Part shown: in pieces, positions 1 to 64,000 of the stretch
How positions within the stretch are numbered: position 1 is the stretch's first letter
How the letters are laid out: each line of letters opens with the position of its first letter
Assembly (NCBI GenBank): GCA_949126835.1
Contig: OX421505.1
Span: forward strand, 3,467,587 to 3,531,586
DNA length: 64,000 nucleotides
DNA from: Anisus vortex
Lineage: Eukaryota; Mollusca; Gastropoda; Planorbidae
Direction: 5' to 3'
Position numbers and translations under genes: made by a program
The notes under the pieces: generated by a model
Database searches by the model: none
The model's input: the letters and a program-made list of their open reading frames with translations, nothing else
Told to the model about the DNA's origin: nothing

Positions 1-940
1 GGTGTCTAGTATTAGTAACCAGTGGAACCACAATCCAGGGCCCCTAATCGAGTGTATTGGTAAGAGATTAATGACAAATCCATAAAAATAATTGATAATG
101 TGTTTATATGATGCAGATTTGACATTGGAAAATTACATTTTTTAAATATTGCCATGTTTAGGCGATAAAAAACGTGAAAGTAATCATATTTAAAAATATA
201 TAGATGGGCTATATTTTATATTAAAATAAAACAGACTATTCCTAGCTATAACACTTTTAGGGGCGGGGGAGGGGGGAATCTTCATGAGAAAATCGTGGAA
301 TTAGCTCCTAACACTACATCATCCAAGGCCACTAACTAGTTTGTCTATCGGCATCCAAGGCAAGGAATTGTTTTTTTTTCTATGTAAAAAGTAATAGGTC
401 TAACTATGTGACGCAAATTTGAGAATGCTAAGCCATGTGGTCAAGAAGCGGCCAGACAGTACGCAATTTAGCGAAATTTCATAGTTCAATGCGAATTGAT
501 CATGCCGATGAAGGGAAACTTTTGTCAGCAATATCAAAGTAAACCTGTTGACTTCTTTGAAACAATGAAGAGACTTTACCTATATAATATATATACGTAG
601 TTCACCGATACCTAGAGAGAAAAAAAGATTTTAAAGACAAGAATAAAAGAAAGAAAAATGTAAGCTAAATCTCACCAGTTTATGAGTATTATTATCTTTT
701 TTAGACCCTTAAACCATTGAAATAAATAGATCTATCTGATAATGCACACTTTTTATCCCAGAGCATTCACAATCAACTTATCCTTACATTGTGGATTTTT
801 TCCTCGGGTAGAACGGGGTCTCCACAGCATAATGAAGAAGAAGATGAAGACAAAAAAAATGTTATCACTATAGTTTATAATAACTATAAATCAACTCCAT
901 TTACTTTAAAATGAGGAGTTTCACAAGGAATTATCTTACG
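1..940. other. AT-rich non-coding stretch
   Basis: No coding signal, splice-bounded exon or recognisable element end is visible. The stretch holds short A and T runs and a G run near 262. It is probably intergenic or decayed repeat DNA. Confidence 0.5.
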
Positions 941-944
941 CGAA

Positions 945-1160
945 CATCTGTAAACGGGGGTGGGGGCTGTGTCAATACATTCGTAAATACGGACTTACAA
1001 TGGTCTTGGCTGTGTTCGTTTTCGCTAGGTGGTGGTGGTGGGAGGGGTAATGTAAGTTGTGTAATTGTACGTTGGCTATGTTTCCCGTATTATCTAAACA
1101 CACCAGCCAGAGTTTATTACGTAAGGACTTACTATGGTCGTGTCAGAACGGAGTAAGCGC
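945..1160. repeat. G-rich dispersed repeat fragment
   Basis: Two related lines, 'acttacaatggtcttgg' near 993 and 'acttactatggtcgtg' near 1127, flank G runs. The same words recur near 2033 and in the hairpin at 62862-62891, so this is a dispersed repeat. The 81-codon open frame across it has a low-complexity, glycine-rich product and is not taken as a gene. Confidence 0.4.
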
Positions 1161-1492
1161 CTGCAGAGAGCTAGGCCTACAATAAAATGTACAATACAAT
1201 GTACATACAATGGAAACTTTAGTTTCCAAAGACTTAAAAAGCGAGTGAGAAGTGTGGGCCCTAAACTTCACCAATGCATAACATTTCAGTAGTTTAGAAT
1301 GAGCCTTTTACACAAGTTAATACAAAACGGTTCTTTGCAAGTGTCCCTTATAATAGGCCTACTGTACTTAAGGGACCCCATATTAACTTAATCTTCCACG
1401 GAGACAACCTAGTTTCAAGCCATGAACTTCATTTAGTAGACAAGAGTGTAATCATATCTTCAGTTTAAATAAAAACAGTTGATATTATAAGT

Positions 1493-1623
1493 TTGCCAAT
1501 TTTACCGTTGCCAATTTCACCGCTTTGCGAGTTTTGCCGAATTTACCTTTTCCAAAATAACCTTTGCCAAAATCCCCTTGCCTAAAATACCGGTTCCGAA
1601 TTTACCATTGCCAAATTTACCGA
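1493..1623. repeat. degenerate ~13-bp minisatellite
   Basis: About ten diverged units built on 'ttgccaaatttacc' run in one direction. Units vary by substitution and by 1-2 bp in length, which suggests an old array. The region between 1160 and 1493 shows nothing identifiable. Confidence 0.6.
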
Positions 1624-1764
1624 GCACCAGCCTAGTGTTGTGCGAGTTGTGCGCGAATGTCAATTGTGCTTGAGTACAAATAATTCTTTATATTGTTTTA
1701 AGTAGGCTATATTGAAAGACGAAATTTATCATTTTTTAAAATGTAGGCCTACCGTAATCAAGTC

Positions 1765-1880
1765 AAAATTCCTTTTGTTTGGATCAATAAAGTAATCTTA
1801 TCTTATACTTATACATTACAGACGCCCCTTCTATAAAGAAGATTATTGCGTCCTACGCTAATCTTATCTTATAATTAATT
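1765..1880. repeat. retroposon tail-like repeat (AATAAAGTAATCTTATCTTA type)
   Basis: The string 'aataaagtaatcttatctta' near 1785 and a second 'aatcttatcttataa' near 1860 resemble 3' tails of short or long retroposons. Related words in reverse sense occur near 37040 and 61540. No body can be delimited. From here to 2155 nothing else is recognised. Confidence 0.35.
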
Positions 1881-2154
1881 TAAAGAAAAAGGTTTTTTAG
1901 CCTGACTCTTAACTCTTATGTCTTAATCACAATTAGTGACAATTAGAAATTGATGTTAGTTTTAGATTTAGAGTTATAGTTATAGCCTACTGATGTAGCA
2001 ATATAGCTATTGTTAGGGCAGGGTCTTAAGTATTTACGATGGTCTTGGTTAGGCCCGGATAGGGCTAGGAATATAATATGATCCTAAATAATAACCTATA
2101 GGCTATAGGCCTAAAAGTTAATATAAGTCATAAGTCATAAGTAAAGCCTAACTC

Positions 2155-2690
2155 TCACAATTTTTTTTCGAAAATTTGAATTTTGGGTCTGTTGATAACG
2201 CTCGGCATTATAGAATTATAGATAGGCCAACCGTGAGGATAACGTTCGGCGTTATTCTCACGACCGCACAGCCTAAACCGGGCGGATAACGCTCCTTTAT
2301 TAATTAGGCCTATCAGTTTTTAAGTCCTGAAATAAAGGCTAAATTTAAAAAATGCATAATTTTAGTGAATTTAAGTATACATCAAAAAAAAAAATTAATA
2401 ATAATAACGGTGCTTATATAGCGCATATCCCGTTGGTGACAGTTCTATGCGCAGACGACAGTTACAGAATACAGACAGACAACGAAATATATAGTAATAC
2501 GCTAATTCTGCTGACGAAATAGGTGAGTCTTCACACATTTCTGGTTGTTTCTCACGTCTAAAACTAAAACCGTGCGGATATTGATCGGCGTTATCCGCAC
2601 GTCTAGAACCGTGTGAATATTGCTCGGCGTTATCCGCACGGTAAAACCGTGTGGATAACGCTAGCCTTCTTATAATATATATGGTAAAAC
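2155..2690. repeat. cluster of GCGTTATCC hairpins
   Basis: At least four imperfect hairpins share the core 'cggcgttatccgcacg' or a close variant. Examples lie near 2233-2262 (stem GTGAG.ATAACG against CGTTAT.CTCAC) and near 2572-2602 (stem CGTGCGGATA against TATCCGCACG). The units are spaced irregularly, so this is not a simple tandem array. The product is unknown and it could be the remains of foldback elements. Confidence 0.5.
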
Positions 2691-3049
2691 AAACATTTTT
2701 TGTGTTTGTTTCCCTCTTTTTTGATGTTTTATATGAGTTTTAAGGAATTCTGACTGAAGCCGGGTCCGAATAGCCATTTCATGCTAAAGGGACCCGGGTC
2801 CGAATAGTGGCGCCTTAGGGCTCATTAGGCTATACATATTTTTTATTAGGCTAGCGGCTAGACTCTAGACTAGACTATTAATAATTAGGCTAAACGGTAA
2901 ACGGCTAAACTATTATTTATTAAAAATTATTAGGCCTAGTCTAGACTAGGTCTAGATTAGATGATTAGATCTATATACTATATTCAGTATATACTATAAT
3001 AATACTATATAAGTATATACTATATATACTATACTATATATTTTTTTCA

Positions 3050-4030
3050 ATCAATTATCATTAACTATCCTATAACATAACTTTAACTATATTGGGTAAG
3101 CCCTATATTGTTTATTAAAAACATGTGACACTATATTACCTTTTAAGATAGTCTATTAGACTATATTCTTCTAATAGGCCTTACTATAAACATACAGCCG
3201 AGAGCCTACTTTGAATTTAAGCACGGATCTTGTGGCCTTGTTTATGTTTTTTGCATTACAGTAGTCCTTGTTTTTTTTCTAAAATTTTAATGTACCACAT
3301 TGACATTGTTTAAAATAAATAAAGTCCTAAACATCTAATGTACATAATTTATTTGTTCCAAATTAAAAAGATGAAATACGTGAGTGTGTAATTAAATGAA
3401 GGCTTTACAACTTTATTAAAGCTCATTTCAGAAATGCATTACGGAGATTTAATTGTGTTTTTAACTCGAAAAATTGTAATAAATATGAAAATATTAATAA
3501 ATCTGGCATCCATGTTTGAGCTTTTTAAAAATTATTTTTAAGTGCTGGTTACTACCGTTACCTTGTTACTTCAGACTGTGATTCCAAGCTCCTGGCTACT
3601 TTTTCAATTCAAACTTGAAATATTGGCCTGGCTTGTTTGTTTGTTTTTTCTTTTGAAGACGTTGACTTTTTTTTTTCAAGAAAATATTAGCTTTATTCTA
3701 TGTATATTAGTGGCCAAAATGTATTTTGGGGAGCGAATATAAGTTAATGTATGCGACATTTTAAGGCCCTACATCTACAGTAGATTTGGCTACGCTAACT
3801 ATAAGTAACGTAGCCAGGGAGAGCTGCCGCTCCCGCACCCTAAGACATTTTTCCAAAAAGTGGGACTTTTTTTTTATTTTTATAGTAAAATGTATCTTTT
3901 CAATGATAAAAAGTGTTATTGTTTTTTGTTTTGTTTTTATGAATAACTAGGGCCATTTTAAAAAGTATTTAGTGGCATCTTTTCAAGAAATAAGAGCGGC
4001 CTTTTCAATAACAAAGTAGGACTTTTTCAG
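3050..4030. repeat. dispersed long repeat, copy A
   Basis: Blocks here match 38800-38900 ('aaaacatgtgacactatatt'), 41660-41890 (from 'aagtgctggttactaccgtt') and 43350-43540 ('ttttggggagcgaatata') in the same order and orientation. The matching blocks are closer together here, so this copy lacks segments present in the other. Small open frames inside are hydrophobic low-complexity stretches and not convincing genes. Confidence 0.6.
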
Positions 4031-4043
4031 AAGGAAGAGGCTA

Positions 4044-4220
4044 GGTACCCCAAAAATTTGGGGTATCTAGCTGGCAGCCTAAATGCCCCAAAAATTTGGG
4101 GTATTTAGCTGGCGGTCTAAAGAGCCCAAATTTTTGGGGTATCTAGCTGGCGGTCTAGATGCCCCAAAAAAATGGGGTCTCTAGATAGACCAATAATTTG
4201 TTCTATCTAGCTGGTTGCCT
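4044..4220. repeat. ~38-bp tandem repeat with CCCCAAAAATTTGGGG palindrome
   Basis: Four or five units consist of a near-palindrome (CCCCAAAAATTTGGGG) followed by 'tatctagctggcggtcta'. A related palindrome pair recurs at 5065-5110, where the two halves face each other across 'ctaggcatacgcctag'. Confidence 0.65.
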
Positions 4221-4328
4221 AAAGGGACCAAATATTTTTTTTGTTGGCCAGTAATATACACTATGCCATACCATTTAAAACATGCCTGTGTGGCAATATA
4301 TTTTTTCTCCTATCTCCTATCAGCTCGA

Positions 4329-4693
4329 CATTAGGCCTAACAGTCGAATTTTTTATTTCTTTGATACTTTGAATGAAATTATTTCCACCCACATGAATAA
4401 ATGAAGGGTATTCTCGTATTGAACTAAAAAAATATCTCATTGTACTGTATTTGAATTAAAAAAAAAAAAAAAAAAAGAAGATGGAGATAGCTGGATTCGA
4501 ACATTCGAGACTCCGGTTGCCAGAACACGCTACTGACCATTAGGCCTCGATACCTTGGTTATGTTTAACAATAAATAGTAATTAAGCAACTCGAACAAGA
4601 AAAAACGATTATGCGCATGGTCAGTCACGTGACTTGGGTCGCCAGACGTATATCTCCCGCGCTATACGTCCGGTCGCCGGACGCGCAGACACT
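4329..4693. mobile_element. one-ended copy of the AGTGTCT MITE with tRNA-like insert
   Basis: This matches the right-hand part of the complete element at 36021-36839, including the tRNA-like block (about 4478-4560, minus strand), 'gtcacgtgacttgggtcgcc' and the terminal repeat ending AGACACT. The left terminal repeat is absent, so the copy is truncated. The complete copy shows that this end is a terminal inverted repeat. Confidence 0.65.
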
Positions 4694-5039
4694 CCGTTTA
4701 TTATAATTATCCAGTATTTAAATTTTGTTTTGAATGGTTACACTTACAATTATACAATGTATTAAAATAGGTAGGCCTACATGCTCATATGTACTGTCAC
4801 TATCCTTAAGGTGCAAAAAGTGTCCCCTTAAACAAGAGGCAAACCAAATATTAAGTGCTATCATTTGTTCTGCATTTACTTTTTTCCACAGTCACAAGGC
4901 CACCGTCATAAGATTAAGTTAGATAAAATTCCATAATTTATATCATTAGGCCCATCATATCTTGTCAAAACTAGACATGAATAATGAAAGGATGATCTAG
5001 CTAAATCGGAAGCGAAAGCTTTTGAAATCAAAATAATGT

Positions 5040-5300
5040 CATGCGCAGTAGGCTAAAAAACTTTTGGGGTCTCTAGGCATACGCCTAGATACCCCAAATT
5101 TTTGGGGTAGGAAGACACTTCGTTTTCAGAAACAATAAGTGGGGCCATTAAAAAAAAATTGGAACTTTTAAAGAATAGGCCTAATAAATGTTTTAAATTA
5201 TAAAAAATTTGGCCTTTTTAATAATAAGTGGAGCTATTTCAAGAAAACAGTAGGGCACTTTCAAGAAAATAAATGAGACTATTTCAAGAAAAAATAACAG
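5040..5300. repeat. palindromic and 22-bp-array related repeat
   Basis: The stretch contains the inverted pair around 'ctctaggcatacgcctagat' (5080-5100) and then 'cagtagggcactttcaagaa', the same unit that forms the expanded array at 43797-44113. It appears to continue the copy-A repeat family. Confidence 0.5.
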
Positions 5301-6109
5301 GGGAAGTGAGTATAATAGCAGTGATTCTCAAAGTAAAACCTCTCCTTCTTAGAGGTAGTGACCGCTGAGATCTGCCAAGTGCTCTAGCACTCCTGTACAC
5401 ATTAGAATCAATCTTTAATATGACATATCCTATCTATCTAAATGTTTCTGAACGGTCACCATCATCTCCATGTAGTACTACGTCTCTCTGTGTACTGGTG
5501 TCCCTGTTTAAGATGTGACCGAATGCCAACGGAAAAGTGGGACTTCTGAGAGGAGGCTGCCACTCCCCTTCAGAACAAAGTAAAATGCTTGTAAGTTTCA
5601 CTCTTACCCTCTCTCTCTCTCTCTCTCTTGAGCAGGTGTCCTTTTCTAACATTAGAAGCTCTAGATCTGTCTCTCTGATTCACACAGAGGCTGCCTGATC
5701 TCTATAATCGCGAGACTGACAGAAATGGCGAGAACTGCATCCCATCGACAGGCTGGCTAGATCTGTTGAACTGATAGACCCTAACATTGCCTACACAACA
5801 TAATACTAATAATGTACTAATAATAGGCTTAATGTCATAAAGGGTCTAGATAACATAATATAATATGCCATGTGTCATTTTGTGTTGGCTAATTATGGAA
5901 AAATACTATTTGTTTGGAATTAGCGGTGATCATTTGGTATTTTTATCAATTCTTTTTTTTTTCTTTTGGCTCTAACTCTAAAAAACTTTTTTTTTTTTTT
6001 TATTTCTAGCCATTTAGGCCTATTTCCTATTATGTGCACGAAATATGGAGTAGGCCATAAAGGTTATCTCTGCCTGCAATGAATATTCTTTGCTTACTGG
6101 TGGATGAAT
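5301..6109. other. unassigned DNA with a CT microsatellite
   Basis: About ten CT dinucleotides lie at 5609-5629. The flanks have a more even base composition than the surroundings, but I recognise no protein and no element end. Confidence 0.4.
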
Positions 6110-6805
6110 ATTATTTTAAGTATCTTTCTGTGGACATCTTCAAGAAGTCGCAAGAATCTGTACGACGGCTCTGACTGTTAGTAGTACACGAGGACTGACG
6201 GCGGGAGCATAACCTAAATTTATTCAAGATCAAAACGGGCGTTAGACAAGGCATCATCTTGTCACTGATGTTATATTCCTCCTGGCGATCGATTTTGTAT
6301 GCACACACAGTCACACGCCATGCAGCTTGGACACCGAATCACCGTCTAGTGGATGTCGACTTCGCTGACGACATCGCCTTACTTGGCCAAACGCAGTCCG
6401 CCGTGAGCGAGCTCACATCAGCGATAGAAACTCAGGCGGCCCAGGCTGGGCTACGAATCAGCAATGAGAAAACGAATATATTTCGCTTTGGGTACACCAG
6501 CATCACAGCCCCGATTTCACGTAGGCAGTCGGCAGTAGGTCTACTATATATCAGTACAACTGGCGACTCGTCCCGAGACACAAAGTGTTGCATTGACAAA
6601 GCGTTCGCAGTCTTCCAAAAGCTGCACCCACTCTGGAACTCAACATCAGTATGGCTTCCAACAAAGATTCAATGCCATCGTAGTCCCGTTACCGCCCTTT
6701 ACGCAGGTGAAACTTGGAGTAGGCTAAGGCTGTGGCAATCGATCGGAAACTCAACGCCTTACACCAAAGATGCCTCAGGCGCATACTTAAGACCACATAT
6801 AAATT
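6110..6805 (+). pseudogene. non-LTR retrotransposon reverse transcriptase relic
   Basis: The conceptual product carries the RT motif order of an RTE/CR1-like LINE. First comes a 'GVRQG' block near 6238-6252, then 'DFADDIALLGQT' (catalytic FADD box) near 6357-6392, then 'GLRISNEKTN', 'TGDSSRDTK', 'FAVFQKLHPLWNS' and 'ALYAGETWS'. The best open stretch is 6259-6828, but the frame changes near 6270 (RT palm region) and again near 6730, where 'NALHQRCLRRILKTTY'-type sequence is read in another frame. It lacks the endonuclease and the N-terminal RT blocks. It is a dead 5'-truncated copy, and the LINE clade is inferred only. Confidence 0.8.
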
Positions 6806-7144
6806 GTGGGCAGGCGAGGGAGGGATGATTAAATGAAAATATAATACAAAAGTTTGTCTTTGACCGATGAGTGGAGAAGGATAGGCCAAGGCGAAATGGA
6901 GGGGGGTTGAAGTAAGAGTAGGCTAGTAGCCTAGGCTAACACCAATAAGCTTAGTTAAATCACTAAACCTAGAAATAGAAACACAAGAGGACAGAAGGAC
7001 AAAGAGTAAAAGTAGTAAGCCCAATCTAGGCTATATAAAGCTGTGTGTGTGTTAAACAAATCAAACTGTTTTTTTTTAAAGACACGTGACCTTATTGCAT
7101 CATATTTTACCTTTGCGATTTGACTTATTAACACATATTATGTC
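6806..7144. other. unassigned AT-rich DNA
   Basis: No feature is recognised. The stretch contains a T run near 7070. Confidence 0.4.
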
Positions 7145-7240
7145 CTCGCTAACTTATATGGATAACGTATCGGACTACCATGCGGTCGACACAGGTTCGA
7201 TTCTCCAATTATCCAGCTAGTCTATAGCCTATGACCTTTT
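7145..7240 (+). repeat. tRNA-derived SINE-like fragment
   Basis: A B-box-like 'ggttcgattctcc' is preceded by 'gtatcggactaccatgcggt', in the arrangement of a tRNA-derived SINE head. The same family occurs at 29136-29346 (minus), 32062-32275 (plus) and 60405-60480 (plus). Substitutions in the A-box half and loss of the acceptor stem argue against a working tRNA gene. Confidence 0.55.
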
Positions 7241-7865
7241 TTTTTTTTTTCAATTTTTTTTTTCAATTAGTATTAATATTAATTAATCTAGGCCTATTTT
7301 AAAAAGAATAATTGTAAATCTACCGTAATTGGTAGGTCTATAGCCCCTATAGATCAATGCTATATGAAAATAATGATATATTCTACGATTTAAAAAAACA
7401 ACAACAATGAAACAAAACAGTACCAAACAACAGTAGGCCTAACTAATAACATAAATACAAAGCCCAATGTACATAAGATACAATGTATAAATTAAAGAAA
7501 TAAAAAATGAAATAATAATAATACCGGTAACCTTTTTTTCTTCTTTCAAAACCGCTTTTCGGTTCCCCTTCAGACTTTTACATGTTGTGATGTTGGAACT
7601 TTTGAAGTTAAGGAAATAAGATATAAATATCATCACATTTCGTCTTGGGTTAATGTGAGTTATTTTAAAATCTTTAGTTATATGCAGGCGTACATTACAC
7701 CAAGTGGGGTCACTTAATAGTAAGAATGAAGAAATGAAGGCCTATGTGTTGCTGTGTAGGCCTAACTATCACTTATGTCCAATTTGCATGTTTAAATTAA
7801 TGCTAGGCAATTAATTTTTAATTTTAAAGTCTGTAGGTCTACATAAAATTGGACAATAGGACGAC
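7241..7865. other. unassigned AT-rich DNA
   Basis: Poly-T runs near 7218-7262 are followed by AT-rich sequence. No gene or element end is identified. Confidence 0.4.
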
Positions 7866-8165
7866 CTGCTGGCCACATTTAAGAAAAAGAAACTAGACTG
7901 GTATGGTCACATAACTAGAACCAACGGGGCTTGCCAAAACTATTCTGCAGTGCACAACCAGAGGAGTGAGAAGGAGAGGAAGACAACTAAACGATGAGAG
8001 GACAACACCAGGGAATAGATAGGAGTAAAACTGCGACGCAATGAGAAAGGCTGAGAGACGGGAGGAATGGAAAAGGCTGGTGTACATACCAATATCATCT
8101 GTGGGGCCCAAACAGACTATGGGATATGTAGGTGGAACATCAATTATGATCAATAGAAAGTACCG
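7866..8165 (+). pseudogene. LINE reverse-transcriptase C-terminal relic
   Basis: Readable in shifting frames are 'KKKLDWYGHITRTNG', 'TTRGVRRRGRQ' and 'DAMRKAERREEWKRLV'. This is the conserved C-terminal tail that follows RT in RTE/CR1-like LINEs. Stops and frame changes break it into three pieces. It is the natural continuation of the protein type seen at 6110-6805, so the two may be one element split by about 1 kb of inserted or decayed DNA, or two copies. The long minus-strand frame here is an antisense shadow. Confidence 0.7.
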
Positions 8166-9462
8166 AAGACTCACTTTAACTGTGCCTGTAACTTAATGTA
8201 TCAGGGTGGGAGCCAGTAGGAGGGCGGGCAATAAATACATTTTCTAAGATAAAACATGTATTTACAGTGAGGGTAAGAGACCTAAGGGAAAGGGGAGGCA
8301 ACCACTTACAACCAGAGAAATGTGTGGTCTAAACACCTCCGTTGGTACAGAGAGGTTATTGCCTACCTGGACAGACCAATGGCCAAAACACTAGGGCTAA
8401 AATTATAATGAATCTAATTTAACTAACAGACAACCATAAACAACAACAAAAACCAATACTAAAACTATACTATTAATTAAAACCAACAAATACATTTAAA
8501 GGCAATACAAAACAAACTTTATTCTCATATACTAAATCAACCAATAAATTCAAAACCCCTCTATACTCTACTTTCAAATGCACCACTCTAACGTAACAAA
8601 ATTTGCCATTAACTTCAACATCAAACATGAAAAATGTGCTTTTTTTTCTAATTAAAAACAAGGATATCTAAATAGCTAAACACTACTACTACACTAAACT
8701 ATATATAATTTCAAATAACCTTTAATTTCCTAACAACAAATAATAATTAAAAAGCCTAAACAAAAATCCTATCCTAAATTATTAAACCAAGACTGAGGAG
8801 TACAAGCATAAAAATAGTATATTTACATATTAATTTACGGTATAGAAATAAACAACATGTAGGCGTCTTGTCTACATTAACATATCAAGCGTGTTTATAT
8901 CCCAAAATATTCGGGATTTGAAAAAATAAGAATAGGCATATGACTAATTAATGTCCAAACCTTTTTATACTGGTACACAAAATAGCCGGTCCGGGTGAAC
9001 CAAATGTCATTTTGGCAAATGGTAAAAGGATGTTGGCAAAGATCCACTTTTGTAATACTGACACTTTTTTCATAGTAGACATGAAAAAAGAAACACAGCT
9101 AACGCTTTAGCAAACTGTGTTCACTCCCAGAAGGTGTCTGCAAGGCAGTAATTTACTCTATAGCCTTTCAGAAATGACAATGTCCACTCTGGCTGAAAAT
9201 AAAGCATACTAACAGTAACAGCACAATTCCTCTAATCTTAATGTAAAAAAAAAACACACACTTGCCTATCAGGGCAAATTTTGAAATGTTTAGGAAACAC
9301 TTGCCACATCAAGGGCACACTTTGAAAAGTTCTGACAACATTTGCCTAGACTTATCAATGATCTAGGCCACACTTTTGAATGTTCTGGCAAAACTGTGAT
9401 TTCATTTCCTTTATTCTCTATGCAAACTTATCTGCACCACACACAACATAAGTGTTCTAAGA
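8166..9462. other. unassigned AT-rich DNA
   Basis: The region is rich in A runs. A weak recurrence of 'cacacttgcc...ggcaaa...ttttgaaa' lies around 9250-9380. No coding or terminal features are recognised. Confidence 0.4.
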
Positions 9463-9705
9463 GTTGAGTAGTTTTATGGTTCATAGAGTAGTTTCATGGT
9501 TCATAGAGTAGTTTCATGGTTCATATAGTAGTTTCATTGTTCATAGAGTAGTTTCATGGTTCATATAGTAGTTTCATGGATCATATAGTAGTTTCATGGT
9601 TCATAGAGTAGTTTCATGGTTCATAGAGAGTTTCATGGTTCATAGAGAGTTTCATGGTTCATATAGTAGTTTCATGGTTCATAGAGTAGTTTCATGGTTC
9701 ATATA
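9463..9705. repeat. 20-bp minisatellite, 12 units
   Basis: Twelve units of 'gtttcatggttcatagagta' run in tandem. Two consecutive units have lost the final 'ta' (19 bp), and the seventh base of the last block alternates between 'agagta' and 'tatagta'. It lies downstream of the zinc-finger gene (minus strand). Confidence 0.9.
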
Positions 9706-10084
9706 AATGTGACATACATTTTGTATTTACAATTTTTTTTAGATACAAAAGTTTTTTTAAACAAATATTCAAATTGAATCAATTATAAAAGATGCTTTAA
9801 AATTTTCCATTTAACAAAATAATTTTGAATTATGACTTTGTGATATACAGTAGTTTTTAAAGTATAACAATTTTTAAATTTCATAGTAGTCCTTTGACAT
9901 GTTAAATACATTTATAAAATATATATCTATGTATATATCTATACCGGTAGGCCTACCGGTACTAAGTTATACTCTATACACATCAAATAGTTTAATATTC
10001 TTTTCTTTATACTATGAACAACATGGTATGGTGCTGCTTCAAAAATGAACTGTAACAGAATCTTTTTTTTTTTTTTTTTTTTTA
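9706..10084. other. AT-rich DNA with long poly-T
   Basis: A run of about 20 T occurs at 10064-10083. On the minus strand this is a poly-A run immediately after the last decayed finger. No other feature is seen. Confidence 0.4.
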
Positions 10085-10488
10085 CACATTTGACATTTTT
10101 ATAATCTTTTAATGTTAAAGTTAAAGACAACTTGTGTTTACTAAAACTTGAATACCAGAGAATGTCCTTTTTGACACATTTGACATTTTTCTTGTTTTAA
10201 TACCAATACGAACAAATACAAAACTCTAAGATGGTTTTTCACTTTCAGCAGAATAAACAAATATAGTCGTTTCTTTAATTCTGAGCTACAATAAAATTAT
10301 TTCTGACACATTTGTCATTTAAATGTTTTATTTTAGCAGTATGAGCTAATAGGTGTATTTTTAAATGTGATAATGAAGAAAATTTTGTTGACACAATTCA
10401 CATTTACGGTAAATGGTCTTTCACCAGAATGAACAATTTTGTGTTTCTTTAAATATGTGCTTTGAGAAAATCCTTTTTGACATATTTG
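10085..10488 (-). pseudogene. decayed zinc fingers downstream of the reading-frame stop
   Basis: Beyond the stop at 10489-10491 the same frame still reads 'QICQKGFSQSTYLKKHKIVH', a full finger except that its first cysteine codon is the TGA stop. Further on are increasingly broken finger remnants: 'aatgtgaattgtgtcaac' near 10385-10405, 'tgacaaatgtgtcagaaa' near 10300-10320 and another near 10170-10195. The coding exon once extended about 400 bp further. Several stops and indels separate the remnants, so this part is not translated. Confidence 0.75.
10327..10332 (-). terminator. candidate polyadenylation signal of the zinc-finger gene
   Basis: AATAAA on the minus strand lies about 157 bp after the stop codon. 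In such AT-rich DNA the hexamer is common, so this is only a candidate. Confidence 0.25.
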
Positions 10489-12057
10489 TCACTTAAAGTA
10501 AAAGGGTTTTACATCAGTATGAACAAGTTTGTGTTTTTTTAATGTTGAGCTATAAGAAAATCCTTTTAGACATATTTCACATTTAAATGGTTTTTCACCA
10601 GTATGAACAAATTTGTGTCGGTTTAAATTTGAGCTAAACGAAAATCCTTTTTGACATATTTCACATTTAAATGGTTCTTCAACAGTATGAACAAGTTTGT
10701 GTTGTTTTAATGTTGAGCTAAATGAAAATCCTTTTTGACATATTTCACATTTAAATGGTTCTTCAACAGTATGAACAAGTTTGTGTTGTTTTAATGTTGA
10801 GCTAAACGAAAATCCTTTTTGACATATTTCACATTTAAATGGTTCTTCAACAGTATGAACAAGTTTGTGTTCTTTTAATGTTGAGCTAAACGAAAATCCT
10901 TTTTGACATATTTCACATTTAAATGGTTCTTCATCAGTATGAACAAGTATGTGTTGTTTTAATGTTGAGCTAAACAAAAATCCTTTTTGACATATTTCAC
11001 ATTTAAATGGTTCTTCAACAGTATGAACAAGTTTGTGTTCTTTTAATGTTGAGCTAAACAAAAATCCTTTTTGACATATTTCACATTTAAAGGGTTCTTC
11101 AACAGTATGAACAAGTTTGTGTTGTTTTAATGTTGAGCTAAACGAAAATCCTTTTTGACATATTTCACATTTAAAGGGTTCTTCACCAGTATGAACAAGT
11201 TTGTGTCGTTTTAAATTTGAGCTATAAGAAAATCCTTTTTGACATATTTCACATTTAAATGGTTTTTCACCAGAATGAACAAGTTTGTGTCGTTTTAAAT
11301 TTGAGCTCTGAGAATATCCTTTTTGACATATTTCACATTTAAATGGTTCTTCACCAGTATGAACAAGTTTGTGTCGTTTTAAAATTGAGCTCTGAGAAAA
11401 TCCTTTTTGACATATTTCACATTTAAATGGTTTTTCACCAGTATGAACAAATAAATGTGTCTTTACATGTGATAGTGAAGTAAATGCTTTTTGACACATT
11501 TCACATTTAAATGGTTTTTCACCAGTATGAACAAATAAATGTGTCTTTAGTTGTGATAGTGAAGAAAATGCTTTTTGACACATTTTACATTTAAATGTGA
11601 TTTCACCAGTATGGAAAAGTTGATGAAGCATTAAGTGAGAGTTTCGAGAAAAGCCTTTTGGACATACTTCACAATTAAATAGTTTTTCATTTTTATACAT
11701 ATGATTGTTTAGGTGGTACTTTAAACTTTGCAAAAATGTTAAATTTTTTTGACATATCAAGCATTTATATAGTTTTTTAACAGTGTGAATTGTTAGGTGT
11801 GACCTCAAAAGTGAATCCGTAGAGAAAACCTTTTGACATATTTGACACTGAAATGATTTTTCGACTGTCTGAACAACTTGAAGGTTTTTTAAAGATGTAT
11901 AGTAAGAGAATTCTTGTTGAAATACTTGATCACTGTTATGAAATGTGTGATCTATCTCTGAAGAAATGTCTTCTTTCTTTACTTTACAGAACTCTTTAGA
12001 AGACTTGTATTCTTCACAATAAGAGGTGCTGTCTCTTTCTGATTTCTTAATACTTTC
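10489..12057 (-). CDS. C2H2 zinc-finger protein, last coding exon (16 fingers)
   Basis: The exon starts at 12057 after a good acceptor (TTTCTATTTCTAG) and runs open to TGA at 10489-10491, 522 codons without an ATG before the fingers. The first ~75 residues are charged and lack fingers. Then come 16 C2H2 units of CX2CX12HX3H form, starting with 'QCQICQKVF' and ending 'EICLKGFSYSSTLKKHKLVH'. Such arrays bind DNA in the nucleus, and target and function are not predictable here. Fingers 3-8 and the last two use TGEKP/TGEEP linkers. Most of the central fingers use TVEEP, and several are nearly identical (helices FSSTLKQH / FSSTLKEH), which implies recent unit duplication or conversion. The reading frame enters in phase 0, matching the donor of the exon at 34131-34317. 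The intron between is ~22 kb. The array ends abruptly, with decayed fingers downstream. Confidence 0.9.
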   Translation of the reverse strand, partial: ESIKKSERDSTSYCEEYKSSKEFCKVKKEDISSEIDHTFHNSDQVFQQEFSYYTSLKNLQVVQTVEKSFQCQICQKVFSTDSLLRSHLTIHTVKKLYKCLICQKNLTFLQSLKYHLNNHMYKNEKLFNCEVCPKGFSRNSHLMLHQLFHTGEITFKCKMCQKAFSSLSQLKTHLFVHTGEKPFKCEMCQKAFTSLSHVKTHLFVHTGEKPFKCEICQKGFSQSSILKRHKLVHTGEEPFKCEICQKGYSQSSNLKRHKLVHSGEKPFKCEICQKGFSYSSNLKRHKLVHTGEEPFKCEICQKGFSFSSTLKQHKLVHTVEEPFKCEICQKGFLFSSTLKEHKLVHTVEEPFKCEICQKGFLFSSTLKQHILVHTDEEPFKCEICQKGFSFSSTLKEHKLVHTVEEPFKCEICQKGFSFSSTLKQHKLVHTVEEPFKCEICQKGFSFSSTLKQHKLVHTVEEPFKCEICQKGFSFSSNLNRHKFVHTGEKPFKCEICLKGFSYSSTLKKHKLVHTDVKPFYFK

Positions 12058-13563
12058 CTAGAAATAGAAAGAAAAAACAAGGCATTTAGTAAATTACAAA
12101 TGAAAATAAGTCTGGATTTGTTTTTACTCCATTTAAAAAAACAAATCCAGACTTTTTTTCAAACTTTAAATAGGTACTCAAATCTGATTTTTTTTTTTAA
12201 TTTTCACGCTGTTGCTGAGCAGAGAGAGAACTTTGATACCAATTTTATGACTGTATGTCAATTTTCAATAAAGTTATGAAATGTTCACAATTTTACAAGT
12301 GGGTATTAGGCCTACCATTTGCAACCTCACAAGTGCCATTTGTATATATCATTATCTCAAAAAGTATATAATATTATATAGTGGTTATGGCCAAGTTACT
12401 TTGTTTACAAACACAAATGTTTGTAGAGAAGAGACCACATTTTTTTCGTGAATGTGGTGTACTTAAAAAATTTAAAAATGTCGTGAAAATTATTTGACAG
12501 TTTTAGCAAGAGAGACAAAAAAAAATGGAAATCTGACCTATTTTTTTAAAAATCACTAAAAATGACCTATTTTTAGTAGAAGCTTATGTTATATTTGTAT
12601 ATTTAATATTCTATAGAGATATAATAAATTGATGTAGTTTCAAAATATCAAAATTGTACTTGTAACATCCCCATGTGTTGTACGTTACATTATTTCCACC
12701 CGTCAAGACAGCTCTCACAACAAACATGGGATGCACTTCATATGTTTCACCTCATACACAGAATACAACTCCAATGCTTAGACATATATATTTTATTCAC
12801 GATATATACAAAATAGCTCTTGAAACATCAAGTAACACTTTTCAACATTAATTCCATAGTTCAAAAAATCAATTCTATACAGTGTCCTTATAACTGTACA
12901 TCCAAAAAACATAGTCTCACAAACATCATCAAAATATGTCTCCGCTCTACGATTACTTCTCCATGTTACACACTCGCTCTTGTTTTTTTTATCCTCTCCT
13001 CTCTCTCCCCTTCTCATAACCCGTGTTTTTACAAAACTGGTCAAACGACTGTGCCCAACACAGTCCTGGTCGCAATGACCGGTCACGGTCTACTGACCAA
13101 CATTAACAGTCGTTACAGTACTATTTAAATTGAAACAAACCGTAGTCTACGTTAATTTTAAACAAACCAAACAACAGTTTTTATATAGTGTAAGACTAGA
13201 GCATTAAACAATAAACAAGGCAAGTTAAGACATTATTTTGTAATATTTACGGTAACATTTATTATTGACTGGATGCCACCTTTATAAATAATATTTTTAA
13301 CAACTTTATAATCATCAAATATGATTTTTTTAAATTAAAATGCATTTCTTAGATGTTCTTTTTCAATAATTTATCATAATCAGAAAAATGATACCAAAAG
13401 CATGTACCACACCCACTTACCTTAAAGAGAAATTGTACAAATGTTAATTAAATGTTTAAAATGACAAATATTGATTTAAACCTCTTATCCTAGTAATAGT
13501 ATTAATAATAATAAGAAGAAGAAGCCCCTTTATCCCAAAACTAAAAACAAAATATATTATCAT
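12058..13563. other. zinc-finger gene intron, 3' part, no element recognised
   Basis: AT-rich DNA in which I see no element ends or protein relics. Two overlapping antisense frames of about 100 codons at 12793-13128 have no recognisable motif or splice context and are not called as genes. ATT and AAG microsatellite-like runs lie near 13500-13525. Confidence 0.4.
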
Positions 13564-15275
13564 ATATATATATAAATCTCAAAAGGAATATGTATGTGGC
13601 TGGCTGGCTGGCTGGGTATGTACATACCGCATAATCTTTTTAAATACTGGACATAAAAACGTGAAATTTGCTACAAATATTCTTTGCGTTACGGCGGTGA
13701 ACACTGTCAAGGTTTTGAAAAAATTAAAATGACCGCAGTGGTCAGTTTGGTCAAAAAACGCGAATAAAACGACATATTTTGGGTTCATGTTGAATTTGCC
13801 GTTCCAACTTTTTATAGTTTTTCGTCACAAAGTTAGAAAAAAAAGGATGCGCTGAGATTATTTTTATGACGTCATCAATCTTTGCGCATGGATTTTATAG
13901 CAATGAAGGGACATTTTTCATTCATGTTTAAATTGACGTCATCAAACTATGTGCATGGATTTTATTATCTCAACTCAATGACGGGAACAAATTTTCTTCA
14001 TGTTTAAATTGTCTACGTGCCGTAAACAACATAAATTCTTTACACTACCAATACTGTAGTTGATTTTCTTAATCTATCACTACTTTAATACTTTACACTG
14101 TGAATACATGACTTAAAGCTAATTAATAATTTAAAACTTTACAAACATAGGACAAAGCAAATAGATTTAGCATTTTTTTTTCTGTTTCGGGAAGTAATAC
14201 GGACGCCTTACTAAGCTTATTTAAACGCAGTGGTCCTGGTTACACTCTATATTTAAGCTTATAATTATATGGCGTCATCAAATTTTGCGTATTTATGCGT
14301 TTAAGAAGGGAACAAAATTTTGTTTTAATTTGCGTCGTTATTTGTGGAATGCAATATTTAAATGGTATAAGTTACCGGAAAATACTTTATCCCCGCTTAA
14401 GACTATTGTTTATTACTCCATGGGTTATTTTATCCAGTTCCGAGAACTGGGCACCTTTAGGCTTATCGCCTAGGTAACGGCCATTGTTTAAATTACCGGG
14501 CAATGTTTAAATTACCGGGCAATGTTTATAATACCGGGCAATGTTTAAATTACCGGGCAATGTTTATAATACCGGGCAATGTTTATAATACCGGGCAATG
14601 TTTAAATTACCGGGCAATGTTTAAATTACCGGGCAATGTTTAAATTACCGGGCAATGTTTATAATACCGGGCAATGTTTATAATACCGGGCAATGTTTAA
14701 ATTACCGGGCAATAATTAAATTACCGGGCAATGTTTAATTTGCCGGGCAATGTTCAAATTGCCGGAACTAAATTTTTAAAGTTTTAATTCGTGTCGTATA
14801 CGTTTTATAAACATTATTTCATAAGGGTTTCATTTGTTATTGTTTTACATGTTGAATAGAAAATTTAATTCTAAGTTTGCTTCCAAAGCAACAATAAATA
14901 AATAAATAGCAAATAAACAAAAACAACACAACATAGGTCTGCGACTTAATGTTTGTCGTAAAAAAAATATATCAAACAATCATTAAAAAAAAAAAAAGTA
15001 CTGTCGAATGTTCTTAATCAATGAATAGAACAAAATATATTCATGTTTTAATTTGCGTCGTAATTTATAGCGGGCAATTTTGTAATTGTTATAATGGGTG
15101 ATGAGTAATGATTTTAACGGGTAATTCATGTTGTAGCGGGCAAATAAAAAATTACCTCACGTTTAAATTCGTGTCGTAGGTCATGCGGGCAATCTCATTA
15201 TAACTGCCTGAGTAGTTAGAGTGTATGTAAACATAACTTTTAGCCAGTTCGGAGGACCGGGCACATAACGGCTTG
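13564..15275 (+). mobile_element. Helitron-like element A (non-autonomous)
   Basis: The left end 'tatataaatctcaaaaggaa' and the following ~330 bp are repeated almost exactly at the left end of the autonomous copy that starts at 15276. The right end, a short GC-rich hairpin region then 'cgggcacataacggcttg', matches the right end of that copy at 21952 (cgggcacatatcggcttg). The internal block at 14825-14990 matches 21428-21610 of the larger copy. Element A is thus a deletion derivative with no Rep/helicase, carrying instead a 19-bp array. A second decayed end-like hairpin (cagttccgagaactgggc) near 14436 suggests it is itself composite. Confidence 0.75.
14484..14766. repeat. 19-bp array inside Helitron A, 15 units
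   Basis: Fifteen units of 'atgtttaaattaccgggca' alternate irregularly with 'atgtttataataccgggca'. The last three units diverge (aattaaattacc, taatttgcc, tcaaattgcc). The GC core 'accgggca' is the same word as in the element's 3' terminal region, so the array may have grown from terminal sequence. Confidence 0.9.
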
Positions 15276-15849
15276 TATATATATAAATCTCAAAAGGAAT
15301 ATGTATGTATGTGGCTGGCTGGGTATGTACATACCGCATAATCTTTTTAAATACTGGACATAAAAATGTGAAATTTGCTACAAATATTCTTTGCGTTACG
15401 GCGGTGAACACTGTCAAGGTTTTAAAAAAATTAAAATGACCGCAGTGGTCAGTTTCGTCAAAAAACGCGAATAAAACGACATATTTTGGGTTCATGTTGA
15501 ATTTGCCGTTCCAACTTTTTATAGTTTTTCGTCACAAAGTTAGAAAAAAAAGGATGCGCTGAGATTATTTTTATGACGTCATCAATCTTTGCGCTCTAAC
15601 TTTGTGACTGAAGGGAAAAAATTCATTCATGTTTATATTACCGGAAATACGTGAGTAGCTTTTGGTGCGCATTTTTAAATCATCGCACCGCGACGTGCTT
15701 ATTGAAAGCTTATTGAAAGCAGAGGGAGCACATGTTTTGGTTAACCGCTAAACATAGGCCTAAATGTCATTTTTCATACTAATGTTAAGAAGTTAATCAA
15801 GCATATTTTAACTATTGTCTGTTGTACATATAGTCTATATACCCATATT

Positions 15850-16118
15850 TATTGTATGCTGCGTTTATGTGTTTATGATATGTATGATCGTATACATGAT
15901 CGTATATAGATGTAAGCCCATTTCTCTTTCAAACTAAAAACTAACAAGAAGGGCAACATTTGTTATTGTTAAAAATAGTAACTATTTATTGTATGCTGCA
16001 TTTATTTGTTTATGATATGTATGATATTGATATATGATACATGATTGTATATAGATGTAAGCCCATTTCTCTTTCAAAATAACAAGAAGGGCAACATTTG
16101 TTATTGTTAAAAATAGTA
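15850..16118. repeat. ~137-bp tandem duplication upstream of the Helitron protein
   Basis: Two units start 'tattgtatgctg' at about 15850 and 15987. Both contain 'atagatgtaagcccatttct' and 'aagggcaacatttgttattg'. The second differs by small indels. Confidence 0.8.
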
Positions 16119-16164
16119 TTTATGTGATCATTTACAAAGCAAGGTAGTAACAATATTGTGAACA

Positions 16165-16336
16165 AGACATCTACATTATTGTTGAATATAAATATATTGA
16201 TAAACTGTCCAAGTCAATACAAGATATCTACATTATTGTTGAATATATAAATATTGATAAAATGTCCAAGTCAATACAAGATATCTACATTATTGTTGAA
16301 TATATAAATATTGATAAACTGTCCAAGCTAATACTT
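16165..16336. repeat. 57-bp tandem triplication before the Helitron start codon
   Basis: Three units contain 'ctacattattgttgaatata' and 'tgtccaagtcaatac'. The array ends just before the ATG at 16340, so it occupies the position of a leader or promoter. Confidence 0.85.
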
Positions 16337-16339
16337 TAA

Positions 16340-17893
16340 ATGCCTCCAAAGAAAAGAAAACTAATTGGACAAAAGAATCCAAAGTCAATAAAAGCCAAAC
16401 GTTTGCGAAAAGCTGAAACTGTTGAACAAAGTGATGCTAGACATGACAAAGAAAGGGAAAGGGCCAGGACAATAAGAGCCATAGAGACATCAGAGGAGCG
16501 TCAAACACGACTTGAAACAATGCGAGAAAAAGCAAACACATTAAGAGCTACAGAGACTTCGGAGGAGCGACAAAAACGTCTTGAAAAAAAGCGGGAAGGA
16601 GAAACCACATCAAGGGCTACAGAGACTTCGGAGGAGCGACAAAAACGTCTTGAAAAAAAGCGGGAAGGAGAAACCACATCAAGAGCTACAGAGACTTCGG
16701 AGGAGCGACAGAAACGTCTTGAAAAAAAGCGGGAAGGAGAAACCACATCAAGTGCTACAGAGACTTCGGAGGAGCGACAAAAACGTCTTGAAAAAAAGCG
16801 GGAAGGAGAAACCACATCAAGGGCTACCGAGACTTTGGAGGAGCGACAGAAACGTCTTGAAAAAATGAAAGAAATAGCAACCACATCAAGAGATACCGAG
16901 ACATTAGAGGAGCGACAGAAACGTCTTGAAAAAATGAGAGAAATAGCAACCACATCAAGAGATACCGAGACATTAGAGGAGCGACAGAAACGTCTTGAAA
17001 AAATGAGAGAAATAGCAACCACATCAAGAGATACCGAGACATTAGAGGAGCGACAGAAACGTCTTGAAAAAAAGCGGGAAAGTGCAAACACGGCAAGGGT
17101 GTCACGAAGTTCACATTTGAATTTAGCTGGATTCCAATATGACCCCCAACATGATTACGCTCAACACCCTTATGTTGATATTGGAGGAATGATCTACATA
17201 TGTAAATATTGTCAAGCAAAGAAATTTAAAACAGAACCACCAGGAATGTTCTGCAGGAGTGGAAAAGTTAAACTTACTCCCCTGAATACACCGCCCAATG
17301 ATCTGCAGTTATTAATGTCTGGGACGACTTCAGAGTCAAAACATTTCCTGCGTAATCTGAGAAGATACAATTCATGTTTTCAGATGACGTCTTTTGGTGC
17401 TACCTCAATAGTGGATCTTAACGGTTTTGCAACAACTTTTAAAGTACAAGGACAGGTATACCACCGGATCGGATCTCTTCTCCCGCTTCCTGATCAAAAC
17501 CCACAATTTCTACAAGTCTACTTTATGGGAAATGAGCAGATTGAAGTAGATCATCGATGCGATTGTATCCCCGGGGTGAGACGCAATATTGTTTTAAGCT
17601 TACAAAGGATGCTTCATGAAAACAACCATCTCATTAATACTTTCAAAACTTCACTAGAAAACATGCCCAATGATGAATACAAGGTTGTTATCCGTGCAGA
17701 CAAAAGAGAGCCCGGTGAACACGAACGTCGCTTTAATGCTCCTCAAGTAAATGAAGTCGCCATCATTATGTCAGACCACGATTTCAATCAACGTGACATC
17801 ATAATTCAGAGGCGAAGTAATTCGCGAAGTAATTCGCATTTCAGAAACACATCGATCGTACGATGCTCTTCAATACCCGCTCATATTTTGTGA
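16340..17893 (+). pseudogene. Helitron Rep/helicase, N-terminal part
   Basis: The ATG at 16340 opens with a lysine/arginine-rich segment (MPPKKRKLIG, resembling a nuclear-localisation signal), then nine 23-residue repeats (residues ~46-252). A Helitron N-terminal domain follows with a CxxC zinc-binding pattern (ICKYCQAKKF, then MFCRSGKVKL) around residues 285-315. True coding continues to about residue 498. Just after 'QRDIIIQRR', near 17825-17838 at a 12-bp direct duplication (gcgaagtaattc twice), the frame shifts. The last ~19 residues up to 17893 are out-of-frame. The protein continues in the frame of the next piece. Confidence 0.85.
16475..17095 (+). repeat. 69-bp (23-aa) coding repeat, 9 units
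   Basis: Nine in-frame units follow the pattern RATETSEERQKRLEKKREG plus ETTS. Units 2-5 are almost identical and units 6-9 form a second subgroup (TLEERQKRLEKM.EIATTS). Their E/R/K heptad-like spacing predicts a charged helical or coiled-coil rod. The antisense strand is open too, giving a meaningless serine/arginine-rich shadow frame. Confidence 0.95.
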
Positions 17894-18431
17894 AGGCGAG
17901 GATGGATACCACTTCAACCTGAAGCAGGTTGATCCTGTAACAGGTGCACCAACTGTTAAAAAAGTTTCAGCATTAGACTTTTATGCATACAGGTTGATGA
18001 TCAGAAATGGATCCACAAATCATATTTTACAATGTCGACAACTATACCATCAATACGTTGTGGACATGTATGCAAAAATTGAGAGTGAGCGACTCCTGTA
18101 CATACGTCTAAATCAAAAAAAGCTGCGCGTGGAAGACTATATACACCTCAAGGATGCTTTGGTGAACGATGGGGACATTCAAAATATTGGGAAAGTTGTG
18201 ATTCTCCCAGCAACTTTCACCGGAAGCCCTAGACAGATGCAGGAATATGCACAAGATGCACTGTCTTATGTTCGATCCTATGGACGCCCAGACCTATTTA
18301 TCACATTTACGTGCAATCCTGACTGGGGTGAAATCAAAGAATCACTTTCATTTGGCCAGACGTCAAGTGATCGTCAAGACATAATAGCAAGAGTGTTTAG
18401 ACAAAAACAGATCAAACTCATTGATATTTAA
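17838..18431 (+). pseudogene. Helitron Rep, middle part
   Basis: Open from the frameshift at about 17838 (ISETHRSYDALQYP onward) to a stop at 18429-18431. It contains the Helitron-like N domain, with 'FYAYRLMIR', 'YHQYVVDMYAK', 'LPATFTGSPRQMQEYAQDA' and 'PDLFITFTCNPDW', all conserved blocks upstream of the HUH centre. The terminating TAA is in the same frame as the next piece, with 12 codons between them, so this is a single nonsense mutation and not a gene end. Confidence 0.85.
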
Positions 18432-20888
18432 ACTAAATATAATATTTTTGGAGAAACCCGATGCTGGATGTACTCCATTGAATGGCAGAAAAGAGGACTT
18501 CCACACTCCCACAATTTAATTTGGTTGAAGGAAAAACTACACCCAGTCAATATTGATCAAATCATATCTGCAGAGTTTCCAGATCCAGAGACGGACCCTA
18601 ATCTGTTTGCAGTAGTGAAGAAAAATATGATTCATGGACCATGCGGACATCTCAATACCAACGCACCCTGTATGAAAGACGGAAAATGCAGCAAAAAATA
18701 TCCTAGGAAATTAATTAAAGATACACAGACTGGTGAAGATGGCTATCCAGTTTACAGAAGACGCGCCCCACAAGACGGTGGTTTCACGGCAACAATTAAA
18801 ATTAAAGGCAACACGGAAGTCGAAGTGGACAACAAGTGGGTTGTTCCTTATTCTCCAATTCTTTCCAAAATGTTTCTCGCACACATAAATGTCGAGTACT
18901 GTAGCTCTGTGAAATCTATCAAATACATCTGCAAATATGTAAACAAAGGAAGTGACATGGCTGTCTTTGGAGTGACAGATGACAACGCTCTTGATGAAGT
19001 GTCTCGGTACATGATAGGGAGATACATCAGTAGCAACGAAGCGGTTTGGCGCATTATGAGTTTCCCAATTCACGAACGCCACCCGACAGTAGTTCATCTC
19101 AATGTTCACTTAGAGAACGGGCAGAGAGTTTACTTCACACGTGAAAACGCGCAAGCCCTTGCAGAAAGACCACCAAATACAACTCTGACAGCTTTTTTTC
19201 AATTATGCCAAAGTGACGCTTTTGCCAGGACACTGCTATATCCAGAAGTACCTCGCTTTTACACTTGGAATAAGTCCAAAAAGGTGTTTTGCAAAAGAAA
19301 ACAAGGTGTACCAGTTGCAGGTGAAGATGCCGTAGCAAGTGAAGCATTGGGTCGTGTCTATACAGTCAACCCAAACAACGCAGAGTGCTATTTTCTCAGA
19401 CATCTTCTTCATGCAGTTCGAGGACCTACTTCTTTTGAATATCTAAAAACTGTAAACGGTGAAGTTTGCCAGACTTTCAGAGAAGCTTGCCAAAGGCGTG
19501 GATTACTTGAAGATGATAGACATTGGGACCACACTTTATCAGAGGCTGTTTTAAGATCTTCTCCGGAGCAGATAAGAAATCTTTTTTGCATTATTCTTAC
19601 TATATGCAACCCATCCAATCCAAACGGTCTGTGGGAGAAGTATAGAGAGTCCATGAGCGAAGATTTACCACCTGATAACTCAATTAGAGCAAGTTCAACA
19701 CTTCGTTCAAATTGTTCTTCAGATATTTTCAACTTGGCCCTAATTCTGTTGGAGGATAAATGTTTATCAATAAACAACAAAACACTACCAGACTTAGGAT
19801 TACAGCCTCCTAAAAGAAATGAGCGGGATATTCTAGACAAAGACCTGATAAGAGAAAAAAACTATAACATTGAAGAACTACACAAATATGTAGAATCCAA
19901 CAAAGTTCTGTTAAACAGCGATCAAACTGAAGCATATGAGGTTATTATGAATCATGTCAATGAAGAAAAAGGAGGAATATTTTTTCTCGATGCTCCTGGA
20001 GGAACAGGAAAAACCTTCTTAATAAACATAATCCTTGCAGAAATAAGAATGAAACGTGATTTGGCAATCGCAATAGCATCATCTGGAATTGCTTCGACGT
20101 TATTAGATGGAGGAAGAACGGCGCACTCGGCTCTACGGTTACCTCTAAATATTGCCAATGAGCAACATCCAGCATGCAACATTAGCAAAGCCTCTGGCCA
20201 AGCAAAGGTTCTAAAAACCTGCAAAATAATTGTATGGGATGAATGTACAATGGCGCACAAAAAGTCACTTGAAGCTCTTGACTTAACATTGCAGGATTTA
20301 AGAGACAATAGTCAACTCATGGGGGGTGCTCTGGTGGTGTTAGCTGGCGATTTTCGTCAAACTCTTCCTGTCATACCAAGGTCAACACCAGCGGATGAAA
20401 TCAATGCTTGCCTTAAATCTTCTTTTCTTTGGCGAAATGTTAAAACAATAAAATTAAGAACAAATATGAGAGTGCAGCAACAAAAAGAAGCAGGTGCACT
20501 CATTTTTGCTGAAAATCTTTTACACATTGGTGAAGGGACTTACCCCACGCAGATGAAATCAGGGGACATTACCTTTCTTGATGACTTCTGCAAAAGAGTG
20601 ACATCCCTACAAGATCTTATCCACCAAGTGTATCCGAACCTTTCGGAAAATTACCTTAACAAGGAATGGCTGTGTGACCGAGCAATTCTTGCTTCTAAGA
20701 ACACATCTGTCAGTGAGTTGAATGGCCTGATTCAGGACATGATACCCGGAACATGTACTGAATACGCATCATTTGATTCCGTCACGGATGTCAATGAAAC
20801 CGTTAACTACCCTACGGAATTTTTTAATTCTCTGGACACACCCGGGATGCCACGCATAAACTTCAACTCAAAATTGGATCACCCATAA
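18432..20888 (+). pseudogene. Helitron Rep HUH nuclease and PIF1-like helicase
   Basis: Reading from the internal Met at 18468, the HUH motif is GLPHSHN (residues 10-16). The catalytic two-tyrosine motif is in 'SIKYICKYVNKG' (Tyr153 and Tyr157). After a linker comes the SF1B helicase: Walker A APGGTGKT (~509-516), motif II 'IIVWDECTMA' (Asp591-Glu592) and motif III 'LAGDFRQTLPVIP' (~626-638). The nuclease nicks and joins single strands, and the helicase unwinds them for rolling-circle transposition. All key residues visible in this piece are intact. The frame ends at 20888 through a one-base shift near 20866, not at the true C-terminus. Confidence 0.9.
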
Positions 20889-21277
20889 TTCTACTCCGAA
20901 ACATAAACCCGCCAATACTTTGTAATGGAACACGCTTATGCATCAAAAGTTTATTCCCTAATGTGATAGAAGCGACAGTGTTGACTGGGAAAGGAAAAGG
21001 AGAAGATGTGTTTATTCCAAGAATCCCAATTATTCCAACAGACATGCCCTTCTCTTTCAAGCGTCTGCAGTTTCCCGTCAGGTTGGCATTTTCCATTACA
21101 ATTAACAAGTCACAGGGTCAATCAATCAAGTGCACTGGAATTAATTTGGAATATCCATGTTTCTCCCATGGGCAATTATATGTTGCCTGCTCAAGAGTTG
21201 GCTCTCCTAATCAACTATTCATATTTGCACCAATGTCAAAAACAAGGAATGTTGTATATAAAGATGTGTTACAGTGA
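20867..21277 (+). pseudogene. Helitron helicase, C-terminal part
   Basis: This continues the helicase in a shifted frame from about 20867 (LKIGSPIILLRN) through 'FPVRLAFSITINKSQGQS' and 'GQLYVACSRVGSPNQL', the terminal PIF1-type motifs, to a natural stop at 21275-21277. With the three upstream pieces it accounts for a complete Rep/helicase of about 1,640 codons (including the expanded repeat). Confidence 0.85.
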
Positions 21278-21911
21278 GCATATGGCCTATTGCAAAGTAT
21301 TGATTTTTAAAAAATTATTGTCAAATTCGTAAGACAGAAATAATTTTATTTTCCAATAAAATATCATTATGCGATCATTGGACATAATTTAACAAACATA
21401 AAAAAAAAGTTTCTTCTTTGTTTCTTATGGGTTTCATTTGTTATTGTTTTTCATGTTGAATTTAAAATGTAATTCTAAGTTCCTTCCAAAGCAACAATAA
21501 ATGAATAAATAGCAAATAACAACAACAATAAAAAACAACAAACAAACAAAACAACAATAACATAGGTCTACGACTTAATGTTATCTTTAAAAAATATAGC
21601 AAACAATAATTTAAAAATTAAAAGTACTGTCGAAATGACATGTCAATTCTGTTTTACAGAAACAAAGTTTAACTACCCAATAAACTTAACACCATTAGAT
21701 CGCAAAGGGGGCATACTTTGACCAAGAATTAAAAAAAATTGAATATTTGTTTTTCCTTTTTAGTTGTATATTGAATGGGTGTATATTAATCTCTGCAAAA
21801 CAACAATACAAAAATAAATACTGACCACAACAAAATAACAACAATTTTATGAATGTTGCAAAAAAAATCAACAAAAAAAGAATAAACAAACTATAGTGTG
21901 TCAAACATAGT

Positions 21912-21952
21912 CTATACAAGCCCGTTCGAAGAATCGGGCACATATCGGCTTG
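21912..21952 (+). other. Helitron 3' terminal hairpin region
   Basis: 'cccgttcgaagaatcggg' forms a short imperfect stem, followed by 'cacatatcggcttg'. The same arrangement ends element A at 15275. Helitron 3' ends carry a hairpin ~10 bp before a CTRR-like end. Here the final bases are CTTG in both copies, a variant of that rule. Confidence 0.6.
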
Positions 21953-23477
21953 TTATAAAATAAACTCAAAACCATTCAATAGACTTCCTGTTCATTTGAT
22001 TTGGTTTCTTTATTTATTTTTTCATTGGCATAAAAACCAATATTTTATGGTCCCAAACACTAACCAATAACACTTTTCATGATCATTAAATTATACTGTG
22101 CATAGACCTAGGGGACGTCTGTTAAATTCTGCAAACATTTTACACCCCCGCCCATTAGCTAGCAATATATATTTTTTATGCTGCCAGTTGAAGTTTGAAA
22201 TAGAAAAGAGATTGAAAGGTCTTTAAATAATTTTTGAGCTTGTTGACAAATTTCAAATAGACTACAAAAAGACATTTTTGTCTAATCCGAGGATTTTAAC
22301 AATATTTCTAACTCTTTAGGTTTCTTTTTTACATCTATATATTTAAAGAATCTAATTTTACGATTCACTACTAATATCTCGATGCAATTATAAAATGGGA
22401 AATGTTCTATTGTTTAGCGGGATAGTGTAAACTAGTTGATAATTAGCCCCGTTCGTTCACAATTTCCTCTTGCCTCTCCCTTCCAGCACTTTATACTTAG
22501 TTGCCGTACCTGTCCACCTATATTTCAAAATTTTCACTGTTTGCCACCCCCCACCTCTATGCCACTGATAATACATTTTAACTCATACAATTTCAAAAAA
22601 ATTATACATTAAAACTTTAAAATTATGAAACAGATCTCTTTAATTGACCTCATTTTAACAATTCATCTATTAGTTTTAGCAAAAATATATTTGTTTATAA
22701 TATTAAAACTTCAGAGTAAATCTTCTTTTTCATGTGCACTATATGCCTCCCCCCCCCCCATAATTTGCACAATTCTACCCTATATCCCCCCCCCCCCGAC
22801 CATACTCTAGTTTTTATTTTGTTGAGATCAGAATAGAGAGGGTAGGCCTGTACACCAAAAAGTTGGCAAATCAATATAATCTTTGATTTTAATGGCAGGC
22901 TGTTGACAGATGAGTGTGTGGGTGTGTCATACAAATGCATGACTAATTTCAATTTTTTTAGTTATAAAATATATTGTAAAAAGTAATATTATTGATATTA
23001 ATTTATTTTGACCCCCCTTCCCTCCCCCATGTCAACAAGTGTCAAACTTCTTCACCCACCCCCCCTGTCTATTTTGATGACATAATTCATAATAACATAA
23101 TGGACAGCCCCCTATGAAGGCTAGCTGATTATGACTACTTGTCATTGGGCTATGCCTAGGCAATGCATATAAATTCACAGAATTATATAATCTTAGGAAA
23201 TAAACTTATAACAAATTGGGGATTTACAATACAATTTTAAGTTAGACCTAATATAAATCTTATTAGGATTTTTAGGCCTACGCATAACCACCATAATTTA
23301 ATCTATTTTTTTTTCAAAATTACTTAGCCCTACCGATGAAATATAAAACATATGCCATGGTAAAATAATACTTCAAGTGCAGATATACTAATAGTATAAT
23401 TTTTTCTAAGGAGTAAAATATTTCTTTCATTACCCATATTAGACTTGTCGTAGGCCTTTCGTTTGAGTATAGATAAT
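21953..23477. other. intron DNA with poly-C/poly-G tracts
   Basis: No gene is seen. Several C runs (22749-22760, 22787-22797, 23010-23030, 23060-23067) interrupt AT-rich DNA. It may be an old diverged relative of the C-run-bearing elements to the right, but no end is recognisable. Confidence 0.4.
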
Positions 23478-23984
23478 CCTATACTATAATACGAGTTAAA
23501 ATTGTATGTATATATATATATATATATAGTACCAGGTGACCGATCATTCGATCGGTAATAAAGAGCAGGCGCTTGTACCTTAACATAATGTGTATGTAAA
23601 ACAACAGGGCATAAATTTTAAAAATACGTCTTTACCAGACCAATAAATTGTATTTGTCTTTTTTTTTCCACTATAAATAACATGGGCTTTAAATTCTAAC
23701 ATTCGAAGCAGATTTTTATTTGTGCAGTCTAATATATAGATTTTGCCCGATAATCCCCCCCCCCCCCCCAAAAAAAAAAATAAACAACCCAAAAAAAAAA
23801 AAAAAAAAAAACACAAAAAAAATACAGCTTAATCTCATTTTAAACCCGAAAAAAAAATGTAGGCTAGAGTTGTCACTTTTAAACAGAAATATATGTCATT
23901 TATGTCATTATGTTATGTATTTAAAAAACTGAAAAGTTTAAATTTAAAATATCGTGAAATACGTTACAATAAAATTGTTAGTTC

Positions 23985-24125
23985 TTCTACCCCTTCCCCT
24001 ATTGGTTTACGCTCGTTTGAATCTGTGGCGCCTTCACTGTGGAACGGCTTACCTGAGACACTGAAAAACTCTGTCTAAAAAAAGGCATTCAAGAAGAATT
24101 TGAAGACTTTTCTTTTCAACTAAGT
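23985..24125 (+). pseudogene. LINE ORF2 C-terminal tail fragment
   Basis: In one frame this reads 'IGLRSFESVAPSLWNGLPE' and then, after a premature stop, 'KKAFKKNLKTFLFN'. This is the conserved extreme C-terminus of CR1-like LINE reverse transcriptases. It is part of TIR copy 1, and its counterparts are at 28650-28795 and 32635-32760 (minus). Confidence 0.7.
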
Positions 24126-24231
24126 TGATCAAGTACACATCCATCAGCAAAAAACGTGTTTAAAACTATTTTAAAATGTTATTGTCGTTTCGTGCCTCCA
24201 TCGGCCAAAACCTTGTTTAAAACTATTTTAG

Positions 24232-25006
24232 AGTGTACTTCACGTACTAAAGCATACATGAGATCAGGTAGAATACTTCACGTTCTTCTGCATACATAAT
24301 ATCAGCTAAAGTACTTCACATAATTCAGCATACATGAGATCAGGTAGAGTACTTCGCGTACTTCTGCATACATAATATCAGCTAAAGTACTTCACGTACT
24401 TCAGCATACATAAGATTAGGTTGAGTACTTCACGTACTTCAGCATACATCATATCAGGTAGAGAACTACACGTACTTTGGCATACATGAGATCCGGTAGA
24501 GTACTTCACATACTACAGCATACATGAGAACAGGTAGAGTACTTCGCGTGCTTCAGCATGCATGATATTAGGTTGAGTACTTCACGTACTTCAGCATTCA
24601 TCATATCAGGTAGACTACTACACGTACTTCGGCATACATGAGATCCGGTAGAGTACTTCACGTACTAAAGCATACATGAGATCAGGTAGAGTAATTCACG
24701 TACTTCAGCATACATGAGATCAGGTAGAGTACTTCGCGTACTTCAGCATACATGAGATCAGGTAGAGTACTTCACGTACTTCAGCATACATGAGATCAGG
24801 TAGAGTACTTCACGTACTTCAGCATACATAAGATCAGTTAGAGTACTTCACGTACTTCAGCATACATGAGATCAGGTAGAGTACTTCACGTACTTCAGCA
24901 TACATAAGATCAGTTAGAGTACTTCACGTACTTCAGCATACATCATATCAGGTAGAGTACTTCACGTACTTCAGCATACATCAATTCAGGTAGAGTACTT
25001 CACGTA
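24232..25006. repeat. 38-bp satellite, about 20 units
   Basis: Units follow 'agtacttcacgtacttcagc' plus 'atacatgagatcaggtag'. Variants (cgtactaaag, catatcag, cataagatcagtt) are interspersed, with a short higher-order pattern in the second half. Copies 3 and 4 of the host element have unrepeated sequence at this position. Confidence 0.9.
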
Positions 25007-25008
25007 CT

Positions 25009-27519
25009 CCTATACTATAATACGAGTTAAAATTGTATGTATATATATATAGTACCAGGTGACCGATCATTCGATCGGTAATAAAGAGCAGGCGCTTGTA
25101 CCATTACATAATGAGTATGTAAAACAACAGTGCATAAATTTAAAAAATACGTCTTTACCAGACCTATAAATTATATTTGTCTTTATCCTTTTTTTAACTA
25201 TGAATAACATGGGCTTTAAATTCTAACAGTCGAAGCAGATTTTTAATTGTGCAGTTTAATATCTAGATTTTGCCCGATAACCTCCCCCCCCCCCCCCCCC
25301 ACCCAAAAAAAATAAAAATTAATAAAAAAATAAAACAATAAAACAGCTTAATCTCATTTCAAGCCCTAAAAAACCCATGTCGTCTAGAGTTGTCAGTTTT
25401 AAATCCAACAGAAAAATATCTCATTTATGTCATTATGTTATGTATTTAAAAAACTGAAAATGAAAAGTTTAAATTTAATATATCGTGAATTACGTTACAA
25501 TTTTTAGTTCTTCTACCCTTTCCCCTACTTTAACAACTAACTGTCAAACTTTCTAGTGACCCCTCCCTCACCCCATTCAAGCTAACAATGAGTTACGGCC
25601 TGCAAGTTAATTTGATATAAATTAAAAAGGTGTACGAATAAATTTAATACATTTTTTCTAGTTTACCAGATTTCATATTGAATTCGTAACATAGTCGAAT
25701 AGTAATTTCTTACTTGGGCACATATATAAATCTAAAGTAAAGTTTGTAAATCACTTGTAAAAAATATCTTATACAAAAAGTATTTATTTATTATGTTCAA
25801 TGTTTTCAATGTATTATTCCAAACATTGTTTGACGAAAAAGTAAAAATATATAGTTTGGTGTAAACCTTTTTTAATATCCTCCATGTGTGTTACTATTTA
25901 AATAAACTATCGCGGCAAAATATAATGTCGATTAATTAAAACAATGGTATAATAAACATTTTAAAAAATTGTTTAAATTTTGAGCATTACACTAGTTAAA
26001 TACTAAATAATTAAAGTTGAAATTATGTTATTCATTGAAAGGACTGCAAATGAAAAGATTATAATATAGGCTACGTTAGATGATTTGTTTAATTCCCCCT
26101 TCCCCCCTTGTACCCCACCCCCCTCAATAAAACTAACAGTACATTACACTTCTGACTATTGTTATAAGGAAATTACGAATAAATTGAATACATCTTTTCT
26201 AGTTACCAGATTTCAAATTGACAATGTTAACATATTCTAATATATCTTACTTTGTTTGGTCTATATAAGCAAATCATACATATTTTAATGAAACATTTGT
26301 ATTGAATAAAAAAAAAGTGGATACTAATACAGTGTATACTATTTATAGTGTACAGTATACTACTACATTGTATACTATAAACGGTGAAGTGTATACTGCT
26401 ACAGTGCACACTATATACGGTGAAGTGTATACTGCTACAGTGTACACTATATACGATGTAGTGTATACTGCTACAGTGTACACTATAAATGGTGAAGTGT
26501 ATACTGCTACAGTGCACACTATATACGGTGAAGTGTATACTGCTACAGTGTACACTATATACGGTGTAGTGTATACTGCTACAGTGCACGCTATATATGG
26601 TGTAGTGTATACTGCTACAGTGTAAAACTATATACGGTGTAGTGTATACTGCTACAGTGTACACTATATACATTGTAGTGTTAACTGATTCAGTGTACAC
26701 TATATACGGTGTAGTGTATACTGCTACAGTGTACACTATATTCGGTGTAGTGTATACTGCTACAGTGTACACTATATACGGTGTAGTGTATACTCCTACA
26801 GTGTATATTATATACGGTGTAGTGTATACTTCTACAGTGTATACTAGACTATATTCAGTTATAAAGTTTTTGTACCAAAAAAAAAAGATTTCGACGTGTT
26901 TTTTTTCTAAACAATGTTAGATGAAAGAAAGTTAAAAATAGACCTTTAGTTTGGTAAAACTTCATCTAATCTTGTTATTATATAAAAACGGCAAACTATT
27001 ATCTCACTATTAATTAAAACGTAAATATTTTATTTGTTTTAGTCTAAAATATATTGAAGTTTAATCTAAAATACATTGAAAACATTATAATCTAAATAAG
27101 CCTCGAGGGCCGCATACTATTATTTGTCACCCACTGGCTGTAGTTTGCACACCCCTGCATTACATAAATTACACTTGGTCTTGCTTTAAATTATATCTGT
27201 TATCGGTGCCGGTGCGCAACAATAGTCTAAACAATAAATTAAACCTCTTTCTGTTGCTGTACGGGTATTTCCGAAACGTCATAACTGCGACGCAACAAAA
27301 CACCGCTCTTGAAAGCCGCACTACTCGTGGGTCGAGAAATGGCATGTTTTCACGGCCAAAATCAATTATCTACGATAATTCTAAAGGGTATTTTTGTCTA
27401 ACGTTCGTTTCCGATTTTTAATTGTGAGGCCGAAAAGCTGTAGATTTTTTTTTAGGTGAAACCAGTCGTACATTAAAACATGAAGATAATCGTTAGAGCG
27501 CTTTTGAAGAAAATTTCCA

Positions 27520-27563
<44 letters not shown>

Positions 27564-27590
27564 CAATTTTAACTCGTATTATAGTATAGG
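25009..27590. mobile_element. TIR element family X, copy 2 (both ends present)
   Basis: This is the most complete unit. 'cctatactataatacgagtt' starts at 25009 and its reverse complement ends at 27590, so the terminal repeats are inverted (about 30 bp plus TA runs). Subterminal features are the ACCGATC/GATCGGT hairpin at the left and 'cgcttttgaagaaaatttcc' at the right. There is no transposase frame, so it is non-autonomous at ~2.6 kb. It lacks the LINE insertion and the SINE/Helitron-like insertion present in copies 3 and 4, so it shows the empty sites. The superfamily is not identified. Confidence 0.8.
26330..26855. repeat. 36-bp array in TIR copy 2, about 14 units
   Basis: Units follow 'tatactgctacagtgtacac' plus 'tatatacggtgtagtg'. 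The 36-bp length is a multiple of three and the unit is partly palindromic (GTGTACAC), so long open frames appear on both strands (VYTATVYTIYG-type peptides). They are by-products, not genes. Copies 3 and 4 have only about three units here. Confidence 0.9.
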
Positions 27591-27960
27591 ATATATATAT
27601 AGTACCAGGTGACCGATCATTCGATCGGTAATAAAGAGCAGGCGCTTGTACCTTAACATCATGTGTATGTAAAACAACAGTGCATAAATTTTAAAAATAC
27701 TTCTTTACCAGACCAATAAATTATATTTGTCTTTTTTCTTTTTTTCTACTATGAATAACATAAGCTTTAAATTATAACAGTCCAAGTAGATTTTTATTTG
27801 TGCAGTCTGATATCTAGATTGTGCCCAATAACCCCCCCCCCCAAAAAAAAAAACAAAAAAAAAAAACAACAGCTTAATCTCATTTTAAACCAAAAAAAAA
27901 AACATGTAGGTTAGAGTTGTCAGTTTTAAATCCGACAGAAATATATGTCATTTATGTCAT

Positions 27961-28590
27961 CAAATCGCCAGGCTACAACGAATACATAAAAGTACTGCGC
28001 GTTTGTTTATGTGCAAGTCTAAACGAGACTTGGGAACTGCCCTTCTACGCTCGCTCCACTGGCTCCCCGTGAAAGCCAGAATTGAGTATAAAGTGGCGCT
28101 ACTTTGCCATCAGTGCATTTTTAATAACGAGTTTCCGTCCTATCTCAATTTAAGGCACTAATCAGACCTTATGTCCCGCAAAGAACACTTCGTTCTGCAA
28201 ACTCATCGCTTCTGGAAGAGCCCCGTTTCTCTCTGACGACCGTTGGCCTTAGAGCCTTCTCAGTATCCGGTCCGAAGGTGTGGAGTCAACTTCCCATTCA
28301 ACTGAGGCGAACAAGCTCTACTGTTACTTTCAAAAAGAACTTAAAAACTCATTATTTCAATATTTACCTTCGATAACATTTAACATGCTTTAGAAACTTA
28401 CTGTCTTATTTATGGGTTGGGTCGGTTAATGCTACATTTATTTGTTTTGTCTTTTTTTTAATCATCAATTTAGCTCTGTCACCTGGCCTAGTGTAATATC
28501 CGTATTCTTAGTTGTATGTTAAACGCGCTCTGAGCTTACATTATGTTTGTTGGCAGCGCTATACAAATATTATTATTATTATTATTATTT
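27961..28590 (+). pseudogene. LINE ORF2 C-terminus and 3' tail, inserted in copy 3
   Basis: Frames read 'TALLRSLHWLPVKARIEYK'-type sequence, 'YVPQRTLRSAN', 'EEPRFSLTTVGLRAFSVSG' and 'QLPIQLRRTSSTVTFKKN', the C-terminal region of a CR1-like reverse transcriptase. A frame break lies near 28155. It ends in a 3' UTR with 'ggcagcgctatacaaatatt' and an ATT microsatellite (28568-28588), typical of these LINEs. Copy 2 lacks it. The mirror copy is at 32826-33455. Confidence 0.85.
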
Positions 28591-28999
28591 AAAAGACTGA
28601 AAATGAAAAGTTTAAATTTAAAATATCGTGAATTACGTTACAATTTTTAGTTCTTCTACCCCTTCCCCTATTGGTGTACGCTCGTTTGAATCTGTGGCGC
28701 CGTCACTGTGGAACGGCTTACCTGAGACACTGAAAAACTCTGTGTCAAAAAAGGCATTTAAGAAGAATTTGAAGACTTTTCTTTTCAACTAAGTTGATCA
28801 AATACACATCCATCAGCAAAAAACTTGTTTGAAACTATTTTAAAATGTTATTGTCGTTTCGTGCCTCCATCGGCCGAAACCTTGTTTAAAACTATTTTAG
28901 AGTGTTATTGTCGTTTCGATTTTGTGAGCGCGCTGAGCATGCTTTTATTAGCATGGAGTGAGGCGCTATATAAATGACCAATTAATTAATTAATTAATT
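28591..28999 (+). pseudogene. second LINE tail in copy 3
   Basis: Carries 'GVRSFESVAPSLWNGLPE' and 'SVSKKAFKKNLKTFLFN', then a 3' UTR with 'tgaggcgctatataaatgac' and an AATT microsatellite (28980-29000). It belongs to the base TIR element since it is also in copy 1. Confidence 0.75.
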
Positions 29000-29135
29000 A
29001 ACTTTAACAACTGTCAAACTTTCCTATAACATAATGTCAATTTTTTCAACTCCCTCCCTCAACCCATTCAAGCTAACAATGAGTTACGGCCGGCAAATAT
29101 GTTTGATAGGAATTAAAAAGGTCTACGAATAAATG

Positions 29136-29346
29136 TAAATCGGGTAAAAAAAATAGGCATAGTCTAACTGGAGAATCGAACCCGGGTCGCACGCACAGCA
29201 GTCCTCTACGTTAACAACTTAGCTAGAGAAGGCACATGTCAGATGTAAAAAGCTATTAGACAGTATATAGGACTAGGCCTAAATAAGTCAGTGACACAAT
29301 AGGGATCCGTGGGGACACAAACACGATATTTTTATATATAGAGATT
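29136..29346 (-). mobile_element. tRNA-SINE / Helitron-like insert in copy 3
   Basis: Read on the minus strand it begins 'tctatatataaaaatatcgt' near 29342, a start common among Helitron-like elements. It then has a tRNA-like block with 'ggttcgattctccagtt' (B box) near 29165-29195. Copy 2 has the uninterrupted sequence, so this is an insertion. The mirror copy is at 32062-32275. Confidence 0.65.
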
Positions 29347-32061
29347 TTCAATGTTTTCAATGTATTATTCCAAACATTGTTTGACAAAAAAGTAAAAAAA
29401 TATAGTTTGGTGTTAACATTATCTAATATCCTCCATTTGTGTTACTATTTATAATAAACTATCGCGTAAAAAATATTATATTGATTAATTAAAACAATGG
29501 TATGATAAACATTTTTTATTTTTTATTTTATTTTGAGCATTAAACTTAAATACTAAATAATTAAAGGTGAAATTATGTTATTCATTGAAAAGACTGCAAA
29601 TGAAAAGATCATAATATAAATAGGATCTGTTTAATTTCTCCCCCCCCCCCCCCCCGCCCCTTAATAAAACTAACAGTATATTACACTTCTGACTATTGTT
29701 ATAAGGAAAATACGAATATACTGAATTTACATCTTTTCTAGTTTACCAGATTTTAAATTGACAATGTTAACATATTCTAATATATCTTACTTTGGTAGGC
29801 CTTTATAAGCAAATCATACATATTTGTAATGAAACATTCATTGAATTTTTAAAAAAGTGGATACTAATACAGTGTTTATTATTTACAGTGTAGAGTATAC
29901 TGCCACATTGTATGCTATATAAAGCGTAGTGTATACTGCTACAGTGAACACTATATACAGTGCAGTGTAATCTGCTACGGTGTACACTATATACAGCTAT
30001 TCATTGTTTAAACACAAACAAGTTTTAGAGGTGTTTTTTTTTCAAAAAATGTCAGATAAAAGAAAGTTAAAAATAGACCTTTAGTTTGGAGAAACTTCAT
30101 CTAATTCTGTTATTATTTAAACGGCAAACTATTATCTGACTATTAGATAATTCGTAAATATGTATTTGTTTTTCTTTTTTTTTTTTATTTAATCTAAAAT
30201 AAATTGAAGTTTAATCTAAAATATATTGAAGACGAGGGCCGCATACTATCATTTGTCCGCCCGCGCGTTACCCACTGGTTTTAGTTTGGACACCCCTGCA
30301 TTACATAAATTACACTTGGTCTTGCTTTAAATTATTTCTATCATCGGTGCGCAACAGTAGTTTAAACAAGAAATTAAACTTCTTTCTGCTGTAGTAAGCC
30401 TACGGGTATTCCCGAAACGTCATAACTGCGACGCAACAAAAAACCGCTCTTGAAAGCCGCACTACATGTGGGTCGAGCAATGGCATGTTTTCACGGCCAA
30501 AATCAATATCTACGATAAATCTAATGTGTATTTTTGTTTAACGTCTATTTCCGATTTTTATTTGTGTGGCCGAAAAGGTGTAGATTTTTTTTTAGGGGAA
30601 ACAAGTCGTGCATTAAAACATGAAGATAATCGTTAGAGCGCTTTTGAAGAAAATTTCCAGACATATATATATATATATACATACAATTTTAACTCGTATT
30701 ATAGTATAGGATATATATATGGAAATTTTCTTCAAAAGCGCTCTAACGATTATCTTCATGTTTTAATGCACGACTTGTTTCCCCTAAAAAAAAATCTACA
30801 CCTTTTCGGCCACACAAATAAAAATCGGAAATGAACGTTAGACAAAAATACGCTTTAGATTTATCGTAGATAATTGATTTTGGCCGTGAAAACATGCCAT
30901 TGCTCGTCCCACGTGTAGTGCGGTGTTCAAGAGTGGTGTTTTGTTGCGTCGCAGTTATGACGTTTCGGGAATACCCGTAGGCTTACTACAGCAGAAAGAA
31001 GTTTAATTTCTTGTTTAAACTACTGTTGCGCACCGATGATAGAAATAATTTAAAGCAAGACCAAGTGTAATTTATGTAATGCAGGGGTGTCCAAACTACA
31101 GCCAGTGGGTAACGCGCGGGCGGACAAATGATAGTATGCGGCCCTCGCGGCTTATTTAGATTAGAACGTCTTCAATATATTTTAGATTAAACTTCAATAT
31201 ATTTTAGATTAAATTTAAAAAAAAAAGAAAAACAAATACATATTTACGAATTATCTAATAGTCAGATAATAGTTTGCCGTTTAAATAATAACAGAATTAG
31301 ATGAAGTTTCACCAAACTAAAGGTCTATTTTTAACTTTCTTTTATCTGACATTTTTTGAAAAAAAAACACCTCTAAAACTTTTTTTGTGTTTAAACAATG
31401 AATAGCTGTATATAGTGTACACTGTAGCAGATTACACTGCACTGTATATAGTGTTCACTGTAGCAGTATACACTACGCTGTATATAGCATACAATGTAGC
31501 AGTATACTCTACACTGTAAATAATAAACACTGTATTAGTATCCACTTTTTTTAAAAATTCAATGAATGTTTCATTAAAAATATGCATGATTTGCTTATAA
31601 AGGCCTACCAAAGTAAGATATATCAGAATATGTTAACATTGTCAATTCGAAATCTGGTAAACTAGAAAAGATGTAAATTCAGTATATTCGTATTTTCCTT
31701 ATAACAATAATCAGAAGTGTAATATACTGTTAGTTTTATTGAGGGGCGGGGGGGGGGGGGGGGGAGAAATTAAACAAATCATCTAACGAAGCCTATATAT
31801 ATTATGATCTTTTCATTTGCAGTCTTTTCAATGAATAACATAATTTCACCTTTAATTATTTAGTATTTAAGTTTAATGCTCAAAATAAAAAAAAAAATGT
31901 TTATCATACCATTGTTTTAATTAATCAATATTATATTTTGCCGCGATAGTTTATTTTAAATAGTAACACAAATGGAGGTTATTAGATAATGTTAACACCA
32001 AACTATATTTTTTTACTTTTTTCGTCAAACAATGTTTGGAATAATACATTGAAAACATTGA

Positions 32062-32275
32062 AAATCTCTATATATAAAAAGATCGTGTTTGTGTCCCCAC
32101 GGATCCCTATTGTGTCACTGACTTATTTAGGCCTAGTCCTATATACTGTCTAATAGCTTTTCACATCTGACATGTGCCTTCTCTAGCTAAGTTGTTAACG
32201 TAGAGGACTGCTGTGCGTGCGAGCGGGTTCGATTCTCCAGTTAGACTATGCCTATTTTTTTTACCCGATTTACAT
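32062..32275 (+). mobile_element. tRNA-SINE / Helitron-like insert in copy 4
   Basis: Mirror of 29136-29346: 'tctctatatataaaaagatc' at the start, then a tRNA-like head with 'aacgtagaggactgctgtgc' and 'ggttcgattctcc', ending in a T run. Pol III promoter boxes can be made out, but the fold of a functional tRNA is not supported. Confidence 0.65.
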
Positions 32276-32444
32276 TTATTCGTAGACCTTTTTAATTCCT
32301 ATCAAACATATTTGCCGGCCGTAACTCATTGTTAGCTTGAGTGGGTTGAGGGAGGGAGTTGAAAAAATTGACATAATGTTATAGGAAAGTTTGACAGTTG
32401 TTAAAGTTAATTAACTAATTTTATTAATTATTAATTGGTCATTT

Positions 32445-32825
32445 ATATAGCGCCTCACTCCATGCTAATAAAAGCAAGCTCAGCGCACTCACAAAATCGA
32501 AACGACAATAACACTTTAAAATAGTTTTAAACAAGGTTTCGGCCGATGGAGGCACGAAACGACAATAACATTTAAAAATAGTTTCAAACAAGTTTTTTGC
32601 TCATTGATGTGTATTTGATCAATTTAGTTGAAAAGAAAAGTCTTCAAATTCTTCTTAAATGCCTTTTTTGACACAGAGTTTTTCAGTGTCTCAGGTAAGC
32701 CGTTCCACAGTGAAGGCGCCACAGATTCAAACGAGCGTACACCAATAGGAGAAGGGGTAGAAGAACTAAAAATTGTAACGTAATTCACGATACTTTAAAT
32801 TTAAACTTTTCATTTTCAGTCTTTT
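32445..32825 (-). pseudogene. second LINE tail in copy 4
   Basis: Mirror of 28591-28999 with the same C-terminal LINE motif and the 'gcgctatataaatgacc' tail. Confidence 0.7.
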
Positions 32826-33455
32826 AAATAATAATAATAATAATAATAATATTTGTATAGCGCTGCCAACAAACATAATGTAAGCTCAGAGCGCGTTTAA
32901 CATACAAGTTAACTAAGAATACGGATATTACCCTAGGCCAGGTGACAGAGCTAAATTGATGATTAAAAAAAGACAAAACAAATAAATGTAGCATTAACCG
33001 ACCCAACCCATAAATAAGACAGTAAGTTTCTAAAGCATGTTAAATGTTATCTAAGGTAAATATTGAAATAATACGTTTTTAAGTTCTTTTTGAAAGTAAC
33101 AGTAGAGCTTGTTCGCCTCAGTTGAATGGGAAGTTGATTCCACATCTTCGGACCGGATACTGAGAAGGCTCTAAGGCCAACGGTCGTCAGAGAGAAACGG
33201 GGCTCTTTCAGAAGCGATAAGTTTGCAGAACGAAGTGTTCTTTGCGGGACATAAGGTGTGATTAGTGCCTTGAGATAGGACGAAAACTCGTTGTTAAAAA
33301 TGCACTGATGGTAAAGTAGCGTCACTTTATACTCAATTCTGGCTTTCACGCGGAGCCAGTGGAGCGAGCGTAGAAGGGCAGTTCCCGAGTCTCTTTTAGA
33401 CTTGCACACAAACAAACGCGCAGTACTTTTATGTATTCGTTGTAGCCTGGCAATT
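32826..33455 (-). pseudogene. LINE ORF2 C-terminus, inserted in copy 4
   Basis: Mirror of 27961-28590. Here the frame from 33415 to 33047 is open for 122 codons (ALLRSLHWLRVKARIEYKVT through TFKKNLKTYY), better preserved than in copy 3. It corresponds to the end of a CR1-like reverse transcriptase and the 3' tail with an AAT microsatellite. It is a truncated retroposon and not a host gene. Confidence 0.85.
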
Positions 33456-34130
33456 TAATGACATAAATGACATATATTTCTGTTGGATTTAAAACTGACA
33501 ACTCTAGCCTACATGTTTTTTTTTGGGTTTAAAATGAGATTAAGCTGTTGTTTCTTTTTTTTTTGGTGGGGGGGGGGGGGGGGGGGGGGTTATCGGGCAA
33601 AATCTAGATATTAGACTGCACAAATAAAAATCTACTTCGACTGTTAGAATTTAAAGCCCATGTTATTCATAGTAGAAAAAAGAAAAAAGACAAATAGGCC
33701 TACAATTTATTGGTCTGGTAAAGAAGTATTTTTAAAATTTATGCACTGTTTTTTTACATACACATGATGTTAAGGTACAAGCGCCTGCTCTTTATTACCG
33801 ATCGAATGATCGGTCACCTGGTACTATACATTTATCTATATAAAGTATTCTGTATATGTAAAGGGTTTACATTGCATTTTTGCATCCCTAGCAAAGTGGT
33901 TTGAATCTCCAACTGGCTTACGGTAGATCTGGGTTTGTTTCCCCACTGATAACATTACCCAGCACCACAAAATGAGTCGCAAGTCACATTTCATTTGGAT
34001 CATTTTGAGTTATTAAGTGCATAATTAGGCATTTTAATGCAAAATTCAATGGTGAAAACTGTTAAAAAATTGGACGTTATAATTACCTAATAGTCAACTA
34101 TTAAACACTACAAAAAGTGTCAAAGCTTAC

Positions 34131-34317
34131 TTCAAACTGATCCTTGTCTTTGTAAAGCACATCTGAACCTTTGTACAATTCTGTATTTTGCTTTTTAGAA
34201 CATTGAGTAGAATAAATTACATCATCCAGTTCTTGACTTTCTTGTTTTATCACTTTTCTCAGCTCTTCTGTAAAATTTGATTTTAATTCATCCATAGTGT
34301 CAGAGTGTAACTTTTTC
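34131..34317 (-). CDS. zinc-finger gene, penultimate coding exon
   Basis: Acceptor CTTTTACGCAG before 34317 and donor GAA|GTAAGC at 34131/34130. The 187 bp read in frame as one completing base plus 62 codons, with 'MDELKSNFTEELRKVIKQES' then a polar, acidic stretch ending 'YKDKDQFE'. The exit phase 0 fits the zinc-finger exon at 12057, and the entry phase fits the exon at 34659-34749. The ATG inside could be an internal start, but the frame is open upstream of it. The amphipathic N-terminal segment has no domain I can name. The join over ~22 kb is an inference from splice sites, phase and strand. Confidence 0.7.
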
Positions 34318-34658
34318 CTGCGTAAAAGAAAGTTGCACTTTTAGTTACATTTGTCTCATTATGAATTATATTTATTAATAGCATAATAAATTTAAAAGAA
34401 GTCTTTATATAATTTTGTAGAATAATTTTTTTTTCATTTAGCCAACTTATGAATCACTACTATTTAATATCAATTTTTTGAATTACAGTAGTAAAATGTA
34501 TACAAAATAGGTCAAATATGCTAAACCATTATAATATTCATTCTATTTAATGAACAAGATAAAAAAATGCTATAATATATATATGTAATGTTATGTTTAT
34601 AATATAAAATTTGCATATTAGATAAACATTTAAATTATTAATTAAAATAAACACTTAC

Positions 34659-34749
34659 CCAAATTCATGAAATGTCCTTTTGCGTTTACTGGTCGCTGGT
34701 GTTTGATAAAATCGAGTGGGTACTGCTAATTTTTTTAGCTGACGCCTAC
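34659..34749 (-). CDS. zinc-finger gene, upstream coding exon
   Basis: 91 bp between acceptor ACATTTCAG and donor GG|GTAAGTG. In the phase required by the next exon it reads 'RRQLKKLAVPTRFYQT' and 'SKRRTFHEFG', basic and without stops. The two other frames have stops or do not fit. The earlier exons, including the true start, are not found and may lie to the right, beyond 35 kb. It is too short for a domain call. Confidence 0.65.
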
Positions 34750-34849
34750 CTGAAATGTGTAATTACTATCAATCACCTTACTTTATCAATTTGTTTTAAA
34801 GATGCTAAAGACTTTTAAAGACACTTTGTTTTCAGTTTTGAAAATAAAA

Positions 34850-35275
34850 ACCGATTTTCAATTTGTTAGTTAGAAGGTCATCATTTACTTTAAGTAGCAC
34901 ACAATTTCTTGTTTGGTTCTGATGGAAATATTTTCAAACAAAATCAAGCTGGATTCACACAAAACAATTCTTGAAATGCCTTGCTAACACTAATTAAGTC
35001 TTAGATATTGTGTTCCTTTTTTTCCAAATCCCAACTTTGGCTTGCGATATGGTACAAACAACATCAAAACAAATTAACATGAATCTTAGGCTCATCTTTT
35101 GATCTGTTTGATATAAACAATGGAGAAGCAAAACTAGGTTTTCCCTGTGGCACTGATCAATTCGGCTAGACACAGTGTCTGTGATTATTATTAATGGTAC
35201 TATTAAATACATATTCTTTAGATTTGTGCTACACGAAACTTTTTCTGATAGATCAATACATTATTATACAAGTCT
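34850..35275. repeat. dispersed ~400-bp repeat (family Q), copy 1
   Basis: 'ccttgctaacactaattaag', 'tggcttgcgat' and 'tactattaaatacatattct' occur in the same order at 55040-55455, and in part at 55755-56090. The family lies near both zinc-finger-like genes but in intronic positions. No coding capacity is visible. Confidence 0.65.
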
Positions 35276-36020
35276 AGGTCAGCTGTGTGTTCGTAACTAT
35301 TCCTTTTGAAACTATAACTTCTCTCATATTCACTTCGATGATAAATTGTATTTGTAAAAATTTAAAGAAAACAGTTTCAATATAGCTAGTAGAATAGAAT
35401 AAATAAATCCTTTGTGTGGGAAAATTTTGAAAAATACTTCCTTAGCAAACGTTCGGTGTAAACTATGTTCCCAACAGATGGATAAGTCGTAGCTGTACCA
35501 TTGAGTTGTGTAGGCCCTACGCATCTACATAAAAAGCATCCCGGACTAACATTGTCATCCTCTTCAAATGCACAGCCGAGTCTGACATCTTTTATAGTGA
35601 CAAAAAAAACAACAACTGATCTGATATGTGCAACATCGCATTGGGTGGGTGGGGGGGGGGGGTTAAAATCAGATTTGATAGAACTAAAATCTGGTTATGA
35701 ATTGAAAAAGAAAAAGTGATATTAACATCCTTAAATATAAGGAGGTTGAACAGATAAATAATGTACAGTGTACAACTTTTGTAAACAAAGCAATAGCCAC
35801 GCCTACCCAAAGTGTTTCTAGACCTTGTAGGCTGTCAAGTTTGCTGGTAAAGTTACTTTTATTGCAAATTATTGATTTATATTCATGGGATAATAACTTA
35901 GATTCATTTAAATCTGGTTTTGAGGACTATCGGATTATTTAGTGATTAAAGATTCAACCGGGGTAAAATGGGTAGCCGGGGTAAAATGGGTATATCAGTT
36001 AAAATATTTTTTTTTAAGGC
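35276..36020. other. unassigned DNA
   Basis: A G run lies at 35645-35662, and a 17-bp direct repeat 'ccggggtaaaatgggta' is present at 35958-35990. No gene or splice-bounded exon is recognised, although upstream exons of the zinc-finger gene could lie here. Confidence 0.4.
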
Positions 36021-36839
36021 AGTGTCTATACGTCCGGCGACCGGACGTATAGCGCGGGAGATATACGTCCGGCGACCGGACAAAATATTGCGGGAGATAT
36101 TCTTCCGGCGAGCAAGTCACGTGACCGCCGGACACATTCGGAATATGGAAGATATTATTCTTGCGGGCTTGTTATTTTACTACCCAAGTACAAACGAGAG
36201 ACGTAGAGCGTATTGATATTAAAATATTTATAAAGAAACTGGCATTATGCCTAATGCCTAATAGTCTAATTATTAGTTTAATACTTTGAATGGATACATT
36301 GAATGAGATTGTTATGTCCACCCACATTCATAGTAGGCTATATGAATGGCTTATCGTAATTGAAATTGTAGCGCAAGTCAAGATGTTTACAAATGACTTT
36401 ATTAAACTACTTTATAAATTGTTTGATAATGACATTTAACACGTTTTCTAAAGAAATAGACATTAGGCCTAACAGTTGAATCTTTTATTTCTTTGATACT
36501 TTGAATGAAATTATTTCCACCCACATGAATAAATAAAGGGTATTCTCGTAATGAAATAAAAAAAAATATCTCGTTGTACTGTATTTGAATTTAAAAAAAT
36601 AAAAATAAAAAAAGATGGAGAAAGCTGGAGTCGAACCTGCGACACTCCGGTTGCCAGATCACGCTACTGACCACTAGGCTACGATGCCTTGATGTCAACA
36701 CACAATAAATAGTAATTAAGCAACTCAAACATGCGCCAGTAGCCGTGTACTTTTTTAAAAATTTGGTTGGTCACGTGACTTGGGTCGCCGGACGTATATC
36801 TCCCGCGCTATACGTCCGGTCGCCGGACGCGCAGACACT
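36021..36839. mobile_element. 819-bp MITE with ~57-bp terminal inverted repeats
   Basis: Ends AGTGTCT...AGACACT. The TIRs contain 'cgtccggcgaccggacgtat' and 'agcgcgggagatatacgtcc', GC-rich in an AT-rich region and themselves palindromic (CGTCCGG-CGA-CCGGACG), so each end can fold. Both TIRs continue into the palindrome GTCACGTGAC. The interior contains a tRNA-like block (36610-36697) and no protein. Another copy at 4329-4693 keeps only the right part. The superfamily is unknown. Confidence 0.85.
36610..36697 (-). repeat. tRNA-like block inside the MITE
   Basis: On the minus strand 'tagcctagtggtcagtagcg' (A-box side) and 'ggttcgactcc' (B box) lie 32 bp apart, as in a tRNA gene. Ends do not pair into a convincing acceptor stem with standard spacing, and the same block is inside the copy at 4.5 kb. 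It is more likely a tRNA-derived SINE head carried by the MITE than a working tRNA gene. Confidence 0.55.
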
Positions 36840-37029
36840 CCGTTTTTTTAAAGCACTGTTAACTTAATGAAATAAGTTGAATGTTTTTATTATAGAGAAA
36901 TATTTTGTGTATGGATATTTAAAATTAGGACCTTTGTTTTAGCTTCTACTTTTTATTATTTGCTGTTCAATTTCCTTTAATTTGATAAGACATACATGTA
37001 TCTCGCTAAACAAATACTTTTAGAAATTC

Positions 37030-37200
37030 ATGAATAAATAAGATAAAGATAAGATTACTTTATTGGTCCATATAAATGGAAAAAGACCTAAAGGTTAATG
37101 CCCCTCTCTTTTCTTACAATAATATGAAGCATCTTATTGGGGCTTTTTACCCCCTTTTACCCTACCTGCCTAGTGACTCTGGCCCTAGTTAACCTCTACT
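37030..37200. repeat. retroposon tail-like repeat
   Basis: 'aagataagattactttattg' followed by 'gccccttttaccc'-like text resembles the sequence at 61535-61600 and, in reverse, 1785-1880. It is probably the 3' part of a LINE or SINE family. Confidence 0.4.
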
Positions 37201-38410
37201 CTAGGTATAACATTTTATACAAGGCATATTTATAATTTATATGATTACTGATTAGGCCTAGATCTAATATTTAAAATATATATATGATGATATAGTCAAT
37301 TTAGATTATATAAATGATTTGATTAGGCCCATTAGGTTATTAGGCCCTAACTATACTATAAGTAAGTAGCATTAATTAAGTAATTTTAAATTAGATTCAA
37401 TAGCCGAATAGGCGCCTGGGGGCCTAGGCCAGGCTATTCATAGTCATAGTGATTCAATTCAATAATAATTAGGATTAGCCATTATTATTCATTCTATTAG
37501 CATTAGATAGAATTATTAGACATGCCATTATTTTAGCCTGCCATTAAGTTAGGGGCATTAGGCATTAGGGCTCATCAAAGACATCATTATGCTTCCTTTG
37601 TATTATTACCAGTATGTGCTAATGTGTCTTTGTTTTATAGCCACTTCAATGTTGCAGCTATTGTTTTTTAACTCTTTCTCTCCGGATTGTTAAAATACGT
37701 TTATTTCATTTATTTTCAGCGCTGTTCTTTTTATTTTACTTTTACATAAATCTAGAATGATTTCCCTTTGAATAACATCCAAATTTGTGTTTACATCATG
37801 ATTTTTATTTTTAAAAATGCATTTTTATGGATTCCTTTTTCACCCGTGCAGGGCCGTATGTGGTGGGTAGTAATCATAAATGATAAAAACAGGCTTTATA
37901 TTTATATTTTAAAAGAAATATTTGTTTCTAATAGTGAAAAAGGATATATATTTTAGGAAAACAATGTAGTTAATTAATTTGGGAATTTATTTATTTTTGG
38001 TGTGAGCCTTGGAACTTGTGTTATGTAAGACTATGTTGAGTATTATTTTTTTTTAATTTTAGTTTTAAAAAAATATTTTTTAAATGTAAATTACAAATGA
38101 TTTTATATTTTCTGTAAGGAGCTTTTAGTTTCCTTTAATTCAATACCAAATATGATATTGTCTGATTAAAACCAAAAAAGTTATTAAGATTTGAAGATAG
38201 CAATAGTATTGACAAAAAGAAAAAAAAAGGATAATTCCGTCAGAATAGGGAAAATAATTCCGGAGAGAAAGAGTTAAATATTGTAACTATCGTTTTTGTC
38301 ACTTTTAATGTTGCAGCTATTATTTTTAAAATCAATTTTATTGCTGTAGCTATTATCTTTATAGTCATTGAATGATGTAGCTATTGTCTATTTATTTTAG
38401 AAGCTTAAAA
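37201..38410. other. unassigned AT-rich DNA
   Basis: TAGGCC words are scattered through the first part. Two approximate repeats of 'atgttgcagctattgttttt' lie near 37650 and 38310. No gene is seen. Confidence 0.4.
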
Positions 38411-38414
38411 AGTT

Positions 38415-38500
38415 TATAAATTTAGTAAAAATTGTAAAGCGCTTAGAGCTGTAAGGCAGTAAGGTAAGCGCTATATAAAAACGCCTCAATAAATAAAAAC
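38415..38500. repeat. LINE 3'-end fragment
   Basis: 'ttgtaaagcgcttagagctg' and 'aagcgctatataaaaacgcc' form the typical CR1/Nimbus-like 3' tail, followed by 'aataaataaaaacaataaat'. Only the tail is present. Confidence 0.6.
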
Positions 38501-38579
38501 AATAAATCATTAGGCTATAAATATTTTTATTAGGCTAGCATAGACTAGTAATAATTAAACTATTAGTAATAACTATTAG

Positions 38580-38725
38580 TGAAGCCGGCTGGTCCAGTGG
38601 TTAGTTCACCGGACTGTCAACCAAAAACCAACAGACCCAACTGACATGACCTCATGACGCGGTTTCTATCCCTGCCACTGACCGATCACTGTCGCCCTAT
38701 ACATGAGTTTTGGGCCTAGTGTCCT
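38580..38725 (+). repeat. degenerate tRNA-derived SINE
   Basis: 'gctggtccagtggttagttc' resembles an A box, and 'cggtttctatccctgccact' sits where a B box would be but is diverged. No flanking duplication could be found. Confidence 0.45.
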
Positions 38726-38799
38726 AGTGGCAGTGGACTCAGTGGACGTAATAAGTAGGCTAATAATCTTCTATCTAGTCTAGTCTGTAAACGTTATAA

Positions 38800-39370
38800 C
38801 GTATTTTTATAAGTTAATAAAATAAGATTATATTTTATTTTTAGTCAATTATCATTAACATAACTATATTGTATGTATTAAAAACATGTGACACTATATT
38901 ACCAGACCACATATAACATGTTTACTACAGAGGCCTGTATAGTACTCAGGAAAGATTTCAATGTATTGACTATTGGAACTAGTTATAGTGTTTTAGGCTA
39001 TATTTAATAATATTAAATATATTTAAATCCCTAGGCTTTATTTATTTTCAACTGCAACCATATTTATCATTCATTATATATATTATATATAGGCCAATAG
39101 TTTATAGAGGCCTATATATATTTATATAAATATTATGATAATAATGATTTATGAATAGGCCAATTTAACTATTATCAAACCCAAATCCATAGGGACCATA
39201 GGCCTAAGCCAAGTTAAAAGCTATTCAAGCCTTAAGATTATGGGGGCTTACATTATAATAGGACTAGTCCTAATGATTTCCATAGCTATGATGCTCATCA
39301 TGAATTCATTTTAATTTTAACAAACAGTCAACAGGCATTTATAATATAAATAGACCTATAGGCCTATAGC
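38800..39370. repeat. dispersed long repeat, copy B (left part)
   Basis: 38845-38905 matches 3050-3145. The remainder is AT-rich with TA runs and no match that I can align. Confidence 0.4.
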
Positions 39371-39376
39371 CTATAG

Positions 39377-40914
39377 TTGCCAGACGTCCTGCAAAAGGAC
39401 GACATGTCCTCCTTTTTAACCCTCTGTCCTCCGTCCGGCAGGCAAAGCTAAAAACCCTTAAAATGTCCGGCTTTTGTACGCCAAAGGTTTTTTTAAAACA
39501 TTAGTGCACTTTTTATGTTACGGTACGTTCTTATTTACTGTCAATAAGTAGCTGGGTCGAATAAAGCAAAATACTGGAGTATTTAGCAGGAAATGTAACC
39601 TAATGAATTAGATTGTGTTATCTAATGTGTTGTTAGGTTAATAATTGCAATGGAGTTTGTGTTTTTTCAAAGTTTCCCAAATGCAAATTGCTTTTCAGAG
39701 TTAATGTACAAAACCATTGTGAACTTTTTTTTTTATAAATGGTAGGCCTAATGTGGAAAGAGTGCATGTTTGTCTTCATATTAAACTGTGAAGACCCCGT
39801 TAGGACAGAGGAAAGAGTCCACAATTGAACTACACATAAAATTAAAAAAAAACATCACCAACAACAATTATAAAGATGACAGAGTGACACTTTAGGTTTT
39901 TAGTCCAGCCCTTCAGTGAAGATTTGAAAGCCGGCACAGTAGGGGCAGCGATGGAGGCCTAGTCCAGGGTGTTCCACAGCCTAATGGCTGAAGGAAAAAA
40001 AAAAAGAATAGATGTCGGTGCATGCGTGTGGGACATGTAGTGTGAGTTAATGACCCCGGGTAGAGCGGGACACCTGTTGGATGCGACCTGGCTGTGTGGA
40101 CATTTCCACGTGGCGGCTCACGATTTTGTAAATAGTGGTGACCTTGTTTATCGCTCTGCGGTGTTGTAAGGGCTCGAGTTGGAGTTTAGCCATCAAAGCA
40201 GAGGCGCTTGTTTTAAGGCCGCAGTCCAGTAAGATACGACATCCCGCTCGACGTTGGGTCATCTCCAACTTAGATATCAGGTGTTGTTGATGGGGATGCC
40301 ATAGCGTCGATGCTTACTTCAGTATGGGATGTGCTAAGCTTTTATAACAAATGGTCTGGATCCAGGTGGAGCAGCCCTTGAGGTTCATATGGTCGAAGGT
40401 GCAGGCTCTGTTTGCTTTGGTAGCAACAGATTGGACATGTGCGCCTAAGTGGAGGTTTTCTGTGATATTCACTCCGAGGTGCTTGGCATCTGATACCCTC
40501 TCAAGGTATATATAGCTGGTGGGGATCCTAATCCTCTTTCTTGAAATAGAGAAGAGGTTGCACTTATCAACATTGAACGCCATTTGCCATTTCGATTTCC
40601 AGATCTCCAAGATAAACGCTCAATGGACAAATGAAAGAAACAGACTCTCAGTTAACTCTGTAAAGGATATCATTCTTACAAAGTACAACTTGAAAAATCT
40701 CACATGTAACCTAAACAGTTTTATACATTAAAATTTGTACTTTTAATTTATTAATAGATAATTATTAAACGTATACGGAATGCTGATTAAATCCGCATTA
40801 ATTTGAAAAAAAAAATGATTTAAATGAGATAGTCAATGTGTCCTCCTTTTGGTATCCATGTGTCCTCCTTTTTGTCTCTCTGTGTCCTCCTTTTGGTACC
40901 CATGTATCTGGCAA
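39377..40914. mobile_element. TTGCCAGA-ended element containing a LINE fragment
   Basis: TTGCCAGA at 39377 and TCTGGCAA ending at 40914 are inverted. Just inside both ends lie repeats of 'tgtcctcctttt', in the manner of a hAT-like MITE. Between them is a reversed LINE fragment (39895-40612), which would be a later insertion. No transposase is seen. Confidence 0.6.
39895..40612 (-). pseudogene. LINE reverse-transcriptase C-terminal relic
   Basis: The upper part (40610-40314) reads 'WQMAFNVDKCNLFSISRK', 'SDAKHLGVNITENLHLGAHV' and 'TWIQTICYKSLAHPILK', the RT thumb-proximal region of a jockey/CR1-type LINE. The lower part (40268-40047) reads 'RRAGCRILLDCGLKTSASAL' and 'LQLEPLQHRRAINK', the C-terminal domain. 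A frame change lies between them, and a third shifted stretch to 39895 holds the tail. The catalytic centre is missing, so this is a 5'-truncated dead copy. Confidence 0.85.
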
Positions 40915-41655
40915 CCCTATATATAAATGATCTTATGATATATAATATGCCATCCCCATGGCCATATTATATTATATATGCAGCCTATTCATAATTAACA
41001 TGCAAAACGTAGGGACTTGTGCCAATACACGTAAATGCTATTTCTCTACAATTATATTTATATTCTAATAGTCTACTTGAAATTGAATACAAAAACTATC
41101 AATAAAAAATCAATGACAATATCAATTTTCTAATCTAGGCATAGTCAATTAATTCCATATAGTATACAGTAGGCATTATATATCATTATACATTATAGGC
41201 TAATTATAATACTAGGAGTGAAAATAGTAGGCAGGCCTACTTTGTGCTTATATGTTATTATAGCTTGGCATAATTATTTAAGCCATTAGCCTTTAGAACT
41301 ATAGTCCTCAGAATAAAAATATGTAGGCCGAGAGAGGCGAGTGTCTACTACTTACCAGTGAACGGCTGAAACACAAGTGACAAAGTCTCCCTCTTTAAAG
41401 TGTTCGGAGCATAAGACACTATGCTCATTTGCCACAAAATTTTGTCGTCTAATTTTTGCATACCATTGCAAATAACAACTCTTGATCTTTCAAAGGAAAT
41501 CTATGAAAAGATATTTTAGACTCTTTACGTGATGATTTGGAAGTAGAATTTGAGCATCCAACGGCAGCGCAGTAAGTGCCCATCTCATTAAATTCATTGT
41601 TTATCAATTCTATCTAAACGGCATCACGTGACCGGAAAAAACTTCTGCATAGTCC
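40915..41655. other. unassigned AT-rich DNA
   Basis: TA-rich with TAGGCC words. No gene, tail or end is identified. Confidence 0.4.
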
Positions 41656-43795
41656 CCATTATTTTTAAGTGCTGGTTACTACCGTTACTTCAGACTGTGA
41701 TACCACCACTGAGCTATATTATAGCTCACTGAGCTATTTATTATTGCTCAGTGGATACCACCCCTTTTTTCTTGTTTTTTTCCAAGCTACTCGTTTTTTT
41801 TTTCGATTCAAACTTGAAATTTTGGCTTGTTTTTTTTTTGTTTTTTTAAGGATGTTGGCTTTTTACCTTGGCTTTTTTTTTTCAAGAAAATATTATAATT
41901 ACACCATGTAACAACATTTTTGTTTATGTTAATTTTCTAATGTTTCTTACATAATTTTGGTATGCTGATTTCAGTGGTAAATTGGTTTTGCTCTTTCATC
42001 AAGATTTCTTGAGAAAAAGCATAAAGTATATTTTTGAGTTTTCGTATAATAATATGTGTAATGCATTTATAACATTATATATGTCTGCTGATATTTTTGT
42101 CTATTTGCTATATAATCCCACTTTTCATATTACTTTTCCTATATAAGCCCCTATGTTTAGGGCCTACTTAGGTTGATTTAGAGCTTTTTAAAAAAAATAT
42201 TAGCACATTTTGGGTGTGATTTAATTCACAAATGTTGCACGATAATTTGGAGCCTCCAATCATCTAAATCAAAAATCATTCAATCGATTTATTTGAAACT
42301 TTCTACATTTATTTATAAAATGATAACTTAGAACATAACTACAGTTACTATTACTACTAAGTTCACTTATAAATGAGGAAAACTTTGTAGTTGTTTTTCT
42401 AAAGATTGAAAATTTTGTTAGTGACCTAATTAAATATAGGTAAATTGAAAGAAAAAAATTGAAAAAAAAAGACAAGTAGAAGCGGAACGCCGTAACAAAT
42501 CAAAGATGGGTACAACGTACAAACCAGGACAATTTAATGTTTAATGTTGTTTTTCTGTTTATGTATATGTCATTGTTGAAGAAATATATTTTTGTGGTGT
42601 TATAGTCTACTGTAAAAAAAAATTAAAAAAATGGAAAGCTTTTTTTCAGTCATTTTTCTCTAAATGTTGTTTTTGTGGTATTTTGGTCAGTAAAATCTTT
42701 AAATGTTTCATGTCCTTTGAGATATGTTAATTAAACTTATTAGGATGATGCATAGATATATATTGCAGGTAACTAGTTAGTTACTGTTATGTTTGTCTTT
42801 TTCATATTTTTTTAATGAATATTATTTATGAGTTATAAAATAATTTTTTGGGCAATTTATATAATCTAGACCGAAATGAAAAAAAAATTATAATTTCATA
42901 ATTTCTTTAAGAATAACAACCAAAACTAGCCAGGTATCCACAAAAGCTATAATACAACAAATATATATTTAAAACTTCCATAAAATCATCTTAGTTTAGA
43001 CAATTTTCAGATTTAAAAAATATATGATTATTTTCAAGATGGCCGCCATTGCCATGGTAACCAATACTCACATCATTATAAATTTAATATAATTTGTTTA
43101 GTCTAGGCTAAGGTCATATATAATATGGGGGTGAAACATTACATTATTTAACATGTATTTAACTACATGATATAGCTTAATGATGCAGGTAACCCCTTTA
43201 TTGATTTTTTGGTTTCATTATCAAACGAATAATGCAATAAAAACAACCAATGTCATATTCAAACTCAGCATACTCAAATTAATTAAGAAACATCAAAAAA
43301 TTTCCATAAACAGAGAAAAGGTTTTTTTTGTGTTACATTGTGTTATTCTATGTATATTAGTGGCCAAAATCTATTTTGGGGAGCGAATATAATATAAGTC
43401 AATGTATGCGGCACCTGTAGGCCCTATATTTCTACAGTAGATTGGGTTTGCTTTGAGTAAGCGTAGCCAGGGAGAGTGCTGCCGCAGCCTAATACCATTT
43501 TCCAAAAAGTGGGGCCTTTTTTTTTACATTAAAATGTATCTTTTCAATGATAGATCTAAATAGTGTTCTTGTTTTTTTTATATTTTTGTTTATATTTTTT
43601 TTTAATGAAAAACTATGTTCTAGGACCATTTTAATAATTATTTAGTGGTATCTTTTCAAGAAATAAGAGGGGCCCTTTTAATAACAAAAAGCCTAACAAA
43701 ATAGCCTAAGAACTTTTAAAGAATAATAAATGTGGGACATTTTAAATGATAAAAAGTGTGGCCTTTTTAATAATAATATGTGGAGCTATTTAAAG
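41656..43795. repeat. dispersed long repeat, copy B (main part)
   Basis: Collinear with copy A. 'aagtgctggttactaccgtt' at 41668 matches 3541, and 'ttttggggagcgaatataa' at 43373 matches 3723. About 1.4 kb between the matching blocks has no counterpart in copy A, so one copy gained or lost sequence. Around 41697-41757 a duplicated 'actgagctat' inverted motif interrupts 'gataccacc'. Confidence 0.6.
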
Positions 43796-43796
43796 A

Positions 43797-44113
43797 AAAC
43801 TGTAGAAAACAGTGGGACCTTTCAAGAAAACAGTGCGACCTTTCAAGAAAACAGTGGGGCCTTTCAAGAAAACAGTGGGGCGCTTTCAAGAAAACAAGTA
43901 TGGTACTTTCAATAAAACAGTAGGGTACTTTCAATAAAACAGTAGGGCACTTTTAACAAAACAGTAGGGTACTTTCAAGAAAACAGTAGGGCACTTTTAA
44001 CAAAACAGTAGGGCACTTTCAATAAAACAGTAGGGCACTTTCAAAAAAACAGTAGGGCACTTTCAATAAAACAGTAGGGCACTTTCAATAAAACAGTAGC
44101 GCACTTTCAAGTG
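43797..44113. repeat. 22-bp array, about 14 units
   Basis: Units of 'aacagtagggcactttcaat' plus 'aa'. The first few are 'gtgggacctttcaagaa' variants, grading into the homogeneous later units. Copy A's equivalent at 5240-5290 has only two or three units. Confidence 0.9.
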
Positions 44114-44630
44114 CCAGCAGCCAACAGATCAGGAAGAAAACACTGCTGATTCCCTGGTCCGTCAGTGACATTTTGTGGAGATCCTCTATCTGCCTCGATG
44201 TCGTTTCTTGACAGACCTGATCACGATGGAATGACATGGATAAGGTAGTCTCTGGATTTGGGAGGGACGAAAAGCTACAGATCATCATCCTGATCCAGCA
44301 GCCACCTGGGCACTTGCCCTTCAGCCTGATGCTATGGTGAAGAAATTGCAGACTTTTTGTAGCTGTTTGTAGTTGGAATATTGAGTGATAGAGTGATTTG
44401 GTGTTTTAGGGAGGTAGACATTTCGTATGTCCTGCAGTGATGGACAGTCAAAAAGTTGATGGGTAACTGTTTATTTTAGGTGTTTACCTAAGGGGCATGT
44501 CGCCGTTTTTTTAAAATGATTTGATGCAGTCAAGGTGCGAGTTTAGATAAATGTGTCCTGTGCTACAGATAAACCAATACATATGGCGAAGAAGAAAAGA
44601 CAACTATTTTTTTTATGGTCCAAATCAAGG
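44114..44630. other. unassigned, possibly a LINE or gene relic
   Basis: More even base composition than its surroundings. On the minus strand 'TGHIYLNSHLDC' near 44540-44575 faintly resembles the C-terminal region of jockey-like LINEs, but it is too weak to call. No other feature is seen. Confidence 0.25.
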
Positions 44631-44631
44631 G

Positions 44632-44815
44632 TGTGCAACAGGCGGCCCGCGAGCCACAAAACGGCCCGCCAAGCCTTTTAGTGTGGCCCCCGAAGAGCTT
44701 CTAACGGCATTTTTTTTTTGTCGTTGCATTGGTAATGCAAATAAATTTTCATACTGTGTGGCCCGTCTTGTAGTATAAAATGTCATATGCGGCCCGCTTC
44801 AACAGAAAACCTGAT
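44632..44815. repeat. GCGGCCCGC-type transposon end
   Basis: 'gtgtgcaacaggcggcccgc' and 'tatgcggcccgcttcaac' flank about 150 bp. Similar words ('ggccgcatactat' and 'gtttgcacacccctg') occur at 27105-27165, 30235-30300 and their mirror 31080-31145. They resemble the ends of hAT/ZBED-related elements, and the identity is inferred. Confidence 0.4.
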
Positions 44816-45191
44816 TACTTCAACAGACGCTCAAATTGAGGACAAAAGGGAGACAGGTATCATTGATGCTGTTTTGTATTTGGGACAACAGAGACACAGT
44901 AAGACACAGTAAGTAAAAATAATATCTAGAAATGTTCACAAACATTTCTTCTGGCAATCTATCCCGTCTTTCAATATTAAACGAAAAAGACTGCAGTCCT
45001 ATAGAAGCATTCGCGTTGATTCTATAAATAAATACTTTGTGATATTTGATGTGCTTCCTAGAAATCGGCAGTCGATGCCATCAATTTCGCAGAGTTTTCC
45101 AGCACTAATTGATGCTCTGCCAAGAATCGTGGATGGTAAGAGTGAAATAAAAAACTGCAACTCAGTTGGCTGAGGCCCAGGGTAATTTTGT
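44816..45191. other. unassigned DNA
   Basis: Near-normal base composition with no recognisable product. Confidence 0.35.
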
Positions 45192-45638
45192 AAGACTTGT
45201 TATGTAGTAATTATTCGCTGTTATCAAGACTTGTTACGTACTATTTATTCGCTGTTATCAAGACTTGTTACGTACTAATTATTCGCTGTTATCAAGACTT
45301 GTTACGTACTATTTATTCGCTGTTATCAAGACTTGTTACGTACTAATTATTCGCTGTTATCAAGACTTGTTACGTACTAATTATTCGCTGTTATCAAGAC
45401 TTGTTACGTACTAATTATTCGCTGTTATTAAGACTTGTTACGTACTAATTATTCGCTGTTATCAAGACTTGTTACGTACTAATTATTCGCTGTTATCAAG
45501 ACTTGTTACGTACTAATTATTCGCTGTTATCAAGACTTGTTACGTACTTATTATTCGCTGTTATCAAGACTTGTTACGTACTAATTATTCGCTGTTATCA
45601 AGACTTGTTACGTACTAATTATTCGCTGTTATCAACTC
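45192..45638. repeat. 34-bp array, 13 units
   Basis: Units of 'gacttgttacgtactaatta' plus 'ttcgctgttatcaa' are nearly identical. The variants are a first unit with 'atgtag', two with 'actattt', one with 'cttatta' and one with 'attaa'. High identity suggests recent expansion. The open frame across it (YYLLFAVIKTC-like) is a by-product. Confidence 0.95.
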
Positions 45639-45639
45639 C

Positions 45640-46030
45640 CAGAGCAGCAGATACCATTAACAATTACTTACCACCTCTTCCTGTCTCTTGCTCTAACTAT
45701 TTCCAGCTCTACCCGGACAGTTGTAGCCTACATCCATTTCTATATCTCTCCGCCAGGTGTTCTTGGGTCTACCTCTTCCTCTTGCACCCTGTGTATTCCA
45801 TGCAAGAGGTTGTCTGGTCAAATATGTAGTCGGTTTTCTAACTGTGTGGTCTACTCATCCACATCTGCTCCTTTTTTGTGTTTCTTGCTCTGTTGGAATA
45901 TGTGCTGTCCGTTCCCATACTGTTGCATCTTTAATGTTTTCATGCCATTTCAAATTCATTATTCTTCGTAGTCAGCCCTTTGAATATTGCCAACTTTCTA
46001 AGCCACACAGTAGGACAGTAGGACAGTAGG
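45640..46030 (-). pseudogene. RTE-like LINE C-terminal relic
   Basis: Minus-strand frames read 'LAWNTQGARGRGRPKNTWRR' (45800-45740), 'TEQETQKRR', 'RKPTTY' and 'YGLESW'-like text further up (about 46010). This is the post-RT tail that ends with a GRPK/TWRR block in RTE-type LINEs. Several frame changes and stops make it a relic. Confidence 0.7.
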
Positions 46031-46740
46031 ACAGATTTTAATTAATGTGTCTTTGTATTTATTGTTTTTATTTCTAAATATGTTTACGCTTAGAAAACGC
46101 GCTCCTCTTGCTTTGTGTATATTCTTGTCTTGGTATTCTTGACTGGTCCCCATATCCCCCTTTCTTATTAACTATACGTCCTATATAAGTAAAGTAGGAA
46201 TTGTTAGCTCGCTATCGCTAACTTCTAAAATTTCATACGCCGCTGTACGCTATACTCATGTGTCACCAAAGACAAATAATAAGATGTACATGTACCCTTG
46301 CTTTATTTTTAGATCGTATAATATATGTTCTTTTTTTCCGTGCGCACCCAATAACGCTTTCTTAAATTACTTCTACGCTCCTACGTTTGCCTTAAATGTT
46401 TCCGGTGTATACAACTTTCGATTTTAATTTTTTCATTGAGAAAATAATAGCTATTAAATAAAACGGAAATGTACAGTAGCCTACAAAAGGGAATCGGGAA
46501 TTTCGAAAAGAAGCCATTGGATTAATCATATAGCAGAAATGTTAAAGCAAGCGGTCCATCTCATTAAAGTCTTTGTTTATATAAAATTCACAAATTGTCC
46601 ACACAAGATATGTTATCTTGTACAAATATTTTTTATTTCAGGAATTTTTTTTAATTACAGATTTACTAGAGAGTGTGAGTTTGTGTGTGTGTGTGTGCGT
46701 GTGTGCATGTGATGGTAAATCTATTGGTGTAAGAGAGATT
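46031..46740. other. unassigned DNA with a GT microsatellite
   Basis: A GT/GC dinucleotide run at 46678-46708 and a TTG run near 46741. Nothing else is recognised. Confidence 0.4.
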
Positions 46741-47062
46741 TGTTGTTGTTATAGAAAATATATTTGAGAGATAGAGAGCTTATCTTTGTTTATGTCAGCC
46801 TCAAAGATAAAAATGTTTTGTTTACGATTAGTTACATTTTTGGTTTTACATAGCTGATGTTTATTGTGGGTTTTGAGCACTGATCTATAAAAAGAATGGA
46901 TTGCGCCTTTTGAATAAATTGGTTTGAGCAAAGTGAACAAAGGCACTGATCTATAGAAGAAAGGGAAAACTAAAAATTTCCACTGCACTTACCGATATAA
47001 ACAAAATTGTGTCTAAAACTTACTGTGCCACTGATCTATAAAAAGATCGGAACGGAATCAAT
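46741..47062. repeat. degenerate 'cactgatctata' repeat
   Basis: 'gcactgatctataaaaagaa' near 46879, 'ggcactgatctatagaagaa' near 46944 and 'gccactgatctataaaaaga' near 47029 recur at roughly 65-85 bp. A diverged unit is near 61184. Confidence 0.5.
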
Positions 47063-48166
47063 GTTGCTGCCATTTTACACAAAATGCATATGGATTGTTG
47101 CTGTCAAGCTTCTGATTTTTTTATTAATAATATAAAACTAACAATAATACGATTAAAAGGAAAGAAAAAGAAATCAAACACCAAACAATAAAAAAAAGTT
47201 AATAATAAAAAAAGTAAACATATTTCGCAGTACGAGAAAACCAGGTCAAACACTAAATTTGAAAGCATTTCAAAGGAACATCATTTGGAAACGGCGCACG
47301 TTTTATAACCTTAACATGCGGTGATTAGTAATAGGTCTAAGTTTATTTTACAAAATAAATTAACGAATTAAGCAATATTGTTAATAAAATAAAAATTTAT
47401 TTTGGAGGACGTTTCCAATTTATACATTTAACTTTTAACCCGATTAGTCAAAGGCTTAGGAGTATATAGAGCAGAAACAAATATCTAAATAAATAAACAA
47501 ACTCACGGTAATTATAATAATATATATTGATCAGTGACCATGGAAACAAAAATTTCCTCAAGAATGTTACTTCCGAGCCTAATCCAACAAGCATCTAAAT
47601 ACTGTGCGTACACACACGAACATACTACATCAGAGCTTTAATTTATCGAAGGGGCTAGTGGGACCCGATAGACTTAGTGATAAATAGTTAGTATCGGTTA
47701 GTTTAAATAGGTTAGGGATGGCTTTGTAGTATTTTTGGTAATAGTCAGTATCGGTTAGGTTGTAAAGGAGAGGGAGAACTCAACTCTGATTGGTTACTAA
47801 AAATAGAACTGAGCTCTGATTGGATGTGTTAATAGTATACGTAGAGTATGGAGATGCTTGTCCTAATCCATTCTTTTTAGAGATCATTGGTTTTGAGTCA
47901 TATCATTGTAGACAATATAAAACACAAACCGTTGAAGTGACTCGTTTGAAAACGATTCAAAACATATCAGTTCAACTCATTTGTTATATTTTCTAGCTTT
48001 GGGGGCGGATGTTTAAAACAAAAACTACACTATTGAACTCAATGTAAACTGATGTAAGTTATTTACTTCCATTATTGAATTGATAGGTTTAAATACGTCT
48101 AATTGATAGATCATTAATTCTGTGATAGTCTGTTAAAGTAGCGTGTTAAATTAATATTATTAATAT
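47063..48166. other. unassigned AT-rich DNA left of the Gypsy element
   Basis: No gene is seen. 'gatagacttagtga...agtatcggtta' occurs twice, near 47670-47700 and 47750. The left target duplication of the retrotransposon cannot be tested without its right end. Confidence 0.4.
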
Positions 48167-48776
48167 TGTTACGAAAGTAGTCTTATTTCCATAATTATAT
48201 TGGTTCTATTATTATTAATTAAAGTTCAAAAGAAATAATCTTAAACCCGAAATGTTTCCGTGTTAGGAATAAAACATGCATATGTCTAGACACTATGTCA
48301 TAGCATTAAAATGCGTCATACGTCACACGAGGGTTTGAGATCGTTAGTTAGTTCTAACTTGGGCGCTATTGTGTGAGGACTGTTTCTTGACCACTTTCTT
48401 AAAAGATACGTTATTACGGCTTAATACTATATCAATGAATCTCAACTGATTTAAGTTTCATCCTATACTGTTGGTACCTGTATTCTGTGTTGCTGTTATA
48501 TTCATAAATTCAACTTGTTGGAATAAAATTGTGTTTAACATATTCAAACAGGATTGTGGATTTCCTCTATATAAAGGTATAGTTACCTAATTCATTTACT
48601 AAGAACTTTAAAGCACATCCTACGAGCCAAATAAATATCAAATCTACTACAATAACACCAATATTAATTATTGTACAACCTCGTGAGATCCAAGAGGGAT
48701 GTGAATCAAAAGAAGGTATACATATTACATTTCTAAATATATTATTATACGTCAGTAGCTGATTTCGCACGTGACA
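48167..48776 (+). repeat. candidate 5' LTR
   Basis: Begins TGTTACG and ends CGTGACA, giving a short imperfect inverted terminal match (TGTTAC/GTGACA). An AATAAA is near 48522. The right boundary is supported by the primer-binding-like site 6 bp further on. No second LTR is present to confirm the left boundary. Confidence 0.5.
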
Positions 48777-48782
48777 AAAGAT

Positions 48783-48802
48783 TGGGGGCTATCGTCCTTG
48801 GA
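48783..48802 (+). promoter_or_regulatory. tRNA-Pro-like primer binding site
   Basis: 'tgggggctatcgtccttgga' resembles the complement of a tRNA-Pro 3' end (TGGGGGCT.CGTCC..GGAT) with one inserted and two changed bases. Reverse transcription would start here, and its position just after the LTR end fits. Confidence 0.55.
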
Positions 48803-49133
48803 TCTAAAGTTTGTATGTATAGGAAATTAAGGATATACAACTGTTTTAGTGAAAACGATTTACAACAAGTACTTATGAAAATTCAGTATACGTTGGAAGG
48901 CACTGTCTGTGTTCGGACATACTGTTATTTCAGCTGTGTACACAACCATCCTTTAAATTTATCTTCTACAAATTAACAGTGGTGTAAAAATATTTCAAAG
49001 GACTTTATGAAAGGTAAAATTGAATTTTCTATATTCTATTTACGTCATTAAAATAAAAACATGGCGGAAGCTAATCTTACGATGGAGCAATTGAATATTT
49101 TTGCTATCACGTCAGAACATTTAATTAAATAGC

Positions 49134-50447
49134 ATGTCACTAACCCAGTTAAAAGTGATGGCAAACTCTCTGGGAATAGACATTACTGAAGTTACACCAG
49201 TAAGGAGTAAATTGATTCAAGATATTAAGGACTGTTTGAAAAAACATGACGCAATGCTTGAAGAAAATACTATGAATAATGAAGAATCAGTGGTTCTCAA
49301 TGTATCAGAAACCCTGAAAACAGACATAAATAACCATGAATTTAAAATGAATGAAAATGAACTAAGTGCGGACATGAAATTCCAGTTAGAATTGAAGAAG
49401 CTAGAAATTCAATTAGAGAGTAAAAGGATAGAAGCAGAGAAAGAGAAAGAGAAAAGACTGGGGGAATTGGAAAAAGAAAGAATCGCTAGTAATGAAAGGA
49501 TTGAATTAGCAAGGTCTCGTTCGTCAACTCATTCGATTCTGGAAACAAATAATATAGAACTATATAAGTTTAAAAAGCATGTTCCAAGCATGAAGGGCAT
49601 AGACATTGATGAGTTCTTTATGGTCTTCGAGAGAAACTTGATCGATTATAAATTTCCTGAAGATAAGAAAGCAGTACTTTTACGTTCAGCGCTAACAAAA
49701 GGCAAGGCTCTAGATGTTGTATTAAATCTGACTCCAGAGGAATGCAATAATTATGAACTAATAAAGAGCAGGGTACTATTGAGTTATGTTCTAACTCCAG
49801 AAAAGTATCGAAAGTTATATCGTGAGTTTAAGAAGAAACCAGAAGTTTCACATGTTGACTTCCTGAGATTAGAGAAAAAGTATTTAGACCGATGGTTACG
49901 ATCTAAGAATGTAAATAAAGATTATGAAAAACTATATAATCTCATACTGATGGAGGATTTCAATGAGAAGATTCGCACTGATGTAAAAGTTCATTTGGCT
50001 GATCGTGGTATTGAAATAGCAGAACAAGCAGCAGTTAAAGCCGATGAATACGTCATTATTCACCCGCATAGCCATTATTTTCAAAATGACAGAACAAGTT
50101 TAAGGACTCAAAACAGTAATACAGAGAGGAAGTTAAGATCGACAGAGGATAAAAGTAAACAAAAAGCCGATAAACAAGAGAATTCAAGTTTTGTACAAAA
50201 GATAATTACCTATACCTTTTGTAAGAAAGATGGACATTTCAAAGAGAATTGTTGGAGTCTACATAAAGAGAAAAGACCCATTAAAAACAAGAATAACGTG
50301 GTTTTATCGCACATCGCCGTACAAACTGAAACTCAAATAAACAAAACTGCCCACAAAAGAAAAGAAAGACATCTGATGTTAGTCATGAGGAGATGGCGAA
50401 ACACGCATGTCCAAGTTGCTCAAAGTCAGAAAGAGTCTTTAAAATGA
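49134..50447 (+). pseudogene. Gypsy gag polyprotein
   Basis: ATG at 49134. An N-terminal helical part (LTQLKVMANSLGIDI) leads into a lysine/glutamate-rich coiled-coil-like stretch (residues ~75-125). A capsid-like domain (~135-320: 'DIDEFFMVFERNLIDYKF', 'KGKALDVVLNLTPEE', 'YRKLYREFKKKP') is followed by a single zinc knuckle near residue 363 (TFCKKDGHFKENC). The first cysteine of the knuckle is replaced by tyrosine (TAT codon), so metal binding is probably lost. Past about 50365 (an A-rich run) the residues up to the stop look out of frame, while the -1 frame continues sensibly into the protease. Gag packages the element RNA in cytoplasmic particles. Confidence 0.8.
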
Positions 50448-50791
50448 AGACCGAGGCTATTGAACATTCTAGTTTCAACTCCAAAGGGAGTGTGACAGAT
50501 GAACAATCAGTAAATAAAACGTTTACTTATGGAGGCAGTAGTGTAGCAAGAAACTCAGTAGGCAGAGAACTACCCGAGTGCATGCTATCGGATGTTAGCG
50601 AGGGCTATGTGTCACCTATAGATAATCAAGCTAGAGAATGGAAGATTAAAATTCTACGTGACTCCGGTGCTGATATATCTTTACTGTTGAAGAATACTGT
50701 ACCAACGTCGAAATTGACTCATACAGGCCAGTATGCCTTAATCAGTACTATGGCTGGGACACTTACGGCACCGTATACAGTTGAAGTGTAA
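50393..50791 (+). pseudogene. Gypsy aspartic protease, N-terminal part
   Basis: In the frame -1 to gag. After a polar linker with 'CPSCSKSERVFKMK' the active-site block is 'ILRDSGADISLLL' (DSGA form of the catalytic triad, about residues 84-91). It overlaps the end of the gag frame by 55 bp. The frame stops at 50789-50791, and the protease continues in the next frame ('FTGPVIVGIV', 'YRGISLLLGSDIA'), so one base has been lost or gained near 50785. The enzyme would cut the element's polyprotein. Confidence 0.75.
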
Positions 50792-52505
50792 TTACTTCAC
50801 TGGACCTGTTATTGTTGGGATAGTGAAGAAATTTCCCTACAGAGGCATTTCATTACTTTTAGGAAGTGACATTGCCAAGAATCAGGTACATCCTGTACTT
50901 AAAGAACCCAAAGACTCTGTTCAGTGTAGGAATACTGAAAATTCAGTATGTGTTATCACCAGAGCTATGAAGAAACAGCAGATGACTGATGAATCGACAA
51001 AGAAACCAGAACCGACACCAGAGATTGACTTACAAGCAACCTTCATGGCGGATGTTTTAGGTGGTCACTCAAGTCATACTGATCAAAGTAATTTGTCGCC
51101 TAGACAACTACTCATTCTTGCTCAAGGCAAAGATCCAGAGGAAGCAAAGAATGAAGGAGAGTTAGAAACAATGGCCGCAGGTTATTACCTGAGGGACGAG
51201 TTGTTGATGAGGAAATGGAGAGGGAAAGAAAACGACGATGAAACATGCAGCGAAGTACATCAAATCGTGGTACCCAATGTATACCGCAAGGACATACTAC
51301 ATATGGCCCATGATTCACCGTATGCTGGTCACCTAGGGATACAGAAAACTTTCGACAGGATTCTTCCATATTTTTTCTGGCCTGGCCTACGTCGTGACGT
51401 CACATCGTTTTGCAGATCATGTTATGTCTGCCAGATGGTCGGCAAACCGAATCAGACCATTCCGGTAGCTACTCTACGACCCATACCAGCATTCTCAGAA
51501 CCCTTCAGTCACATCATTATAAACTGCGTCGGTCCGTTGCCTAAAGCTAAGGCTGGCCACCAGTATCTGTTCACTATTATGTGTTCGGCAACGAGATTTC
51601 CAGAGGCTATTCCTCTACGTAGCATCAATGCCGACAAAATCTCTGATGCACTTATCGGATTCTTCACCCGATATGGACTTCTGAAAACCGTGCAGTCAGA
51701 TCAAGGTTCAAATTTCACATCGAAGTTATTTCGCCAAGTCTTAGAACGGCTAGGTATTCGTCATGCAGTATCGAGTGCATATCATCCACAGAGTCAAGGC
51801 GCACTGGAACGATACCACCAAACATTGAAAAATATACTCCGTACTTTCTGTTTCGAGCATAACGACGACTGGGATCGTGGTATTCCCTTCGCACTCTTCG
51901 CAACCAGAGAGGCTGTACAAGAATCTCTTGGTTTCAGTCCTTTTGAACTGGTATTTGGACACACAGTTCGTGGACCACTAAAGCTGCTACAAGAGACATG
52001 GTTATCATCCACTGAAGACACTGGTCTACTAACATATGTGGAGAACTTTAGAAATAGACTGTATAATGCATTAAAAGTTGTCAGATCTAATCTTTTGCAG
52101 GCACAAGACAAGATGAAGGTCTATTATGACGTCAACGCAAGAACCCGTATCTTCCAACCTGGTGATAAAGTTCTCATGCTGACGCCACTGTCTGGTCAAC
52201 CCCTGAGTGCTAAGTTTACAGGACCCTACGAGGTTATGGCTAAGCTTAGTGAGGTTAACTTTCTTGTAAAGACCCCTGATAGACGGAAATCGCAACGAGT
52301 GTGCCATATCAATATGTTGAAACCATATATTACCAGAAAAGAACAAAATGTTGTTGCCTCGGTAAACTTTGTTATTAAAGTCGGGAATAATTCACCCGAA
52401 ATTGAACGTGAATTGGCAGAAAACAAATTACAAATCACAAAAGTTTTAAAAACCCTTAATGAAAAATTTGGAACATTTACCCGCTTGCGAACAATCCGCT
52501 ATTAA
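50781..52505 (+). pseudogene. Gypsy protease end and integrase
   Basis: Residues 1-40 finish the protease. A linker (~45-120) has no RT signature. Then comes the integrase: HHCC zinc-binding domain (HDSPYAGHLG then CRSCYVC, ~178-222), DDE core (~240-370) and a chromo-like/GPY C-terminal part (FQPGDKVLMLTPLSGQP, then KFTGPYEVM). In the core the second and third catalytic residues are present (QSDQGSNF and GALERYHQ, 35 residues apart). The first, expected in 'IIINCVGPLP', is Asn instead of Asp (AAC codon), so strand transfer should be dead. No RT or RNase H lies between protease and integrase. The frame ends by a shift near 52477. Confidence 0.85.
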
Positions 52506-52599
52506 AGGTCAAATTAATGAACATATTAATATTAATCTATTCGCAGATGTACGCAATAGAACAAGACTGATTGAACAAGAGGAAACCAGTTTCACATAA
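52480..52599 (+). pseudogene. start of Gypsy reverse transcriptase (fragment)
   Basis: In the frame shifted from the integrase it reads 'SAIKGQINEHININLFADV' and 'NRTRLIEQ', then stops at 52597-52599. 'LFADV.NRT.LIE' is the block just before the RT domain in Gypsy pol proteins. This is the evidence that RT followed integrase in this element. The rest is deleted. Confidence 0.65.
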
Positions 52600-52904
52600 A
52601 ATGTTAGAGCTTTACTTTAAATGACTTTTTCTTCACAATCACACAGTAGTGAAATAGTGAAACAGTTGATTAATTCTTTGAAAAAGATTAAGATTATCCT
52701 TATTATAATAATAGCACATCTAAATTTTGGTATTTTAGTGAGTGAAATAGTTGTGGTGTTTAAACTATTGAAAGTACTTTCGTACCACCCACTTACCCCC
52801 GAGAACGTTAGCGCCCCTCCCCCCCCCCCAGACCTTCTCACCGGTTAACGCCCCTGTTGAGAATCTATGGTTTACCGGTATATTATTAATTTGAATTTTT
52901 ATTG
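52600..52904. other. unassigned DNA at the truncation point
   Basis: AT-rich with a C run at 52819-52828. No LTR, RT or target duplication is found. Confidence 0.4.
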
Positions 52905-53195
52905 AAGTACCTAACTCATAAAATGGATTTTAGGATGTGCACTGTGTCTTTGTGTTCTTGTTTAAATCTTGTGTGAATGTTTACTTTCCTGAGGTCTTCA
53001 ACTTCTGTCTGGAATTTCTGCCAGTCGGCTTTTTTAAAGTTCCAGCTGGCCTTTTTCCTACTGTTAGCTGTGGTAGTCTTCATATCTGAGATAATAAGTA
53101 TTATGGATAGGTGATCACTCCTTACCAGTGGGTTGTCTACTGATCGTGTGGTTCTTTTGTTTGCGTGGCTAATCCTAGAGATTTGTTTGTATCAA
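52905..53195 (-). pseudogene. LINE endonuclease C-terminal fragment
   Basis: The minus strand is open for ~95 codons with 'SHANKRTTRSVDNPLVRSDH' (the SDH motif of apurinic-type LINE endonucleases), then 'KKASWNFKKADWQKFQTEVE'. Only the end of the nuclease and part of the linker to RT remain. It ends just before the first exon of the plus-strand gene. Confidence 0.75.
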
Positions 53196-53389
53196 GACTT
53201 TTTTTAGGCCTACAAACAATAGGGCCTATATTAATGCTGCATTTACACAGTTTTAATAATTAATTCAATATATTCTGAATATCCCTTTAGTTCTTTAATT
53301 ACTCTCAGATTGAAAAAAATATTATTTATTTTTTATAAGTTTCCATGTTATCATTTTATTATTTTAAATTATTTTTTTTTGCCAGTAAT

Positions 53390-56300
53390 ATGTCTCAGAT
53401 TCTAGGGGCATGTGGCGGAGCAGAGGCTAGTGGCGGGCCTGATCATGAAGGGTAAGATGGTATTCTTACATTGCATTATTAGCAATGAAATCTTTTAAAA
53501 GTATAAAATTTTAGGGTAAACGTTTAAAAATGATAAATGGTTCGTTTATTGTCTTTTTGTAAACCAACATTTCTTTCTTAAACAGGCGGAAGAACAGGCA
53601 ATCAAAAATAATAGTCCGCACACCGGTATTCCGACCTTTAGTAAAGTAAGTAAGATGATGGAAACGGCTAAGAGTTGAATTAAATAACAGATTGCTTAGT
53701 TATAATCCTCATAAAAGAGCATCCTTGACTATTGGCTAAAATTCAACCATACACATACTTAGCTAAAATAAATAATCAGTTGTATTTTCTTTATTTACAT
53801 TATTTTAAATACTTGTTTTTTTTCAACAGACACAAACTTCTGTTACTTCAGCACAAAAGTCTGTAGAAAATAGGTAATGTTAGCTAACTAACCTTATGTC
53901 CCAATGCATTGAATGAATTTAAAATATATAAAAAAAACAGTGAATAAAAAATAAAAATTGTTTCTGTCAAAACAGGCATATTCAACAACAGCAGAAGGCC
54001 AGAAGACCAGCTGAAACTAGGTCATCCCTTCTGAGGAAAAACAACATTTTCTTAAAGAACCGTGGCAAAAGTAAGTGACAGTGTATCAAAAATATGTCTT
54101 TGATTGGTACCAGCTGAGATTCCAGCCCCATTCCATGCACTCTAATGCTAGCATAAACACAGCCAGCGTTGGGAAAAATATGTCTTTCATTGTTACAGCT
54201 GAGATTCCAGCCACATTCCATGTACTCTAATGCTAGCATGAACACAGCCAGCGTTGGGAAAAATATGTCTTTGATTGGTACAGCTGAGATTCCAGCCACA
54301 TTCCATGCACTCTAATGCTAGCATGAACACATCCAGCGTTGGGAAAAAAACAACATTTAGCCACGCTACAATACTTTGCCCACCCCTGCCTTAAAATAAT
54401 GAAAGTACAGTAAAAAAAAGTTGTATATTAATTTTTTTTTGCATTGCCGTTACTTACTAGTTACTAGTACTATTTATATCGAATACTAGGCTATATACCC
54501 TTTATTTAAGTATTAAGCTTTATAACCATTGATTTTCTATTGCTATTTGTTATAACTTTAACCTAATTACATTAATAACAAACAATACTAGTTATTTGCC
54601 TTCTAATCATAAATCAATACTTGCGCCCGCCCCCTCTTGGGAGGTTGGCAGGTCTGTAATCATCTTTTCATTTAGTCTGGAATTCATTAACTTTCACTCA
54701 CCCACTTATTTGTTCATATATTCACTCCCTTACTCGATCATTTATTTATATATTTATTAATATGTACTTACATTTATTCATTCACCAATTCACTTATCCA
54801 TTGATTCAATCATTCACATTCATTTATTACAAGGTTTGCTTACATCGCCGTAAAAGTACATTTGTATGTTGTCTGTTTTCAACAGACTTAGATCCATCCA
54901 GGCACCCTAGCACTCGCATGGCCGGACCACCTGGCAGGGTCATCCAGACTCTAAACAAGTCAACCCAGGTTCACAATGATCTGCCTATCTCATCTGAAAA
55001 TCAGGATGACTCAAAATCAGGTATTTAAATTTTTTTTAACCGGATTTTGATTTGTTGGTTCCAATTTGGAAGGTAATCATTACTTTAAGTAGAATACCTT
55101 TTTTTGGGTTCTAATGAAAATATTTTAAATAAATAATGTTGGATTCGCACAAAACAATTCCTGAAGTGCCTTGCTAACACTATTTAGTCTTAGCTGTTGT
55201 GTTTCTTGTGTTTCCAAATACCAACTATGGCTTGCGATCAAAACAACATCAAGCCAATTGTTAAGTTACAGTTACAATTAACATGAATCTTTTTACTTTT
55301 CGGCTCATCTTTTAGATGTGTGCAGCTCTTTGATGCCACGCAATGGAGAGAGGCAAACTAGTTTGCACCACGTCTGTGCTTTATTATTAATGGCACTATT
55401 AAATACACATTCTTTTCATTTGTACTACAGAAACCTTTCAATTCATTATTTTACAAGTTACCATATATGCCTCTTCAAATGCTTCTTAAAATTATGGTCA
55501 ACGATTTTCGGTAATTTGATTATCACTATTGACAAATTGAAAGCTATTATCGGTTTTAATCAATTAGGCCAGATTTTTTTAGTTTTAAAGAATTTGATGG
55601 TAAAGAGTACAAAATCATATTGTATTCACACAAATCAACCCAGTGAAAGCCCTGCAAACACTAATTAAGTTTGAAGTATTTTTTTCAAATATACCTACAA
55701 AATACTAGGGATGTTAAACGAAAACCGGAATACCGGATTCCGGTTTTGAAACTAAAAACCGGTTTTTGATTTTTCAAAACCGGATTTCGGTTTGTTTGTT
55801 GGAAGTTGGAAGGTAATCATTACCTCAAGTAGAAGACCCTTTTTTTGTTCTAATGGAAATATTTTTAATAAGTAATGTTGGATTCGCACATAACAATTCC
55901 TGAAATGCCTTGCTAACACTATTTAATCTTAGATATTGTGTTTCTTATGTTTTCAAATACCAACTATGGCTTGTGATAAGAACAACATCAAACCAACAAG
56001 TTACAGTTACAATTATCATGAATCATTTTACTTGTCGGCTCATCTTTTAGATGTGCGCTGCTCTCTCAATTTGTATACCAAATGTGTGAATTGACTATAG
56101 TGTAGTATTTTTAACATTTCTTTTAATCTATTTTTTTTATTTATTACTTATTGCGATTTTTTGCAAAAAAAGTTTTTCCACGAAAAAAGGGATGACGCGC
56201 CATATGAACAGTTGCAGGAATAAAGGTATGTAGATATTTTTTTCCCCATTCCAAATTGAAAGACCTGAACCAACCTAGAGCCATGACGGTGCTGTCTAGT

Positions 56301-57722
56301 CTAAAGAGTGCACTTCAAAAAGCTTTTTTTTGTATTGACCCACTCTAGGTATAGGGGGGCACGGTGGCCGAGCGGCAGCGCGTTCGACTGGCGAGTCAAA
56401 GGTCCCGGGTTCGAATCCTGGTGCAGGCTAGGATTTTTCCCGAGCCTGGAGGGTGTCCCTGAGTCTACCCAGCTCTGATGGATACCTGACCTTAGTTGGG
56501 GTAAAGTATGCCGTGGCCACAGAAACTGGTGAATGCTGCTTCATCGGACCTATGGATCCATTCGGTCCGACGGGTACTTTACTTTACTCTAGGTATTGAA
56601 GCTTAAGCATGGACAGGGACTTAGATGAAGAAAGAGATGCCTTATAAAAACTTCCCATATGACTAAAGCTATGTTGATTCGTTGTTAAAAATAAATGAAA
56701 CTATTTGTTTATGTATGCGTTATGCCTGATTGAAACTATTTTTTAAAGAAAGTTTTCAATTTAGGGTGACTATTTAGTAAATGTTTAAAAGGATTGAAAT
56801 TTTGAGATGATATATGGCAGTGTAACTCCCTAAAAATAAAGGTGAAACCCATACAGGTCAATGACAACATATAAGAACAAAAATCCTAAACTAAGGGTGC
56901 GATCTATCCATTGGTGACCTAGGTGCGACCTAAGTAGGGTTATATTGGTACACATGTACTTAATAAATATAGCCTATCCTGCACACCCACCGGCTTGGTG
57001 AAGGCCTAATGATCTTATTGTATCCAGTAATTTGTGTATGACTTTCACAGGTTATGAAAAAAACACTCTGTGTATAACTTTGCGTTATGCAAATATAATC
57101 TGCCTATACAAAACTTCTGGACACAAAGCTCTGCATTAAATGTAAACATTTCTGTTGATAACGCTCATTATGTGCAGTCTTGATGTATAACGCCTCCCTG
57201 TTAATTATAAGTGGTAGACCTAAGACTATTTTCATTATTATTAGTTCTTTAACAATCTTGAATAATTTTTAAAATGTTAAAAAATACTCCTGAAAAACTC
57301 CAGGATAACTCCTGGAATTCCTGGCAAAAAGTTTTGCCCACTCCTGCCTTAAAATAATGAAAGTACTATAGAAAAAGTTATATATTAATTGTTTCTTTTT
57401 TTCCTTGCAGTGGCACCTATGCAAGAAGTCTACCCGGTCACTGAGACATTAACTCCAACTGGAGGTAAGATGGTTAATGTAACCCATAATAGCTTTACTG
57501 TACCAGTAAATGTATCCCAACTTGTCTCCAATCCTCTGTAGTGTGTACCAAATGTTTGAATTGACTATAGTTTAGTACATGTATATACATTTCTTTTAAT
57601 CTCTTTGTTAGTTTATTACAGATGTCTCTTACAAGTGCCAGATATGCGGCATGCTTTTAAAATTAAAGGTCTGCGTGTTTAATTACAGGAATAAACACAT
57701 AAGAAACGGATATGTAGACTAA
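53390..57722 (+). CDS. seven-exon gene, product unknown, C-terminal CxxC finger-like motif
   Basis: Model: 53390-53451 (ATG; exon opens at 53386 after 'ttttttttgccag'), 53586-53640, 53830-53873, 53976-54070, 54886-55020, 57411-57464, 57622-57722 (TAA). All introns are GT-AG and the phases agree throughout, giving 546 bp, 181 aa plus stop. The product is small, basic in the middle and glutamine-rich in part: MSQILGACGGAEASGG at the start, then 'RKNRQSKIIVRTPVFRPL', 'HIQQQQKARRPAETRSS', 'MAGPPGRVIQTLNKS', and at the end 'DVSYKCQICGMLLK' with 'NKHIRNG'. The ending resembles a C2H2 finger whose spacing is too long (CX2C then 16 residues to His). Exon 2 could instead end at 53645 in another frame, giving 'AEEQAIKNNSPHTG', but that does not join exon 1. 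I recognise no family. It may be a diverged zinc-finger gene or a fragment of one, and the start exon is the least certain part. Confidence 0.6.
54088..54346. repeat. 86-bp tandem triplication in intron 4
   Basis: Three units contain 'atatgtctttgattggta', 'cagctgagattccagccaca' and 'ctaatgctagcatgaacaca', with a few substitutions. It starts just after the donor of exon 4. The antisense open frame across it is a by-product. Confidence 0.9.
55040..55455. repeat. dispersed ~400-bp repeat (family Q), copy 2
   Basis: Aligned with 34850-35275 in the same orientation ('ccttgctaacactatttagt', 'accaactatggcttgcgatc'). It lies in intron 5 of the seven-exon gene. Confidence 0.7.
55755..56090. repeat. 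dispersed repeat (family Q), copy 3
   Basis: Second copy in intron 5, starting with the 'aaaaccggtttttgatttttc' type inverted stretch (55735-55790) and sharing 'gccttgctaacactatttaa' and 'caactatggcttgtgat'. The intervening 55456-55730 holds no recognisable feature. Confidence 0.7.
56140..56235 (+). pseudogene. broken C2HC/C2H2 zinc-finger exon
   Basis: Reads 'FCKKSFSTKKGMTRHMNSCR', a clear finger (F..C.KSF..K.GM.RHMNSC), but the first cysteine is in a different frame because of an extra T in a six-T run near 56170. A donor-like 'aaag|gtatgt' follows. The flanks (56085-56110 and 56235-56275) match the flanks of the last exon of the seven-exon gene (57545-57590 and 57715-57760), so it is a duplicated, now dead, terminal exon. 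Confidence 0.65.
56353..56585 (+). mobile_element. tRNA-derived SINE with 11-bp target duplication
   Basis: The head has the tRNA promoter boxes 'ggtggccgagcggcagcgcg' (A) and 'ggttcgaatcc' (B). The body has 'ggtgtccctgagtctaccca' and 'catcggacctatggatccat', and the tail is 'tactttactttact'. The perfect duplication ACTCTAGGTAT lies at 56342-56352 and 56586-56596. The intact duplication and clean boxes indicate a fairly recent insertion. Confidence 0.9.
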
Positions 57723-57894
57723 AATCTTTCCCCATTCTTAATTGAAAGATCTGAACAAACCCAGACATCTAATCTAAATATATATATTAACCCACAAACT
57801 GTCATAATGGCGGATCATCTGCTGTTCTGACTAGAATTGACACTTCTGTCTGTTAGCATGGCTTCTCTTGATCAAGACTTGGTCTAAAACATTA

Positions 57895-58905
57895 AGTGGT
57901 GCATGTAAGCTTGTCTGTAAGCATGAATGGACAGATGTAAGCTTGCCTGTAAGCATGAATGGGCTGACGTAAGCTTGTCTGTCAACATGAATGGACAGAT
58001 GTAAGCTTATCTGTAAGCATGAATGGGCAGATGTAAGCTTGTCTGTAAGCATGAATGGGCAGATGTAAGCTTGTCTGTAAGCATGAATGGGCTGATGTAA
58101 GCTTGTCTGTCAACATGAATGGACAGATGTAAGCTTATCTGTAAGCATGAATGGGCAGATGTAAGCTTGTCTGTAAGCATGAATGGGCAGATGTAAGCTT
58201 GTCTGTAAGCATGAATGGGCTGATGTAAGCTTGTCTGTCAACATGAATGGACAGATGTAAGCTTGTCTGTAAGCATAAATGGACAGATGTAAGCTTGTCT
58301 GTAAGCATGAATGGGCAGATGTAAGCTTGTCTGTAAGCATGAATGGTCAGATGTAAGCTTGTCTGTAAGCATGAATGGGTGAATGTAAGCTTGTCTGTAT
58401 TCATGAATGGTTGAATGTAAGCTTGTCTGTAGGCATGAATGGGTGAGTGTAAGCTTGTCTGTAGGCATTAATGGGTAAATGTAAGCTTGTCTGTAGGCAT
58501 GAATTGGTGAATGTAAGCTTGTCTGTGAGCATGAATGGGTGAATGTAAGCTTGTCTGTAGGCATGAATGAGTGAATATAAGCTTGTCTATAGTCATGAAT
58601 GTGTGAATGTAAGCTTGTCTGTATGCATGAATGGGTGAATGTAAACTTGTCTGTAGGCATGAATGTGTGAATATAAGCTTGTCTGTAGGCATGAATGGGT
58701 GAATGTAAGCTTGTCTGTAGGCATGAATGGGTGAATATAAGCTTGTCTGTGGGCATGAATGTGTGAATGTAAGCTTATCTGTAGGCATAAATGGGTGAAT
58801 ATAAACTTGTCTGTAGGCATGAATGGGTGAATGTAAGCTTGTCTGTAGGCATGAATGGGTGAATGTAAGCTTGTCTGTAGGCATGAATGAGTTGATGTAA
58901 GCTTG
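57895..58905. repeat. 32-bp satellite with 128-bp higher-order repeat, ~31 units
   Basis: Units of 'atgtaagcttgtctgtaggc' plus 'atgaatgggtga'. The first half uses '...taagcatgaatgggcag', the second '...taggcatgaatgggtga'. In the first half a four-unit block containing 'gtctgtcaacatgaatggac' recurs at about 57960, 58088 and 58216 (128 bp). Since 32 is not a multiple of three, all minus-strand frames give the same 32-residue peptide repeat; these are not genes. It starts ~170 bp after the stop of the seven-exon gene. Confidence 0.95.
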
Positions 58906-59794
58906 TTCTCAAATCATGTCTTTAGTGAAGTATCATGTCTGATTCAGAACTCGTTAATTTTAAATCAATAAAAGTATGCCCAATTTTATGCACATACATA
59001 TATTCCGCGTTGAAAATATTTATGATAAATAGATACTATAACAACACAGAATCAAAATTGTTATTCCCTTCGTTTCACTTTCAGTGAAGTCTTTAGCAAG
59101 TTTTCAAATTTTCTTTTTTCATCATTTTGCATGCAGTCTGTTCTTTTGTTGTTTGATCTGAGCTTGCTTTGAAAATTCTAAATTGGTTTAAACATTGTAT
59201 AAAGATGTTTTTTTTTTTTCATATTGACAAGTGAGCTGAAAGCGAGTGAAGAAACAAGCTATTCGAATCAGTGCCAGTTATGTGTCAGAGCCTTATCCGG
59301 GTGTTACATCTCAAATTAAAGATCTGAAATCTACTTAAAAAATATTTTCTACAGGCAGTATTATTGTTACAGCACCAATTGTTGCCAATGTCCTGATGGC
59401 TATTGAACACATTTAGCCATTAGTCAGTATTTTACATAATACTTATTGTTTCAATATTTATATGTTGAATAAATTTTTACTTCAAATATTGATGATCATT
59501 GTGGGTTAGCTTTTACTAAAAATGCATTTTGTGTTAACTTATTTATGGTTAAAAGTTTTTTTTTAATGTTTGTTTCATATACAAATTTTACAGAATGCAT
59601 GAGTTTACTTAATGTAAAATAAATGAATGGAGTTTCATCATCATCTATGAAATATGTATTTAGTGTTCATAATTTAATAAAGATGTTTTTTATACAACAA
59701 AAAAAAAAAAGGGAGTGCACAAAGTGTTTAGGATATTAGCTTTAGTTTCATTGTCGTTATAGGTTTCATTGTTTTAGCTTTATAGTAGAGCTAT
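58906..59794. other. unassigned AT-rich DNA ending in a poly-A
   Basis: AATAAA near 59678 and an A run at 59698-59710 look like a retroposed 3' end. A weak finger-like 'CQLCVRALSGC' reading near 59270-59310 (gtgccagttatgtgtcagagc) may be another relic of the finger family but is too short to call. Confidence 0.35.
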
Positions 59795-60170
59795 GCCTGT
59801 AGTGCCCATTTTTCTTGATTTAATGTAGGACCATAAGTTTTTATTATTATCTTTAGAAATTACATTGTTTCCATATTCATTCTGCACCTGTCTGCTTAGT
59901 TTTTGAGTTAAATGTTTAATTTTGAGGTATTTTTTATGTAGTCGAATTGAATTAGTTGCCATTAGTTTAGTATTAAACCAAAATTTGTTAATTTTATTTG
60001 ATGTTTGTTTTGTTGTCACAAAATAAAACATTATTGCATTTAAGTTTGTTTTTATGAATTGCCAAATGTCTTCAACTGGGCTAGTTATATTGTATTTAGT
60101 GAGAACATTTATTTGCAGTTTTATTGCTGCTTGCTGTAGTTCTGTTGTGTTGCATTTCTTCCAGAATTAA
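59795..60170 (-). pseudogene. LINE ORF2 middle fragment (between endonuclease and RT)
   Basis: The minus-strand frame is open over ~120 codons and includes 'ASSNK'/'AAIKLQINVLTKYNITSP', 'NKINKFWFNTKLMATNSIRL' and 'NNKNLWSYIKSRKMGTTGIA'. This is the linker ending in 'LWSYIKSRK', which precedes RT in jockey/CR1-like LINEs. The RT itself is absent. It could belong to the same family as the endonuclease fragment at 52905-53195. Confidence 0.75.
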
Positions 60171-60404
60171 ATTATTCTTTTAGGTTTCTTGCATATTCAT
60201 ATGTTATAGGCCTATATTTTTGTATAAATTGTAAACATTTGAAACAGTTTATTATATTGTTTCTGTATTTAAAAAAACATTATACATTTATATCTTAATG
60301 TCTTCTTGTTGTTTATATCTATCACGTTATGTTTATGTTGTTATAAATCTGTTTAATTACTTTAATATTTATTAATATGTGTCTTCGCATTTCAGTGGTT
60401 ATTA

Positions 60405-60480
60405 TAACGTAGCGGACTGCTATGCGTGCGACCAGGGTTCGATTCTCCAGTTAGACTATAGGCCTACCTTTTTTTCTACA
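60405..60480 (+). repeat. tRNA-derived SINE-like fragment
   Basis: 'aacgtagcggactgctatgc' and 'ggttcgattctccagttaga', then a T run. Same family as the inserts in the palindrome arms. The region 60171-60404 holds nothing recognised. Confidence 0.6.
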
Positions 60481-60694
60481 ATTTTTTTTTTAACTTTTAA
60501 AAACAAAAGACATTGTAAACATACGGGCAATTTAGATTTTTGTTAAATAAAAATACTTGCCTATTTTTTTACTTGATTATAATATTTATTTTAAATTACT
60601 TTCCTAAAAGTCTTCGGGTAAAAAAAATAATAATTTAAATATTAGATTGATAGCTTTCGTTTAATTTTAGTCTATACAATTTTTATCTGCACCT

Positions 60695-60740
60695 TATACA
60701 GGCTGTTTTTTTTTCACCCGGGCAACGCCGGGCAATGTAA
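60695..60740 (+). repeat. Helitron-like 3' end
   Basis: 'cacccgggcaacgccgggca' followed by 'atgtaacttg' has the GC-rich hairpin plus CTTG ending of the Helitrons at 15275 and 21952. With the SINE-like head at 60405 it may bound a ~330-bp non-autonomous element. Confidence 0.5.
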
Positions 60741-61534
60741 CTTGTTTTGAATAAAAAGAAAATTAAAATATTTCGTAATTAAAAGAGAAGTATGCCTTTT
60801 ATTATTTTTACCAGAATCCATTTGTAGTTAAATAATTTTTCATACTCTAAATCTAAATAGTAGGCCTACACAAAACTATCCAAGATTATTATTATAAAAA
60901 TAAGTATATTGCAATAACAAAAATATTATGTACTTTGTCAACAATAGACGAATATAAGAAGATTCGTTATTTTATTTTTACTATTTATTACTATTTATTA
61001 CTATTTATTATTTATGCTGAAACAATTAAGCCTACATGGATATATAAATATCTATTCCTATAACTCGCTTATATAGATAAGTGAATAGTGCGAATCACTG
61101 AGCTATATATACATGGAGTGCTCAAAGGAAGTAAATTGTAGAAGAAAATGCGGACTTTTAAATATAGATAGGTGCACTGTATGGCACTGATCTTTATAAT
61201 ACTTGAGAATATTATTATCCTACTTTTATGTACCCCTTAGCTATGGATACAGTAGCTATTCCTTCATTCATGTGTAATAAATCTGTCTAATTTAAACTTG
61301 GTTTAATTTTTCCTGTCAATTTTAGTTCATGAAAAGTCTATGGGTATATTCATTTTTTGTTAATTGAACAAAATGGTTGACGAGCTCCATATGCCCGAGG
61401 CAAACCAGGAAAACCAGTAAGTTAAAATCATTTAAAACACTAATAAAAATGCAAGACTAGACTCGGACCACGGATGAGCGTAGAACGCAATAAGTGTTCT
61501 TTATTTATAGGAGGTGCATCTATAAAATATATGT
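60741..61534. other. unassigned AT-rich DNA
   Basis: 'tatttattac' is repeated four times near 60980-61010. No gene is identified. Confidence 0.4.
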
Positions 61535-61630
61535 TTTAAGATTAGATAAGATTTTTAGCGGACCATTAGGTCCCCTTTTACCCTGCTCCTGTTAGTCAAA
61601 CAGGTTCTGCCGGACAAATTAAGTCACTCG
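61535..61630. repeat. retroposon tail-like repeat
   Basis: 'aagattagataagattttta' followed by 'ccccttttaccctgctcctg', related to 37030-37200. Confidence 0.4.
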
Positions 61631-62107
61631 TAAGGAGCCTGATTTCAAATGTCAGAAGTTTTACAACACGCAAACTATTGGAGCTTTTCTTTGGAAATGG
61701 GAATTTATGTCTCCAAAATATGAATTCTCCAAGAATAAATCAAGTGTTTTGACTAGCATTTGAAAAGTGTTTCAAAGTAAGCAACTCTCCCTTTTTTTTT
61801 CACAGAAGTTTATTCCCTGAAATACATTTACAATATCAAAATCAATTTTACTTCAATTTTAACTAAGGAGAAAGGAAAGAAGACAAATTTGTACATATTT
61901 TACAAAACCAAAGGGATAGAAGACAGCAAAGAGATTTGTATTCACTATTTTTATGGTTATGGCCCTTATTGGGAAATCAAAAGAAAAGTTTATCTTGAAG
62001 TAAGTTTGTATTGTTTTACATAAAGAGAGGATAGAAGACCATGATTGTAATATTTTACAAATACAAAGGATAAAAGACATATTGTTAGATTTTTACGGTA
62101 CTTAAAA
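61631..62107. repeat. degenerate 'ttttacaaa..agg.ta.aagac' repeat
   Basis: Three loose recurrences ('ttttacaaaaccaaagggat', 'ttttacataaagagaggata', 'ttttacaaatacaaaggata', each followed by a form of 'gaagac') lie near 61898, 62013 and 62050. No gene is seen. Confidence 0.35.
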
Positions 62108-62338
62108 TATATGTATATGTATATATGTATATATACTTACTTTCCTTTGATATGTTTATTATGTATATATATGTATATGTGTAAAAGTATATATACTTAC
62201 TTTCCTTCGTTATGTTTATTATGTATATATATGTATATGTATATATGTATATATACTTACTTTCCTTCGTTATGTTTATTATGTATATATATGTATATGT
62301 GTATATGTATATATACTTACTTTCCTTCGTTATGTTTA
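62108..62338. repeat. ~60-bp tandem repeat, 4 units
   Basis: Units contain 'cttactttccttcgttatgt' and a TATATG-rich half. Open frames on both strands over it (YMYICIYTYFPSLC-like and its antisense) come from the repeat and are not genes. Confidence 0.9.
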
Positions 62339-62861
62339 TTGTTACATAGTTTTCCATTTGTTCATCGTTTTCGTATAATGTTTAACATAGGCCTCTCATT
62401 CGTTCATTCATTCGTTTTTTTGTTGTTTTTTTTCCTTTTTATCTACTGAATTATTTGTTAACCATGGCATTAATCCCATTATTAAAATATTAGGGAGACG
62501 TTTTTAGACATAGGCATTAATATCAATCTTTCCTTTTTACATGGTTTTGTCCCTTGGGTGCAGACTGGGAAGTATAAACAATAACAAAATTGGTGTTGAA
62601 AAATATTGGGCGGAGAAATTCTGAGGCCGCCTGTCTTCCCCTTATGACAAGGACCGTCGAAGATAGGAGATATCGAAAGAAGAGAGATCCTCATAGTGAG
62701 GGGGGACAGAGTTAAGATTTGAGAAGATAGTTTATTTAAGTTAAGAGTTCCCGAGCACCGTTTAGCCGTTCCCCTTTCGGCGTGAACTGCTCGTGATTAC
62801 AAGAAGTTGAGAAAGATTAGGAAAACACGTAGAGTATCCGGTAGTGACGTGGGGTTGGGAC
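62339..62861. other. unassigned DNA, GC content rising to the right
   Basis: The first 150 bp are AT-rich. From 62560 the composition becomes even, with CpG present, but no product is recognised. Confidence 0.35.
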
Positions 62862-62891
62862 AAGACCATCGTAAATACTTACGGTGGTCTT
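62862..62891. repeat. hairpin of the 'atggtcttgg' repeat
   Basis: 'aagaccatcgtaa' and 'ttacggtggtctt' form a 13-bp stem with one mismatch (G-T) around 'atac'. One half of it recurs near 993, 1127 and 2033. Confidence 0.6.
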
Positions 62892-63344
62892 GGTTGGGAG
62901 GTCCGACTTTCCTCGCCTTCTCCCCCCCCTCCCTCCCATCCTACGCCGGCCGACAGACACCGGAAATCAGCAAGTCTGCACCTACTGACCTCCGATGAGT
63001 GTGTCTGTGGTGTTTTTTGCATACCGTACCTCCTTCTTCTTTCTGTCACTCTTCGTGATTACTCTTGATTTTATTTGTCTCCTTTCTTCCCTTACGCAGT
63101 ATATTGAGGGATGTATGAAAGGGAGAGAGAGAGAGAGAGAATGTAGGAGAGAAAGAAGAAGGTATTCTGGCGGGAAAGGGGAGGGGGGCGAAAACGTAGT
63201 GGAAGAAAAAAACTCAATAAGTTAGAGGGGCGAAAAGGTGGGTTTTACTAGGGGTCGATGGACCGTCGTAATGGGAAAAGGAGGGGGGGGGGAGGGGTAA
63301 GGGGGGCGAGAAACACGGGACAGATAAGGGCGGGTCTCCGGCAA
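62892..63344. other. GC- and purine-rich stretch with a GA microsatellite
   Basis: C runs near 62924-62935, a GA run at 63122-63140 and G runs at 63180-63310 give overlapping short open frames without motifs. It resembles the G-rich repeat at 945-1160 and not a gene. Confidence 0.35.
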
Positions 63345-64000
63345 GCCTACCTCTTTAGTAATTCGGTTCGTACGCGAGTTTTTTTAAAACGAGGCTCCGA
63401 TCCTTTTTTATGTTTTGGCAAATGACGAACGTAGACGTTTTATCGAATTTGACAGCATGCCTATAGCATAAACGCCTTAAAAATCTACCAAAAATTTCAG
63501 GCATTATCATAAATAACTTTTGCGTAAGCTTATAGCAAAAGATACTGACAGCAGAGCGTATAAATTTTACGTGGAAGACTTTTATTTTCGATGTTGAAGT
63601 GAGTACACGCTTACTTTAAATCTTTAATTTTTACTTTAAACATTAACCAAAGCCTCGACTAACCCATCTGACATCTGTTTAAAGTTTATGATTAATTTTA
63701 TTTATTTATAATTTTAAAGAAGCTTAATAATTTGTATAGAACTGCATATTAAATTTTTTATGCAAATGTAGCTACAACATTAAATTAAAATAGGCTATAC
63801 TTGTCTACTAAGCCTAATCTTACTGAAGTTTTTAAGGAATTTAAAACAAAGACACAACCACAATTACAATAAGATAGAAAATCTTTAATCTCAGCTTCAG
63901 CCAAAATAAATACAATTCTTCATACTCATACGTTATTAATTTTGTTCTAAACTTTAAATTTTCAGCTAATATCTAAATGGTTATTGTCCAATGTCCAATA
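63345..64000. other. unassigned AT-rich DNA to window end
   Basis: No gene or element end is recognised. TAGGC words are scattered. Confidence 0.4.

Follow-up and report, generated by a model that had tools for sequence, protein, structure and literature searches.

Canonical Helitrons, e.g. Helibat and Helraiser, are characterised in the sections cited here as elements with a 5' TC that insert between A and T without target duplication, that carry a hairpin about 10 nt from a 3' end reading CTRR, and that have non-autonomous copies (PMC4067079, PMC4778049). The element described here has these properties in common with them but ends in GTAC instead of CTRR, and unlike them it has a (TA)n tract near its 5' end that sibling copies enter. 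It also shares with the adjacent and tandem Helitrons of maize and bats, as they appear in the passages cited, the head-to-tail arrangement of copies in direct contact (PMC2267711, PMC5876387). For the adjacent maize copies, later insertion at the 5' A|T of a neighbour is one of two readings given there (PMC2267711, PMC5876387), and tandem arrays are cited in the latter text as support for a rolling-circle mode (PMC5876387). In contrast to these systems, insertion here is within the 5' (TA)n tract and palindromes of the head-to-head kind are common (82 junctions, not all of them independent). There are also 326 head-to-tail junctions without the 5' terminus, a number that does not stand for 326 events since many of the 100 listed are identical and a small number of events may underlie many of them. 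Microsatellite-targeting transposons likewise use (TA)n or other simple repeats as insertion sites, as described in the part cited for MuTAnT, alongside which Micron and TAFT are named (PMC4486113); however, MuTAnT is Mutator-like, whereas here the targeted repeat belongs to the element itself. Helentrons with their HINE, as well as Helitron2, resemble the present element in having a 3' palindrome and in some cases internal tandem repeats, but the cited description gives Helentrons a TT preference and subterminal inverted repeats and Helitron2 asymmetrical terminal inverted repeats (PMC4067079), while the present element sits at A|T and has unlike ends. Searches of 5.39 million open-licence papers gave no title or abstract beginning on Helitrons that enter the (TA) tract at their own 5' end. 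A lepidopteran family of Helitron-like elements in (GAAA)n has reportedly been described by Coates in 2010.

The window, i.e. the whole 64,000-nucleotide stretch of Anisus vortex DNA that was analysed, contains in its assembled sequence a 6.2-kb palindrome with arms at 27597-30658 and 30721-33836 that are 96.7% alike. Comparison of the window with itself by BLASTN gives one inverted match, in which 27585-33840 pairs with its own reverse complement at 94.1% over 6341 columns including gaps, while all remaining inverted matches above 100 bits are pieces of this one element family. Aligned directly, the arms have 3057 aligned pairs, of which 100 are substitutions (96.7% identity), along with 21 indel events that add up to 100 bases. 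A reading made from the sequence only had described a long near-perfect palindrome of transposable-element copies facing each other across 62 bp, and both comparisons bear this out. The 62-bp spacer (30659-30720) lies between GAAGAAAATTTCC, ending at 30658, and GGAAATTTTCTTC, starting at 30721, and is composed of (TA)n and the 5' terminus of one element copy (copy 2 below) set against leftover (TA)n of the host copy. The changes between the arms extend along the whole arm and are present near the centre as well, with no trend toward it (Spearman p = 0.30, twelve 250-bp bins); they are over-dispersed across the same twelve bins (variance/mean 2.67, p = 0.002).

Four element copies lie in a 10.3-kb nest (23477-33824) whose right-hand portion is the palindrome, which the sequence-only reading had missed; the left flank of the palindrome is not unique sequence, as further copies (0 and 1) lie there. 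At the left border, a plus-strand Helitron-like 5' terminal sequence (TCCTATACTATAATACGAGTTAAAATTGTATG, 23477-23508) is preceded by A; it may be the host copy's outermost 5' end. There follow copy 0 (23529-24236, minus strand), which is truncated, with its 3' end at 23529 and without a 5' part, and a 38-bp minisatellite of 20.4 units (24235-25008) that closes it. Next is a displaced host 5' end (25008-25051, plus strand), consisting of the 32-bp terminus and (TA)6, which gives a normal 5' end when joined to the tract at 30712. Copy 1 (25052-27591, minus strand, 2540 bp) has both ends and an enlarged 36-bp minisatellite and is flanked, on the minus strand, by A before its 5' end at 27591 and T after its 3' end at 25052. 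Copy 2 (27602-30711, minus strand, 3110 bp), which forms the left arm, likewise has both ends, its 5' end up to 30711 making most of the spacer. Copy 3, the right arm (30712-33824, plus strand), comprises leftover (TA)n tract, body and 3' end of the host and has a good 3' end, with the hairpin ACCGATC-GAAT-GATCGGT and GTAC|T, but begins within its own (TA)n tract at 30712 without a 5' terminus. A 31-bp motif belonging to the 5' ends occurs exactly four times in the window, on the plus strand at 23478 and 25009 and on the minus strand at 27560 and 30680, and the 3'-end motif also four times, on the minus strand at 23529, 25052 and 27602 and on the plus strand before 33824.

Copies at separate places agree on the limits of the element, which run from A|TCCTATACTATAATACGAGTTAAAATTGTATG(TA)n[G]TCTGGAAATTTTC to ACCGATCGAATGATCGGTCACCTGGTAC|T, a GTCT ahead of GGAAATTTTC being variable and absent from copy 3 and from one copy in the fetched stretch L013. 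The element is about 3.1 kb long, non-autonomous and Helitron-like, with a 5' end of the form A|TCCTATACTATAATACGAG... followed by the (TA)n tract and a 3' hairpin followed by GTAC|T; stop-to-stop stretches in copies 2 and 3 reach at most 135 amino acids. Over the fetched loci and the window, and counting exact motif matches only, some of them within stacks or nests, A precedes the 5' TCC at 53 of 54 distinct sites and T follows GTAC at all 34. Exceptions are a C before the 5' end at 25008, a T at one of the 82 head-to-head junctions (C7:12424542; A at the other 81) and a G after GTAC at one of the 100 head-to-tail junctions listed (C4:30780335). The 3' hairpin has a 7-bp stem and a 4-nt loop and lies 10 nt from the end, within the roughly 10-12 nt expected of Helitrons (-8.6 kcal/mol, z -2.4; five of 200 shuffles equally good). 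As in Helitrons, the 5' TC follows a host A, and target-site duplications and terminal inverted repeats are lacking, as seen from the unlike ends of the three lone copies L018, L019 and L020 and from the flanks of L018. The 3' CTRR is a hallmark that the element does not carry: independent 3' flanks share ...CTGGTACT up to the point where they diverge, which places the terminus at GTAC|T. A scan of the window for hairpin plus CTRR-T also suggested a Helitron; four of its 11 sites are 3' ends of the element, the true terminus of which is GTAC. Membership among the Helitrons is good except for the 3' CTRR. The window also contains a Helitron-type helicase, near which no related 5' end was found.

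These unlike ends also bear on the initial reading of the element as a cut-and-paste transposon with 31-bp terminal inverted repeats, by which the copies would form a multimer of a TIR element. The same 31-bp motif does stand, inverted, at both borders of copy 1, but the lone copies L018, L019 and L020, each alone in its fetched stretch, carry it once, at the 5' end only, and have hairpin-GTAC at the other end; the flanks of L018 show no target duplication, and the consistent A at 5' and T at 3' junctions runs against it as well. The apparent TIRs are the 5' ends of neighbouring copies, so that a TIR element, which the sequence-only reading had considered and which was abandoned after the single copies and the tree (see below), is extremely unlikely. 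Nor can its description as a composite transposon be upheld, given the unlike ends (5' TC..., 3' hairpin plus GTAC) and two arms that abut across 62 bp with no cargo between them.

When 25008-25051, 27592-27601 and the sequence from 30712 onward are joined, the result is a normal 5' end whose TA tract is uninterrupted, and copies 1 and 2 are therefore lodged within the 5' tract of copy 3. In our view, the palindrome very probably resulted from the insertion of a non-autonomous Helitron-like element, in opposite orientation, into the 5' (TA)n tract of its own sibling, a reading built on the element ends, the A|T junctions, the split host 5' end, two arms that are not sisters and the 82 like junctions elsewhere. 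A plus-strand host, with its 5' end at 25008-25051 and/or 23477 and its body at 30712-33824, would have been struck within its own (TA)n tract, 32 nt in from the 5' end. The insertions there, at A|T steps, would be those of minus-strand copies, namely copy 2 (27602-30711) and copy 1 (25052-27591), with the truncated copy 0 farther out. Because copy 2 would have inserted in opposite orientation, its 5' end came to face the host body across 62 bp, which makes the palindrome; self-insertion in the same orientation would yield head-to-tail order instead. Judging by the Helitron-like ends, transposition presumably proceeded by the rolling-circle mode, driven by the Rep/helicase of a related autonomous Helitron. 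A composite transposon, conversion or an assembly artefact are not needed as explanations.

An inverted duplication, in which replication or repair would have turned back at the (TA) tract in a U-turn and copied one arm into the other, with mutations arising later, is suggested by the high identity across the full 3.1 kb together with a short, (TA)n-flanked spacer, as a snap-back would leave, and by a 9-bp inverted match (TATAGATAA at 23468, TTATCTATA at 33832) that flanks the nest. It would, however, make the arms each other's closest relatives, and this is not what the family comparison gives. Among 28 extracted units, the nearest of the other 27 are L022_4818p for the right arm (1.84%) and L012_7270m for the left arm (2.31%), as compared to 3.3% between the two arms, and in a quick tree search with 26 units (copy 1 and L024_6089p being left out as divergent) a tree grouping both arms as one clade is rejected (p-AU 0.0118, lnL 56.3 lower). 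In addition, such a duplication leaves unexplained why the right arm lacks just the 5' terminus while such a terminus lies beyond the inserts, and why the same architecture recurs, 45 of 82 junctions being accompanied by a displaced 5' end. An early reading as an inverted duplication with a shared 9-bp flank was dropped in view of the single copies and the tree, and we consider this origin highly improbable.

Gene conversion between the arms, by which an old palindrome would be kept alike, should equally make the arms nearest relatives, and they are not; nor are differences fewer near the centre. Polarisation by an outgroup (copy 1 or 0; 1907 columns, 61 differences) assigns the ancestral state to the right arm at 35 sites, to the left arm at 24 and to neither at two, a skew in derived states that is not significant (p = 0.19). 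The polarised differences do show some clustering (20 runs among 59 sites, p = 0.007), so that some exchange within the family is possible, and the patchiness leaves room for minor exchange, whereas conversion as the force maintaining this palindrome is very unlikely. The arms are two members of a dispersed family, each nearer to copies elsewhere, and hence the 3.3% between them neither dates the palindrome nor requires conversion. The alternative posed by the sequence-only reading, of a structure either young or kept alike by conversion, is accordingly not borne out, given the other nearest relatives of both arms and the rejection of their grouping (p = 0.012).

With respect to the genome as a whole, 863 Mb on 159 contigs were searched, the search for the family giving at least 53 matches (13 of 4379 first-look candidates scored), and 17 stretches and 38 short loci were fetched. 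The 5' terminus occurs 1369 times at up to 3 mismatches, as compared to 0 for a reversed-pattern control, and stacked termini are common, as the first 100 termini among the matches listed fall into 67 clusters, 22 of which contain two to five. Head-to-head junctions of the kind seen in the palindrome number 82 on contigs C1 to C18 (control 0), not all of which are independent, since three identical ones lie about 11 kb apart at C7:46.098-46.121 Mb. Tail-to-tail sites, by comparison, number only 6 (12 matches of a self-complementary pattern). The leftover tracts at the head-to-head junctions are 7-31 long and of odd length in 80 of the 82, as the entry of inserts at A|T steps demands. Within 13 kb of the junction, 45 of the 82 have a displaced 5' end on the side and strand that self-insertion predicts. 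Ends on the opposite side but with the predicted strand accompany 2 junctions, ends on the predicted side with the reverse strand 5, and ends for which both differ 15; a random-shift control for the predicted side and strand has a mean of 0.025 and a maximum of 1. The distances to the displaced ends are mostly near 3.1, 6.2, 9.4 or 12.5 kb, corresponding to one to four inserts, and 19 junctions directly adjoin a displaced 5' end site and would represent nests within nests. The other 37 junctions have no exact displaced 5' end with the predicted side and strand at up to 13 kb, and their hosts are accordingly truncated, diverged or otherwise formed. Conversely, split host termini followed by the 3' end of an oppositely oriented copy are found 94 times (control 0).

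This recurrence also speaks to the suspicion, voiced in the sequence-only reading, of an assembly artefact, i.e. a mirrored element or an inverted haplotype copy. One contig, C37, does begin inside such a palindrome, and these structures may therefore strain assembly. An artefact would, however, hardly account for arms that differ by 100 substitutions and 21 indels and have other nearest relatives, for outer flanks that nowhere match each other above 32 bits, or for the same build at 82 head-to-head junctions across the assembled genome, so that we regard it as scarcely credible.

A second case is found at C15:21.14 Mb (L014), where one minus-strand copy lies inside the 5' tract of a plus-strand host, the two pieces of which, once joined, again make a normal 5' end. 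The inserted copy differs from the lone copy L018 on contig C3 by 0 substitutions and 8 gap positions in 3151 columns. Its host is about 9% from the arms in the window and, when compared to its own insert, is a mosaic of 1427 columns near the 3' end that are 96.6% identical and other large blocks at 84-86%. With an insert that has no substitutions relative to L018 and a diverged host, the C15 palindrome was therefore produced by recent transposition.

Among the 94 split host ends, 55 retain exactly a 12-bp remnant beside the terminus, nearly always (TA)6, which would place re-entry by siblings about 44 nt from the 5' end. As a tentative extension, of which we are distinctly less sure, the (TA)n tract, which lies 32 nt inside the 5' end, might serve as a built-in, nearly position-specific landing site; repeated self-insertion there might then generate palindromes as well as head-to-tail order, and concatemer-like arrays might partly be stacks of self-insertions. 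The structure is ordinary as nested transposons go and the element is of a known kind; what is unusual is its habit of inserting repeatedly in its own 5' end, often at one position. Where a long palindrome has a short spacer, it is often taken for an inverted duplication whose arms conversion keeps similar. In the present case such palindromes would arise by transposition, repeatedly and within one genome, and the identity of their arms would therefore reflect the age of the family and not that of the palindrome. A split host end would offer a simple diagnostic of palindromes formed by self-insertion, self-insertion would be a second possible origin of tandem Helitron arrays, and the genome provides a natural series of similar palindromes for studies of stability.

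Neither Rfam at its gathering score nor ARAGORN gave matches over the window; at E values up to 1, Rfam yields one snoRNA match in the region 29000-29400 (E 0.89). The homologues of a 122-amino-acid ORF of the arms (5 of 15 candidates) are all without names. Both arms finally carry an insert (27962-28590, plus strand, mirrored in the right arm) that copies 0 and 1 lack; the ORF fragment within it has no Pfam match and only homologues without names, and presumably resembles the end of the ORF of a non-LTR reverse transcriptase, the insert itself ending in (TTA)n.

Head-to-head junctions, at which two copies of the Helitron-like family face each other by their 5' ends and so make a palindrome, can be found elsewhere in the genome. 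On contig C7, three identical junctions lie at positions 46098083, 46109556 and 46120572, i.e. at a spacing of about 11 kb, and this trio probably goes back to a single palindrome with later tandem duplication. The start of the 86-kb contig C37 (locus L017, C37:1-8000) falls within a head-to-head palindrome of the same family.

At the multi-copy loci L010, L013, L014, L022 and L023, three or four 5' termini are stacked at a spacing of about 30-38 bp, whereas L018, L019 and L020 have a single 5' terminus each.

With respect to internal repeats, a 38-bp minisatellite occupies 24235-25008 and a 36-bp minisatellite 26316-26846, the latter comprising 14.7 units in copy 1 of the family, left of the palindrome, in contrast to 3.9 units in either palindrome arm. 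In addition, the arm stretch 29146-29213 has an inverted second occurrence at 60405-60474 (90% over 70 columns), which we take to look like a piece of a tRNA-derived SINE, a resemblance that came without any tool match.

Broken Helitron genes, including a PIF1-type helicase, reside at 16340-20888 (ORFs 16340-17893, 17994-18431 and 18468-20888), the last ORF having 68% identity to a protein of the frog Ascaphus truei. The window also harbours Gypsy-like retroelement ORFs (49134-52505), with integrase domains at 50781-52505, and a C2H2 zinc-finger ORF of 439 aa (10489-11808, minus strand), within which there is an 84-bp repeat.
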